Positions 1 to 48,675 of a stretch of DNA of 48,675 nt are shown here, in pieces. The position numbers were made by a program, and so were the translations under genes. Numbering within the stretch: position 1 is the first letter of the stretch; each line of letters opens with the position of its first letter. Source of the DNA: Candidatus Poribacteria bacterium (GTDB lineage Bacteria; Poribacteria; WGA-4E; WGA-3G); contig JAPOZO010000055.1 in the NCBI GenBank assembly GCA_026706025.1, forward strand, positions 1 through 48,675, in the 5' to 3' direction. The notes beneath the pieces are model-generated. The model saw only the letters and a list, made by a program, of their open reading frames with translations, had not been told where the DNA came from and did not search any database.

Positions 1-2
1 AA

Positions 3-149
3 ATTGAGGCAGGAGAGGATATATTGGCGCAATTGGAGCGAATCAACGAGTTGCATCAGGAGCTTGCGCCGATAGCCCCTAAAATGCTTGAGCACTACCT
101 TGAACGGAAAAGTTACACAAAGGCATTAGCCCTACTTAAAACCTTATAG
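3..149 (+). CDS. 3' end of an unidentified protein (partial)
   Basis: An open frame runs from the left edge to a TAG at 147-149 and encodes about 48 C-terminal residues that are charged and helix-prone (…ELAPIAPKMLEHYLERK…). The frame has no internal stop. It abuts the rph start region with no intergenic space, so the two genes are probably co-transcribed. The fragment is too short to assign to a family, and no function is proposed. Confidence 0.5.
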   Translation: MEAGEDILAQLERINELHQELAPIAPKMLEHYLERKSYTKALALLKTL

Positions 150-161
150 ATGGGGAGAAAA

Positions 162-920
162 ATGGCGAGAGAGGATGGACGCCGGCCAGATGAGTTGCGG
201 CCGGTTAGGATTAAACGACATTATATCAAACATGCAGAGGGTTCAGTCCTCGTTGCAACAGGGGACACCCGTATTATATGTACAGCCTCCGTTATTGACC
301 AGCAGCCTCGGTTCATGCGGGACCAGCGGATCAAGAATAGAGGTTGGGTAACAGCCGAGTACTCGATGTTACCGCGTTCGACTTCTGAACGGATGCAACG
401 CGAGATAACCCGCGGCGGTGCCAGTGGTAGAACACAAGAGATACAACGTCTCATTGGTCGTTCCTTGCGTGCTGCGGTAGACTTGTACGCCTTAGAAGAG
501 CGGACAGTCTGGGTGGATTGTGATGTCATCCAAGCCGATGGCGGCACACGCACTGCCTCGATTACAGGTGCGTTTATCGCACTCTGGGATGCGTGTCAAG
601 GGCTTGTCAAAAGTGGAAGAATCGAAACGTTTCCTATTACCGATAACATTGCCGCAACGAGTGTCGGGCTTGTCAACGGTGAAGCCTTGTTGGATTTGTG
701 TTATACGGAAGATTCAACAGCCGATGTTGATATGAATATTGTGATGACCGGTAGTGGTCAGTTTATAGAGATACAGGGTACAGCAGAGGAGAACCCCTTT
801 TCGCGGGATGATTACAATCAGATGTTGGATCTTGCTGTTGGTGGTATACAGCAACTTATCCGATTACAAAATCGGATGATGTTGGAGGATTTAGATGAAG
901 CTGGTATTGGCGACGCGTAA
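162..920 (+). CDS. rph: Ribonuclease PH
   Basis: RNase PH is a phosphorolytic 3'-5' exoribonuclease that trims tRNA 3' ends and degrades structured RNA. The 252-residue product is the usual family length and is recognisable throughout: the N-terminal [20 protein letters not shown] segment, the [10 protein letters not shown] strand, the [14 protein letters not shown] helix, and the phosphate-site stretch [17 protein letters not shown] 162 is preferred over the in-frame ATG at 150: it is preceded by GGGGAG four bases upstream, and the resulting N-terminus ([15 protein letters not shown]) matches family length. The 3' end overlaps rdgB by 26 bases, so translation of the two is probably coupled. 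The rph-rdgB pairing is common in bacteria. Confidence 0.95.
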
Positions 921-1581
921 CCAAGGCAAGGTACGGGAACTCGCGGAGATGCTGAGGCGTTATCGTAGGGGCGAGGTTTCCTCGTCCGCACGGGTTGGGC
1001 AACCCAACCCCTACGGTAACGCGTATGAGGTGGTCTCCTTGAACGCCTATCCGGATGCGCCAGAAGTTATTGAGGACGGCAAAACATATATGGAGAATGC
1101 CGCCAAAAAAGCGTCTGTCATTGCGCACTACACAGGTTGTTTGACGCTCGCTGATGATGCTGGCTTAGAGGTAGATGCGCTCAACGGTGCGCCCGGTATT
1201 AATTCTAAGCGTTGGGCAGGTGAAGACGCTACGGATGCGATCCGGATTGCGAAACTTCTTCAAGCACTTGAAGGTGTTACGGATCGACGTGCCCGTTTTG
1301 TTGCCGCGATTGCAGTCGTCCATCCTGATGGGACATCTTTGACCAAGAACGCGCGCCATATCTTTCAAATATCGGAAAATCGCGTTCTTGGTCAAGGCGT
1401 TCTCGGTATTTGTGAGGGATACATCAGACACGCGCCGGTAGGAGAGAGCGGGTTTGGCTATGATCCAGTGTTTGTGCCGGACGGTTACGATGAGACTTTC
1501 GCAGAATTGGGTGAAAAAATAAAAAATCAGATTAGTCATAGAGCCAAGGCGTTAGAAAAAGCACGGGAATGGCTTTTATAG
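895..1581 (+). CDS. rdgB: XTP/dITP pyrophosphatase (HAM1/RdgB) carrying an in-frame palindromic repeat
   Basis: RdgB hydrolyses non-canonical purine triphosphates (XTP, ITP, dITP) to monophosphates and sanitises the nucleotide pool. Family hallmarks are present: the N-terminal [16 protein letters not shown] substrate loop, YMENAAKKA, the metal-binding [29 protein letters not shown], and the closing SHRAKAL. GGAGG at 884-888 sits six bases before ATG 895. The oddity is a roughly 21-codon insertion at residues 23-44 (bases 964-1026), after the first helix. Its DNA is a hairpin-forming intergenic repeat with GTAGGGG…CCCCTAC ends. Relatives such as E. coli RdgB run straight from this helix to the next strand. 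The frame stays open, so the enzyme is probably still made. Tolerance of the extra loop is an inference. Confidence 0.95.
964..1015. repeat. Palindromic GTAGGGG…CCCCTAC element inserted inside rdgB
   Basis: The element begins CGTAGGGGCGAGG and ends CCAACCCCTACG, so its termini are complementary. Inside are two smaller hairpins (GAGGTTTCCTC and GGTTGGGCAACC). The flanks carry a near-duplication, GCGTTAT at 957-963 and GCGTAT at 1021-1026, consistent with a target-site duplication. Elements with the same ends lie in non-coding DNA at 19614-19646 and 24709-24742. Confidence 0.8.
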
Positions 1582-1743
1582 TTATCAGTTGTCAGAGGAA
1601 ATAGTTATCAGTTGTCAGTCGTCAGTTATCAGTTAAGAGGGCTTAGCGTGTCAAGGTTTTTGGTAAAGTCTATAAGCTGATAGAATACCACAGCAACCCT
1701 CTTTTACTGACAACCGATAACCGATAACTGACAACTCTAAAAT
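1582..1743. repeat. Inverted TCAGTTR heptamer array between rdgB and efp
   Basis: The left arm is made of repeated units of the type TTATCAG/TTGTCAG and ends in GTTAAGAGGG (to about 1643). The right arm (about 1697-1739) is its reverse complement, CCCTCTTTTACTGACAACCG…. About 55 bases of loop lie between them. Transcribed, this would fold into a long imperfect hairpin between the two genes. Confidence 0.85.
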
Positions 1744-1753
1744 TGAGGAGAAA

Positions 1754-2311
1754 ATGGCAGCACTTAACGATTTACGCAACGGGTTGGTTATCCGACTCAA
1801 CGACACTATTTACACGATAGTGAATTGCCAGCATGTGAAACCTGGGAAGGGTAGTGCCTTTGCCCGAACGAAGATTAAACGTGTCACCGATGGTGCTGTT
1901 TTAGATCGCACATTCCGTTCTAATGAGACTATCGAGACCGTCAGGCTTATGGATCACAAGATGCAGTATATGTACCGAGATGGCGATGTGCTATGGTTTA
2001 TGGACAACGAAACATTTGAGCAGCACACGTTACCGATAAGCCTTGTTGAAGATAGTTTGAAGTTTCTGAAAGAAGGAGAGACTGTCACCGTCAAAATGGA
2101 TGGACAAGTGCCACTCGCGGTTGAACTTCCGAACTTCGTTGAGCTTCAAATCGTTGAAACCGATCCTGGATTGCGGGGTGATACCGTCAGTGGTGGTTCC
2201 AAACGTGCTACGCTTGAGACAGGTGGCGTTGTTAACGTTCCACTTTTTGTGCAAAACGAAACGCGTATCAAAGTTGACACGCGGACCGGAAAATATGTAG
2301 AAAGGATATAG
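1754..2311 (+). CDS. efp: Elongation factor P
   Basis: EF-P binds ribosomes stalled on polyproline and promotes peptide-bond formation. The 185-residue length is standard, with the KOW-like N-terminal domain (residues 1-65) followed by two OB-type domains. The tip loop reads HVKPGKGSAF, with Lys32 at the position modified in lysine-type EF-Ps (Lys34 of E. coli). The C-terminal signature GLRGDTVSGGSKRATLETG…VPLFV is clear. The start has GAGG seven bases upstream (AATTGAGGAGAAA). No modification enzyme (EpmA/EpmB or YmfI type) is visible here. The gene lies between two heptamer-repeat arrays and directly upstream of accBC, a neighbourhood seen in many bacteria. Confidence 0.96.
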   Translation: MAALNDLRNGLVIRLNDTIYTIVNCQHVKPGKGSAFARTKIKRVTDGAVLDRTFRSNETIETVRLMDHKMQYMYRDGDVLWFMDNETFEQHTLPISLVEDSLKFLKEGETVTVKMDGQVPLAVELPNFVELQIVETDPGLRGDTVSGGSKRATLETGGVVNVPLFVQNETRIKVDTRTGKYVERI

Positions 2312-2410
2312 TAGCCGTCGGTTGTCGGCTATCGGCTTTCAGCAAGAGATGTTGTGTCTATCAGAGTTTCTTGCTGACAGCCGACGGCTGATGGCTGATA
2401 GCCACGAAAG
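2312..2410. repeat. Inverted heptamer array, G+C-richer variant (TCGGCTR type)
   Basis: The left arm GCCGTCGGTTGTCGGCTATC… (2313-2345) and the right arm TTGCTGACAGCCGACGGC… (2370-2402) are complementary. The period and layout match the TCAGTTR arrays, but most AGTT cores are replaced by GGCT. The array ends about ten bases before the accB start. Confidence 0.8.
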
Positions 2411-2415
2411 TAGAA

Positions 2416-2937
2416 ATGCGTCAAAACAGACCCAAGGATAAATCTCAATCTGGGGAACAAGACTATAGTGATATCCTTGAACTCGTTGAACGGTTAGCAG
2501 AGGTGCTCGACCGCGCGGATCTCACGGAGGTCCGCGTTCGGGACAACGAATTTGAGGTGCAGGTCTCCAGATACCGTGGAAACCCGGGCGGCTATGAACA
2601 AATGTCTTCACCACAGCCAACCGCGACAGGTATGGCGGTGGGAACACCGCATCTGCCGGGAGAAAAGGCGGAAGCGGAGGTGGATGGTGATGGACAGAGT
2701 GTCTACATCAGCGCGCCGATGCCTGCGCGTTTCTATCGTGCGCCTGCTCCTGATGAATCACCTTTTGTGCAAGTTGGGGATACGGTCAGCACGGGTGAAC
2801 CTGTTGGGATGCTCGAAGTTATGAAGACTTACAATCCTGTAGAAGCTTCTTTTAACTGCGAGATTTTAGAAATTCTTGCTGAAGATGGCGAGGCGGTTGA
2901 ATATTCCCAACCTTTGTTCCGAGTGAAACAGTTGTAA
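2416..2937 (+). CDS. accB: Biotin carboxyl carrier protein of acetyl-CoA carboxylase
   Basis: AccB carries the biotin shuttled between biotin carboxylase and carboxyltransferase in the first step of fatty-acid synthesis. The 173-residue protein has a short helical N-terminus (LELVERLAEVLDRADLTEV), a flexible Pro/Ala-containing linker (about 60-95), and a C-terminal biotinyl domain. Lys137 in the motif EVMKT is the predicted biotinylation site (codon 2824-2826). The common form is E(A/V)MK(M/L), so Thr after the lysine is a mild deviation. It is followed by accC and was probably transcribed with it. No strong Shine-Dalgarno sequence precedes the start (CACGAAAGTAGAA). Confidence 0.93.
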   Translation: MRQNRPKDKSQSGEQDYSDILELVERLAEVLDRADLTEVRVRDNEFEVQVSRYRGNPGGYEQMSSPQPTATGMAVGTPHLPGEKAEAEVDGDGQSVYISAPMPARFYRAPAPDESPFVQVGDTVSTGEPVGMLEVMKTYNPVEASFNCEILEILAEDGEAVEYSQPLFRVKQL

Positions 2938-3068
2938 AGGTGGAACAGTTATCAGTCGTCAGTTCGGTTTTTTCTGCGAAAAAACCTTTCAGTTGTCAGA
3001 AAGGGACTCTGGGATTATCAAAAACCTCTTAACTGATAACTGGTAACTGGTAACTGATAACTAATAAA
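2938..3068. repeat. Inverted heptamer array with embedded A/T hairpin, between accB and accC
   Basis: TTATCAGTCGTCAG units are followed by the hairpin GGTTTTTTCTGCGAAAAAACC (2965-2985), more TCAGTTG units, and the complementary arm AACTGATAACTGGTAACTGG… up to 3062. The array runs almost to the accC ATG. Confidence 0.8.
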
Positions 3069-3070
3069 AT

Positions 3071-4426
3071 ATGATAAAAAAGATACTAATAGCAAATCGC
3101 GGTGAGATCGCTGTTCGCGTTATCCGAGCCTGCAAAGACATGGGGATTAAGACGGTAGCTATCTTCTCGACCGCGGATGAAGACGCACTGCACGTTAAAT
3201 ATGCTGACGAGGCGTACTGCATCGGTCCCCCACCTTCAGCAGAGAGTTATCTCAAATATGCGAATATTATTGCAGTTGCGGATTTCGCAAATGTCAACGC
3301 CATTCATCCAGGGACGGGGTTTCTCGCTGAGGACGCGCAGTTTGCCGAGATTTGTGAGGCGCACGAAATAAAGTTTATTGGGCCTTCTGTCACGAATATT
3401 GCGACTATGGGGGATAAAGTGCAGGCACGCGAGACCGTGGCAAAAGCGGGCTTAAAACTTGTGCCGGGTAGCCGAAGTGGCAAACGCAAAAACAGCAAAA
3501 AAGGGACAGTTGAGACAGCTGACGAAGCCGCGCAGCTTGCGGAGAAGATTGGCTATCCTGTTGGGATCAAAGCCGTTGCCGGTGGTGGTGGGCGCGGTAT
3601 CCGCATCGCTGAGAACCGCCCGAGTCTGCTAACCCTTTTTCACACGGCGAAGGCAGAAGGCGAAGCCGCTTTTGGGAACGGAGATGTCTACATAGAAAAA
3701 TGGATTGAAGAGGCGCGGCATATTGAGGTCCAGATTTTAGGGGATTTACACGGCAATGTCGTCCATTTCGGTGAACGTGAATGCTCTATTCAACGTAAAC
3801 AGCAAAAACTCCTTGAAGAGGCACCCGCTGCCTCTATTCCCCCCAAGCTCCGTTCAGAAATCTGTAAAGCTGCCGCTAAAGCTGCAAAAGCGATCGGTTA
3901 TACAAACGCAGGCACTATTGAGTTTGTTGTTGATAAAGATGATAACTACTATTTCTTGGAGATGAATACGCGGATTCAGGTGGAACATACTATCTCTGAG
4001 AGCATAACCGGTACTGATTTGATCAAAGAACAGATCCGGCTTGCAATGGGGGAGCAGCTTGGGTACAATCAATCCGATATTCAGACCCAGGGACATGCCA
4101 TTGAGTGTAGAATTAACGCTGAGGACCCCTTGAACAACTTCATGCCTTCCCCAGGGCTTATCACAAATTACCATCCACCGGGCGGTATCGGTATCCGGGT
4201 TGATGGATGTATCTACACCGGATACACTGTGTCGCCGCACTACGATTCACTCATTGCGAAGCTTATTGCGTCCGGTAGGGATCGGGAAGAAGCGATTGCT
4301 CGGTTGAAACGCGCCTTGTCCGAATTCAAGATTGAAGGCATAAAGACCACAATCCCCCTCTTCCAAAATATTCTCAACGACGAACGTTTTCGCAGCGGAA
4401 CCATTTTTACGAACTTCTTAGAGTAG
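3071..4426 (+). CDS. accC: Biotin carboxylase subunit of acetyl-CoA carboxylase
   Basis: AccC carboxylates the AccB-bound biotin using ATP and bicarbonate. Its 451 residues show the N-terminal KKILIANRGEIAVRVIRAC, the glycine-rich ATP-grasp loop AGGGGRGIRI, ERECSIQRKQQKLLEEAP, the catalytic EMNTRIQVEH segment, and HAIECRINAEDP. Several usually fixed positions differ: HPGTGFLAE instead of HPGYGFLSE, HTISE instead of HPVTE, and a short basic insertion (GKRKNSKK, about residues 137-144) before the ATP loop. The insertion is in frame and the catalytic residues remain. No Shine-Dalgarno sequence is seen, because the preceding bases belong to the repeat array. Confidence 0.95.
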   Translation: MIKKILIANRGEIAVRVIRACKDMGIKTVAIFSTADEDALHVKYADEAYCIGPPPSAESYLKYANIIAVADFANVNAIHPGTGFLAEDAQFAEICEAHEIKFIGPSVTNIATMGDKVQARETVAKAGLKLVPGSRSGKRKNSKKGTVETADEAAQLAEKIGYPVGIKAVAGGGGRGIRIAENRPSLLTLFHTAKAEGEAAFGNGDVYIEKWIEEARHIEVQILGDLHGNVVHFGERECSIQRKQQKLLEEAPAASIPPKLRSEICKAAAKAAKAIGYTNAGTIEFVVDKDDNYYFLEMNTRIQVEHTISESITGTDLIKEQIRLAMGEQLGYNQSDIQTQGHAIECRINAEDPLNNFMPSPGLITNYHPPGGIGIRVDGCIYTGYTVSPHYDSLIAKLIASGRDREEAIARLKRALSEFKIEGIKTTIPLFQNILNDERFRSGTIFTNFLE

Positions 4427-4600
4427 TCGTCAGTTGTCAGAGCGATTTTTTCTGCGAAAAAATCTGTCAGTCGTCAGTTAAGAGCCGATTTGTGGCGGTT
4501 ATCAGAAAAGCGGCTGCCACAAGAAAGTAACTGACAACCGATAACCGATAACTGATAACTATTCCCTCTGATAACCGATAACTGAAAACTATTAAAACTG
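4427..4600. repeat. Inverted heptamer array with embedded A/T hairpin
   Basis: TCGTCAGTTGTCAG units, then the hairpin GATTTTTTCTGCGAAAAAATC (4444-4464), then more forward units to about 4483. A G+C-rich hairpin, GTGGCGG…GCTGCCAC, lies near 4492-4521. The reverse units AACTGACAACCGATAACCG… run from about 4530 to 4590. The array ends next to the following start codon. Confidence 0.8.
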
Positions 4601-4602
4601 AT

Positions 4603-6267
4603 ATGCGTTTCTTCTTGCTTACGCTTGCGATAGTCGTTTTAACACCCGTGACGCTACAGGCGGAAACTACCTTCGTTGATGTCACAGACGCGGCGGGGAT
4701 CCATTTCCAACATTCGAGCGGAACGCGTTACGGTCTACTCCCGGAAGATATGGGGTCTGGTGCGGGTTTTGCTGATATAGACAACGATGGCGACATTGAT
4801 CTTTACGTTGCCAATATCCCCCATTCACTTGTACAAGATGTTCATCCCGATAGCAAAACAAATGTACTTTATCGTAACAACGGGGATGGCACGTTTACAG
4901 ATATTACCGATACTGCGGGTGTTGGGCATAAAGGATACGGCATGGGGTGTGTCTTCGCAGATTACGATGGTGATGGCAATATTGACCTGTATGTAACGAA
5001 TTATGGTGCGAACGTCCTGTATCGCAACAACGGGGATGGTACTTTTCGGGATGTGACCACAACTGCCGATGTCGGTTGTGAATTGTGGAGCACGGGTGCT
5101 GCCTTCGCAGATGTGGATGGCGACAACGACCTTGATCTCTACGTTTGCAACTATGTTACCTACGATTTAGAGAAGCTTGAGCAGATGCAGGAGGAGTCTT
5201 TACAATCTGGTAAACCGGTGCCGAGCGCGCTGAATCCACATGTCTTTGAGCCACAGGATAATGTTTTCTACCGTAATAATGGAGACGGGACCTTTAGAGA
5301 TGCAACTGCCGAATTAGGGATAGCGGCACCCGGTGGCAGGAGTATGCAGTGCCTCTTTAGCGACTTTGATAATGATAACGACTTGGACCTATACGTCGCA
5401 AATGACACCTCTGTGAACTATGTCTATCGCAATGCAGGGGATGGCACTTTCACCGATGTGAGTGATGATTCGTGGGCAGCGGATTTTCGGGGTTCTATGG
5501 GATTAACTGCTGGCGATTACGATAGCGATGGGGACGTTGACCTCTTTATGAGTCATTGGGTCGATGAAGAAAACGCGCTTTACAGAAATCTTTTGGTGGA
5601 ATCGGGTTTACAAAACCCTCCTACCAGCGAGCATATCCGGTTCGTGGATGAATCCTATTCTGCGATGCTGGCTGAGGTGGGCATCAAACAGATCGGTTGG
5701 GGCACCGCACTTTTCGACTACGATAACGATGGCGATTTGGACATCTTTGTTACAAATGGCAGTACCTTCCAAGAACTGAGGAATCCAGAAGTGCTTATTC
5801 CGCAAGCAGATGCCCTGTACCGCAACGATGACGATGGCACTTTCACCGATGTTAGTGAAAGCACAGGTATTGCAGCACTCCCGACACGTGTCGGTCGTGG
5901 CGCGACGTTTGGGGATTACGACAACGATGGCGATGTCGATATTTTCATTGTCAACAACCATGCACCCGCGACCTTATTGCGCAATGAAGGCGGAAATCGC
6001 AACAATTGGCTGCACGTTGAATTGGTTGGAACAGACGGGAACCGGAATGCTATCGGCGCGAAGATTCAACTCAAAACGGCGGATCGGACGCAGATACGAG
6101 AGATTTACGCCGGTGACAGTTACATGTCCTCTAACAGTTTCATCGCTGAATTCGGTGTAGGAAATACTACACAGATTGAGACTTTGCAGGTTACATGGGT
6201 GAACGGAGAGACCCAGGCACGTCATAACATACCGGCAAACCAACGCATCCGTATAACTCAGGAATAG
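4603..6267 (+). CDS. Exported FG-GAP/VCBS-repeat protein with ASPIC/UnbV C-terminus (CRTAC1-like)
   Basis: The protein has 554 residues. A signal peptide (MRFFLLTLAIVVLTPVTLQA) is followed by at least six FG-GAP/VCBS units in which LYRNNGDGTFTD alternates with calcium-binding-type DxDxDGDxDLYV loops (about 45-450), giving a predicted beta-propeller. The C-terminal 467-550 is the ASPIC/UnbV domain (NWLHVELVGTDGNRNAIGAK…VTWVNG). Such proteins are exported and often thought to bind ligands or surfaces; the substrate is unknown. It is one of three members here (with 11342 and 33201). The start ATG directly follows a repeat array and has no clear Shine-Dalgarno sequence. Confidence 0.9.
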   Translation: MRFFLLTLAIVVLTPVTLQAETTFVDVTDAAGIHFQHSSGTRYGLLPEDMGSGAGFADIDNDGDIDLYVANIPHSLVQDVHPDSKTNVLYRNNGDGTFTDITDTAGVGHKGYGMGCVFADYDGDGNIDLYVTNYGANVLYRNNGDGTFRDVTTTADVGCELWSTGAAFADVDGDNDLDLYVCNYVTYDLEKLEQMQEESLQSGKPVPSALNPHVFEPQDNVFYRNNGDGTFRDATAELGIAAPGGRSMQCLFSDFDNDNDLDLYVANDTSVNYVYRNAGDGTFTDVSDDSWAADFRGSMGLTAGDYDSDGDVDLFMSHWVDEENALYRNLLVESGLQNPPTSEHIRFVDESYSAMLAEVGIKQIGWGTALFDYDNDGDLDIFVTNGSTFQELRNPEVLIPQADALYRNDDDGTFTDVSESTGIAALPTRVGRGATFGDYDNDGDVDIFIVNNHAPATLLRNEGGNRNNWLHVELVGTDGNRNAIGAKIQLKTADRTQIREIYAGDSYMSSNSFIAEFGVGNTTQIETLQVTWVNGETQARHNIPANQRIRITQE

Positions 6268-6415
6268 CCATCAGCTGAACAGTTGTCAGTACGATTTTTT
6301 TCAAAAAATCTTTCGGTTGTCAGTTGTCAGTAAAGAGAAAGACTTTATATATCAAGTTCCTGTCTTAACTGATAACTGATAACTGATAACTATTCCCTGA
6401 AAACCGAAAGCGGAT
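6268..6415. repeat. Heptamer array with embedded A/T hairpin
   Basis: Forward units near 6279-6290, a short hairpin GATTTTTTTCAAAAAATC (6293-6310), more forward units to 6332, and reverse AACTGATAACTG units at 6368-6391. The layout matches the arrays at 2938 and 4427. Confidence 0.75.
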
Positions 6416-6423
6416 ACTATCAA

Positions 6424-7818
6424 ATGCGCAATTATTTTTACTTATCTATCTCTATATTCTTAATCCTGTTCGCGTGTGGTGAAGATGCCACAATTAAGCG
6501 CGGCAAAGCACTGCTTGAAACGGGCGACACGACTGCTGCCATTCAGCAGTTTGAGGCAGCACTAAAGCAAAATCCTTCCAATGCGGAGGCTTACTATCAA
6601 CTCGGTTTGGTGTATGAGGGATTAGGAGATACTACGGAATCAAGTAACGCCTTCAAAAGTGCCGCGAAGTTGGCTCCAAAACGTGCAGAAGTCAGACTCG
6701 CACTCGGACGCCTCTATTGGCACAACGGTGACCGTTCCGGTGCGCTTGCCCAGTTTCAAAACCTGCTCAGCGATTCTCCGAAAAAAGAGATTCTCCTTCA
6801 ATTGGCGGGACTTACTGGCGATGCCTACCACGTCCAACGTCTCCGTACCGAAGGCAGCGACGATTACGAACAGACTTTTACCGAAAAGGGGAATATCATG
6901 ACGTTTACTGCGAAGGACAACGACGACTATAGTCCGGCAATCTCGCCTGATGGAAAATGGGTCGCCTTCGCATCGAATCGTCTCCAGAACGCCGAATTGT
7001 ATCTTATAGATCTCACGGATCGTTCACTTCGCCAACTCACACACACCGACGAACTTGACGAATATATGCCAGCCTTTTCACCGGACGGGAAGTCAATCGT
7101 TTTCGTTACAGAACGCACTCGCGGAGGCATGATGCTCCCACCTGTCCAGGCAAGCGGTTCTGATCCGAGTCGTGCTTCCATCTATCTCATGGATATTGAC
7201 GGGCGAAACCAGCGTCCACTCGTTGATGCAGAGGGCGCGGACCGCGCCCCCGTTTTTTCACCTGATGGCAAAAAAATTGCCTTTGAATCCAAAGCACCTA
7301 CACAGGAGGTCGCGAGCACGCCTGGGAGCACAGAAAATAACGATACGTTAGAAATTTATGTCATTGATATTGATGGCAGCAGTAAGACGCAGCTGACACA
7401 TAACGATGTGGACGACGGACATCCTACATGGTCGCCGAATGGGAAGCAGATCGCCTTCTCTTCAATGGTAGAGAACATCTATCAGATTTTCATTGTCAAT
7501 GCGGCAGGCGGGGCAGCGAAGCAGTTAACCTTTTCGGACGCAAGCCATTATCACCCGATCTTCAGTTCAGATGGTAAACGGATTCTCTATGTCTCAAACG
7601 CACATAACCATTATACCCTCTGGATGATGAACATTGACGGAACGCACAAGACCCAGCTCACAAACCATATCGGTGCGCATTTTGAACCGAGCCTCTCACA
7701 AGACGGAAAGAAACTTGTGTTTAGTTCAGACCGTTCGGATCACATGCGGATCTATCTCATGGATTTGGCGCAACCCGTTCAGAAAGAAGCATTAAAGGCG
7801 AGATTGGCGGGCTTTTAG
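6424..7818 (+). CDS. Lipoprotein with TPR repeats and a TolB-like (PD40) beta-propeller
   Basis: The 464-residue protein starts with a lipoprotein signal whose lipobox is LFAC (Cys18). TPR units follow (about 24-125: AIQQFEAALKQNPSNAEAYYQLG and following). The remainder (about 160-455) is a WD40/PD40 propeller with the recurring SPDGKWVAFASNR-type motif, as in TolB and DPP6-like proteins. It is probably anchored to the periplasmic face of a membrane and used for protein-protein contacts. It lacks the Tol-Pal gene neighbourhood, so it should not be called tolB. Its start is close to the preceding repeat array and has no visible Shine-Dalgarno sequence. Confidence 0.85.
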   Translation: MRNYFYLSISIFLILFACGEDATIKRGKALLETGDTTAAIQQFEAALKQNPSNAEAYYQLGLVYEGLGDTTESSNAFKSAAKLAPKRAEVRLALGRLYWHNGDRSGALAQFQNLLSDSPKKEILLQLAGLTGDAYHVQRLRTEGSDDYEQTFTEKGNIMTFTAKDNDDYSPAISPDGKWVAFASNRLQNAELYLIDLTDRSLRQLTHTDELDEYMPAFSPDGKSIVFVTERTRGGMMLPPVQASGSDPSRASIYLMDIDGRNQRPLVDAEGADRAPVFSPDGKKIAFESKAPTQEVASTPGSTENNDTLEIYVIDIDGSSKTQLTHNDVDDGHPTWSPNGKQIAFSSMVENIYQIFIVNAAGGAAKQLTFSDASHYHPIFSSDGKRILYVSNAHNHYTLWMMNIDGTHKTQLTNHIGAHFEPSLSQDGKKLVFSSDRSDHMRIYLMDLAQPVQKEALKARLAGF

Positions 7819-7847
7819 GAGACCCTCCCTTTAAGTCCAAAGCGGAG

Positions 7848-7875
7848 TTGCATTGCACTAACTTACTGTTATTAT
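7848..7875 (+). promoter_or_regulatory. Possible sigma70-type promoter upstream of the methyltransferase gene
   Basis: TTGCAT (7848-7853) is separated by 16 bases from TATTAT (7870-7875). The start codon lies 37-80 bases downstream, depending on which ATG is used. This is a pattern match only. Confidence 0.35.
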
Positions 7876-7944
7876 ACCGAAACCTTGAGTGCATTTTCAC
7901 GAAGTTTGTGAATGAATCTGTGCGATTATGAAAGGCTGTTTTGT

Positions 7945-9294
7945 ATGGAAACCATGAATATTAAGTCAAAGACGATATTCACGGGTGACAATTTACCTAT
8001 AATGCGTGGGATAAATAGTGAATCAGTAGATTTAATCTACCTTGATCCACCTTTTAATAGCAATGCCAACTACGCAGCACCTATAGGTTCAAAAGCTGCT
8101 GGTGCGGAATTCAAAGATACGTGGACGCTTGATGATGTTGACAATGCTTGGCTTGATTTAATTGAGACAAAACACCCCGCACTCAACCGAGTTATCCACG
8201 CGGCAATGACGGACTCCGATAAATCTTACCTCATTTACATGGCTGCTCGGTTACTGGAAATGAAGCGTATTCTGAAAAATACTGGCAGTATCTACCTACA
8301 TTGCGATACGACAATGAGTCATTATCTCAAGTTAGTTATGGATGCGGTGTTTGGGAAGGGAAACTTTCGGAATGAGGTTGTTTGGAAACGAACCGCAGCA
8401 CATAATGATTCTGCAATTTATGGGAGTGTTCATGACACTATACTCTACTATTCAAAAGGTGATACCCCCACCCTTAATGAGCAATATCAACCCTATTCTG
8501 ACGAGTATCTCAAGAGGTATAAGCATACGGATGAAAATGGTAAAAGATTTTTGGACAGAGACCTAACCGCTGGCTCTTTAAGTGGCGGTGGGTATCAGTA
8601 CGAATGGAACGGCATTACTAAAATTTGGCGGTGTCCGTTTACCACTATGCAGGAATATGATAAATCTGGTAAGTTATACTACACTCGCAATGGAACACCG
8701 AGATTAAAGCAATTTTTAGATGATATGCCGGGTGTGCCTGTTCAAGATGTTTGGATTGATATACCCCCGATAAACTCACAAGCCAAAGAAAGGGTTGGCT
8801 ATCCAACCCAAAAGCCACTTTCCCTCTTAGACCGCATTATCAAAGCCTCGTCTAACAAAAGCGATGTCGTTTTTGATCCATTTTGCGGTTGTGCGACAAC
8901 TCTCGTCGCAGCAGATAGGCTTCAACGGGATTGGATAGGTATTGACATATCAGAGAAAGCATCTGAATTAGTTGTTGAACGGATTAAAACAGATCAGGGA
9001 CTGTTTGAAAATGTCATCAAACGCACGGATATTCCGAGACGCACAGATTTAGGTGATATTCTGCGATATAATCACCCTAAAAACAAGACCCAATTATATG
9101 GAGAGCAAAGCGGGTATTGTAACGGATGTGGTACACACTTTGAGAAACAACACCTTGAGATTGACCATATTATCGCAGAAAATGTTGGAGGGACTGACCA
9201 TATTGAGAACCTTCAACTGCTTTGTAGCCATTGTAACAGAGTTAAAGGTGAACGCGGGCAAGAATATCTTATCTCAAGGCTGAACAAAGGATAA
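7945..9294 (+). CDS. DNA methyltransferase fused to a C-terminal HNH endonuclease domain
   Basis: The protein combines an amino-methyltransferase with a nuclease. The order of MTase motifs is the beta class: the catalytic DPPF (in LIYLDPPFNS) comes first, and the SAM-binding motif FDPFCGCATT with WIGIDIS lies about 275 residues later, after a target-recognition-like region. The last ~60 residues form a zinc-ribbon HNH nuclease: CxxC, EIDHIIAENVGG, then ENLQLLCSHCNRVKG. One polypeptide may therefore both modify and cut DNA. The frame is open from ATG 7912; ATG 7945 is chosen because AAAGG lies nine bases upstream and homologous MTases begin just before the TGDNL strand. The gene is visibly A+T-richer than its neighbours, suggesting horizontal transfer. 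It is followed by a TIR-like gene. Confidence 0.88.
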   Translation: METMNIKSKTIFTGDNLPIMRGINSESVDLIYLDPPFNSNANYAAPIGSKAAGAEFKDTWTLDDVDNAWLDLIETKHPALNRVIHAAMTDSDKSYLIYMAARLLEMKRILKNTGSIYLHCDTTMSHYLKLVMDAVFGKGNFRNEVVWKRTAAHNDSAIYGSVHDTILYYSKGDTPTLNEQYQPYSDEYLKRYKHTDENGKRFLDRDLTAGSLSGGGYQYEWNGITKIWRCPFTTMQEYDKSGKLYYTRNGTPRLKQFLDDMPGVPVQDVWIDIPPINSQAKERVGYPTQKPLSLLDRIIKASSNKSDVVFDPFCGCATTLVAADRLQRDWIGIDISEKASELVVERIKTDQGLFENVIKRTDIPRRTDLGDILRYNHPKNKTQLYGEQSGYCNGCGTHFEKQHLEIDHIIAENVGGTDHIENLQLLCSHCNRVKGERGQEYLISRLNKG

Positions 9295-9342
9295 ATCGTG
9301 AAACCAGATTTAACAAAGCCCGAATCTATTAACTACGAAAAC

Positions 9343-9372
9343 AAAGGTAGTGGAAACCACTCTACTACCTTT
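9343..9372 (+). terminator. Hairpin between the MTase-HNH and TIR-like genes
   Basis: AAAGGTAGT (9343-9351) pairs with ACTACCTTT (9364-9372) across a 12-base loop and is followed by TTACAT. It may attenuate transcription between the two genes, or serve as the terminator of the first. Confidence 0.45.
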
Positions 9373-9410
9373 TACATAACTAACTTTTCATGAATGCACA
9401 AGGATGTATT

Positions 9411-10250
9411 ATGAAAGACAAAGAACTTCCAAAGTTACTTAAGAGTAGAGCAGAAGCCTCTAAAAAGATACAGGATCGGATTAACGAGGGGAAAAGACTT
9501 ACTGAAATTTCAGCAACTTCAAAAGATGATCTGACCAATCTTAAACATGAGTCCCGAAAATGGTGTGATTACAACAAAACTCTTTTTGACACTCTTTTTG
9601 ATATATCACCTTTACCAGATTCACATGGGGTTTCTTGGGGAAGAATGGCATGGGTCATAGGTCGTGATTACACAGCTGATGACATAAAAGATCATAAAAA
9701 AGACATAATATCATGGTTTAATCAACTTCAAAGCATATTAGGACAATTGGATTTATACGAAGTATTACCAAAGAATACAAAAGAACCTTTGGAGCATAGT
9801 ACTGCAAATAATAAAAAAGCGAGAATATTTATTGCACATGGTCGTTCACATTTATGGCGAGAATTTAAGGATTTTTTGGTGGAAACATTAGGTCTTGAAT
9901 ATGAAGAATTTGATCGTATTTCAGCAGCAGGAAAATCTATCAACAGTCGTATAAAAGAAATGTTAGACAAATCATGTATGGCATTCTTGATAATGACAGG
10001 CGAGGACGAACACTCAGACGGTTCAGTACATGCACGTCAAAATGTAATCCATGAAATAGGAAAGTGTCAAGATAGATTTGGTTCTGAAAGAACAATCATT
10101 TTACTGGAAGAAGGTTGTGAGAAATTCAGTAACATTGATGGGATTATATACATTTCATTTACTAATGGGAAAATAAAGGAAACTTTCGGAGATGTTGTTA
10201 GTGTTTTGAAACGAGAATCCATAATTAGAATAGAACTTTGTACTCAGTGA
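9411..10250 (+). CDS. TIR-like predicted nucleotide-binding protein (PF10137/CAP12-type domain)
   Basis: The protein has 279 residues. The N-terminal ~130 are helical and unrecognised (it opens MKDKELPKLLKSRAEASKKI). The C-terminal half (about 137-272) has the features of the TIR-like family used as effectors in CBASS/Pycsar-type immunity: an ARIFIAHGRS first strand, a GKSINSRIKEMLDKS helix, the AFLIMTGEDE strand, the diagnostic HARQNVIHEIG, and a closing IDGIIYISF. Characterised members degrade NAD+ when activated; that activity here is an inference. ATG 9411 is chosen over 9390 because AAGGA lies about seven bases before it. It is A+T-rich and follows the MTase-HNH gene. No cyclase gene is adjacent, so the activator is unknown. 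Confidence 0.8.
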   Translation: MKDKELPKLLKSRAEASKKIQDRINEGKRLTEISATSKDDLTNLKHESRKWCDYNKTLFDTLFDISPLPDSHGVSWGRMAWVIGRDYTADDIKDHKKDIISWFNQLQSILGQLDLYEVLPKNTKEPLEHSTANNKKARIFIAHGRSHLWREFKDFLVETLGLEYEEFDRISAAGKSINSRIKEMLDKSCMAFLIMTGEDEHSDGSVHARQNVIHEIGKCQDRFGSERTIILLEEGCEKFSNIDGIIYISFTNGKIKETFGDVVSVLKRESIIRIELCTQ

Positions 10251-10610
10251 TTATGAAGCCTAAAACGACATAATACAATCTGTTATACCAGATTTAACCA
10301 ATCCCAAAATGGCTTATAGCGTTTGGTTTTAAATAAATTGTTAGATTGTCTGAATTTTTGAACCCTCTTTTTCAAGTCCGGTGCGGTTTTCAACGGCACC
10401 ATGGGTGTCAATTTAGGGATATTTGATAGGGTCCTAACAACGATAGATATAAGGATTGAACACTCCTGAAAATCCTTGAATCTTGGAAATCCTGCTTCAG
10501 GCACAGATATAAATATACCGCCCTTACAGGGCTTAGGAGACGGAGTCGACGCATTTCTATAAACATTACGTCCCTACGGGACTAAAGAGGGTTAGGCATT
10601 CAAGGGTTAT

Positions 10611-11118
10611 GGCTAAAACCTGGCGCAGTTGGGAACAGTGCCTACCGGGCCTGGGACTACAACGGTTATTTGCGCTAAAATTGACACTTATGAGGCGGTT
10701 GGAAACTGTACCATAGGTGTCAATTTAGGGATTTTTTTAGGACTTTTGGGACAACTATTATACACATGCCGCCCCTACGGGGCTTAGGTTTTTTGGCCAC
10801 ATGCTGCTATAAACATTTCGTCCCTACGGGATTGAAGAGGGTTTCTGGCGTGTCCAAAGTTCATGGCTAAAACCCGGCGCAGTTGGAAACAGTGCCTACC
10901 GGGCCTGGGACTACAACGGTTATTTGCGCTAAAATTGACACTTATGAGGCGGTTGGAAACTGTACCATAGGTGTCAATTTAGGGATTTTTTTAGGACTTT
11001 TGGGACAACTATTATACACATGCCACCCCTACGGGGCTTAGGTTTTTTGGCTATACGCTGCTATAAACATGCCGTCCCCTACGGGACTGAAGAGGGTTTT
11101 GAAATCTTTAAGGTTTTC
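10611..11118. repeat. 254-bp tandem duplication
   Basis: Two nearly identical units start at 10611 and 10865 (both open GGCTAAAACC(T/C)GGCGCAGTT). Only scattered mismatches separate them, for example GCCGCCCC against GCCACCCC. Each unit carries the CCCTACGGG palindromes and an AAATTGACAC stretch. Confidence 0.9.
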
Positions 11119-11160
11119 GCGTAGGATCCGGTTCGGTTGGGAAACCGAACCTACCGGGCC

Positions 11161-11326
11161 TGGGTAAATCCGGTTCGGTTAGGAAACCAAACCTACCGGG
11201 CCTGGGGTAGGTGAGTATACCGCAAAACCGAACCTACCGGGCCTGGGTAAATCCGGTTCGGTTAGGAAACCGAACCTACCGGGCCTGGGGTAGGTGAGTA
11301 TACCGCAAAACCGAACCTACCGGGCC
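11161..11326. repeat. 83-bp tandem repeat of the AACCGAACCTACCGGGCCTGG element (two copies)
   Basis: Units start at 11161 and 11244, both with TGGGTAAATCCGGTTCGG. Each contains one complete GGTTCGGTTAGGAAACC-type palindrome and one GTGAGTATACCGCAAAACCG arm. The second unit ends just before the Shine-Dalgarno sequence of the next gene. Confidence 0.9.
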
Positions 11327-11341
11327 TGGGATTGGAGGCGT

Positions 11342-13768
11342 ATGCGAGTTTATTTTGTTTTCCTGATTCTTCTCATTATTGCCGGTTGCGATATGGATAC
11401 ACCACCGGATAAGATGACTCCGCAAGTGGCTGCGCAGTATCAGCGCGGTATTGATGCTTTAGATAGCCGCGACTTCGCCGCAGCGGAACAAGCGTTTCAA
11501 ACGTGCTTGGAGATGGATGCGAACGCACACGATGCGCGTATGCAGTTAGCACGCACTTACATTAGACAGCTGAAGTTTGCCGCCGCTGAGGTGGAATTAC
11601 AGATGTTAATAGGACTTCTGAGGCAGGCATCAGGGGCACAGGATAAGTTATCAAGGGCATATCTGACGTTAGCACAGGTTTTTAGTTACCAACAACGGTT
11701 TTCTGATTCTACGGCTGCCCTTACGAGTGCATTGGAAGTCAACCCTGACGATACCGATGCCCGCATTAGGCTCGGTTATTTTTTGGGTGCCCCGCAACAG
11801 ATGCTCGTGCCGGATCTCTCGGCATCTAAACGTCAGTTTGAGAAGGTACTGGAACTTGAACCGAATAATCTGGAAGCGATGCTCCAACTCGGTTTGGCTG
11901 AATTTCGTCTCGGTGAAGCGGATAAAGCCGCGAAGCGGTTTGAAAACATTATCCAAAATTACCGTCGCCACTCCGGGGCGTATTACTATCTCGGTGTTTA
12001 CCATCTCCGGCACGGCAATCTTGAAAAAGCGGTAACAAATTTCAAAGAATCACTCCGCCTCAAACCGAGAGACCCCGAAACCCTATGGAATCTGTGGACA
12101 GCATATAGTCAACTCGGTGGCTACCCTGAAGAGTTGCCAGAGGAATTTAAAATAGTCATCAGCCGTCAGCCATCAGCCGTCAGCCGTCAGCAAGAGATTG
12201 GAACGGAAGACAGGAAGGATGGAAAGGCAGAAGGAAAAAAAGAATCTTCCAGACTTCCAATCTTCCAACCAAATGCTGATAGCCGAAAGCCGAAAGCCGA
12301 AAGCCAGTTTACCGATGTTGCACCAAATCTAAAAATGGACAAGGTTGACGGTGGACGTGGAAGTGCTTGGGGAGATTACGATAACGATGGCGATGAGGAT
12401 ATCGTTGCTGTCGGCACTTATCAACCCCACGCCCTTTACCGCAATAACGGGGACGGTACCTTTACCGATGTGGCGGACGAAGCAGGCATCGCTGATCCGA
12501 GAGGTGGTTGGGGTTCACTTTTCGCGGATTACGACAACGATGGCTATCTCGATCTCTATATCACCCGTGGGGGTTGGTCTGGTGCCGCGGAGAATACACT
12601 CTATCACAACAACGGTGATGGCACTTTTACCGATGTTACACACACCGCCGGTGTCGCCGACCCGCAGAGTAGTTTCTGCGCCGCGTGGGCGGATTACGAC
12701 AACGACGGTTCCCTCGACCTCTACATCGCAGATGGGGTCATCGGTGATGGTGCTGCCAATGTCTTATACAAGAATAACGGTGATGGTACGTTCACGAATA
12801 CCGCTAAAATAGCGGGTGTTGCGAATACAGGTAATTCCCTTGGAACCGCTTGGGGGGATTACGATAAGGATGGGTATATTGATCTGCATGTCGTCAACTT
12901 CGGGCAATCCAATGTCCTCTATCGCAATAACGGGGATGGTACTTTCACCGATGTCACCCCAACGACCGGCATGGATATCCCTGTTACGGATGCATTTGTC
13001 ACCTTCTTTTTAGATGTTGACAACGACGCGGATTTGGACATATTCATCTCGAATTCAGGTTCGTTCCAAGCCTTTATCGCCGGACAAATCACTGGGGCTG
13101 CGCCACACGATGGCGACCGACAGGTGCTTTACCGCAACAACGGGGACGGTACTTTTACCGATGTTACCCGTGAATCGGGACTCTATCACGCTTTTGGCGC
13201 GATGGGGGCAAACTTCGGCGATATTGATAGCGACGGTTATCTGGATATCTATCTTGCTACTGGGGCACCGCAAATGGGTAGACTCGAACGCGACGCGCTC
13301 TTCCGCAACAACGGGGACGGTACCTTTACCGATGCGACGCTCGCTCTGGGGTTAGGCAATATCGGAAAAGGACACGGTGTAACGTTCGGTGATATTGATA
13401 CCGACGGCGATGTTGACATCTACGTTCCTGTCGGTGGTGCGTTTATTGGGGATCAGTGGCACAACCTCTTCTATCAGAATACCGGTGCTGGGAACAATTG
13501 GCTTACCTTGAAATTGGTCGGGGTCAAGAGCAATCGAGACGGCATTGGGGCTAAGGTGACTTTGCGCGTTGGTGATAGCGTGATTTACAGAGAGGTTAGC
13601 GGTGGATGCGGTTTCGGCTCAACGAATAGCCTGTCCCTTGAAATCGGTCTCAAATCGCATACGAAGGTTGATGTCCTTGAAATCGTCTGGCCCTCCGGTC
13701 AAGTGGATACACATCGGAATCTATCTGTCAATCAGAAATTGGTTGTCACTGAAGGAAAAAGTCTATGA
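11342..13768 (+). CDS. Lipoprotein with TPR repeats, FG-GAP/VCBS propeller and ASPIC/UnbV domain
   Basis: The 808-residue product starts with a lipoprotein signal (lipobox IAGC, Cys16). A TPR region follows (about 30-265), then a low-complexity linker (about 270-322), at least seven FG-GAP units (RNNGDGTFTDVT plus DYDNDGxxDLY loops, about 323-710), and a UnbV C-terminus (NNWLTLKLVGVKSNRDGIGAK…). The open frame extends upstream to GTG 11294, but those 16 codons are the intergenic repeat (SIPQNRTYRAW). ATG 11342 has GGAGG just upstream and gives a proper signal peptide. The linker is itself made of the genome's heptamer repeat. The protein is probably anchored in a membrane and faces outward or into the periplasm; its partner is unknown. 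Confidence 0.88.
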   Translation: MRVYFVFLILLIIAGCDMDTPPDKMTPQVAAQYQRGIDALDSRDFAAAEQAFQTCLEMDANAHDARMQLARTYIRQLKFAAAEVELQMLIGLLRQASGAQDKLSRAYLTLAQVFSYQQRFSDSTAALTSALEVNPDDTDARIRLGYFLGAPQQMLVPDLSASKRQFEKVLELEPNNLEAMLQLGLAEFRLGEADKAAKRFENIIQNYRRHSGAYYYLGVYHLRHGNLEKAVTNFKESLRLKPRDPETLWNLWTAYSQLGGYPEELPEEFKIVISRQPSAVSRQQEIGTEDRKDGKAEGKKESSRLPIFQPNADSRKPKAESQFTDVAPNLKMDKVDGGRGSAWGDYDNDGDEDIVAVGTYQPHALYRNNGDGTFTDVADEAGIADPRGGWGSLFADYDNDGYLDLYITRGGWSGAAENTLYHNNGDGTFTDVTHTAGVADPQSSFCAAWADYDNDGSLDLYIADGVIGDGAANVLYKNNGDGTFTNTAKIAGVANTGNSLGTAWGDYDKDGYIDLHVVNFGQSNVLYRNNGDGTFTDVTPTTGMDIPVTDAFVTFFLDVDNDADLDIFISNSGSFQAFIAGQITGAAPHDGDRQVLYRNNGDGTFTDVTRESGLYHAFGAMGANFGDIDSDGYLDIYLATGAPQMGRLERDALFRNNGDGTFTDATLALGLGNIGKGHGVTFGDIDTDGDVDIYVPVGGAFIGDQWHNLFYQNTGAGNNWLTLKLVGVKSNRDGIGAKVTLRVGDSVIYREVSGGCGFGSTNSLSLEIGLKSHTKVDVLEIVWPSGQVDTHRNLSVNQKLVVTEGKSL
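12150..12306. repeat. Heptamer-repeat array inside the coding sequence (interdomain linker)
   Basis: GTCATCAGCCGTCAGCC… (12154-12192) and the reverse arm GCTGATAGCCGAAAGCC… (12273-12305) are the same inverted units found between genes at 2312-2410. Between them is another low-complexity stretch (TCTTCCAGACTTCCAATC). The array is read in frame as SRQPSAVSRQQ … ADSRKPKAESQ. Confidence 0.85.
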
Positions 13769-14334
13769 ATCCCAGATTTCAATGCACAGAACCCGTTATT
13801 TCTCATGGAGTCAGCCAAAAATTGTAAGTCCACCGAAATGAAGGTTAAGAATTTAATCGGGTAATTCTCAGTTTTTTATCGGACCCGGTGCGGTTGGGAA
13901 TGCAGGTCGCATGAATCAACGGTATGAATGCCTTATGGGCATTCCCCGGGGTGTGTACACCGCAAAACCGCACCATAGGTGTCAATTTAGGGATATTTCA
14001 CGCCATTTTGTAGTAAGGGTTCCACAAATGCCGCCCCTACGGGGCTTGATTCTTGGCAGAGACACATTTCTACACAGATACTGAAGAAATACCCAAGCAA
14101 ATAAACCCTACGGGACTAAAGAGGGTTTTGAAGACTTCAAGGTTTCCGCGTAGGATCCGGTTCGGTTAGGAATGCAGATCGCATTTGGGCGTGTACGCCG
14201 CAAAACCGAACCTACCGGTCCTGGGGGCCACAACGGTTATTTTTTCTAAAATTGACACCTATGGTGCGGTTGGGAATGCAGATCGCATTTGGGTGAGTAC
14301 ACCGCAAAACCGCACCTACCGGACCTGGAGTAAT
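13769..14334. repeat. Composite repeat block upstream of pncB (no gene seen)
   Basis: The block opens after the lipoprotein gene with an ATGAAGGTTAAGAATTTAATCGGGTAATT end (13838-13866). It continues with GGTGCGGTT…AACCGCACC palindromes (about 13884-13973 and 14252-14318), a GGTTCGGTT…AACCGAACC palindrome (about 14157-14213), a GCCCCTACGGGGC palindrome (14032-14045), and the AGAGGGTTTTGAAG…CCGCGTAGGATCCGG segment also present near 11091-11130. Its last unit ends CCTACCGGACCTGGAG directly before pncB. Confidence 0.85.
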
Positions 14335-15735
14335 ATGAAAGTCATGCGGGAGGGGTTTGTAACCTTGAGTTCTCCGAAGTCGGCTTTACTTTCAGTAGAT
14401 GAGATGGCACTCTTTGTTGATTATTATCAATTGACGATGGGGCAAGCGGATTTTGATGCGCAGCATAATTCTATTATCACGGCGAATTACTACGTCCGCG
14501 AGATTCCACAAGGACAATATCTTATTGCTGCTGGGCTGGAACAGGTCGTCCACTACATCTTAAATTTACGTTTTACGGATGCGACGCTTGACTGGCTGGC
14601 AGAACGTGGCGATCTGCATGCTGACTACCTCACTTCGCTCAAGGATTTCCGTTTCGACGGTTCCGTTTTCGCGGTTCCCGAAGGTACCCCTGTTTTTCCC
14701 AACGAACCGATTATCAACGTCACGGGTAGATCCAGAGATGTCCAACTCTTTGAAACCTATCTGCTCTGCGTCATGAATTTCCAGACGTTGATAGCCACGA
14801 AAGCCTCACGGATTGTGCATGCTGCACGCGGAAAACCCGTTTTTGACTTCGGGGCGCGCCGCGCACACGGCAGGGATGCTGGTATCTTAGCTGCGCGTGC
14901 CTCCTTTATCGGTGGTGCCAGTGGTACGTCACTGGTGCTTGCAGGACGTTATTTCGATATTCCCTACGTCGGCACGATGGCACATAAATTCGTCTCTGAA
15001 CGTCCTACTGAGTTAGCGGCTTTCCGAGATTACGCCGCTGCTTTCCCAAATAACACGACCCTCCTGATTGATACATACAATACACTTGAAGGCGCGCGAA
15101 ACGCATGTATCGTTGCAAAGGAAATGGAAGCACGTGGCACACGGTTACGCGCGGTCAGATTGGACAGTGGCGACCTCTTGACACTCAGTAAACAGGTGCG
15201 TTATATCCTTGATGCTGAAGGACTGGATTACGTCCAACTGATCGCAAGCCATGACCTTGATGAGTTCCAGATAGACACACTGCTTAACAACGGTGCCCCA
15301 TTTGATAGTTTCGGGGTCGGTACGCGGCTCGCTACGGGTGCGAACTTCAATCCACGTACAAGGGAAGGGGCTCCGTCTGCGCTTGGTGGGGTTTATAAGT
15401 TGGTCGAAAGCGGTGGCAGACCTGTCGGGAAACAGTCGCTTGATGAACCATCCAAAGCCACGCTACCGGGGAAAAAGCAGATCTATCGCCTCACCGATGC
15501 TGCTGGGAATTATACTAAAGATTGGGTGACACTATGGGATGAAGATGTCGCCGAGGGAGAATCGCTGCTAATTCCGATCATCCAAGATGGGGAGTTGGTA
15601 TCCGATTTTCCGACACTGCGGGACATTCAGGCACGGACAATCGCAAAACTCAAAAAGTTGCCGGATTCGCATAAAAGTTTAGGGGACGCAAGCCCTTATC
15701 CTGTGGCGTTACATTCGGCGTTAAGGGATTTGTAG
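14335..15735 (+). CDS. pncB: Nicotinate phosphoribosyltransferase
   Basis: PncB converts nicotinate and PRPP to nicotinate mononucleotide in the Preiss-Handler NAD salvage route. The 466-residue product carries FVDYYQLTMGQADF near the N-terminus, VFDFGARRAHGRDAG, FIGGASGTS, the VGTMAHKFV segment with the histidine that is autophosphorylated in the family, the phosphate-binding RLDSGDLL, and SFGVGTRLATG. The frame is open back to 14185, but that part encodes intergenic repeat (STPQNRTYRTW). ATG 14335 follows CTGGAG by four bases. That Shine-Dalgarno-like sequence is the terminal part of the repeat itself. Confidence 0.94.
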   Translation: MKVMREGFVTLSSPKSALLSVDEMALFVDYYQLTMGQADFDAQHNSIITANYYVREIPQGQYLIAAGLEQVVHYILNLRFTDATLDWLAERGDLHADYLTSLKDFRFDGSVFAVPEGTPVFPNEPIINVTGRSRDVQLFETYLLCVMNFQTLIATKASRIVHAARGKPVFDFGARRAHGRDAGILAARASFIGGASGTSLVLAGRYFDIPYVGTMAHKFVSERPTELAAFRDYAAAFPNNTTLLIDTYNTLEGARNACIVAKEMEARGTRLRAVRLDSGDLLTLSKQVRYILDAEGLDYVQLIASHDLDEFQIDTLLNNGAPFDSFGVGTRLATGANFNPRTREGAPSALGGVYKLVESGGRPVGKQSLDEPSKATLPGKKQIYRLTDAAGNYTKDWVTLWDEDVAEGESLLIPIIQDGELVSDFPTLRDIQARTIAKLKKLPDSHKSLGDASPYPVALHSALRDL

Positions 15736-15760
15736 CAGGTAGGAAATCTTCAGATCACTA

Positions 15761-17749
15761 TTAATCGGATTTTGTTGTTTCTGTTGAAAGGCGTTTTTGC
15801 TTTTCTGCGAGGTACCGCATAACTGTGCCTGGATCGGTGGATTGGAGGGTGCCGAGTGCGTTCGCCTCTTCGATGAGCATCATCATTTGGACAGGATTAT
15901 CTTTGATTAAGGTCTCTGCCTTTTTGTAGAATTCGACGGCTTGCTTATTTTTGGCATTTTCTTCACTGATAGCGGCGAGGTAGATGTAAGCGGCAGCGAG
16001 GCGTGGGGACCGGGTGCGGTTCTGGATGAGTTCCTCAAAAACGAAGCGCGCTTCGTCGTAACGGTTGTCGTCGTAGTAGACACGACCGATGCGGAATTGT
16101 GCCCTATCGGCGAAACTATCCCTATATCCCCCGGCGAGGTATCGGTCGCGTTCTGGATACCCAATGGTTGCCTCGTAGGCTTGCAGTGCTTCGTTGTAAC
16201 GATGAAGTTTTCTATAGAGTTCACCGAGTTGGAAAGTTGCCATCATTGCTTGTAGGGTGTTCGGGTGCGATGCGATAACATGCTTATAAGCTTCGATGGC
16301 TTCATTGGGTACAGAGAGATGCTCAGCGTAAACAAGTCCACTGCGATAGAGTGCTTCAGCGGCGTAGGTTGAATCGGGATGATTTTTCAGGACCTCTTGA
16401 TAGGCTTCAATTGCGTTTAGATAGTCCTGCAAGGGTTTCTGTTCGTAGATCGTGCCAATTTGCAACCGTGCGCGTGCTGCGTCTGTAGGAGCTAAGGTGT
16501 TATTTTGAAGTTGCTCACGTAGGTTTTCAATGGTTGTAAGGTGTTGAAGTGTGGCAAGTTGTTGCGCTGCCTGTTCTGCCTGAGGTGTATGTGGTGATGT
16601 GGCAATGAGGTTTCGTGCGATATTTAGTGCCTCAGAGAAGTCTCTATTTGCGCGCGCTGCGTTCAATCGTTCTAATTCGGTTTCCGCCATCTGTTTGGTG
16701 AGTTGTTCAATTTTCTTTCCAATTTCCGCGTGGACTTCAGATACACTTTTATCGTGCATCGAAATTTGCCCTAAATACGCGGGGTCGAGTTGTGGTAGAT
16801 AGGCATGATGAAACGTTTCAAAAGCCGCGATCGCTTTCGGATAGTTCAAGTTTTTCTCGTGACAGACCCCTGTCCAATAGAGGACAGCGTGCATATTCCA
16901 GAAGTTAGGATATTTCTGTTTGAGTCGCTCAAACACAGGGATCGCTAAAGAGTATTTTCCAGCAGTGCGATGGATGTTTGCCATTTGGAAAAGTGCCTCA
17001 GCCGCGAAGTTGCTCGTCGGGTAATCGTCAACAACTTTTCTATATGTTGCCATCGCTAAGGCGGATTGGTTAAGGATGGTATGCCTTAGATTTGCGATGC
17101 GCCATCTCGCTTCCGGTGCGACGATCGCCTCAGGGTGTGTTTCTAAAAGTGCTTCATACTTCGAGATTGCCTTTTCAGGTTGGTTAAGCTGCGACGGATT
17201 CCTATAGAGTTCGGCGATCTGGAATTGGGCAATGGCGGCAAGAGGCGTGCCTTTATACTGAATGGCGATGCGTTGCTGTTCTCTGAGATCAGCGAGTCCG
17301 GTATTAATGTCCCGAATCTTTTGTAATCCCGTTTTGTGTACGAAGTGGGAGGCAGGCGCGAGTTTGATGAGTTTATCGTAGGTTTGAATCGCATCATGGT
17401 AATTGCCCATGCGGCTGTAGACGTCCCCTTTTTTGATGATTGCCAGGTAGAGTTCGACGGGCGGAAGCCCTTTTTTTTCGAGTTTCAGGATTTTATCGTA
17501 AGCCGCGGCAGCTCTGGTGTACTGGTGGGTATAGTTATAATGAATTTCACCGATTTGATAGTAGCACCAGCTTTTCATGGTAATGTCTTTAGTGGATTCG
17601 GCAAGTGCCTCAAGTTTGTTACTGGCTTCTGTGTAGCGTCCTGCCTGAATTAAGGCGTTCACTTCATCAGATTGCGCGTATGCAAGCGGGCTGAGAAGAA
17701 TAATCAGCAGCGCGTGTAAGAGAAATGTGAGCCTGCTTGACATTTCCAT
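15761..17749 (-). CDS. Exported TPR-repeat protein
   Basis: The 662-residue protein has a signal peptide (MSSRLTFLLHALLIILLSPLAYA) and then TPR-like helical repeats along its whole length, with recurring YRxVVDDYPTSNFAAEALFQ and YQEVLKNHPDSTYAAEALYR units. This periodicity resembles YbgF/BamD-type periplasmic scaffolds. No catalytic domain is seen. It is the third gene of the sigma factor / anti-sigma factor cluster, 21 bases after the anti-sigma gene. It may therefore work with that envelope-sensing system or be its target; this is inferred from position. ATG 17743, two codons in, is an equally good start. Confidence 0.85.
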   Translation of the reverse strand: MEMSSRLTFLLHALLIILLSPLAYAQSDEVNALIQAGRYTEASNKLEALAESTKDITMKSWCYYQIGEIHYNYTHQYTRAAAAYDKILKLEKKGLPPVELYLAIIKKGDVYSRMGNYHDAIQTYDKLIKLAPASHFVHKTGLQKIRDINTGLADLREQQRIAIQYKGTPLAAIAQFQIAELYRNPSQLNQPEKAISKYEALLETHPEAIVAPEARWRIANLRHTILNQSALAMATYRKVVDDYPTSNFAAEALFQMANIHRTAGKYSLAIPVFERLKQKYPNFWNMHAVLYWTGVCHEKNLNYPKAIAAFETFHHAYLPQLDPAYLGQISMHDKSVSEVHAEIGKKIEQLTKQMAETELERLNAARANRDFSEALNIARNLIATSPHTPQAEQAAQQLATLQHLTTIENLREQLQNNTLAPTDAARARLQIGTIYEQKPLQDYLNAIEAYQEVLKNHPDSTYAAEALYRSGLVYAEHLSVPNEAIEAYKHVIASHPNTLQAMMATFQLGELYRKLHRYNEALQAYEATIGYPERDRYLAGGYRDSFADRAQFRIGRVYYDDNRYDEARFVFEELIQNRTRSPRLAAAYIYLAAISEENAKNKQAVEFYKKAETLIKDNPVQMMMLIEEANALGTLQSTDPGTVMRYLAEKQKRLSTETTKSD

Positions 17750-17770
17750 GGCTAATATCCGTTAGTTGTG

Positions 17771-18391
17771 CTATTGTAAAGTTGAATTCTCAGATTGAAG
17801 GTTCTGGAGATGTTTGTCGGCAACTTTTGTCCAATTGGTGCCTTGTGCCTGCTCTTTCATTCTGTGGAGCTGGCTTTCTGTCTCCCAGGCATCATTTCGG
17901 AGATGATGTGTAATCAGTGCCTCCTCTAAATTCCGTTGGATGCCTTGCTGGCGATACTGTTCGATGCGTGCATCAGCGGACTGTGCTTCGGATAGCTGCC
18001 AAGGTGCTTCGGGTTGGAACGGTTTTCCGATGAGGAGAACCGTGGCAATCAAAGCGATAGCAATACTGCTTACCGCAGCGGTTTTGTACCAACCAAAGGG
18101 GGATCCGACATTCGCAACATAGGCGCGCATACGTGAGAACAGCGTCTGCTCTTGTGTAGCCGCAAGCCGTTTGTACACGTTCATCTCGATGTTCTGAAGC
18201 GTGAGTTCAGGGACAACAATTTCTTCCTGTGCCTTGTCTGTTAATTCAAGTACCGCTGTATAGGCTTCAACTGCCTCAGTACATTCCTCGCAATACTTAA
18301 GATGTTCTTCAAAGGGTTCTTCTTCTGCTGGAGGCAGAAGTTTGGAAGCATAATCGATAGCTTGCCCTTCGGATTTTTTACATTTAGGCAT
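17771..18391 (-). CDS. Membrane-anchored anti-sigma factor with putative zinc finger
   Basis: The 206-residue protein has an N-terminal cytoplasmic zinc-finger-like segment with HLKYCEEC (the HxxxCxxC of the ZAS/zf-HC2 family), one transmembrane helix near residues 105-125 (AAVSSIAIALIATVLLIG), and a helical C-terminal periplasmic region. It lies directly downstream of an ECF sigma gene (36-base gap), so it is predicted to hold that sigma factor at the membrane until a signal releases it. ATG 18391 is preferred over the upstream in-frame start at 18424 because AAAGGAG lies eight bases before it. Confidence 0.82.
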   Translation of the reverse strand: MPKCKKSEGQAIDYASKLLPPAEEEPFEEHLKYCEECTEAVEAYTAVLELTDKAQEEIVVPELTLQNIEMNVYKRLAATQEQTLFSRMRAYVANVGSPFGWYKTAAVSSIAIALIATVLLIGKPFQPEAPWQLSEAQSADARIEQYRQQGIQRNLEEALITHHLRNDAWETESQLHRMKEQAQGTNWTKVADKHLQNLQSENSTLQ

Positions 18392-18427
18392 AATCTCTTC
18401 TCCTTTCTGCGATGGCGTGACCACCCA

Positions 18428-19009
18428 TCAAATTTCATTGTTTTCCCACAAGGGACGTAGGAGCGTTTGCAATCGTTTTACTGCACGGTGGAGGTGAATT
18501 TTCACGGTGCCCTCCGCCATATCCAGTGTTTCGGCAACCTCTTTAAGTTGCAAGCCTTCATACCGGCTTAGCATAAAAACGGCTTTCTGTTTTGGAGAGA
18601 GTTGATCAACAGCCTCACGGATAAGGATGCCCCGCTCTTTTTCTTCGAGTTGTTTCTCCGGATTGCTGTGGAGATCGGTGGCAACGAGATGCGTTTCGGG
18701 AATTTCTGTATCGTCCAAGGCATAGACAGGGCGACGCGCTTTCGCACGGTGGTAATCGATAGCAAGATTGGACGCAATCTTGTAAAGCCATGTCGAAAAT
18801 TTGGCTTTCGGTTGCCAACCTTCCAGGGCACGGTACGCTTTGAAAAAGACTTCAATGGTGATGTCCTCGGCATCCTCGTAATTTCTGACTGAACGTAGAA
18901 GGTACGAGAAGATCTTCGATTTGTAACGTTTCATCAACTCATCGAAGGCGTTTTGGCGACCGGCTTGAAACTGAGCGACTAACAATTCATCATCAATCAA
19001 TTTGTCCAT
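18428..19009 (-). CDS. ECF-type RNA polymerase sigma factor
   Basis: A sigma70-family extracytoplasmic-function factor of 193 residues. Region 2 is clear (FDELMKRYKSKIFSYLLR, then DAEDITIEVFFKAYRAL and the promoter-melting FSTWLYKIASNLAIDYHR). It is joined by an acidic linker to region 4 (LSPKQKAVFMLSRYEGLQLKEVAETLDMAEGTVKIHLHRA). The frame is open to a GTG at 19051, but ATG 19009 gives a normal ECF N-terminus. It heads a minus-strand cluster with its likely anti-sigma factor and an exported TPR protein. Confidence 0.92.
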   Translation of the reverse strand: MDKLIDDELLVAQFQAGRQNAFDELMKRYKSKIFSYLLRSVRNYEDAEDITIEVFFKAYRALEGWQPKAKFSTWLYKIASNLAIDYHRAKARRPVYALDDTEIPETHLVATDLHSNPEKQLEEKERGILIREAVDQLSPKQKAVFMLSRYEGLQLKEVAETLDMAEGTVKIHLHRAVKRLQTLLRPLWENNEI

Positions 19010-19110
19010 GAGTCCCGACTTCTTGAGTATCGGTTTGAAGTTTTGCCGCACCTAAGGTTGAGGTGGACAATTGCATGCTAACACTCTCTTAAACGGAAGC
19101 CATTAAAATA

Positions 19111-19139
19111 AGTTTACAGAATTTATGAGCGGTTGTCAA
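19111..19139 (-). promoter_or_regulatory. Likely promoter of the sigma / anti-sigma / TPR cluster
   Basis: On the minus strand, a perfect TTGACA (19139-19134) is separated by 17 bases from TAAACT (19116-19111). The sigma start lies about 100 bases downstream. This is a housekeeping-type pattern and not an obvious ECF autoregulatory promoter. Confidence 0.5.
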
Positions 19140-19648
19140 GATTTTTTGGTGAATAGTTTTCAGTTTCCAGTTATCAGTTGTTGAATTGGTTGTTAGCGTC
19201 AGCCGCCACCCGTCAAACTTTTGTATTCCATCCGCATCGCTGGCGAGGTTTGAAACCTCGCTCTAAGGCAAAACAACATAGAAAACCGAACGGTTCTGAA
19301 TATGTTGTTAAAATACTTGATTTTCCTGTGCAGTTGATTTATAGTAAAACCTATAATTAATTGGACACTCTCAAACAGTCTGAATGCCTATAACAGGCAT
19401 CCAGCCTGGCAGAAACTAACAGTTTTGCGGCGTACGCGAAGAAACGCCCCAGCAAAAACCCCAGATGCGACGTGCATCATGCTACAAAGATGTCTATTTA
19501 TTTTCAGGCATTCAGGCTGGCACAAACTAACAGTTTATGCTACAAAGATGTCTATTTATTTTTCGATTTCACTATAAAATAAGTTTCGTAAGGAAACTGA
19601 ATTTACAGGATTTGTAGGGCGCGGTCGGCTGACTGTAGCCCTACGCTA
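19140..19648. repeat. Repeat-filled intergenic region (no gene seen)
   Basis: The region holds a short heptamer-array fragment (about 19153-19180), two partly repeated segments containing AAACTAACAGTTT (19408 and 19518) that each end in CTACAAAGATGTCTATTTA, and a GATGCGACGTGCATC palindrome (about 19464-19478) also seen at 28071. The palindrome GTAGGGC…GCCCTAC (19616-19644) belongs to the family found inside rdgB and ends four bases before the ATG at 19649. Confidence 0.7.
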
Positions 19649-19663
19649 ATGGAGGTATTTTTT

Positions 19664-20701
19664 GTGGCACACACACATAACGATGCCGAATTGAAACCCT
19701 TGGTTATCCCCGCTTCAGCAACAGCCGAACGGATGGCACAGGCAGCGGGTAACTTTCTGGATACGCTAACACCGGCTTTACGTGAGAAGACAGCCCTCCC
19801 ATTTGATGGGAATGAGCGGTTCCGGTGGCACTACATCCCAATCGAAATGTGGGAACGCGAAGGGGTCTCCCTCAAAGAACTCAACACGAAACAGCAGGAC
19901 GCAGCGTTTGCTCTTATGGAGAGCGGCTTGAGCGCGAAAGGCTATCAGAAAGCCCGGACGATTATCAATTTGGAGACAACGCTCGGTGAGATTGAAAAGG
20001 CTGCTGGAGAAGCCCGACTTGTCCGTGATCCGGGGTTCTACTTTTTCACCGTATTTGGCGATCCGACAGGCAATGGTGCGTGGGGCTGGCGTGCTGAGGG
20101 ACATCATGTTTCGCTCAACTTTACTGTCGTCAATCGTGAGCTCATTTCGCCGAACCCGTCATTCTTCGGCTCTAATCCGGCAGAGGTGCCGCAGGGGGAT
20201 AAAAAAGGCTTAAGGGTTCTTGCTGCCGAAGAAGATATCGCGCGTAGGCTCCTTGTGAGTCTCAACGATACGCAAAAGCGTGAGACAATCATCAATGCCG
20301 AGGCACCGTCGGATATTTTGACGCGCGATGTCCCGAAAGTCGAATTTGAGAGCGTTGAGGGGTTAGCCGCGGCATCCATGGAGACACAGCAGCGCGAAAT
20401 TTTAATGGAACTCGTTCATGAATATATTGACCGACTCCCTGACGAAATTGCCGAAATTGAACGCCGTAAACTACGCGAAGGGCGCGTCAACGACATCCAC
20501 TTTGCATGGGCAGGCGGCGAGTCACCGAAGACACCACACTACTATAGGCTGCACGGTCCGTTTTTCTTTGTGGAGTATGATAACACACAGAACGACGCGA
20601 ACCATATCCATTCTGTCTGGCGACACATCGCAGACGATTTTGGTGTTGATCTGCTGCGGTTGCACTACAATAAATCGAACCATCATGATCACGGTCATTA
20701 G
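19664..20701 (+). CDS. DUF3500 family protein
   Basis: The 345-residue protein matches the DUF3500 pattern: FRWHYIPIEMWEREGVSLKEL, then DPGFYFFTVFGDPTGNGAWGW, EGHHVSLNFT, a conserved FFGSNPAEVPQG, and near the C-terminus FAWAGG … YRLHGPFFFVEYDNTQNDANHIHSVWR. The family function is unknown to me. The conserved histidines and acidic residues near the C-terminus suggest a metal site; this is inference. The tail is His-rich (NHHDHGH). GTG 19664 is chosen because GGAGG lies eight bases upstream. An in-frame ATG at 19649 overlaps that Shine-Dalgarno sequence. Confidence 0.85.
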   Translation: MAHTHNDAELKPLVIPASATAERMAQAAGNFLDTLTPALREKTALPFDGNERFRWHYIPIEMWEREGVSLKELNTKQQDAAFALMESGLSAKGYQKARTIINLETTLGEIEKAAGEARLVRDPGFYFFTVFGDPTGNGAWGWRAEGHHVSLNFTVVNRELISPNPSFFGSNPAEVPQGDKKGLRVLAAEEDIARRLLVSLNDTQKRETIINAEAPSDILTRDVPKVEFESVEGLAAASMETQQREILMELVHEYIDRLPDEIAEIERRKLREGRVNDIHFAWAGGESPKTPHYYRLHGPFFFVEYDNTQNDANHIHSVWRHIADDFGVDLLRLHYNKSNHHDHGH

Positions 20702-20715
20702 ATAGATCAGATATA

Positions 20716-20974
20716 GGACTTACACAATTTTTTCGTGATATTCTAAGTATTGCGCATCGTTGAACGGGGTTACATGAGGTTTAACAAATAAATTGGGTAA
20801 TTGTATCTACGCGACGTGCGATAAATCGCACTACTACGAACCGGATTGTATTTACGCGACGTGCGATAAATCGCACTACTACGAACTGGTCCACTTGTTA
20901 TCACACGTCTTAGCATTACCCGATTAAATTCTTAAACTTCATCAAACCGTGCCAGTAAAGGTGTGTGTAAGTCC
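20716..20974. mobile_element. MITE-like element with GGACTTAC termini, containing nested repeats
   Basis: Left end GGACTTACACA and right end TGTGTAAGTCC are perfect inverted repeats, and TA lies on both sides. Inside it (20774-20942) is a second inverted-repeat element with ends ATGAGGTTTAACAAATAAAT… / …TTAAATTCTTAAACTTCAT. Inside that is a 45-bp tandem repeat (20801-20890) with a GTGCGATAAATCGCAC hairpin. There is no coding capacity. Confidence 0.75.
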
Positions 20975-20989
20975 TAAGAGAAATAAAAA

Positions 20990-21016
20990 AAGCCGCCAAT
21001 GATCTTGGCGGCTTTT
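20990..21016 (-). terminator. Rho-independent terminator after the CBM9-like gene
   Basis: AGCCGCCAA / TTGGCGGCT form a 9-bp stem with a 5-base loop, and A or T runs lie on both sides. It is placed correctly for the minus-strand operon ending at 21034 and could also act on the other strand. Confidence 0.85.
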
Positions 21017-21033
21017 CTTTTAGGCTTGTCCTA

Positions 21034-21867
21034 TTACTGGTGGGATTTTAGTTTACCCCATGTTGTTGCTAACTTATTGGCTGCTTCAACAGCGAGGACT
21101 TCATCGGTAAGGGTGACAAGCCCCGTTTTTTCAGAATTCTTTCCGTGGACGATAGAGTGGGTGTACCATCCGCTCCATCCCTTTTGACCACCCTGCCCAG
21201 CGGCTTTATCACCATCGTTGACACAGATACCGAGGCCGAACTGATCTCCGTCGCTGAATTTTTTGCCTTTTACTTGCAATTCTTCAGCGGTGAATCGGAG
21301 TTCGTAGTAGGTTTTCTTTTCACCTTCGTTTCGGACAACGGCGATGTCATCACCAGGGGCGATACCTGCCCCACCGGGAGCCTCATTCAAAGCGCCAGGG
21401 AGTATATCTTTCGCCTTGTCATCTAAACCGATATTGTAGAGAAACATCTGTATGCCAGCGGAGCGTTTGCCGCTCATTTCAAAGGCGAGTTGTGCGCCAT
21501 CACCGTTCCATGCGGCAGCGGCTGCGTGTTCGTGTTCATCGTCTGTGACAATAAGCCCAATATATACGGCTTTTGAATCCCATACGATCATGAAACAGGT
21601 TTCGTGGTCGTCGGCACCCTTCCAATTGCCACCGCCGTGTACCTGAAAGACATTGCCTTCATATTCAACACCGCAGAAAGGTTTTCCGTCGGTGCCTGTG
21701 ACTGTGTCAAGGATACCCTCCCATTCGCCAAGATCACCATCAATTTTAACGTCAACCCCTGTGAGGGCTTTATATTCGTCATGGGTTTTACTACGCCACT
21801 GTGCATCTGCTACCGTGTTTATGAGTAAAGCAGCTAGGGCTATTGCAATCCAAACATAGTTTTTCAT
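21034..21867 (-). CDS. Exported CBM9/DOMON-like protein with C-terminal KLATTWG tag
   Basis: The 277-residue protein has a signal peptide (MKNYVWIAIALAALLINTVADA) and a single beta-sandwich domain resembling the family 9 carbohydrate-binding fold (KIDGDLGEWEGI…, then KAVYIGLIVTDDEHEHA, GDGAQLAFEM, YYELRFTAEELQV, FGLGICVND). The last 16 residues (ANKLATTWGKLKSHQ) form a tag that recurs at the end of the unrelated exported protein at 35003. It is the third gene of a minus-strand operon, 15 bases after the PQQ-propeller gene. The ligand is unknown; assignment rests on the sequence pattern. The start is preceded by CGGAG. Confidence 0.8.
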   Translation of the reverse strand: MKNYVWIAIALAALLINTVADAQWRSKTHDEYKALTGVDVKIDGDLGEWEGILDTVTGTDGKPFCGVEYEGNVFQVHGGGNWKGADDHETCFMIVWDSKAVYIGLIVTDDEHEHAAAAAWNGDGAQLAFEMSGKRSAGIQMFLYNIGLDDKAKDILPGALNEAPGGAGIAPGDDIAVVRNEGEKKTYYELRFTAEELQVKGKKFSDGDQFGLGICVNDGDKAAGQGGQKGWSGWYTHSIVHGKNSEKTGLVTLTDEVLAVEAANKLATTWGKLKSHQ

Positions 21868-21882
21868 TTTTATTTCTCCGAG

Positions 21883-23466
21883 TTAGCGGTCACCGATAAT
21901 TTTGTCGTTATTATCGTCCCCGAGACAGAAGATATAACGATCACTTGAACCTATGTAGACGAACCCGTTGGCAACCGCAGGTGATGAATAGAGTACTATA
22001 TTTCGGATGACAGTTCTTGTGTTAAATTCCCATTTCACTTTTCCATTGTCAGTAGAAAGCGCGTAAATATAGCCGTTTTTCGTTGCGGCATAGACGGTAT
22101 CCGGTGTCACAGCAGGCGAGGATACGACTGGGGCACCGAGTCCTGTCTGCCAGTTACGTTTTCCGTCAGTCGCGCGGAGGCAGTAGACGGATCCATCACG
22201 GGAACCGAAAGTAACGTTGCCGTTCTGAACGGCGATCGCAGTGAGGACGGCATCTTTTGCCGCGTGTTCCCATATTATGTCGCCGGTTTCCGTATCAAGT
22301 GCGACGATCTTACCGGCGGGTATCGGATCACTGTCGGAAAGATTACCGCGTCCGAGTCCAAAAAAGACGAGATTTTCATAAGCCGTCGGGCTCCCCCATA
22401 CAGGATACGGCATCTGTTTAGACCAAATTTCAGTGCCTGTCTGCGCATCAACGGCGTAAATTCGATAATCGCCGTAGCCTGTCCCGAAGTATGCTTTGCC
22501 ATTATGCACAACGGGCGACATATCCGCATGGACCGCTTTATAGTGCCAGATTTCCTGTCCTTCCAAAGCATCAATGCAGTAGATGCCATCAGCCCCGGCT
22601 GTAAAGTAGAGTTTTCCTTGGCTGATAAAAGGCGTTGACTCCACATGGCTCGCTGTTCCGAAAGACCATATCTGTTCGCCTGTTTTCGCATCGAGGCACC
22701 GGAGATGGCAGTCGCTATGTTCATGGTAACCTTCGCCGATGTAGACTCGCCCGCCAGCCACTGCGGGGGACGAGAAAATCGGGGTAGGAGAAGCGTGTCG
22801 CCAGATGACCTCTCTGGACTCTATATCAATACAGTACGTTGCGCCCGCCGATGAGAAGATTGAACCGTACGAAGAACCGATATACAACCGATTCCCAACA
22901 ACCGCTGGCGATGAAGAGAAGTCAACCGCCAGTGCATCTTCTTCTTTGAAGACCCATGCGGGTGCTCCGTTTGTGGGACCGGGGCGGGTGTCTAAGTGTC
23001 CTGTTCGGTTCTTATTCCCGCGGAAAGTTGCCCATGTTCTGTTAGCTTTTACGTTCCCCGCGCCTACATTCTGAACGTTCGTTTCAAATGAGGCAGTCGG
23101 GGTTCGGATCAATTGATAAATTCCTAAGACGGATCCGAGGATGACCATCGCGCCGACGACAGAAACGATAACCTTGTGGGCAGTTACGAAGTCGCGGAAC
23201 TTGTAGAACAGCATTTTGGTCGTATCACGCGCAAAAACCAGGGCTGTTATCAGGGCGACACCTACAAAGGCGAGAATCTGAGGGATGATACTCAGCAGTG
23301 CAGTGAGCGGCCCCAGCAGCTGCGGGATAACTGCATACGCCGGGCTTGCTGTAGAGAAGAAAACAACAGTGAAGCACAGCGTCAGCACGAGTTTGACAGG
23401 GAAACCGAGTTTCACTGACTTGTGCATATTGTGCATATTGGTCTGCTTTAAACTCGCTTTTTTCAT
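21883..23466 (-). CDS. Membrane-anchored PQQ-like beta-propeller protein
   Basis: The protein has 527 residues. The N-terminal 125 contain a signal-like segment (LVLTLCFTVVFFSTASPAYA) and two further hydrophobic helices (about 55-80 and 95-118). The rest is a PQQ/BamB-type propeller with repeated GDIIWEH / GTEIWSK / GNRLYIGSSYGSIF units, about seven blades (155-520). No active-site pattern of a quinoprotein dehydrogenase is visible, so a structural or binding role is more likely. It sits between an exported hypothetical protein and a CBM9-like protein with gaps of 19 and 15 bases, which suggests one transcript. Confidence 0.85.
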   Translation of the reverse strand: MKKASLKQTNMHNMHKSVKLGFPVKLVLTLCFTVVFFSTASPAYAVIPQLLGPLTALLSIIPQILAFVGVALITALVFARDTTKMLFYKFRDFVTAHKVIVSVVGAMVILGSVLGIYQLIRTPTASFETNVQNVGAGNVKANRTWATFRGNKNRTGHLDTRPGPTNGAPAWVFKEEDALAVDFSSSPAVVGNRLYIGSSYGSIFSSAGATYCIDIESREVIWRHASPTPIFSSPAVAGGRVYIGEGYHEHSDCHLRCLDAKTGEQIWSFGTASHVESTPFISQGKLYFTAGADGIYCIDALEGQEIWHYKAVHADMSPVVHNGKAYFGTGYGDYRIYAVDAQTGTEIWSKQMPYPVWGSPTAYENLVFFGLGRGNLSDSDPIPAGKIVALDTETGDIIWEHAAKDAVLTAIAVQNGNVTFGSRDGSVYCLRATDGKRNWQTGLGAPVVSSPAVTPDTVYAATKNGYIYALSTDNGKVKWEFNTRTVIRNIVLYSSPAVANGFVYIGSSDRYIFCLGDDNNDKIIGDR

Positions 23467-23485
23467 CTGTGGTTTACCTCGCTTT

Positions 23486-24652
23486 TTATTTCGACACTTT
23501 TATGAAGTCTACGGCGAAATGCACCAGGTTTTCAAGCATCCGACGATTTTTAGAGACTTCGTTTCTCTGACTGTTGCGGAGATTAGTGATAAGATACATA
23601 CCTTTGCCATATCGCAGTTTAGCGACGACAATCTCTTTGCCCCCGTTGGTGGTTGCCAGCACTTGATATTTTTGATTCCATCCGCTCCATGAGTCGTCAA
23701 GTGCGAGCTGCCCTGACCGAATACGGTGCGGTGCTTTAAAGAGTTCACCGGCATTAGAAGTCGGCTGAAAATCATTTCGTCGTGAACTCTCTACACCCTT
23801 GAGCGGTTCGGGTAACCATCCTGTACGACACGGGTTTTCTTCATCGCTATCTTGACCAGAGACGATAACAACACCGCCATTTTTCACGAATTCTTTAATC
23901 CGTTGTTCTTGTTTGTTGTTAAGACGGTATTTTCCATCTCGCGAGAGTGTGCGAAAGCCGATCCATAAGATGTTTGCTTCGTTGAGCCCGGGTAGGTCGC
24001 GATTCGTTGTTCCATCGTAGGCAATCCAGCGGTTTCCTATTGAATTGATGTTGGAGATAGCAGGGTACTCATCCCTATAACTGTTTGTCCTGAGAAAATG
24101 GAGTTTGATAGCATCTGCCCCCAACATGGCATCGAGTTCTTTCTGAAAATCGGCAGTTGAATCTCGCCTTGAGACTTCGTCTCTATTGAGATATTTTTCA
24201 GTGTGTGTAAACCCCCACCACCCCCATTCATTTCCCTGTTTTGTGGTTTGGGTTTGAAACCATTTCCCGCTTATGTGTCCGAGGCTATCAATACGTCTGC
24301 CTTCTCTGAGGTAAAAGATGATAATCGGCGCGTCCTGCTTCATAAGACGCATGGCTTCTTCTCGGTGATCCTTCTCTCCTTTGTAGACATCAAGTCGGAT
24401 CTTGATCTCATTAAACTCCGCCTTGCCTTTCAAGTATCTTTCGACCTTAACTTTTACAGTCTGGCGTTTGGTGTTGATCTCTGAAACCGTCCCGAAAAGA
24501 ATATTGCTGCTTTCGTTGACGATTTGCGGCACACTATAACGTTTTGCGATATAGCCTTCTGAAACCTGTTGATTTAGTAGTAGAAGGCCTACGGTAAGGA
24601 AAATAAAAAGATAAAACGGTTTCTTAATATGCTGCGATTTGTGAGTCCTCAT
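23486..24652 (-). CDS. Exported protein of unknown function with GATase1-like C-terminal half
   Basis: The 388-residue protein has an N-terminal signal or anchor (FYLFIFLTVGLLLLNQQVSEG). Residues 40-165 form a beta-rich domain of the type often found as ILFGTVSEINTKRQTVKVKVERYLKG. The C-terminal half (about 185-385) reads like a class I glutamine-amidotransferase/DUF4350-type fold (ANILWIGFRTL … KEFVKNGGVVIVSGQD … GKGMYLITNLRN) but has no catalytic Cys-His triad I can point to. AGGAGG lies eight bases before the ATG. It is the first gene of the operon with the PQQ-propeller and CBM9-like proteins. The family is not firmly recognised. Confidence 0.7.
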   Translation of the reverse strand: MRTHKSQHIKKPFYLFIFLTVGLLLLNQQVSEGYIAKRYSVPQIVNESSNILFGTVSEINTKRQTVKVKVERYLKGKAEFNEIKIRLDVYKGEKDHREEAMRLMKQDAPIIIFYLREGRRIDSLGHISGKWFQTQTTKQGNEWGWWGFTHTEKYLNRDEVSRRDSTADFQKELDAMLGADAIKLHFLRTNSYRDEYPAISNINSIGNRWIAYDGTTNRDLPGLNEANILWIGFRTLSRDGKYRLNNKQEQRIKEFVKNGGVVIVSGQDSDEENPCRTGWLPEPLKGVESSRRNDFQPTSNAGELFKAPHRIRSGQLALDDSWSGWNQKYQVLATTNGGKEIVVAKLRYGKGMYLITNLRNSQRNEVSKNRRMLENLVHFAVDFIKVSK

Positions 24653-24708
24653 TGAGTTTACCTCCTAATTTTATATTACGCCTATAATTATTTGGACACG
24701 CAGTTGCT

Positions 24709-24742
24709 CGTAGGGGCTGGGTGACCCAGCCCCTACGAGCGG
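24709..24742. repeat. Perfect palindrome of the GTAGGGG…CCCCTAC family
   Basis: GCTCGTAGGGGCTGGG (left half) mirrors CCCAGCCCCTACGAGC (right half) across two bases. It lies between two minus-strand operons and could act as a terminator for the gene starting at 26012. It belongs to the same family as the element inside rdgB. Confidence 0.8.
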
Positions 24743-24902
24743 GCAACGTTATCATGGAGTGTCAGCTTATTTTCGTGCTTTACTATAATGCTGTTTTGTG
24801 GTGGGATGTGCTTGTGGGCATCTACAAATCGGAACATCCAGCACATTAGCCGCCACAAAGTAGTTCATTGCGGTTCCAGGTGTGGTCACTATCAGCAGAC
24901 CA

Positions 24903-26012
24903 TTATTGGGCTTTTCCTCTCGCTGCGATATTCCACACAGATTCGACAATCCCGTTCCGGATGCCGTAATACCTGTCGTGGAGGTTCACTGTCGTACAGC
25001 AGTGCGTTGGTAAGATTTCAAGCTTATCCCCCGGTTTGAGAGAAACGCTTGCATCGGATACTTGCATCTTTCCGTGCTCTTCAGAGAGTCCAGTCATCTC
25101 TACTCCGTTTACACCAACGGGTTGCGGGATACCGAACTCTTTTGCCAGCACCTTTAGGCCTGTATCCACAATCACTCGATTTGGGTTTGGACGACTCACG
25201 ACGGTTGCTAAGACCGACAAGGCACAATCGAAATGGTCCCCGACACCTTCTACATTGTAGTAGGTGGAATCCATTAGGACATAAGAACCGGCTTGTACCT
25301 CTGTCATCTCTGGGATACTTCCGGTGATATTGAAGGTTCCGGTGCCACCACCACTCATGATGGGAACTTCTACGTTATGCTTTTCAAGATAATGCTTTGC
25401 ATCCACGAGTCGTTGCATCGCCTGACGTGCGGCGGTATCGCGTTCCGCGCGGTTCGGTTTCGCAACGGTATGTCCCTCATACCCCATTAACCCTTCAAAA
25501 ATGAGATTTGAGTTTCGACGTATCTGTTCTGCTAATTCTAACGCCGGTTTGCCGGGTTCAACACCACATCGGTCCATACCGATATTCACTTCTACTAACA
25601 TTCTGACGGTTGCGCCTTTGGCGACTGCTGCCTCGGAGATGGCTTGCACGTTCTCAGCATTATCCACTGCGACCATAATTTCCGAATGTTTCGCGAGGTT
25701 GATGAGCCGAGCGATCTTTTGGGCACCGACGACTTGATTGGCGATGAGTACATCTCGAATTCCGGCGTGGATAACGGCTTCTGCTTCACCGAGTTTCGCG
25801 CACGTAACACCGATAGCGCCTGCTGCAATCTGTTTATGCGCAATGATTGGTGTTTTATGCGTTTTAACATGCGGTCTCAGATCGGCGTTTACTTTACTGA
25901 AATAGTTCGCCATCGCCGCTATGTTAGCTTCCATTTTGTCCAGATCAATCAGCAGTGCGGGTGTATCCAATTCCGTTTTATGCATACCGATAAATGGTTC
26001 ATTTGTATTCAT
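24903..26012 (-). CDS. D-threonine aldolase-like PLP enzyme (DSD1/alanine-racemase N-terminal fold)
   Basis: The 369-residue PLP enzyme has the fold III N-terminus: ELDTPALLIDLDKMEANI, the PLP lysine in LRPHVKTHKTP, EVNIGMDRCGV, and MSGGGTGTFNITG. The C-terminal domain is the D-serine dehydratase-like type with the metal-binding PTHCCTTVNLHD. Relatives include D-threonine aldolase, D-serine dehydratase and D-3-hydroxyaspartate aldolase, so the exact substrate is open. AGGAGG precedes the start by nine bases. It lies 13 bases downstream of an FAA-family hydrolase gene in a probable three-gene catabolic operon that starts with PhyH. Confidence 0.9.
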   Translation of the reverse strand: MNTNEPFIGMHKTELDTPALLIDLDKMEANIAAMANYFSKVNADLRPHVKTHKTPIIAHKQIAAGAIGVTCAKLGEAEAVIHAGIRDVLIANQVVGAQKIARLINLAKHSEIMVAVDNAENVQAISEAAVAKGATVRMLVEVNIGMDRCGVEPGKPALELAEQIRRNSNLIFEGLMGYEGHTVAKPNRAERDTAARQAMQRLVDAKHYLEKHNVEVPIMSGGGTGTFNITGSIPEMTEVQAGSYVLMDSTYYNVEGVGDHFDCALSVLATVVSRPNPNRVIVDTGLKVLAKEFGIPQPVGVNGVEMTGLSEEHGKMQVSDASVSLKPGDKLEILPTHCCTTVNLHDRYYGIRNGIVESVWNIAARGKAQ

Positions 26013-26025
26013 TGGGCAGTGCCTC

Positions 26026-26979
26026 CTAAAGCTGTTTGACAGGGTTTGACAGCGTGCCGAACCCGTTGATGTCTATCTGGACAACGTCCCCAGGAGCAAG
26101 TGGTAGATCGTTCGGGACGATGATACCGGTGCCGGTTGAGACAACGGTGCCGAGCGGGATAGGGTTATCTCGCATCAAGAATTCGGTGAGTTGTTCAAAC
26201 TTCCAATTGATTTGGGAAGTGTTCACTTCGCCTTGATAGATGATGTCTGCCTCCCGAAGGACGGTGCATTGCATCTCCAAATTATATGGGTCATCGATTT
26301 CAGAGGGTGTGAGAAACATCGGTCCGAGGGCACAGCACCCGTAAAAGACTTTGGATTGCGGCAAGTAGAGCGGGTTATCGCGTTCAATGTCCCATGCGGA
26401 TACGTCGTTACAGAGGGTGTATCCGACAATTTCTCCATCGCCACCGAGAACGTACGCGAGTTCTGGCTCTGTTGCTGTCAGCGCAGAATCGCTTCGGATG
26501 CCGATAAAACCGTTAGGCCCGACGCAGCGTGAAGGTGTCCCTTTGAAGAATATCTCAGGACGATCGGCGTGATAGACGCGGCTGTAGATGTCCTGTTCGG
26601 TATCATCGTCGCGCATCTCTGCGCTCCGTTTATAGGTTACACCGCAGCCCCAGACTTCAGGGGCATCAATCGGTGGTAAAAGGTGTGGTACATTTTCGTC
26701 GGGTGCAACATCCAATTTCTTTAAGGTAAGCCCTTCAGGTTCCGTTGCCGCGTTTTCTGCATCAGCAAACGACGGGAGTTGGATCGGTGCGGGTGTTGCG
26801 ACTTTCTCTTGAATATCAGCGAGGATGACACCGAGGCTCATCTGTTCCTGATGCGCAAGTGCGAGCACTTCTAAGACACCGGGGGATTCCTCGCTTGTTA
26901 CGTCAATTACTTCCTCGTCGCGGGTAACAATTCCGACCCGCTTGCCTAAATTCGGTAGGTGAAACTGAATTAATTTCAT
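26026..26979 (-). CDS. Fumarylacetoacetate hydrolase family protein
   Basis: The 317-residue protein has an FAH-type C-terminal fold: WGCGVTYKRSAEMR, then EIFFKGTPSRCVGPNG, the acidic metal ligands in ALTATEPELAYVLGG, GYTLCNDVSAWDIE, and the conserved PLGTVVSTGTGIIVP. It resembles the 2-keto-3-deoxy-sugar-acid dehydratase branch (KdaD-like) more than true fumarylacetoacetase, but that is a judgement from pattern. The open frame begins at 27051, but ATG 26979 (MKLIQFHLPNLG) gives the family N-terminus and has AAGGAAAG upstream. It is the middle gene of the PhyH / FAH / D-threonine aldolase-like cluster. Confidence 0.88.
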   Translation of the reverse strand: MKLIQFHLPNLGKRVGIVTRDEEVIDVTSEESPGVLEVLALAHQEQMSLGVILADIQEKVATPAPIQLPSFADAENAATEPEGLTLKKLDVAPDENVPHLLPPIDAPEVWGCGVTYKRSAEMRDDDTEQDIYSRVYHADRPEIFFKGTPSRCVGPNGFIGIRSDSALTATEPELAYVLGGDGEIVGYTLCNDVSAWDIERDNPLYLPQSKVFYGCCALGPMFLTPSEIDDPYNLEMQCTVLREADIIYQGEVNTSQINWKFEQLTEFLMRDNPIPLGTVVSTGTGIIVPNDLPLAPGDVVQIDINGFGTLSNPVKQL

Positions 26980-27078
26980 TCTTTTAACTTTCCTTGCGGT
27001 TTGATGTGGAAAGTTTGGACAGGATCGTTTTCTCCATATACCGGTTTCCACTTCGTTCCAAGCGCGGTGCTCTTGTAT

Positions 27079-27897
27079 TTAGGAAAATTCGAGTTGTGCC
27101 CACGCTTGAGCATCTTTTACAACCGCCTTTGGTGTCCTTTGTGAACGGAGTAGATGTCCTTGTGTTGTCCGAAGTGTCGGTTGTGTGGCATCTTGATAGC
27201 GGAAGTCTAAACTCCATCGCACGTGTCCAGCGCGGTTCGGTAACCCACGGTGAAAAAGAAGATTACTAAAAATGACAACATCGCCCGGCAGAATTTCAAT
27301 AGATACGGCATCCGCCTCAACCGGTTTGATGTAGTCATCGTGAATGCGGAGGTAGTATTCGTCTTTTTCGTGTGGGACAACGCCCCACTTGTGGCTCTGG
27401 GGAATGAATTCCATGCACCCGTTTTCAACGTTAACCGGGACTAACGGTGCCCAAACATTCATCATCCGTAAGACATCCGCTTCTTTTGAAGTATAGCCTG
27501 CGTCTTGATGCCACAACACCTCCGTGCGTTTGTTCTCGGGTAGTTTCGGACGGACGGAATAGTTCGGGTACAATCGGATCTCTGTACCTAAAATAACATC
27601 GGCGAGGTCAAGTAGGACAGGGTGCGCGAACACGCCGAAAAACCCTTCACGATGCAATTCTGGTCGAAAGATTGTCGGGTTTTCATCTGGGTAATTTTCA
27701 TAGAGATGCATCAGTCGGGTTTCAAAAGTGGCATCTGGATGTGGGTTCGCCAGTTTTCCTTCAACTTGCCGTTGTAACGCGAGTTCATCAACTAACGCTT
27801 CACATTCGTGTTTAACGGCTTCGAGTGTCTCCGATCCCAAAATGCCGTGGAGAATAGAGAATCCGTTCTCATTGAAATCCGTGATAACTGATTCCAT
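27079..27897 (-). CDS. Phytanoyl-CoA dioxygenase (PhyH) family protein
   Basis: An Fe(II)/2-oxoglutarate-dependent oxygenase of 272 residues. The iron-binding His and Asp are in WHQDAGYTSKE, and the distal His with the 2-oxoglutarate Arg are in NLLFHRGLPNRAGHVRWSLDFR. The N-terminal FNENGFSILHGIL is typical. Bacterial members hydroxylate many small molecules, so the substrate cannot be read from the sequence. Placed first in the cluster with an FAH-type hydrolase and a D-threonine-aldolase-like enzyme, it may open a short catabolic route. The Shine-Dalgarno sequence is weak (AGGGCA). Confidence 0.92.
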   Translation of the reverse strand: MESVITDFNENGFSILHGILGSETLEAVKHECEALVDELALQRQVEGKLANPHPDATFETRLMHLYENYPDENPTIFRPELHREGFFGVFAHPVLLDLADVILGTEIRLYPNYSVRPKLPENKRTEVLWHQDAGYTSKEADVLRMMNVWAPLVPVNVENGCMEFIPQSHKWGVVPHEKDEYYLRIHDDYIKPVEADAVSIEILPGDVVIFSNLLFHRGLPNRAGHVRWSLDFRYQDATQPTLRTTQGHLLRSQRTPKAVVKDAQAWAQLEFS

Positions 27898-27919
27898 TTT
27901 GGTGCCCTATTTTTAATCA

Positions 27920-28114
27920 GGACTTACGCGATTTTGTTCATTGCAGCCTCTGTAAGAGGCGTACCCTGTAAAAAACGCAGTCGGTTTCAGTGCACAACCT
28001 AACAGGTTTGCGGCGTACTTGAAGAAACACCCCAGCAATACGCAGAAATACCCTATCAAAAACACCCCAGATGCGACGTGCATCATGCTACAAAAGAGTG
28101 CTTTGCGTAAGTCC
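27920..28114. mobile_element. MITE-like element with GGACTTACGC termini
   Basis: It begins GGACTTACGCG and ends TGCGTAAGTCC, followed by TA. The interior includes GAAGAAACACCCCAGCAA and GATGCGACGTGCATCATG, which also occur near 19440-19482; the first of these recurs in the elements at 29071 and 38772. It lies between phyH and cysC. Confidence 0.75.
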
Positions 28115-28145
28115 TATTAATGTGGAAACCGTGCGTCCTTGCCTG

Positions 28146-28763
28146 CTAATTTTCTGCGGGGACGAGCCCTATTTTCACAAGGGTATCGACAACTGCATGT
28201 GCGCATTCTTCAATAGAGAGTGTGGCAGTGTTCACTGTAAGTTCTGGGTCCAGGGGCGGTTCGTAAGGTGCACTGATGCCTGTAAATTCCTTGATCTCTC
28301 CAGCACGTGCTTTTTTGTATAAGCCTTTCGTATCCCGTTCCTCGCAGACATCAAGTGGGCAGTCGACGAAAACTTCAACGAATCTATCCTCAGCGATGAG
28401 TGCGCGTGCCTGATCTCTGTCGGCACGGTAAGGCGAGATGAAGGCAGTCATGACGATTGTGCCTGCATCCGAAAAGAGTTTCGCGACTTCGCCGATGCGA
28501 CGGATGTTTTCCTCTCGGTCTTCTGGTGAGAAGCCCAAGTTCTTGTTCAGTCCGTGTCGTACATTATCGCCATCTAAGACATAAGTGTGGTGGCGTTGGT
28601 GATGCAATACCTGTTCGACTACGTTTGCTAACGTTGATTTACCTGAGCCGGAGAGTCCGGTGAACCAAATCACGCAGCCTTTCTGGTTCAATAATTTTTC
28701 TCTATCTTCTACCGTGACAGTCGCTTCGTGCCACGTTATATTAGTTGCTTTTTGTTGAGCCAA
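28146..28763 (-). CDS. cysC: Adenylylsulfate kinase (APS kinase)
   Basis: CysC phosphorylates adenosine 5'-phosphosulfate to PAPS. The 205-residue protein has the P-loop GLSGSGKST (36-44), [43 protein letters not shown], and the lid region [21 protein letters not shown]. It is a stand-alone kinase; no sulfate adenylyltransferase gene is next to it. PAPS may serve assimilation or sulfation, which cannot be decided here. The start appears to be TTG 28763, with GAGG about ten bases upstream. Confidence 0.95.
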
Positions 28764-28982
28764 TTCGATTATTCCTCACATAATAAGAAGTCAAAAAATT
28801 GAGGTGTTCCAAAGGTGCCTCTATTATCAGAATCTGATAATACTACTATTATACGCGCGGATATAACGTGATGTCAACCTAAAATAGCGACATATAGTTA
28901 TCAGTCATCACGGGTGGGCTATTAGGTATCTATTTCCTGCCCCAGTTATCGTAGAAGGTTTGACCCGTATAGATAAATAAAA

Positions 28983-29039
28983 AGAACTCCTTATAGGAAG
29001 GAGAGGTTTAGGTTACCTCGTCATGCTATAAGGAGTTCT
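28983..29039. repeat. Inverted repeat AGAACTCCTTATA / TATAAGGAGTTCT
   Basis: A perfect 13-bp stem encloses a 31-base interior that includes GAGGT…ACCTC. The right arm shares TAAGGAGTTCTC with the ribosome-binding region of the PHP gene at 37894. Confidence 0.7.
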
Positions 29040-29070
29040 CTTCGGTTCCCGTACTGTATTATTTATAACA

Positions 29071-29233
29071 GGACTTACGCAAATTGAGCAAATATTAGAA
29101 ATTTAGACGCAAAAAGCGACAGTTTTATCCTTTAAACTCCCTAAATCCCCTCGAAGAAACACCCCAGCAAAAACACCCCCCATATCCCCCCTTATCAGGG
29201 GGTAGGGGACTTTAAGAAGGTATGCGTAAGTCC
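29071..29233. mobile_element. MITE-like element with GGACTTACGC termini
   Basis: Left end GGACTTACGCA, right end TGCGTAAGTCC followed by TA. The interior has GAAGAAACACCCCAGCAAAA and a CCCCCCTTATCAGGGGG hairpin shared with the elements at 32871 and 38772. It lies just downstream of the first sigma54-activator gene. Confidence 0.75.
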
Positions 29234-29274
29234 TATATAAGATTGAATTTATGTTATACGAGCATTTAGCGACT

Positions 29275-30408
29275 TTAATCTCCTGTTGAAGAAATTTCTG
29301 CCGCTTGGTTATCTGGTTCTTGCCAGTGTGCATATTTCTGAAGGGTCCGTATATCAATATTTAACGATTCAGCTGCCTTGCGTAGCGATGTGTGTTGCTG
29401 AATACGTCTTTGGGCAACCGCTCGTAGGATTTGATTCTGGTTCATATCCCCTATATTGAGAGACTCTATTTTTCTACTCATTCTCGGTAGATAGGAAACC
29501 TGAGAACTATGCCACTGTCCAGTTACGCGTGTTGAGAGATCATACATAATAGCATGCCGCGTTTCTGGTTGGAGTGTTTCCCAAATTGCGTGTTGCGTCT
29601 CTGGCGGGAGTGTCTGCCAGACAGAAGCGAGCGTCTGGACAAAATCTGGGTAAATATCCGGAAAATCTTTGCGCTCAAGTCTATCTGTTGTTGCGAGCGC
29701 GATAGCCGTTTGGATAGTGCTCCGAAGTTGCCGGATATTGCCAGGCCATGCTGCCTGTTCAAGAAGTTTGAGTGCCTCTGCGGTAATCCCTGTAATTCTT
29801 TTTTTGTAAACAGCACTGAACTCGGTAATAAAAGCAGTCACTAAGGGGGCAATGTCTTCTGTGCGTTCTCGGAGCGGGGGTAGATGAAGCATCATCCCCT
29901 TAAGCCGGTAGTAGAGATCTTCCCGAAATTCTTTTTTAGCGACTGCTTTCGCAATATCTCTGTTTGTTGCAGCGATAATGTGAACATCGACAGTCAAGAC
30001 TTCATTTCCACCGAGCCGTGTGAATGTAGCCGTGTCCAAAACGCGCAAAAGCATTTTCTGTGCGTCCAAGGACATTTCGGGTACCTCATCTAAAAAGAGG
30101 ATCCCCCCGTCTGCAGCTTCAAATGCGCCTTGACGTTGACGGATCGCGCTTGTAAACGCCCCTGCTTCATGTCCAAAGAGTTCACTCTGGAGGAGTTCAG
30201 CGGAGAATCTACCGCAATTGATGGCGATAAACGGTTTACACTTCCGTGGGCTGGTTTCATGTATGTATTTTGCGATGCCTTCCTTACCGACACCAGTTTC
30301 GCCGGTAATGAGGATCGGGATGTTTGATTTTACAACTTGTTGAATTGTTTCGTAACTCGCCTGCATGGGTGCTGATGGCAATTCGATAAATGCCGTCTGC
30401 TGGTTCAT
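29275..30408 (-). CDS. Sigma54-type AAA+ transcriptional activator without sensor domain (paralogue 1)
   Basis: A 377-residue bacterial enhancer-binding protein. The AAA+ domain starts almost at once: Walker A GETGVGKE (36-43), Walker B GGILFLDE (101-108), and the FREDLYYRL arginine-finger region (161-169). The sigma54-contact loop reads GAFTSA (83-88) where the consensus is GAFTGA. A linker of about 80 residues contains a short repeat (WQTLPPETQHAI / WETLQPETRHAI) that I do not recognise. The C-terminus (about 325-365) is a Fis/HTH_8-like DNA-binding helix set (LRKAAESLNIDIRTLQKYA). No receiver, PAS or GAF domain is present, so the signal input is unknown. AAGGAGC precedes the start. A close paralogue lies upstream. 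Confidence 0.9.
   Translation of the reverse strand: MNQQTAFIELPSAPMQASYETIQQVVKSNIPILITGETGVGKEGIAKYIHETSPRKCKPFIAINCGRFSAELLQSELFGHEAGAFTSAIRQRQGAFEAADGGILFLDEVPEMSLDAQKMLLRVLDTATFTRLGGNEVLTVDVHIIAATNRDIAKAVAKKEFREDLYYRLKGMMLHLPPLRERTEDIAPLVTAFITEFSAVYKKRITGITAEALKLLEQAAWPGNIRQLRSTIQTAIALATTDRLERKDFPDIYPDFVQTLASVWQTLPPETQHAIWETLQPETRHAIMYDLSTRVTGQWHSSQVSYLPRMSRKIESLNIGDMNQNQILRAVAQRRIQQHTSLRKAAESLNIDIRTLQKYAHWQEPDNQAAEISSTGD
29879..30216. repeat. 338-bp tract identical to 31464-31801 (duplicated activator core)
   Basis: From GGTAGATGAAGCATC to GAATCTACCGCA I find no mismatch between the two genes (offset 1585). Mismatches begin immediately outside, at 29878 and 30217. The tract codes for about residues 65-177, including the GAFTSA loop, Walker B and the arginine-finger region. 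Confidence 0.9.
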
Positions 30409-30889
30409 GATGTGCTCCTTAAGTATATTTTAATATGGATATGGACGAAGAATATATTTAAGATTGAGCGATTTTATTCCCTAAAAGCGGAGTGCAACAT
30501 GATGCGTCATTACCACGTGCGCCCTTTCTTTTGCTTGTAGAAAATATAATTGCAACGGCACGGAAACAGAGCCATTCAGTTTTAAGAAATTATAGAGTTT
30601 CTCGTACTTTTTTCAGGATCCGGTGCGGTTCCAAACCGCACCTACCGGGCCTGGAGGGTCTAAAATTAAACGAAAAAACCGAAAACTGAATGGTTCTGGC
30701 ACGGAAACCAGTTCCATAGCAAATTGTGTGTTTTTTTTCATTAATTTCCATTAACGCTAACCCTTAACGCTATATTTGGATTTTTGGTTGACTTAAAATG
30801 TTGCATACACACAAAAGTCTGATGGAATTCTGCCCTTTAGGTCAAAAGAGACAGTATATGATAAAGATATTATGCGCAGTCAAACCCTA
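30409..30889. repeat. Intergenic palindromes between the two activator genes (no gene seen)
   Basis: CCATTCAGTTTT (30572-30583) and its inverse AAAACTGAATGG (30682-30693) enclose a GGTGCGGTTCC…AACCGCACCTACCGGGCCTGGAGG palindrome (30618-30656). GGCACGGAAAC occurs at both outer edges (30558 and 30698). No promoter could be assigned with confidence. Confidence 0.65.
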
Positions 30890-31993
30890 TTACTCTTTTG
30901 GTTCCTCCCATTGTGCGTATTTTTGCAAGGTTCGGAGATCAATATCTAATGATTCAGCTGCTTCGCGTAAGGATGTATGTTGCTCAATACGCCTCTGGGA
31001 GACTGCTCGTAGAATTTGATTCAGGTTCATGTTTTCGATATTGAGAAATCCGCCTTCTTCGCTCGTTTTCGGCATGTAGGCAGCTTGCAAGGTGCGCCAT
31101 GGTTCTGGGGCGCGCGTTGAGACTTCATGCGTAATTGCATGCTGTATTTCTAATGGAAGTGTTTCCCAGATTGCATGCTGGGTTTCCGAGGGGAGCGTCT
31201 GCCAGATAGAGATAAGCGTCTGAACGAACTCAGGATATATATCTGGGAAATCTTTGAGTTCGAGTTCATCTATTGTTGCGAGTGCGACAGCTGTTTGGAC
31301 AGTGCTCCGAAGCTGCCGGATATTGCCAGGCCATGCTGCCTGTTCAAGACGCTTGAGTGCCTCTGAGGCGATGCCGGTGACGTTTTTCCCATATTCGGTG
31401 CTGAACTCGATAATAAAAGCCGTCACTAAGGGTGCAATGTCTTCTGTGCGTTCGCGGAGTGGAGGTAGATGAAGCATCATCCCCTTAAGCCGGTAGTAGA
31501 GATCTTCCCGAAATTCTTTTTTAGCGACTGCTTTCGCAATATCTCTGTTTGTTGCAGCGATAATGTGAACATCGACAGTCAAGACTTCATTTCCACCGAG
31601 CCGTGTGAATGTAGCCGTGTCCAAAACGCGCAAAAGCATTTTCTGTGCGTCCAAGGACATTTCGGGTACCTCATCTAAAAAGAGGATCCCCCCGTCTGCA
31701 GCTTCAAATGCGCCTTGACGTTGACGGATCGCGCTTGTAAACGCCCCTGCTTCATGTCCAAAGAGTTCACTCTGGAGGAGTTCAGCGGAGAATCTACCGC
31801 AGTTGATGGCGATAAACGGTTTATCTCTTCGTAAACTACTTTCATGAATATATCTTGCGATGCCTTCCTTACCAACACCGGTTTCGCCAGTAATGAAAAA
31901 GGGGATTTTTGCCTTTACGACTTGCTGGATTATGTTATAAATTGCCTGCATAGGTGCTGATGGTAATTCAATAAATGTCGTCTGTTGGTTCAT
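30890..31993 (-). CDS. Sigma54-type AAA+ transcriptional activator without sensor domain (paralogue 2)
   Basis: A 367-residue paralogue of the gene at 29275, with the same architecture: AAA+ from the N-terminus, GETGVGKE Walker A, GAFTSA in place of GAFTGA, GGILFLDE Walker B, a roughly 80-residue linker with WQTLPSETQHAI / WETLPLEIQHAI repeats, and an LREAAESLDIDLRTLQKYA helix-turn-helix. About 338 bases (31464-31801) are identical to the other copy, while the flanking parts have diverged at many positions. AAAGGAGC lies just upstream of the ATG. Confidence 0.9.
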   Translation of the reverse strand: MNQQTTFIELPSAPMQAIYNIIQQVVKAKIPFFITGETGVGKEGIARYIHESSLRRDKPFIAINCGRFSAELLQSELFGHEAGAFTSAIRQRQGAFEAADGGILFLDEVPEMSLDAQKMLLRVLDTATFTRLGGNEVLTVDVHIIAATNRDIAKAVAKKEFREDLYYRLKGMMLHLPPLRERTEDIAPLVTAFIIEFSTEYGKNVTGIASEALKRLEQAAWPGNIRQLRSTVQTAVALATIDELELKDFPDIYPEFVQTLISIWQTLPSETQHAIWETLPLEIQHAITHEVSTRAPEPWRTLQAAYMPKTSEEGGFLNIENMNLNQILRAVSQRRIEQHTSLREAAESLDIDLRTLQKYAQWEEPKE

Positions 31994-32383
31994 GATTGCT
32001 CCTTTAAAACTGAATCACGTTACTTAAGCAAATTTCGTGCCAATGCCTGTCACGACCTACAGCATATTTACACCAAATGATCGCTGAAATTTTAAAGAGG
32101 TTTTTCATACTGCTATCCTTGTAAACGCACGTATCCAGTGGGGTTTGTCAGATGGAGTGTCAGTGTTCATCTTTTTTTGAGAGCGGCACTATTGAAAAAA
32201 TGAAGGGTGTTTGTAACGTTTTGTCGATTATCAGCACGCAAAAATTGCAGTATATAGTGCAAAAAATGTTCTATTGTATGGAGATAAGGCGTGTGGAAAA
32301 CCAAGAACTCGTGGTTTATAGTAGATCCCGTAATTACTTACACACTTTCCTTGTTATGTGAACGTGTGAATGTGTATCTCATG

Positions 32384-32435
32384 GAGGCACAGGCTAACAG
32401 CCTATGCTACAAAGTGGCAACTTGGGTTATAATAC
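32384..32435 (+). repeat. 52-bp repeat with AGGCTAACAGCCT hairpin and TATAAT (copy 1)
   Basis: It runs from GAGGCACAGGCTAACAGCC to CTTGGGTTATAATAC. It differs from the copy at 41180-41231 at two positions only. TATAAT is a perfect minus-10 hexamer, but no good minus-35 is present. Confidence 0.8.
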
Positions 32436-32870
32436 GCTGTTTCGTTTTACTAACGCGTCGTTTCTGTTTTCCTGAGAGAGTTCTTATCAATTATCGTCAA
32501 AGAGATGGTGTGTCTATGGAAAACAGAAGAGAGTTTTCGGCAACATTTATTTTTTTTAGGGATGGAGGATAGATAAATTCTAAAATGGGGACTGATACTG
32601 AGTCCGCCTGAATAGCATCTTTTGCGAAGAATTTGACAATTTTTGCAAACGGTATGCAATTATTGCATTATATACAACGATTATTTCGTATGGATGATGG
32701 ATAAGAGGTCGCTGATGGCCGATGTACCAGTCTTGCCGATTTTAGTAACAGTGGGCATTTCTACGCAGATTTATCTTTGTGACTAAAGGGAAGCGCATTG
32801 CGAGTGAGGGCATCCGGATGTCTTTACTACGACAAAGAATCTGCCGGAGACTTGCTTCGGATTAACAACA

Positions 32871-33174
32871 GAACTTACGCAAATTTAGCACGCAGGGCGA
32901 TATTTTAGTTTCTATAGACATAACACCCCTAATGAAGATTAAAAATTTAATCGGGTAATTTTCAGTTTTCTTGTCGGACCCGGTGCGGTTAGGAAACCGC
33001 ACCTACCGGGCCTGGAGTAAATTACCCAATTTATTTGTTAAACCTCATACGGGGTGAAGAAAGTGTCGGAAAAACCGCGTTACAATGCTCAAAATCCGTT
33101 GGTAGCAACTTGGGTTATACTTAACCCCCTAAATCCCCCTTATCAGGGGACTTTAAGGGAAAATGCGTAAGTCC
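32871..33174. mobile_element. MITE-like element with two further palindromic elements nested inside
   Basis: Outer ends are GAACTTACGCAAAT and AATGCGTAAGTCC. A second element with ATGAAGATTAAAAATTTAATCG… / …AATTTATTTGTTAAACCTCAT ends occupies 32932-33048. Inside that, GGTGCGGTTAGGAAACCGCACC plus TACCGGGCCTGGAG occupies about 32976-33017. The interior also holds CCCCCTTATCAGGGG, shared with other copies. Confidence 0.75.
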
Positions 33175-33200
33175 TAAACAAGAAAACTGAAATATCCAAT

Positions 33201-34919
33201 CTAATTTTTTGCCGGGTTTTCGATGATACGGATAACTTGATTCACCGGCTTCTCTGTCTTTGAGAAATCGACTGTCTGGCTACGTCCACTTTGCCATTTT
33301 ACTTTGATAGATTGAATCGTTTCTTGTGTACGGATACCGAAGTGAAGGATAGGATCGCTACTGGAGGCGTAGCTTCCACCACAGATAGCTTCTTTGAAGA
33401 GTGTTTTCTGAGTTGTTTGTACCCAGACTTTTGCCCCGATGCCGTCGCGATTGCTTTCAGTGCCGACGAGCCGGATTTTCACCCAATTGTGCTTTTGGTG
33501 GGCTGTCTGAGAATCATTGCGCAAGAGTGCCGGGGTTTCGCCGCAGCATGTGACAAGAATATCCATTGCGCCATCGTTGTTATAGTCGCCGGTAGCTACA
33601 CCGCGCGCGACGACTCGACGTTTGAAAAATGGTCCGGCTGTCTCAGATAGATCGTTGTATTGTCCGGTTTCAATGTTACCAAAGATCTGGCACTGTTGTT
33701 TATAGGAGAGTGATGGCGTGATTTCTGATACATTATCCCACACATGTCCGTTTGCGACGAAAAGTTCAAGTGTCCCATCATTGTCTGCGTCGAGAAACTG
33801 AGTTCCGAAACCGAGTTGTGAAAAACTCGGATCGGCGAGACCGGTTTCAAAGGTGGTCATTGTGTAAAAGCCGTCGCTGTCGTTGTGAAAGAGGCTATTG
33901 ATTTCCAAAGCGAAGTTTGTGACAAAGAGGTCTGGCAACCCGTCATTGTCGTAATCGCCAGCGGCGATCCCCATACTGGCGGTTGCGCGTCCTTCTGCGT
34001 TATAAGCGACCCCTGCTGTGATGGCGACATCTGTGAAAGTGCCATCACCGTTGTTGTGGTAGAGAAAATCGGGAACAGCGTCGTTAGCGACAAAAATATC
34101 AGGATAGCCGTCGCTGTTGTAGTCTGTGAAGAGCGTCCCTAACCCCTTTCCGGCTTGGTGTAGTCCCGCGCGGGTTGTAACATCTGTGAAAGTGCCATCG
34201 CCGTTGTTGCGGTAGAGCGTATCACGGGCACCCGGGTATTCGTGTGGACCACAGTAGATATGAACACCCTCCAAAAAGCAGGCGTGGGCTGTTTCGAGGT
34301 GATAGTCCAGATAATTCGCTACATAGAGGTCCAAATATCCGTCAAGGTCGAAGTCGCCGAAGGAGGCACTGACACTCCAGCTGCCATCCCCTACACCGGC
34401 GCGGGACGTAACGTCTGTGAAGGTGCCGTCCCCATTGTTCCGATACAGTTGGTTCTTGCCGAAGTTGGTGAGATAGAGGTCAGTGTCTCCATCGTTGTCG
34501 TAGTCTGCAGCAAGGCATCCCATACCGTATCCGTAGTTTTGTTGCAGTCCTGCTGCTTCGGTTACATCCACAAATGTCCCATCCCCGTTGTTACGATAAA
34601 GGACGTCCGAGTGATTCGTATGTCTGACGGATTGAGCATCTTGGCTGAGGGAGCCGCTATTGACAAGGTAGATATCGAGATGTCCGTCGTTGTTGTAATC
34701 AAAAAAGAGTCCGCCGGCCCCCATCGTCTCAGGTAGGTATTTCTGTTTAGATGCCCCGTTGTTATGTTTAAAATGGATACCGGCTGCCTGCGTTTGATCT
34801 GTGAAACGGAGTGTCGTTTCAGCTGCGTTTAGCGTAGCAGCGTAGTTAGCAAGTATCAAGCAGATGTGTAGGAGGGTTTTTGTTTTCGGACCGAGCGAGA
34901 AATAACAGTGAGTTCTCAA
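33201..34919 (-). CDS. Exported FG-GAP/VCBS-repeat protein with ASPIC/UnbV C-terminus (CRTAC1-like)
   Basis: The 572-residue protein has an N-terminal signal segment (TLLHICLILANYAATLNAA), then about seven FG-GAP units (VLYRNNGDGTFVDVTEAAG … ADYDNDGDTDLYLTNFG) and a UnbV C-terminus (NWVKIRLVGTESNRDGIGAKVWVQT…). A Cys-containing insert (CFLEGVHIYCGPHEYPGARD) between propeller units is typical of CRTAC1-like bacterial proteins. The start appears to be TTG 34919 without a good Shine-Dalgarno sequence, so it is uncertain. It is the third FG-GAP/UnbV protein in the window, and a terminator lies between it and the gene upstream. Confidence 0.88.
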   Translation of the reverse strand: MRTHCYFSLGPKTKTLLHICLILANYAATLNAAETTLRFTDQTQAAGIHFKHNNGASKQKYLPETMGAGGLFFDYNNDGHLDIYLVNSGSLSQDAQSVRHTNHSDVLYRNNGDGTFVDVTEAAGLQQNYGYGMGCLAADYDNDGDTDLYLTNFGKNQLYRNNGDGTFTDVTSRAGVGDGSWSVSASFGDFDLDGYLDLYVANYLDYHLETAHACFLEGVHIYCGPHEYPGARDTLYRNNGDGTFTDVTTRAGLHQAGKGLGTLFTDYNSDGYPDIFVANDAVPDFLYHNNGDGTFTDVAITAGVAYNAEGRATASMGIAAGDYDNDGLPDLFVTNFALEINSLFHNDSDGFYTMTTFETGLADPSFSQLGFGTQFLDADNDGTLELFVANGHVWDNVSEITPSLSYKQQCQIFGNIETGQYNDLSETAGPFFKRRVVARGVATGDYNNDGAMDILVTCCGETPALLRNDSQTAHQKHNWVKIRLVGTESNRDGIGAKVWVQTTQKTLFKEAICGGSYASSSDPILHFGIRTQETIQSIKVKWQSGRSQTVDFSKTEKPVNQVIRIIENPAKN

Positions 34920-34960
34920 TTTTCCGTATATCCCGCGTTGCTGGTAATAATTTAAAAAGT

Positions 34961-34987
34961 AAAGGCATCCAGCGCGTGGATGCCTTT
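34961..34987 (-). terminator. Rho-independent terminator after the CBM-like gene
   Basis: AAAGGCATCC pairs perfectly with GGATGCCTTT around a 7-base loop. On the minus strand it is followed by ACTTTTTAAA. It lies 16 bases past the stop codon at 35003. Confidence 0.85.
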
Positions 34988-35002
34988 AAGTGTTTGTTCG
35001 AC

Positions 35003-35707
35003 TTAGAATCCGCTTTTGAGCGCGCCCCAAGTTGTCGTCAACTTGTTTTTCGGTTCAACAGCCGTCTGTGGGTTGGTTTCGTTCGGATCGAATTCGATAT
35101 CTGTTGTCGCGAAGATTTGGTCAATGTATGTGCCATCTTCGCGATGTGCGATGTGGAGTGTGTGCTCACCGGCGGAAAGTTCGACGGGAACCGGATCGTC
35201 GCCGTGCTGGGTGAGTTCCAATCCTTCAAAAGGGCCGTTGCGTGAGTTCAATCGGAACCAGACCCAGTCCGTCGTATAGTTTTCCCGGAGTTCGCCTGCT
35301 TCATAGAAATCCCAGATATTCATGGGGCCGTCATTGGTAGAGGTAACATCGCCGTCGGCTGTATCGAGTGCCCAGTAACAGGAGTTATCGGCAACTGACG
35401 GCGCAATCACACGTCCCCAGAAATGCCAATCATCTCCGTCGACTGAGAACTCGTATTTCACCCAGTCCCCGCCATCGTTTCCAGCCCCGTTGGCTGAACC
35501 GATGAAAGCACCGCCTGATGCTTCGGCGACGGTGTAATCGTCTACGCCTTCACCTGCGTTGCCCGGTTGGTCGGATGGGGTTTCAAAGGTTTGGAATTTT
35601 TCGCCATTGATAGCGTCATAGTTTTCCGCTTCCCAACTAATGTATTTTTGCGCGAATGCGGGTGAAACGATCAGGCTTAGTACTGTTAGTAAAATGAGAG
35701 TTCGCAT
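35003..35707 (-). CDS. Exported CBM6/35-like protein with C-terminal KLTTTWG tag
   Basis: The 234-residue protein has a signal peptide (MRTLILLTVLSLIVSPAFA) and a single beta-sandwich domain like carbohydrate-binding families 6/35: WEAENYDAI at the start, GGDWVKYEFSVDGDDWHFWGRV, YTTDWVWFRLN, and the closing LSAGEHTLHIAHREDGTYIDQIFAT. The last residues, VEPKNKLTTTWGALKSGF, match the tail of the exported protein at 21034. ATG 35707 is the start: AAGGAGG lies six bases upstream. The in-frame TTG at 35713 is within that spacer. It is flanked by its own promoter-like sequence and a terminator, so it is probably a single-gene unit. Confidence 0.82.
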   Translation of the reverse strand: MRTLILLTVLSLIVSPAFAQKYISWEAENYDAINGEKFQTFETPSDQPGNAGEGVDDYTVAEASGGAFIGSANGAGNDGGDWVKYEFSVDGDDWHFWGRVIAPSVADNSCYWALDTADGDVTSTNDGPMNIWDFYEAGELRENYTTDWVWFRLNSRNGPFEGLELTQHGDDPVPVELSAGEHTLHIAHREDGTYIDQIFATTDIEFDPNETNPQTAVEPKNKLTTTWGALKSGF

Positions 35708-35739
35708 TAACAACCTCCTTAAAATAGTAGATTAAAACC

Positions 35740-35769
35740 ATTGTAGCACAACGAGAAAAAAGATGTGCA
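35740..35769 (-). promoter_or_regulatory. Possible promoter of the CBM-like gene
   Basis: On the minus strand, TGCACA (35769-35764) is followed after 18 bases by TACAAT (35745-35740), 33 bases before the ATG. Confidence 0.45.
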
Positions 35770-35832
35770 TTTTCTTTTTCTGTGTCCTCAATTTCCTAAT
35801 TAAGTCTTAGCACCGACATCATCTTTCCCGAT

Positions 35833-36075
35833 CTACATCAATGCGTCTTCAACCTCTTCAGGAAGTTCCACTGTGCTTGGGTCAACATCAATCGGATATT
35901 CAGTGCCGTACGCTTCGACGAGATCATCAAAGGTGACGTTGTCTACACGTTCCAAATCATCACCGGGATGGACGAGCAACACGACGTAGCAGCCATCACA
36001 ACTGACGAGGTCTACGTCGTCTTGTTCGATCGGAAACTGCGTCAGTGGGTTGTTACAATCAGGACAAGGTAACAT
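35833..36075 (-). CDS. Small acidic zinc-ribbon protein
   Basis: An 80-residue protein with two Cys pairs, CPDC near the N-terminus and CDGC about 25 residues later, followed by a strongly acidic C-terminal half. The ribbon resembles LysW-type carrier proteins, but it lacks the EDEWGE-type C-terminus of LysW and a GlyGly end, so no carrier function is claimed. GGAG precedes the ATG (CTCCGAGGAGAAATCTAT). It lies downstream of the rhodanese-MoeB/ThiF gene, separated by a repeat element. Confidence 0.7.
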   Translation of the reverse strand: MLPCPDCNNPLTQFPIEQDDVDLVSCDGCYVVLLVHPGDDLERVDNVTFDDLVEAYGTEYPIDVDPSTVELPEEVEDALM

Positions 36076-36126
36076 ATAGATTTCTCCTCGGAGTTGTCTA
36101 AATCTCCGTCTCGGGTGCTGGTTGTT

Positions 36127-36241
36127 TGAAGATTAATTTTTTAATTCGGTAATTTTTGGGGAAGTCCGGTTCGGTTAGGAAACCAAACCTACCGGGTCTG
36201 GAGGAAATATAGAATTACCGAAATATTTTCTTAAACTTCAT
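36127..36241. repeat. Nested palindromic repeat between the MoeB-like and zinc-ribbon genes
   Basis: Outer inverted ends are TTGAAGATTAATTTTTTAATTCGG… and …AAATATTTTCTTAAACTTCAT. An inner GGTTCGGTTAGGAAACCAAACCTACCGGG palindrome with CTGGAGG lies at about 36168-36203. It ends directly at the stop codon of the upstream gene. Confidence 0.8.
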
Positions 36242-37429
36242 TTAATCAGCAGCGGGTGCGAAGGTTTCCGGATTTTCCGCCGCTGCATCGTAATCATCAA
36301 TCAGTTCTGTAATAACAGGGTTATCACCACAGAGTGGGCAGTTCTCATCTCTACTAATTTTCATTTCACGATAGGTCATACTGAGCGCGTCGTAGAGGAT
36401 CAGCCTACCGATAAGCGGTTCGCCGATACCGATAATGTATTTAATCGCTTCAGTTGCCATCATAACACCGATTACGCCTGGGAGCACGCCCAGGACACCT
36501 GCCTCACTTCAGCTGGGCACCATGCCCGGAGGTGGCGGTGTCGGAAATAGGCATCGGTAGCAGGGACCTTCGTGTGGTTTGAAGAGCGTGACCTGTCCCT
36601 CGAATTGGAAGATACTGCCGTGAACGACGGGTTTATTCATCAGCACAGCCGCGTCGTTGACGAGGTAACGGGTAGCAAAGTTGTCGCAGCCGTCTACAAT
36701 CAGATCATATTCCGAGAAAATTTCTTCGACGTTATCGGCAGTCAGGCGGAGGTTATACGGTGTGATATTGATGTCTGGGTTCAACGACTTAATCGTTGTC
36801 GTTGCGGATTGAACTTTCGGGGTGCCGACGGATTCTGTACGGTGGAGTATCTGACGCTGTAGATTACTTAATTCGACGACATCGGAATCAATAATACCGA
36901 GATGTCCGATGCCTGCGGCACCGAGATATACACCCGCGGGCGACCCTAATCCCCCCGCACCGACCATCAAGACTTTAGCATTAAGCAGTTTCGCTTGTCC
37001 CTGCTCACCGACCTCAGTGAGCATAAAATGTCGGCTGTAACGATCGAGTTGCTCATGGCTCATCGGTTTATCTTGGACTGTCGGCAGACCAGCAGCTGCC
37101 CAATCACGATAGCCGCCTGCGAGGGAAACCGTGTCTGTGTATCCCATTTCACGGAGCGACTTTGCGGCGAGAAGGGAACGGAGTCCTGCCGCACAATAGA
37201 CGACGACTTTTTGGTCTCGGTCTGGAATGTAGTTTTCAACGGAAAATTCGAGCATACCGCGTGTGACATGGACAGCGTCCGGAATATAACCGGCGCGATA
37301 TTCGTCTTCATCGCGTACGTCGAGTAACACGAAATCGCTTTCTTTCTCCTGTTCGGCTTTCACCTCAGCAACCGTCACTTCTGGTATTTCTGTTTTGGCT
37401 TCCTCAACGATTTGCCTGTAGGATTTCAT
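36242..37429 (-). CDS. Rhodanese-MoeB/ThiF adenylyltransferase, candidate selenoprotein (in-frame TGA at residue 307)
   Basis: Read through the TGA at 36511-36509, this is one 395-residue protein. Residues 1-115 are a rhodanese domain with active-site Cys79 (VVYCAAGLRS). Residues 125-395 are a MoeB/ThiF/HesA adenylyltransferase with the ATP loop GAGGLGSP (157-164), the DNFATRYLVNDA segment, and two zinc Cys pairs (CYRC 290-293, CPLC 364-367). The TGA falls in …GMVPS-[TGA]-SEAGVLGVLPG, exactly where homologues have the catalytic Cys (Cys184 of ThiF, Cys239 of MOCS3). The frame downstream is intact for 88 codons and retains the zinc site. CAGGAG precedes the ATG by eight bases. The rhodanese domain is N-terminal, unlike MOCS3/MoeZ. 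The alternative is a nonsense mutation or sequencing error. Confidence 0.75.
36477..36508 (-). promoter_or_regulatory. Candidate bacterial SECIS stem-loop downstream of the TGA
   Basis: On the minus strand, 14 bases after the TGA, CCTGGG (36494-36489) pairs perfectly with CCCAGG (36482-36477) around the loop CGTGCT. The distance from TGA to the apical loop is 20 bases, the loop is 6 bases, and it has a G among its first two bases. These values fit the published bacterial SECIS consensus as I know it. Confidence 0.6.
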
Positions 37430-37893
37430 AAGATTTTCTCCTGCGTCAAAAGAATATAGGGATAACGGATTGTCATATTCTTACGCTATAAGTTTCAGTT
37501 TCTTGCGCTTGCAAAATTATATCATAGATGCGTGGTGTTGTCAATGTTTTATTTTTTTTTTCAAAAGAGGTCTTATAGGAGCGACCTCTCCCCGACAAAA
37601 AAGTCGATTTAACCCAAAACTCAATACCTCTGGCAATCAAGAGACATCCCTAACCCTGAAAAAACCATGAATTCTGTAAATCCTGATTCAGACAATTAAG
37701 GTCGCATTCTCACCAACCCGCACCTACTGATAATTGAAAATCGAAAATTGAATAGTGCTGACTACTAATTGAATAATTATTGACAAACGGATTGTAGACA
37801 CGCTAAAATGGTTTGGAATTACGAAGTCTATCCAATGAATTAAGCATTTGCCCTAAAGACTGAAATACATCATCACGGAATAAGGAGTTCTCA
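37430..37893 (+). other. Intergenic region upstream of the first PHP gene
   Basis: The region contains the divergent leader regions of the MoeB-like and PHP genes. It also holds repeat fragments (GAATTCTGTAAATCCTGATTCAG near 37667; GAAAATCGAAAATTGAATAG near 37736) and the promoter listed below. No gene is seen. Confidence 0.6.
37780..37809 (+). promoter_or_regulatory. Likely promoter of the first PHP gene
   Basis: TTGACA (37780-37785), an 18-base spacer, then TAAAAT (37804-37809). The arrangement is repeated upstream of the paralogue at 39006-39035, and much of the surrounding sequence is conserved. Confidence 0.65.
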
Positions 37894-38769
37894 ATGTTCA
37901 ACGCAAACCCTTTCCGCCAACCCGGGCAATGGTACCGAGGCAATACACATAGTCATAGTACAGAATCCGACGGTCAACTTTCCATGTCGGATCGCTTCGC
38001 GGCATACCGTGAGGCAGGCTACGATTTCCTCGTGCTAACAGATCATCGTAAGGTTAATGACGTGAGTGCTTACAGTACGTCAGACTTTCTGGCGATATCA
38101 GGAAGCGAAGTGCATCCTGAAAACCCATACGGTGGTGCGATACATCACTTTGTAGCGATTAATATTCATGAGGCAATCAATTGTGCGAAGATGCATCCGA
38201 ACGCAGTGCTTGATGAGATTAAGGCGCAGGGCGGCGAAGCCGTTTTATGTCATCCGTATTGGTCTGGGCACACCATTACAGATTATCTGCCATTGCGGGG
38301 TTACTTCGCCATTGAGGTCTACAACGACGGCTGTATGGAGATTGGCAAAGCGTTTTCAGAACAAGCTTGGGACGATTTGCTGGATAGAGGTGGTCCTGTT
38401 CTCGGCATCGCTTCGGATGATTCACACGGCACCGATCACGATTGCTTCCACGGATGGATTATGGTCAAGGCAGAGGAACTGACGATTGCAAGTATCATGG
38501 AAGCACTCAGGACGGGCGCGTTCTACTCTACAATGGGACCCGAAATCACAGATATGGCGTTAGAAGATAATGAGGTAACGGTTAAGTGTTCGCCAGCGCA
38601 ATCCATCGTTTTTAAAGCGGAGTGCAGTCGCGGTCGGCGGATTCTTCCGTCGGATGGTGAACTCTTGACGGAGGCGATCTATAGCGTTCCGAACGGTGCT
38701 AAATACGTTCGCGTTGAAATAACAGACGAAACCGGCAAAAAAGCTTGGTCGAACCCTTTCTTTTTCTAA
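37894..38769 (+). CDS. PHP-domain metal-dependent hydrolase (CehA/McbA-like), paralogue 1
   Basis: The 291-residue protein has PHP-type metal-binding motifs: GNTHSHSTESDG at the N-terminus, the aspartate-histidine pair in FLVLTDHRKV, ISGSEVHP, LCHPYWSGH, IEVYND, and IASDDSHG. The C-terminal 60 residues form a beta-rich extension. PHP proteins of this CehA/McbA group hydrolyse phosphoesters or related bonds; the substrate is unknown. AAGGAG precedes the ATG by seven bases. It was duplicated together with its promoter region; the second copy starts at 39125. Confidence 0.9.
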   Translation: MFNANPFRQPGQWYRGNTHSHSTESDGQLSMSDRFAAYREAGYDFLVLTDHRKVNDVSAYSTSDFLAISGSEVHPENPYGGAIHHFVAINIHEAINCAKMHPNAVLDEIKAQGGEAVLCHPYWSGHTITDYLPLRGYFAIEVYNDGCMEIGKAFSEQAWDDLLDRGGPVLGIASDDSHGTDHDCFHGWIMVKAEELTIASIMEALRTGAFYSTMGPEITDMALEDNEVTVKCSPAQSIVFKAECSRGRRILPSDGELLTEAIYSVPNGAKYVRVEITDETGKKAWSNPFFF

Positions 38770-38771
38770 TA

Positions 38772-38891
38772 GGACTTACGCGACTTGAATGGAGGAACGG
38801 TATATTTTGCTGATTTAACCCCCTATAGAAGAAAAACCCCAGCAAAAACACCCCCTTATCAGGGGGACTTTAAGAGAAAATGCATAAGTCC
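38772..38891. mobile_element. MITE-like element with GGACTTACGC termini (shortest copy)
   Basis: A 120-base element with left end GGACTTACGCG and right end TGCATAAGTCC, flanked by TA on both sides. The interior carries CCCCAGCAAAAACACCCCC and TTATCAGGGGGACTTTAA, as in other copies. It begins three bases after the first PHP gene's stop codon. Confidence 0.8.
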
Positions 38892-39005
38892 TATCTAAGG
38901 TAAGTATCTTGAAGGACCGTGTTGTCTTTTAGAAGACGTTGTGGTGCGCTCCTCTTGGTGTGCCAAACGGATGATGGATTGGCGATAGTTTAGTTTGATC
39001 AATTA

Positions 39006-39035
39006 TTGACAAGTGGATTTTGGATATGCTAAAAT
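39006..39035 (+). promoter_or_regulatory. Likely promoter of the second PHP gene
   Basis: TTGACA (39006-39011), an 18-base spacer ending TGC (extended minus-10), then TAAAAT (39030-39035). It is homologous to 37780-37809. Confidence 0.65.
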
Positions 39036-39124
39036 AGAACTGGACGTGCAGGACGCGCCAACAGGTTCATAAATCAGCATCTCCTAATAACTTGAGTACA
39101 TTATTACGGAACAAGGAGCCAGTT

Positions 39125-40000
39125 ATGTTCAACGCAAATCCTTTTCAGCAACCGGGACAATGGTACCGTGGGAATACACATAGCCATAGCACAGAATCCG
39201 ATGGGCAGCTTCCTATGGCGGATCGCTTCGCGGCATACCGTGAGGCAGGCTACGATTTCCTTGTGCTAACAGATCACCGTAAGGTTAACGATGTGAGTGC
39301 TTACAGTACGTCAGACTTTCTGGCAATATCCGGCAGTGAAGTGCATCCGTCAAATCCTTACGGCGGTGCGACGTATCATTTTGTAGCGATTAACATTCAT
39401 GAGACGATCAATTGCGCGAAGATGCATCCGAACGCAGTGCTTGATGAAATCAAAGCACAGGGTGGTGAAGCCGTTTTGTGTCACCCTTATTGGTCCGGAC
39501 ACACGATTACAGATTATTTGCCGTTACGCGGGTACTTCGCCATTGAGGTCTATAACGACACGTGTATGGGCATCGGCAAAGGTTTCTCGGAACAGGCATG
39601 GGATGACTTGCTGGATAGAGGGGGCCCTGTCCTCGGCATCGCTTCAGATGATGCACACGGCACCGAACACGACTGCTTTCACGGGTGGATTATGGTCAAA
39701 GCGGAAGAGTTGACGATTGAGAGTATCATGAAAGCGTTCCGAACAGGTGCGTTCTATTCTACGCTCGGTCCCGAAATTGAAGATATGGCGTTAGAGGATG
39801 GCGAGGTAACAGTCAAATGTTCACCGGCACAATCCATCGTTTTTAAAGCGGAGTGCAGCCGGGGTAGGCGGATCCTTCCATCCGATGGCGAACTCTTGAC
39901 GGAGGCGACCTATAGCGTTCCGAACGGTGCTAAATATGTTCGCGTTGAAATAACAGACGAAACGGGTAAGAAGGCTTGGTCAAATCCGTTTTTTTTCTAA
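39125..40000 (+). CDS. PHP-domain metal-dependent hydrolase (CehA/McbA-like), paralogue 2
   Basis: The 291-residue protein is nearly identical to the product of the gene at 37894 and has all its metal-binding motifs (THSHSTESDG, TDHRKV, SEVHP, CHPYWSGH, ASDDAHG). Differences are scattered and mostly conservative. The open frame extends to 39092, but ATG 39125 has AAGGAG eight bases upstream and aligns with the start of the paralogue. It is followed after 35 bases by a GT9 glycosyltransferase gene. Confidence 0.9.
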   Translation: MFNANPFQQPGQWYRGNTHSHSTESDGQLPMADRFAAYREAGYDFLVLTDHRKVNDVSAYSTSDFLAISGSEVHPSNPYGGATYHFVAINIHETINCAKMHPNAVLDEIKAQGGEAVLCHPYWSGHTITDYLPLRGYFAIEVYNDTCMGIGKGFSEQAWDDLLDRGGPVLGIASDDAHGTEHDCFHGWIMVKAEELTIESIMKAFRTGAFYSTLGPEIEDMALEDGEVTVKCSPAQSIVFKAECSRGRRILPSDGELLTEATYSVPNGAKYVRVEITDETGKKAWSNPFFF

Positions 40001-40035
40001 AATAGACATCTGGTCGTCTTTTCACGGGTGCGACA

Positions 40036-41064
40036 ATGCGAAATATTTTGGTGTGTCAAACAGGCGGCTGGATCGGCGATATGGTGTTACTGACGCCTAC
40101 GTTGCGTGCTTTGAAACACGCCTATCCCGAATCTAATTTGACACTTCTGTTACGGCCCCTTGTGGCGGGTTTGATGGAAACGCACCCGTATGTTGATACT
40201 TGCATCGTGGATACCAAAAACCGTGGACGCTACCGATCCCTAACGGGATTGGTGCGTCGGATACACGGGGCTGCGTTTGATGTTGCTGTTGTGTTGCATC
40301 CTACTTCGTTCCGAAATGCCTTGCTACCTTTCCTCGCGCGGGTACCGATACGTGTCGGGACAAACGTCAGTGGGCGCGGAATGTTGCTAACCGCATCGTG
40401 TAAGGATACTACAAGTGTCCATGAAGTGCATCGGTATCTACGGGTACTGCGGCTCCTCAACATCGACGGCTCCTCAGATTCCTTGGAGTTTTGGCATACG
40501 GATGCTGACCGTGAAATGATTCAAGACCTCTTGCATGCTGAAGGTATTTCTGCAACCGATAGACTTGTTGCGCTCAATTTAGGTACAACATGGCGGACAA
40601 AACGGTGGGATATGGCGAATTTCGCTGAGGTTATTTACCAAATTGAACACCTTATCCCGGATGCGAGAATTATATTGACCGGTTCATTTGCGGAGCAGAC
40701 ACTTGCAGATGACTTACCTGCATCATTACCGGCGATTAATCTCATTGGAAAAACGTCAATTTTACAACTCGGTGCGCTTTTAGAGAGATGTGAGGTGTGT
40801 TTAACCTGTGATAGCGGTCCTATGCACATCGCTGCCGCGGTCGGTACACCAACAGTTGCGCTCTTCGGGCCAACGGACCCGCTCCGCCATAAGCCTTATG
40901 GTGCTGGACATATAATTATAGAGAAACCTGTTGAATGTCGTCCATGCTATAAGCGGACGTGCCATCGGCAAGCTGCGCCATATCTCTGCATGACGGAAAT
41001 TAGCACGACTGAAGTCATAAAGGCATTGGAGTTAAAATTACGGCAGCAGTTACATGCTGCCTGA
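40036..41064 (+). CDS. Glycosyltransferase family 9 protein (lipopolysaccharide heptosyltransferase-like)
   Basis: A 342-residue GT9 enzyme with the family pattern: NILVCQTGGWIGDMVLLTPTLRALK at the N-terminus, ALNLGTTWRTKRWDMANFAEV in the middle, and the nucleotide-sugar site CDSGPMHIAAAVGTPTVALFGPTDP. GT9 enzymes add heptose or related sugars to the LPS core, using ADP-heptose in the classic case. The conserved Cys cluster near the end (CRPCYKRTCHRQ) matches heptosyltransferase-II-like proteins. The start is weakly supported by the ribosome-binding site (GGGTGCGACA). It may be co-transcribed with the second PHP gene. Confidence 0.9.
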   Translation: MRNILVCQTGGWIGDMVLLTPTLRALKHAYPESNLTLLLRPLVAGLMETHPYVDTCIVDTKNRGRYRSLTGLVRRIHGAAFDVAVVLHPTSFRNALLPFLARVPIRVGTNVSGRGMLLTASCKDTTSVHEVHRYLRVLRLLNIDGSSDSLEFWHTDADREMIQDLLHAEGISATDRLVALNLGTTWRTKRWDMANFAEVIYQIEHLIPDARIILTGSFAEQTLADDLPASLPAINLIGKTSILQLGALLERCEVCLTCDSGPMHIAAAVGTPTVALFGPTDPLRHKPYGAGHIIIEKPVECRPCYKRTCHRQAAPYLCMTEISTTEVIKALELKLRQQLHAA

Positions 41065-41179
41065 CTAAAATAATCCAACTTGCTACCTTTATGATTTCAG
41101 ACGCACGCACACCATTTTTCAGTGAAAAGCGGTCATTTTTGCGAAAACTTGGCGTGTTTCCTGCCATTTTCGGCGCGAA

Positions 41180-41231
41180 GAGGCACAGGCTAACAGCCTA
41201 TGCTACAAAATGGCAACTTGGGTTAAAATAC
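41180..41231 (+). repeat. 52-bp repeat with AGGCTAACAGCCT hairpin and TAAAAT (copy 2), upstream of the HAD gene
   Basis: A near-identical copy of 32384-32435 placed 15 bases before the HAD start codon. The minus-10-like hexamer reads TAAAAT here. It may provide the promoter of the HAD gene; no convincing minus-35 is visible. Confidence 0.7.
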
Positions 41232-41246
41232 TAAAAAGGAACACGA

Positions 41247-41996
41247 ATGAAAGACATCCGCGCCTTAATATTTGATTTCGGCGGAACTTTAGATGGAAAC
41301 GGTATCCATTGGTTGGAACGAGCGTATCATTTTATCCACGAGCGGCACCCAGAGATTACGCGTGAGGCGTTTGACAAGGCGGATAAGGAGACAATAACGG
41401 AATTCGCACTCGGAGATACCTCGCATGAGTGGTCTTATCAAGACGGTTCAATGCTGCCGGTTGGGGCGGTTGCCTCTGAATATGCGGCGCGTTGTAACTT
41501 GCGGGAGACTACCGATGCGATTGCCGTTGGAATCTATAAGCGGTTGGGATTGAGTGATCAGATGAAAGATGAATATGTTGATTGGTTCTGCGCGGGTGCT
41601 GCCGAGCATCTCGAAAACAATCGGCGATGGCTCGAAACGCTTCATGGTACGTATCAACTTGCTGTGATTAGCAATAACTTTGGGAATACCCGAGGTTGGT
41701 GTGATGAGTATGGACTGACCCCGTTGCTTGAGGTGATCATAGATTCTACGGTTTTAGGGATAGCAAAGCCGGACGCTCGCATTTTTGAAGCGGCTTTGTC
41801 GGAATTGGGCGTTGTCCCTGCACATGCTATCTACGTTGGCGATAGTTATGCTGCGGATATGGTCGGCGGCAAAAATGCAGGACTGTGGACGGCATGGCTT
41901 GTTGGTAATGAGGAGAAGGCGTGTCCAGATTTATCTATGGTGGATGTCCAACTTTCCCACCTACACGAATTGACTGATTTTTTGGCGTCGGTGTAA
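41247..41996 (+). CDS. HAD-superfamily hydrolase
   Basis: A 249-residue phosphatase-type protein. Motif I is IFDFGGTLDGNG, with the nucleophilic Asp; the usual second Asp of DxD is Gly, as in the DFGGTL subgroup, so acid/base catalysis may differ. Motif II is LAVISNN. Motif III has IAKPDARIFE, and motif IV is YVGDSYAADMVGGKNAG. The substrate cannot be predicted. AAAGGAAC precedes the ATG. It converges on lexA, with a hairpin between them. Confidence 0.88.
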   Translation: MKDIRALIFDFGGTLDGNGIHWLERAYHFIHERHPEITREAFDKADKETITEFALGDTSHEWSYQDGSMLPVGAVASEYAARCNLRETTDAIAVGIYKRLGLSDQMKDEYVDWFCAGAAEHLENNRRWLETLHGTYQLAVISNNFGNTRGWCDEYGLTPLLEVIIDSTVLGIAKPDARIFEAALSELGVVPAHAIYVGDSYAADMVGGKNAGLWTAWLVGNEEKACPDLSMVDVQLSHLHELTDFLASV

Positions 41997-42007
41997 AGTT
42001 TGAGAGG

Positions 42008-42035
42008 GATGGGCAGATACTTCGTTCTGCCCATC
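42008..42035. terminator. Hairpin between convergent HAD and lexA genes
   Basis: GATGGGCAG and CTGCCCATC form a perfect 9-bp stem with a 10-base loop. There is no long T run. Its position suits termination from either side. Confidence 0.6.
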
Positions 42036-42065
42036 ACATTGAGGCCAGTAGCGTAAAAGGTTTTA

Positions 42066-42731
42066 CTATATTTCGCGGTGAAGCCCAATGACCTTGCCGA
42101 GTATCATCACGTCATTAACACTGAAGATAGTCGGTTCAATTGCTGGGTTTTCAGGTTGTAACCGGACCCGCTCTCCATCAATGTAGAAGCGTTTCACGGT
42201 TGCTTCGTCTTCAACGAGTGCGACAACAATATCACCGGGGTCAGCGTTTGCTTGCCTTCTAACGATGACGAAGTCGCCTTCAAGGATGCCAGCCCCGACC
42301 ATGCTGGAGCCGATGATACGCAAGGCAAAACACTCATGGTTGTTTACCATGCGCGTCGGAATTGGAAGTGTACCTTCGATGTTCTGCGATGCGAGTAAAG
42401 GTGTACCTGCCGCCACGCGTCCGAAAATCGGGATTTCTACAATATCGCGTGGCACCTCCGCTAAGGCGGGGTTGGCGTTCTGGCCTTCCAGCCATTTGCT
42501 GGTTTGGAGTTTGGGGTCTGCTTCCTTCAGAATGGAAATGGCACGGGGTTTGCCCTCTTCCCGCCCGATATACTTTTTCTTTTCAAGCGCGTTGAGATGG
42601 TCGTGTGCCGCTTTTTCTGAGAAGCCGAATTTACTACCAATTTCACGGATTGTTGGTGGATAACCCTCTTTGATACGCCGTTGAATATAGGTAAAGATCT
42701 CGCGTTGTCTGGCAGTCAAGAACTTTGCCAT
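42066..42731 (-). CDS. lexA: LexA repressor
   Basis: LexA represses SOS genes and cleaves itself when RecA is activated. The 221-residue protein has the N-terminal winged helix (LTARQREIFTYIQRRIKEGYPPTIREIG), a scissile Ala108-Gly109 in GRVAAGTP, the catalytic Ser143 in GSSMVGAG, and Lys180 in ATVKRF. TAGGAG lies seven bases upstream of the ATG. I could not recognise a LexA operator with confidence in the A+T-rich region 42735-42890. uvrB, a common SOS gene, lies 3.7 kb away on the other strand. Confidence 0.95.
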   Translation of the reverse strand: MAKFLTARQREIFTYIQRRIKEGYPPTIREIGSKFGFSEKAAHDHLNALEKKKYIGREEGKPRAISILKEADPKLQTSKWLEGQNANPALAEVPRDIVEIPIFGRVAAGTPLLASQNIEGTLPIPTRMVNNHECFALRIIGSSMVGAGILEGDFVIVRRQANADPGDIVVALVEDEATVKRFYIDGERVRLQPENPAIEPTIFSVNDVMILGKVIGLHREI

Positions 42732-42895
42732 GGGTAATCTCCTACGGTAAGGATTAGTTTATATGTTTATATTATATTATATGCAGGTTAAGAATGCAAG
42801 TAAAAAATGAAAATTTTATTTTCGCGCGTATCCTTGTCAAAAAATTGAAACCCAATGGTGCTACTAACGTCTTAATTAAGGGAAAAAATTAGAAA

Positions 42896-43594
42896 ATGCA
42901 GCGTCTAAATCTCTTTATATATTTTTTTGCGAAAGATCGTTTTATTCTTCAGAGGATGCCGCGTATCTCAACTGTTTTTCAGTGTGTGTGCGTGGTAATA
43001 GTTTTGTCTATCGGGAGCATAGGGACGGGATTTGCCAAAGAAGAACCAGAAAAGGTAAAACTTGACAGTGTCGTCAAGGATTTTACCCTTAAGGATACTG
43101 CAGGCACGGACTTCACCCTCTACAAATTGAGTGAGGAAAAACCCGTTACAGTGGTCCTATTCCTTGCCACGCAGTGCCCTATAGCGACTGATTACACGGA
43201 GCGGATCGTTAACTTGGTCAAGGCGTATGAAGAAAAGAAGGTGCAATTTATCGGGATCAATTCAAACAAGCAGGAAAAAGTTGAGGAGATTTTAGCATAC
43301 AGTAAGGAACACGGCTTTGAATTTCCACTGCTAAAGGACCCAGAGAACAAAATCGCTGATTATTTCGGCGCGAGACGGACCCCAGAAGTCTTTCTTCTCG
43401 ATGCAGAACGTGTCCTTCGCTATGCTGGGGCGATTGATAACAGTCCGAAGGAACCGACGAAATACTATCTCAAGGACGCTTTGGATTTAGTGATTGCCGG
43501 AAAAGACATTCCAAAGGCAGGAAAAAAGACAAGAGCGATCGGTTGTACGATTAAGCGGGTTCGGAAAACCGGTGTAAACGATAGAACACCGTGA
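42896..43594 (+). CDS. Exported thioredoxin-fold (redoxin/AhpC-TSA-like) protein
   Basis: The 232-residue protein has a hydrophobic N-terminal signal (VCVVIVLSIGSIGTGFA) and a thioredoxin-like domain: VKDFTLKDTAGTDFTLYKL, FLATQCPIATDYTERI, then FPLLKDPENKIADYFGARRTPEVFLLD. The active-site region has only one Cys (TQCP) in place of CxxC, as in the redoxin subgroup with T-x-C-P. The C-terminal TRAIGCTIKR motif is shared by this subgroup. ATG 42956 is an alternative start that still keeps the signal peptide. It is probably co-transcribed with the PBP gene 40 bases downstream. Confidence 0.86.
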   Translation: MQRLNLFIYFFAKDRFILQRMPRISTVFQCVCVVIVLSIGSIGTGFAKEEPEKVKLDSVVKDFTLKDTAGTDFTLYKLSEEKPVTVVLFLATQCPIATDYTERIVNLVKAYEEKKVQFIGINSNKQEKVEEILAYSKEHGFEFPLLKDPENKIADYFGARRTPEVFLLDAERVLRYAGAIDNSPKEPTKYYLKDALDLVIAGKDIPKAGKKTRAIGCTIKRVRKTGVNDRTP

Positions 43595-43634
43595 ATCCGG
43601 CTCTATTGAATATGAGGTAGGAGGGGCAAACAAA

Positions 43635-46106
43635 ATGCTTCGATTCTTATACCACTGTTCTCAAGTTTTGCTAACCCTATTTTGGGTTGTGTGCATCCTG
43701 ATATTTATAGCAGCTTTTGCCGGAATCGGATTTGCCGGTGGCATGCTAATTGGGTGTTGGGAGGATGTGCGGGGCATCAAATTTGATGATCTTGAATATA
43801 ATGCTGTTGAAACATGGCAGCAACATCTGGAAGTCTACTCCTCGGTCTGCGAAGTGCAGCGGGCAGATAAAATAGTGTTCTTACTTGCTAAATTGGAGCG
43901 ATTGGAATATAAGGATGTCGCGGAAATCATTCCAAGATTGAGCCAACCCGGAGAGTACGCTCAGGCACTCGACGCTGGTAAGAAAAACGGCACTGTTCGT
44001 ATCCATCTACGGGATTTTGAGTATCCGAATCTTGATGTGGAGGCGGGACATGTTCAGATTTCTGTGAAAGACGGAAAGATTGTCTCTATTCGGAACGAGG
44101 GCAATGCTGTACGCGAGAACTTTTACCTTGAACCCGAGAAAATAGCCGACATCGCTGATAAGGATAAGGGAACTACGCGGCGTTTGATTCCGCTACTCCA
44201 AATGCCTCAAAGATTACAAGGCGCGTTCATTGCTATTGAAGACCGACGGTTTTATGAGCACTGGGGTGTTGATGTTATACGTCTCGTTGGTGCATTTAAA
44301 GGTAGATTATTGGATGGCAGACGCTTGGCTGGGACGAGTACTTTGACCCAACAATTAGCGCGGAATATTTACCTTTTTGAACAGCGGTCGAAAAGAGATT
44401 ATGTCCGAAAAGCCAGAGAAATACTCCTTGCCGTGAGAATTGAGAAGGTTTTTTCTAAGGATGAGATTTTAGAACGTTATCTGAATCATGTTGACTTGGG
44501 TCGGTCAAGGTTTGGTGGTAAAACGCTGCACGGCGTTCAACAGGCAGCAAGTGGCTATTTTGGTAAAGAGGTATCCGAATTGGAGAATCATGAGTGTGCC
44601 TTACTCGCTGCGCTTCCGAAGGGTCCCGCCGCTTTTTCGCCTTTTTACAATCCACAAGATGCTAAAAGTCGACGTGATATAGTACTGAGTAAAATGTTAG
44701 AAGAAGGCTATATCGCTGGTGAGTCTGAATGGCTTAGAGGTATAAACGCCCCACTCCCGCAGAGTCTGCCCGGAAGCGGCATAGAAGCAACAGAAGCAGG
44801 ACATTTTATTCAATACGTCCACGCTGAACTTCTCCGTCTTCCAGAGCTTAACAAGAAGTTATATAGTGGTGGGTTGAAGGTTTACACAACGATAGACATG
44901 TCTATGCAATCTGTTGCTGAGAAAGCGGTCGCGGATCATTTGCGTTATATGGATGGAAAATATGGGGGCAGCCGCCTCCCCAATTACGATGTCAATAAAC
45001 GGAACCCTAATGGGATTGACCCTATTGATGGTTATTTGCAAGCTGCTCTGATCGCTTTTGAACCGAGGACTGGACGCGTTAGAGCGATGGTAGGTGGTAG
45101 AGATTATTATATCGGGGACGGACATTTTAATTTTTATAATCGTGCTGTTGGAAGTGCAAGACGGCAACCCGGTTCTGCCTTTAAACCTATTGTTTTTGCC
45201 GCTTTGTTAGAGGAACCATCGGTTGTAACACCCGCAACGGTTGTTATGGATGAAAAGTGGGGAATGGTGCCTTTCCCTGGACAGTGGTGGGCACCGAGCA
45301 ATTATAGTGATATGTTTAAGGGACCGGTCATCATGCGAGATATTCTCACATCTTCTATTAACGTTCCAACGGCGCGAGCGATGTTGGATACGCCGATAGG
45401 CGCGAACGGTATATGGGAGGGCATAAACCGCACTGTAGATTTAGCCAAGCGGATGGGTATTAAAAGCCCGATGGATCCAAAACCTGCCCTCTCTTTAGGC
45501 GCGTCTGGTATGACAGTCCTTGAATTAACCTCTGCGTATGGCATTTTTGCAAACGGTGGGGTTCAGACGAAGCCGAGGCACATCCAATATATTTTGGACA
45601 CAACGGGGGAAGTTATTTATCCGCCTGACAATTATCAGGTCGAGCGCACCCGTGTCTTAGATGAAAAGGTGGCGTATCAGATTACCTCGTGTTTGGAAAA
45701 TGTGATTAAACATGGAACCGGTAGACGCGCGGTACGGATGGGACTTACCCGCCCAGCTGCAGGTAAGACAGGCACGACTAATGACGATGTAGATGCTTGG
45801 TTCGTCGGTTATACAGCAGATATGGTCGTCGGTGTTTGGGTCGGATTTGATAGAAAGGATCCGAGACGCCGGAATTATAATCAACAGGGGGCATGGGCAG
45901 CACTGCCTATCTGGGCAAGATTTATGATTGACGCTGTCCGAGGTCCTGAAAAAGAATTTCCTGTCCCTGATGGAATCGTTTTTCGAGAGATTAATAAAAG
46001 AAGTGGGCTTCTCAAACGCGCAGGTGCCTGTCCGGAGGAAGATATTAGCACAGAACCTTTTATTGAAGGACAAGAACCGAAAAAACTTTGTAATCTCCAT
46101 AGATAG
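43635..46106 (+). CDS. Class A penicillin-binding protein (transglycosylase/transpeptidase)
   Basis: The protein has 823 residues. An N-terminal membrane anchor (LTLFWVVCILIFIAAFAGIGFAG) is followed by a small domain (about 60-175) that includes RLEYKDVAEIIPRLSQPGEY and IHLRDFEYPNLD, resembling the UB2H domain of PBP1b. Next is the GT51 glycan polymerase with catalytic Glu202 (IEDRRFYEHWGV) and GTSTLTQQLARN. The transpeptidase has Ser514 (PGSAFKPI), SSINVPT and KTGTT (from about 711). It builds and crosslinks peptidoglycan in the periplasm. Size and the UB2H-like domain favour PBP1b-type over PBP1a. TAGGAGGGG precedes the ATG. Confidence 0.93.
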   Translation: MLRFLYHCSQVLLTLFWVVCILIFIAAFAGIGFAGGMLIGCWEDVRGIKFDDLEYNAVETWQQHLEVYSSVCEVQRADKIVFLLAKLERLEYKDVAEIIPRLSQPGEYAQALDAGKKNGTVRIHLRDFEYPNLDVEAGHVQISVKDGKIVSIRNEGNAVRENFYLEPEKIADIADKDKGTTRRLIPLLQMPQRLQGAFIAIEDRRFYEHWGVDVIRLVGAFKGRLLDGRRLAGTSTLTQQLARNIYLFEQRSKRDYVRKAREILLAVRIEKVFSKDEILERYLNHVDLGRSRFGGKTLHGVQQAASGYFGKEVSELENHECALLAALPKGPAAFSPFYNPQDAKSRRDIVLSKMLEEGYIAGESEWLRGINAPLPQSLPGSGIEATEAGHFIQYVHAELLRLPELNKKLYSGGLKVYTTIDMSMQSVAEKAVADHLRYMDGKYGGSRLPNYDVNKRNPNGIDPIDGYLQAALIAFEPRTGRVRAMVGGRDYYIGDGHFNFYNRAVGSARRQPGSAFKPIVFAALLEEPSVVTPATVVMDEKWGMVPFPGQWWAPSNYSDMFKGPVIMRDILTSSINVPTARAMLDTPIGANGIWEGINRTVDLAKRMGIKSPMDPKPALSLGASGMTVLELTSAYGIFANGGVQTKPRHIQYILDTTGEVIYPPDNYQVERTRVLDEKVAYQITSCLENVIKHGTGRRAVRMGLTRPAAGKTGTTNDDVDAWFVGYTADMVVGVWVGFDRKDPRRRNYNQQGAWAALPIWARFMIDAVRGPEKEFPVPDGIVFREINKRSGLLKRAGACPEEDISTEPFIEGQEPKKLCNLHR

Positions 46107-46484
46107 CGATAGGAGCATTCAGTTTTAATAGTTGTCAGTTTTCAGAGGAATGGTTGTCAGTTATCAGTTATCAGAGGAAATAGTTTTCAGTTGTCAGTTT
46201 TCAGTTGTCAGTTAAAGAGGTATCTGATTAAACCGTACCCCTCTTTAACCGAAAACCGATAACCTGTAAAAGAGGTTTTGATAATCACAAGGTTTCTTTC
46301 TGACGACTGAAAGATTTTTCGCAGAAAAATCGGACTGAAAACTGAAAACTGTTAAAACTGAAAGATTTTTTCGGAAAAAAATCGCTCTGATAACTGAAAA
46401 CTAAATACCGTACAAATTTCTTGTGGGCTTGATGTCCATATTGCCTGCGATCTACATTAACCTGACAAGGAGTGAGAAGCCGAA
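46107..46484. repeat. Long heptamer array with two A/T hairpins, upstream of uvrB
   Basis: Forward TTGTCAGTTTTCAG-type units run from about 46131 to 46220 and reverse units are scattered from 46247 to 46400, with repeated TCAGAGGAA spacers in the forward part. Two embedded hairpins, GATTTTTCGCAGAAAAATC (46313-46331) and GATTTTTTCGGAAAAAAATC (46364-46383), match those at 2965 and 4444. The remaining ~80 bases before uvrB hold its leader. Confidence 0.8.
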
Positions 46485-48533
46485 ATGCGAGAGAATTGGG
46501 AATTGCTAACGAAAATTGATGCTACAGAAGACGATGACCCTGAAGTGAGTCAACTGGAATTTGAGCTCATCTCTGATTTCTCACCCGAAGGCGACCAGCC
46601 GCAAGCGATTGACCAACTTACAGCGGGACTCCAATGTGGCAACAAAGCACAGACGCTGCTCGGTGTGACCGGGTCTGGTAAAACCTACACGATGGCGAAT
46701 GTGATTCAGAACGTTCAGTTACCCACACTCGTTATTTCGCCGAATAAGACACTCGCCGCTCAACTCTATAACGAGTTCCGAACGTTTTTCCCGAATAACG
46801 CCGTTCACTACTTCGTCAGCGATTACGAATACTATCAACCTGAAGCATACATCCCGTCTACAGACACTTTCATTGAGAAGGATGTCCGTATTAACGAGGA
46901 GATCACGCGGATGCGGCTCGCCTCGACAGCGTCTTTAATATCGCGTCGCGATGTTATCGTTGTCGCAAGTGTTTCCTGTCTCTACGGTCTCGGGTCGCCA
47001 GAGGAATTTGAGAACCAGAGGGTTCAGATAGAAGTTGGCGCGGTTGTTCGTCGCGATGCACTCCTACGCGCCTTGGTCGATATTCAATATGTCCGTAATG
47101 ACGTGGAGTTCTGGCAGGGTGTGTTCCGCGCACGTGGTGATGTCGTTGAAGTGTTTCCAGCTTATAGTGAAAACGCCTATCGTATTGAACTTTTCGGTGA
47201 TGAGATTGATCGCATTAGCGAGATTGATACCACGACGGGTGAGATCATGGCACAACGGAATTTCCTTGAAATCTATCCGGCGAAGCACTTCATGACTGAC
47301 GGTGAAATCTTTGATCAAGCATTAATCAATATTGAACTTGAACTCCAAGACCGGATCCTAACTTTTGAGAAAGAGAATAAGCTGCTGGAAGCACAACGTA
47401 TTGAACAACGCACCCGCTTTGATCTGGAGATGTTGCGGGAGGTCGGTTACTGCTCTGGTATTGAAAACTACTCGCGGCACCTTTCTGGGTTACAACCAGG
47501 AGATCCACCGTACTGTCTCATGCACTACTTCCCTGACGATTTTCTACTCTTTATTGATGAGTCCCACGTCACAATTCCGCAGCTGCGCGGCATGTATCGT
47601 GGCGACCGCTCTCGAAAGGAGACGCTCGTTAAGTATGGGTTCCGCCTGCCTTCGGCACTGGACAACCGACCTCTCCGTTTCGACGAGGTTGAAGCGCGCG
47701 TTAACCAGGTTATTTTTGTCTCCGCAACGCCGGGACAGTATGAAATGGAAAACGGTGCGCAAATCGTTGAGCAGATTATCCGCCCAACAGGACTCATTGA
47801 TCCCGAAATTACGATCCATCCGGTAAGAGGACAGATAGACCATCTCATCGGCAGGATCAAGGAGCGGGTCAAGCGGAAACAACGGGTTCTCGTCACAACG
47901 CTTACCAAGCGGATGTCGGAAGACTTAACCGAGTATTTGACTGAAGCGGGTATCCGTGCCGACTATATGCATTCTGAGATTGACGTGTTTGACCGCGCTC
48001 GCATTCTCCGTCAACTCCGGGAAGGGGTCTTTGATGTGTTAGTTGGTATCAATCTGCTTCGAGAGGGGCTTGATCTACCAGAGGTCTCTCTTGTTGCGAT
48101 TCTGGACGCTGACCGTCCCGGTTTTCTCCGGTCTGTGAGATCGCTTGTGCAGACAGCTGGACGCGCTGCGCGGAATGTTGATGGCGAAGTCATCTTGTAC
48201 GGGGATGATGTTACAGAAGCAATGGAAGAAGCAATGAAGGAGACGCGCCGCCGTCGCGAGATTCAACTACAATATAACGTAGATAACGATATTACACCGG
48301 CTACCATTCAAAAGGCGATTCAGGAGCTTATCGCTGAATCGGAAACCGAGTATGATACTAAGAAGACGGAGCAGCCGCCTGCCGTTGTTGAGGATATGGA
48401 GCCACAAGATATTGAAGCGATCATTACCGACCTGACCCGACAGATGCGAAAGGCTGCGCTGGAGCTTGATTATGAGGAAGCCGCCGCTTTACGGGATCGT
48501 ATTGCCGAACTGAAGGCGCAATCCACAAATTAA
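46485..48533 (+). CDS. uvrB: Excinuclease ABC subunit B
   Basis: UvrB is the damage-verifying helicase-like subunit of UvrABC nucleotide-excision repair. Its 682 residues show the opening FELISDFSPEGDQPQAID, Walker A GVTGSGKTYT, the beta-hairpin region SDYEYYQPEAYIPSTDTFIEKD, the DEAH-like IDESH, the SATPGQYE motif, and the helicase segments ADYMHSEID … GINLLREGLDLPEVSLV … QTAGRAARN. The C-terminal UVR coiled-coil (LTRQMRKAALELDYEEAAALRDRI) that contacts UvrC is present. AAGGAG lies 12 bases before the ATG. The N-terminus is about 25 residues longer than E. coli UvrB, so an internal start is possible. Confidence 0.97.
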   Translation: MRENWELLTKIDATEDDDPEVSQLEFELISDFSPEGDQPQAIDQLTAGLQCGNKAQTLLGVTGSGKTYTMANVIQNVQLPTLVISPNKTLAAQLYNEFRTFFPNNAVHYFVSDYEYYQPEAYIPSTDTFIEKDVRINEEITRMRLASTASLISRRDVIVVASVSCLYGLGSPEEFENQRVQIEVGAVVRRDALLRALVDIQYVRNDVEFWQGVFRARGDVVEVFPAYSENAYRIELFGDEIDRISEIDTTTGEIMAQRNFLEIYPAKHFMTDGEIFDQALINIELELQDRILTFEKENKLLEAQRIEQRTRFDLEMLREVGYCSGIENYSRHLSGLQPGDPPYCLMHYFPDDFLLFIDESHVTIPQLRGMYRGDRSRKETLVKYGFRLPSALDNRPLRFDEVEARVNQVIFVSATPGQYEMENGAQIVEQIIRPTGLIDPEITIHPVRGQIDHLIGRIKERVKRKQRVLVTTLTKRMSEDLTEYLTEAGIRADYMHSEIDVFDRARILRQLREGVFDVLVGINLLREGLDLPEVSLVAILDADRPGFLRSVRSLVQTAGRAARNVDGEVILYGDDVTEAMEEAMKETRRRREIQLQYNVDNDITPATIQKAIQELIAESETEYDTKKTEQPPAVVEDMEPQDIEAIITDLTRQMRKAALELDYEEAAALRDRIAELKAQSTN

Positions 48534-48552
48534 TTGAGTGTTGGACAATTTC

Positions 48553-48569
48553 AGAGACCGTTAGTCTCT
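48553..48569 (+). terminator. Possible terminator hairpin downstream of uvrB
   Basis: AGAGAC and GTCTCT form a 6-bp stem with the loop CGTTA, followed by TAAATTTAAT. It is a weak candidate. Confidence 0.4.
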
Positions 48570-48675
48570 TAAATTTAATGAGGGATTTCATTATTCGTGG
48601 CATCTTTGTACCGTAAACTGTTAGTTTCCTTGTTTTCGTCCAATGAAGGCGTAATGTCATTCTTGTTTGAAAGGT

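Follow-up and report, generated by a model that had tools for sequence, protein, structure and literature searches.

A short C-terminal tag on unrelated exported proteins of Poribacteria, with a possible link to type IX secretion

Introduction

The signals recognized by the type IX secretion system (T9SS) are folded domains to which SprA and PorV bind (PMC10994853). Some of these C-terminal domains (CTDs) are short, such as those of 43 to 55 aa in Prevotella intermedia (PMC11969387), and in the HBP35 protein of P. gingivalis the last 22 residues of the CTD are required (PMC3120885). CTDs are thought to contain separate secretion and targeting signals, and in Flavobacterium, shuttle proteins steer substrates to their final locations (PMC12618676). 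In Poribacteria, Kamke et al. (2014) reported sorting domains of the TIGR04183 type but detected no structural genes of the Por system, and the pathway was left open (PMC3909097). In the literature that we searched, we found no paper describing T9SS genes in Poribacteria or the C-terminal tag that is the subject of the present report.

Results

Two tagged proteins in one contig. The window (i.e., the whole 48,675-nt stretch analyzed here) is contig C55 of a 6.27-Mb Candidatus Poribacteria genome in 103 contigs. It encodes two exported proteins which, according to a preliminary description of this DNA, have a common tail behind domains that do not resemble each other. Both minus-strand translations do end in this tail (Table 1), and the bodies of the two proteins proved to be unrelated. 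BLAST clustering places them in separate groups, and the 277-aa protein has a CBM9_1 match while the 234-aa protein has no match in Pfam. Tagged homologues of the former (45 to 61% identity) occur in other Poribacteria, and the homologues of the latter are likewise small tagged proteins. An AF2 model of the 234-aa protein was of such low confidence (mean pLDDT, 55.5; below 50 for tag residues 212 to 234) that its fold was judged unusable. No model in Pfam or NCBIfam covers the tag, including in an NCBIfam search of both window proteins at E values of up to 1, and when the tagged proteins of the genome (83 in number) were compared with TIGR04183, there was one weak match (E of 0.012), whose place in the protein is undetermined.

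Table 1. Positions of the tagged proteins, their signals, and two related features elsewhere in the same genome (G000)
Feature	Position	Strand	Basis or remark
Tag copy 1, AVEAANKLATTWGKLKSHQ followed by stop	21034..21093	minus	C-terminus of the CBM9-like protein; translation and genome-wide pattern
Tagged exported 277-aa protein, CBM9-like domain at residues 79-254	21034..21867	minus	Pfam PF06452 (CBM9_1), E 3.4e-9
Signal-peptide-like N-terminus MKNYVWIAIALAALLINTVADA, signal peptidase I type	21802..21867	minus	Sequence and heuristic, no SignalP
Tag copy 2, AVEPKNKLTTTWGALKSGF followed by stop	35003..35062	minus	Translation and genome-wide pattern
Tagged exported protein of 234 aa with a beta-rich body; start codon ATG at 35707	35003..35707	minus	CBM6/35-like according to the preliminary description
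Signal-peptide-like N-terminus MRTLILLTVLSLIVSPAFA of the 234-aa protein	35651..35707	minus	Sequence and heuristic
FG-GAP/ASPIC protein, tag then directly T9SS-type CTD	L279:3490-5367 (G000:C99)	minus	
SprA/Sov-like T9SS translocon, 2217 aa	L277:12049-18702 (G000:C63)	minus	Tagged LamG-like gene directly upstream

Several other genes of the window were noted in passing. Two adjacent paralogous genes for sigma-54-type activators of ca. 370 aa each lie at 29275-30408 and 30890-31993, and two near-identical tandem genes at 37894-38769 and 39092-40000 resemble PHP-domain metal-dependent hydrolases. The interval 7912-10250 holds a gene that resembles DNA methyltransferases and has an HNH-like motif at its C-terminal end; in the gene that follows, the C-terminal half is similar to nucleotide-binding, TIR-like effector domains.

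The tag across the genome. In the genome to which the window belongs, the pattern TWGx[L/I/V/M/F]K has 119 matches versus 1 for a reversed-pattern control, and the stricter TTWG pattern has 88 versus 0; this excludes chance. The expectation that further proteins of the genome would carry the tail was thereby borne out: at 94 of the 100 sites listed, an ORF terminates in the complete tag, V-x-[P/A]-x-x-K-L-x-T-T-W-G-x-[L/I]-K-x(1-11)-stop. At 88 of these sites, the ORF is 100 aa or longer and the tag lies no more than 11 residues from the stop (median, 3), and 6 are consensus copies in short ORFs. As for the remaining listed sites, 2 are chance matches in short ORFs, and the 4 matches that are not C-terminal all lack the consensus. 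Column counts for 83 intact bearers gave V(71)-[E/D]-[P/A]-x-[G/D]-K(70)-L(71)-[A/T]-T(63)-T(80)-W-G-x-[L/I]-K; the search pattern itself dictates W, G, and K, and most of the searches also demanded the T that precedes W. These columns contain no hydrophobic stretch, in agreement with the earlier view that the tail lacks a membrane helix. Third-base identity at identical residues is only 39% between tag copies, and this variation in codons indicates that conservation acts at the level of the peptide.

Once the tag and signal peptide had been trimmed, the 83 bearers separated into 17 unrelated BLAST clusters, which include LamG, 3-keto-disaccharide hydrolase, PD40, CBM9, and CBM35-like types; the largest linked cluster (LamG/3-keto-disaccharide hydrolase) holds 49 of the 83. 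The tail is thus not limited to one homologous family, given at least 17 unrelated clusters. Pfam matches included Laminin_G_3 (36), 3keto-disac_hyd (13), PD40 (11), and F5_F8_type_C (2), with others to LTD, CBM9_1, PA14, and DUF4960. The bearers are mostly small (220 to 350 aa) carbohydrate- or matrix-binding proteins and propeller proteins. By a hydrophobicity heuristic, N-termini resembling signal peptides were found in 77 of 85 tag-only ORFs versus 44 of 153 control ORFs, an enrichment of the kind that the preliminary description had proposed looking for; the contrast is approximate, because the controls contain some spurious ORFs. A lipobox-like motif was present in only 2 of the 83 bearers.

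Distribution. The stricter TTWG pattern occurs in all 85 Poribacteria genomes (22 genera) in up to 89 copies, with controls near zero, and in tag loci drawn from 30 genomes, the tags lie no more than 10 residues from the stop. When a stringent tag pattern was run against one genome per species, 78 of the 80 matches listed were titled Candidatus Poribacteria, and among these listed matches there are two loci outside the phylum. One (L154) is a lone tag on a short contig of a deltaproteobacterial metagenome-assembled genome (MAG) and is probably contamination. The other (L134) belongs to a 1.9-Mb MAG titled Pseudomonadota (RHO2_bin_21, G085) with four TTWG matches, whose tagged signal-peptide proteins (L134, L384, L385, and L386) are of families unlike the poribacterial ones; horizontal transfer and a chimeric MAG are both possible. 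A search for SprA in this MAG gave no match, which would fit a role of the tag independent of T9SS unless the MAG is incomplete or chimeric. We regard it as near certain that the tag itself is real, modular, and phylum-wide.

Relation of the tag to T9SS-type CTDs. The CTD motif NPFNPETW is likewise found in 85 of 85 genomes, and the window's genome has 63 copies of it versus 119 tag matches. When every ORF at the retrieved loci was considered, the consensus tag stood at the C-terminus 226 times, directly before a CTD 26 times, and nowhere else. The arrangement in which the tag directly precedes a CTD recurs in 53 of the 85 genomes, in ASPIC/UnbV, WD40-like, and other proteins. The two signals are usually separate, since in 58 of the 61 CTD proteins extracted from the window's genome, the CTD is preceded by neither a tag nor anything similar to one, and LamG, PA14, and PD40 bodies are found in both protein sets, bearing the tag in one and the CTD in the other. 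In an AF2 model of one ASPIC-tag-CTD fragment, the tag (residues 92 to 108) is a disordered linker (pLDDT below 50) between the ASPIC domain and the CTD, and the fold of the CTD corresponds to that of the C-terminal region in P. gingivalis PorU (Z of 11.0 and rmsd of 2.4 over 92 residues). The idea that the tag is part of the CTD fold was rejected on the strength of this model. In 28 proteins which also have a CTD, the V and K of the tag are more than 90% conserved, which argues that the tag does something that the CTD does not.

T9SS-type machinery. Among the things that had been suggested for follow-up was a co-occurring secretion gene or protease, and homologues of SprA, PorV, and PorU are indeed present in all or nearly all of the relatives. 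A SprA homologue was detected at E of ≤0.001 in 84 of 85 Poribacteria genomes and in 0 of 14 control genomes, as an ORF of ca. 2,200 aa with collinear matches to TIGR04189. The curated NCBI cutoff was exceeded in only one genome; the whole protein from the window's genome gave an E value of 1.2e-47, under that cutoff. A profile search against PDB sequences yielded no match, which leaves TIGR04189 as the basis for assigning the protein to SprA. The gene immediately upstream of sprA is a tagged one in two genomes of the genus. PorV-family barrels exceed the cutoff in 85 of 85 genomes (ca. 16 per genome); such barrels occur also in bacteria that lack T9SS. Peptidases of the C25 (PorU) type are found in 84 of 85 genomes at about 3 proteins per genome, and the three encoded in the window's genome were hits to NF033707, a T9SS sortase model, at E values of 1e-103 to 1e-120, slightly below the cutoff. 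For the motor protein GldM, there was a weak match in 1 of 85 genomes and none above the cutoff, and a divergent motor would escape this search. At the loci examined, no tag lies beside a PorV or PorU gene, and clustering of the flanking ORFs returned only tagged, metabolic, and regulatory families, with no obvious receptor or protease. The occurrence of T9SS-type sprA, porV, and C25 genes in nearly all Poribacteria genomes is new with respect to the report of Kamke et al. (2014).

Discussion

Like the type A CTD of T9SS (TIGR04183/PF18962), the tag is a C-terminal element of Sec-exported proteins from many unrelated families, lacks a membrane helix, has a conserved Lys near its end, and occurs in genomes with T9SS-type genes. 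Unlike the type A CTD, which is a beta-sandwich of 43 to 80 residues, it is only ca. 15 to 20 residues long, is predicted to be disordered (pLDDT below 50 in both models), has in its aligned columns neither GxY nor the other CTD motifs of PMC11969387, and can precede a CTD as a separate segment. It resembles the PEP-CTERM, GlyGly-CTERM, and LPXTG signals in being short, C-terminal, and carried by dozens of exported proteins per genome; however, those signals contain a transmembrane helix with basic residues behind it, and the tag has no such helix. Encapsulin cargo-loading peptides are also short and C-terminal, with a G-x-L-K ending superficially like that of the tag. Their cargo is cytoplasmic, whereas the tagged poribacterial proteins have signal peptides. 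Neither its sequence nor its fold makes the tag a T9SS CTD, yet it may act in a similar way.

The interpretation that we favor, with a probability of roughly 0.45, is that this is a modular, helix-free C-terminal sorting tag of Poribacteria which acts at the outer membrane and is probably linked to T9SS. From the two window proteins alone, the preliminary description had proposed a modular sorting signal that has no membrane helix and is conceptually akin to T9SS CTDs; the clusters, signal peptides, and machinery described above lend this support, and the action of the tag remains an inference. The same is true of the receptor, the mechanism, and T9SS-dependent export, for none of which is there direct evidence from binding or localization. 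In the few proteins that have both elements, the CTD would drive export and would then be cut off by a PorU-type peptidase, leaving the tag as the mature C-terminus; in this way, the tag would act as T9SS signals do, although it is no CTD itself. By further inference, it could be a targeting signal to which one PorV paralogue would bind. Points that weigh against the link to T9SS are the failure to find GldM, the scores below the curated cutoffs for all but one SprA match and for the three PorU-type proteins compared, the missing CTD motifs, the occurrence of PorV-family barrels in bacteria without T9SS, and the lack of tags next to the PorV and PorU genes at the loci examined.

The chief rival, which we consider somewhat unlikely, is docking in the envelope without any involvement of T9SS: the tail would bind an unidentified receptor, whether periplasmic or associated with peptidoglycan or an S-layer, that holds the proteins in the envelope, and the T9SS genes would merely coexist. 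The tag-bearing RHO2_bin_21 without a SprA match, the position of the tag outside the CTD fold, and the 58 of 61 CTD proteins with no tag before the CTD all speak for such docking, but it sits poorly with the fact that the tag directly precedes T9SS-type CTDs in several unrelated proteins and has no other internal position, and with the finding of either signal on the same body families. Phyletic evidence does not help here, because tag and T9SS-type genes occur together in every Poribacteria genome and so offer no contrast.

It is decidedly less probable that the tag is a recognition motif at which a PorU-type sortase of the C25 family cuts the protein, inside or beside TTWG, and links the resulting C-terminus to a glycan of the cell surface. 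Enzymes for this are at hand (each genome has ca. 3 C25 proteins, and those of the window's genome resemble PorU), and the tag sits where CTD cleavage sites sit, in the flexible linker before the CTD (PMC11969387). Set against this, a general PorU cleavage motif of CTD proteins is disfavored because most CTDs are without a preceding tag, and proteins with the tag alone would have to cross the outer membrane in some other way. The tag could also be no more than a remnant, without a function of its own, of the N-terminal edge of a CTD that has been lost, as its direct junction with the CTD in 53 of 85 genomes might suggest; such a vestige would decay, yet the peptide is strongly conserved over 17 clusters and 85 genomes despite variable codons, and we think this reading very improbable. 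Almost no credence attaches to an artifact, be it the common tail of one homologous family or a repeat at the DNA level. Its one support is the linked cluster with 49 of the 83 bearers; the 16 other clusters, the freely varying codons, and the 119 matches versus 1 in the control run counter to it, and the total of 17 clusters together with the codon variation refutes it.

A broader and more tentative proposal is that the tag represents an undescribed class of short, disordered, helix-free signals which marks a phylum-wide secretome (dozens of proteins per genome) and is read by dedicated PorV-family shuttles of an undescribed T9SS with a divergent motor. Poribacteria are abundant uncultured symbionts of sponges, and in the genome studied here, a second, previously unrecognized C-terminal tag marks a larger set of proteins than do CTDs. 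This raises the question of how small a T9SS-linked signal can be, and, with the tag and T9SS-type genes now found, the surface secretome of these symbionts becomes predictable from sequence.
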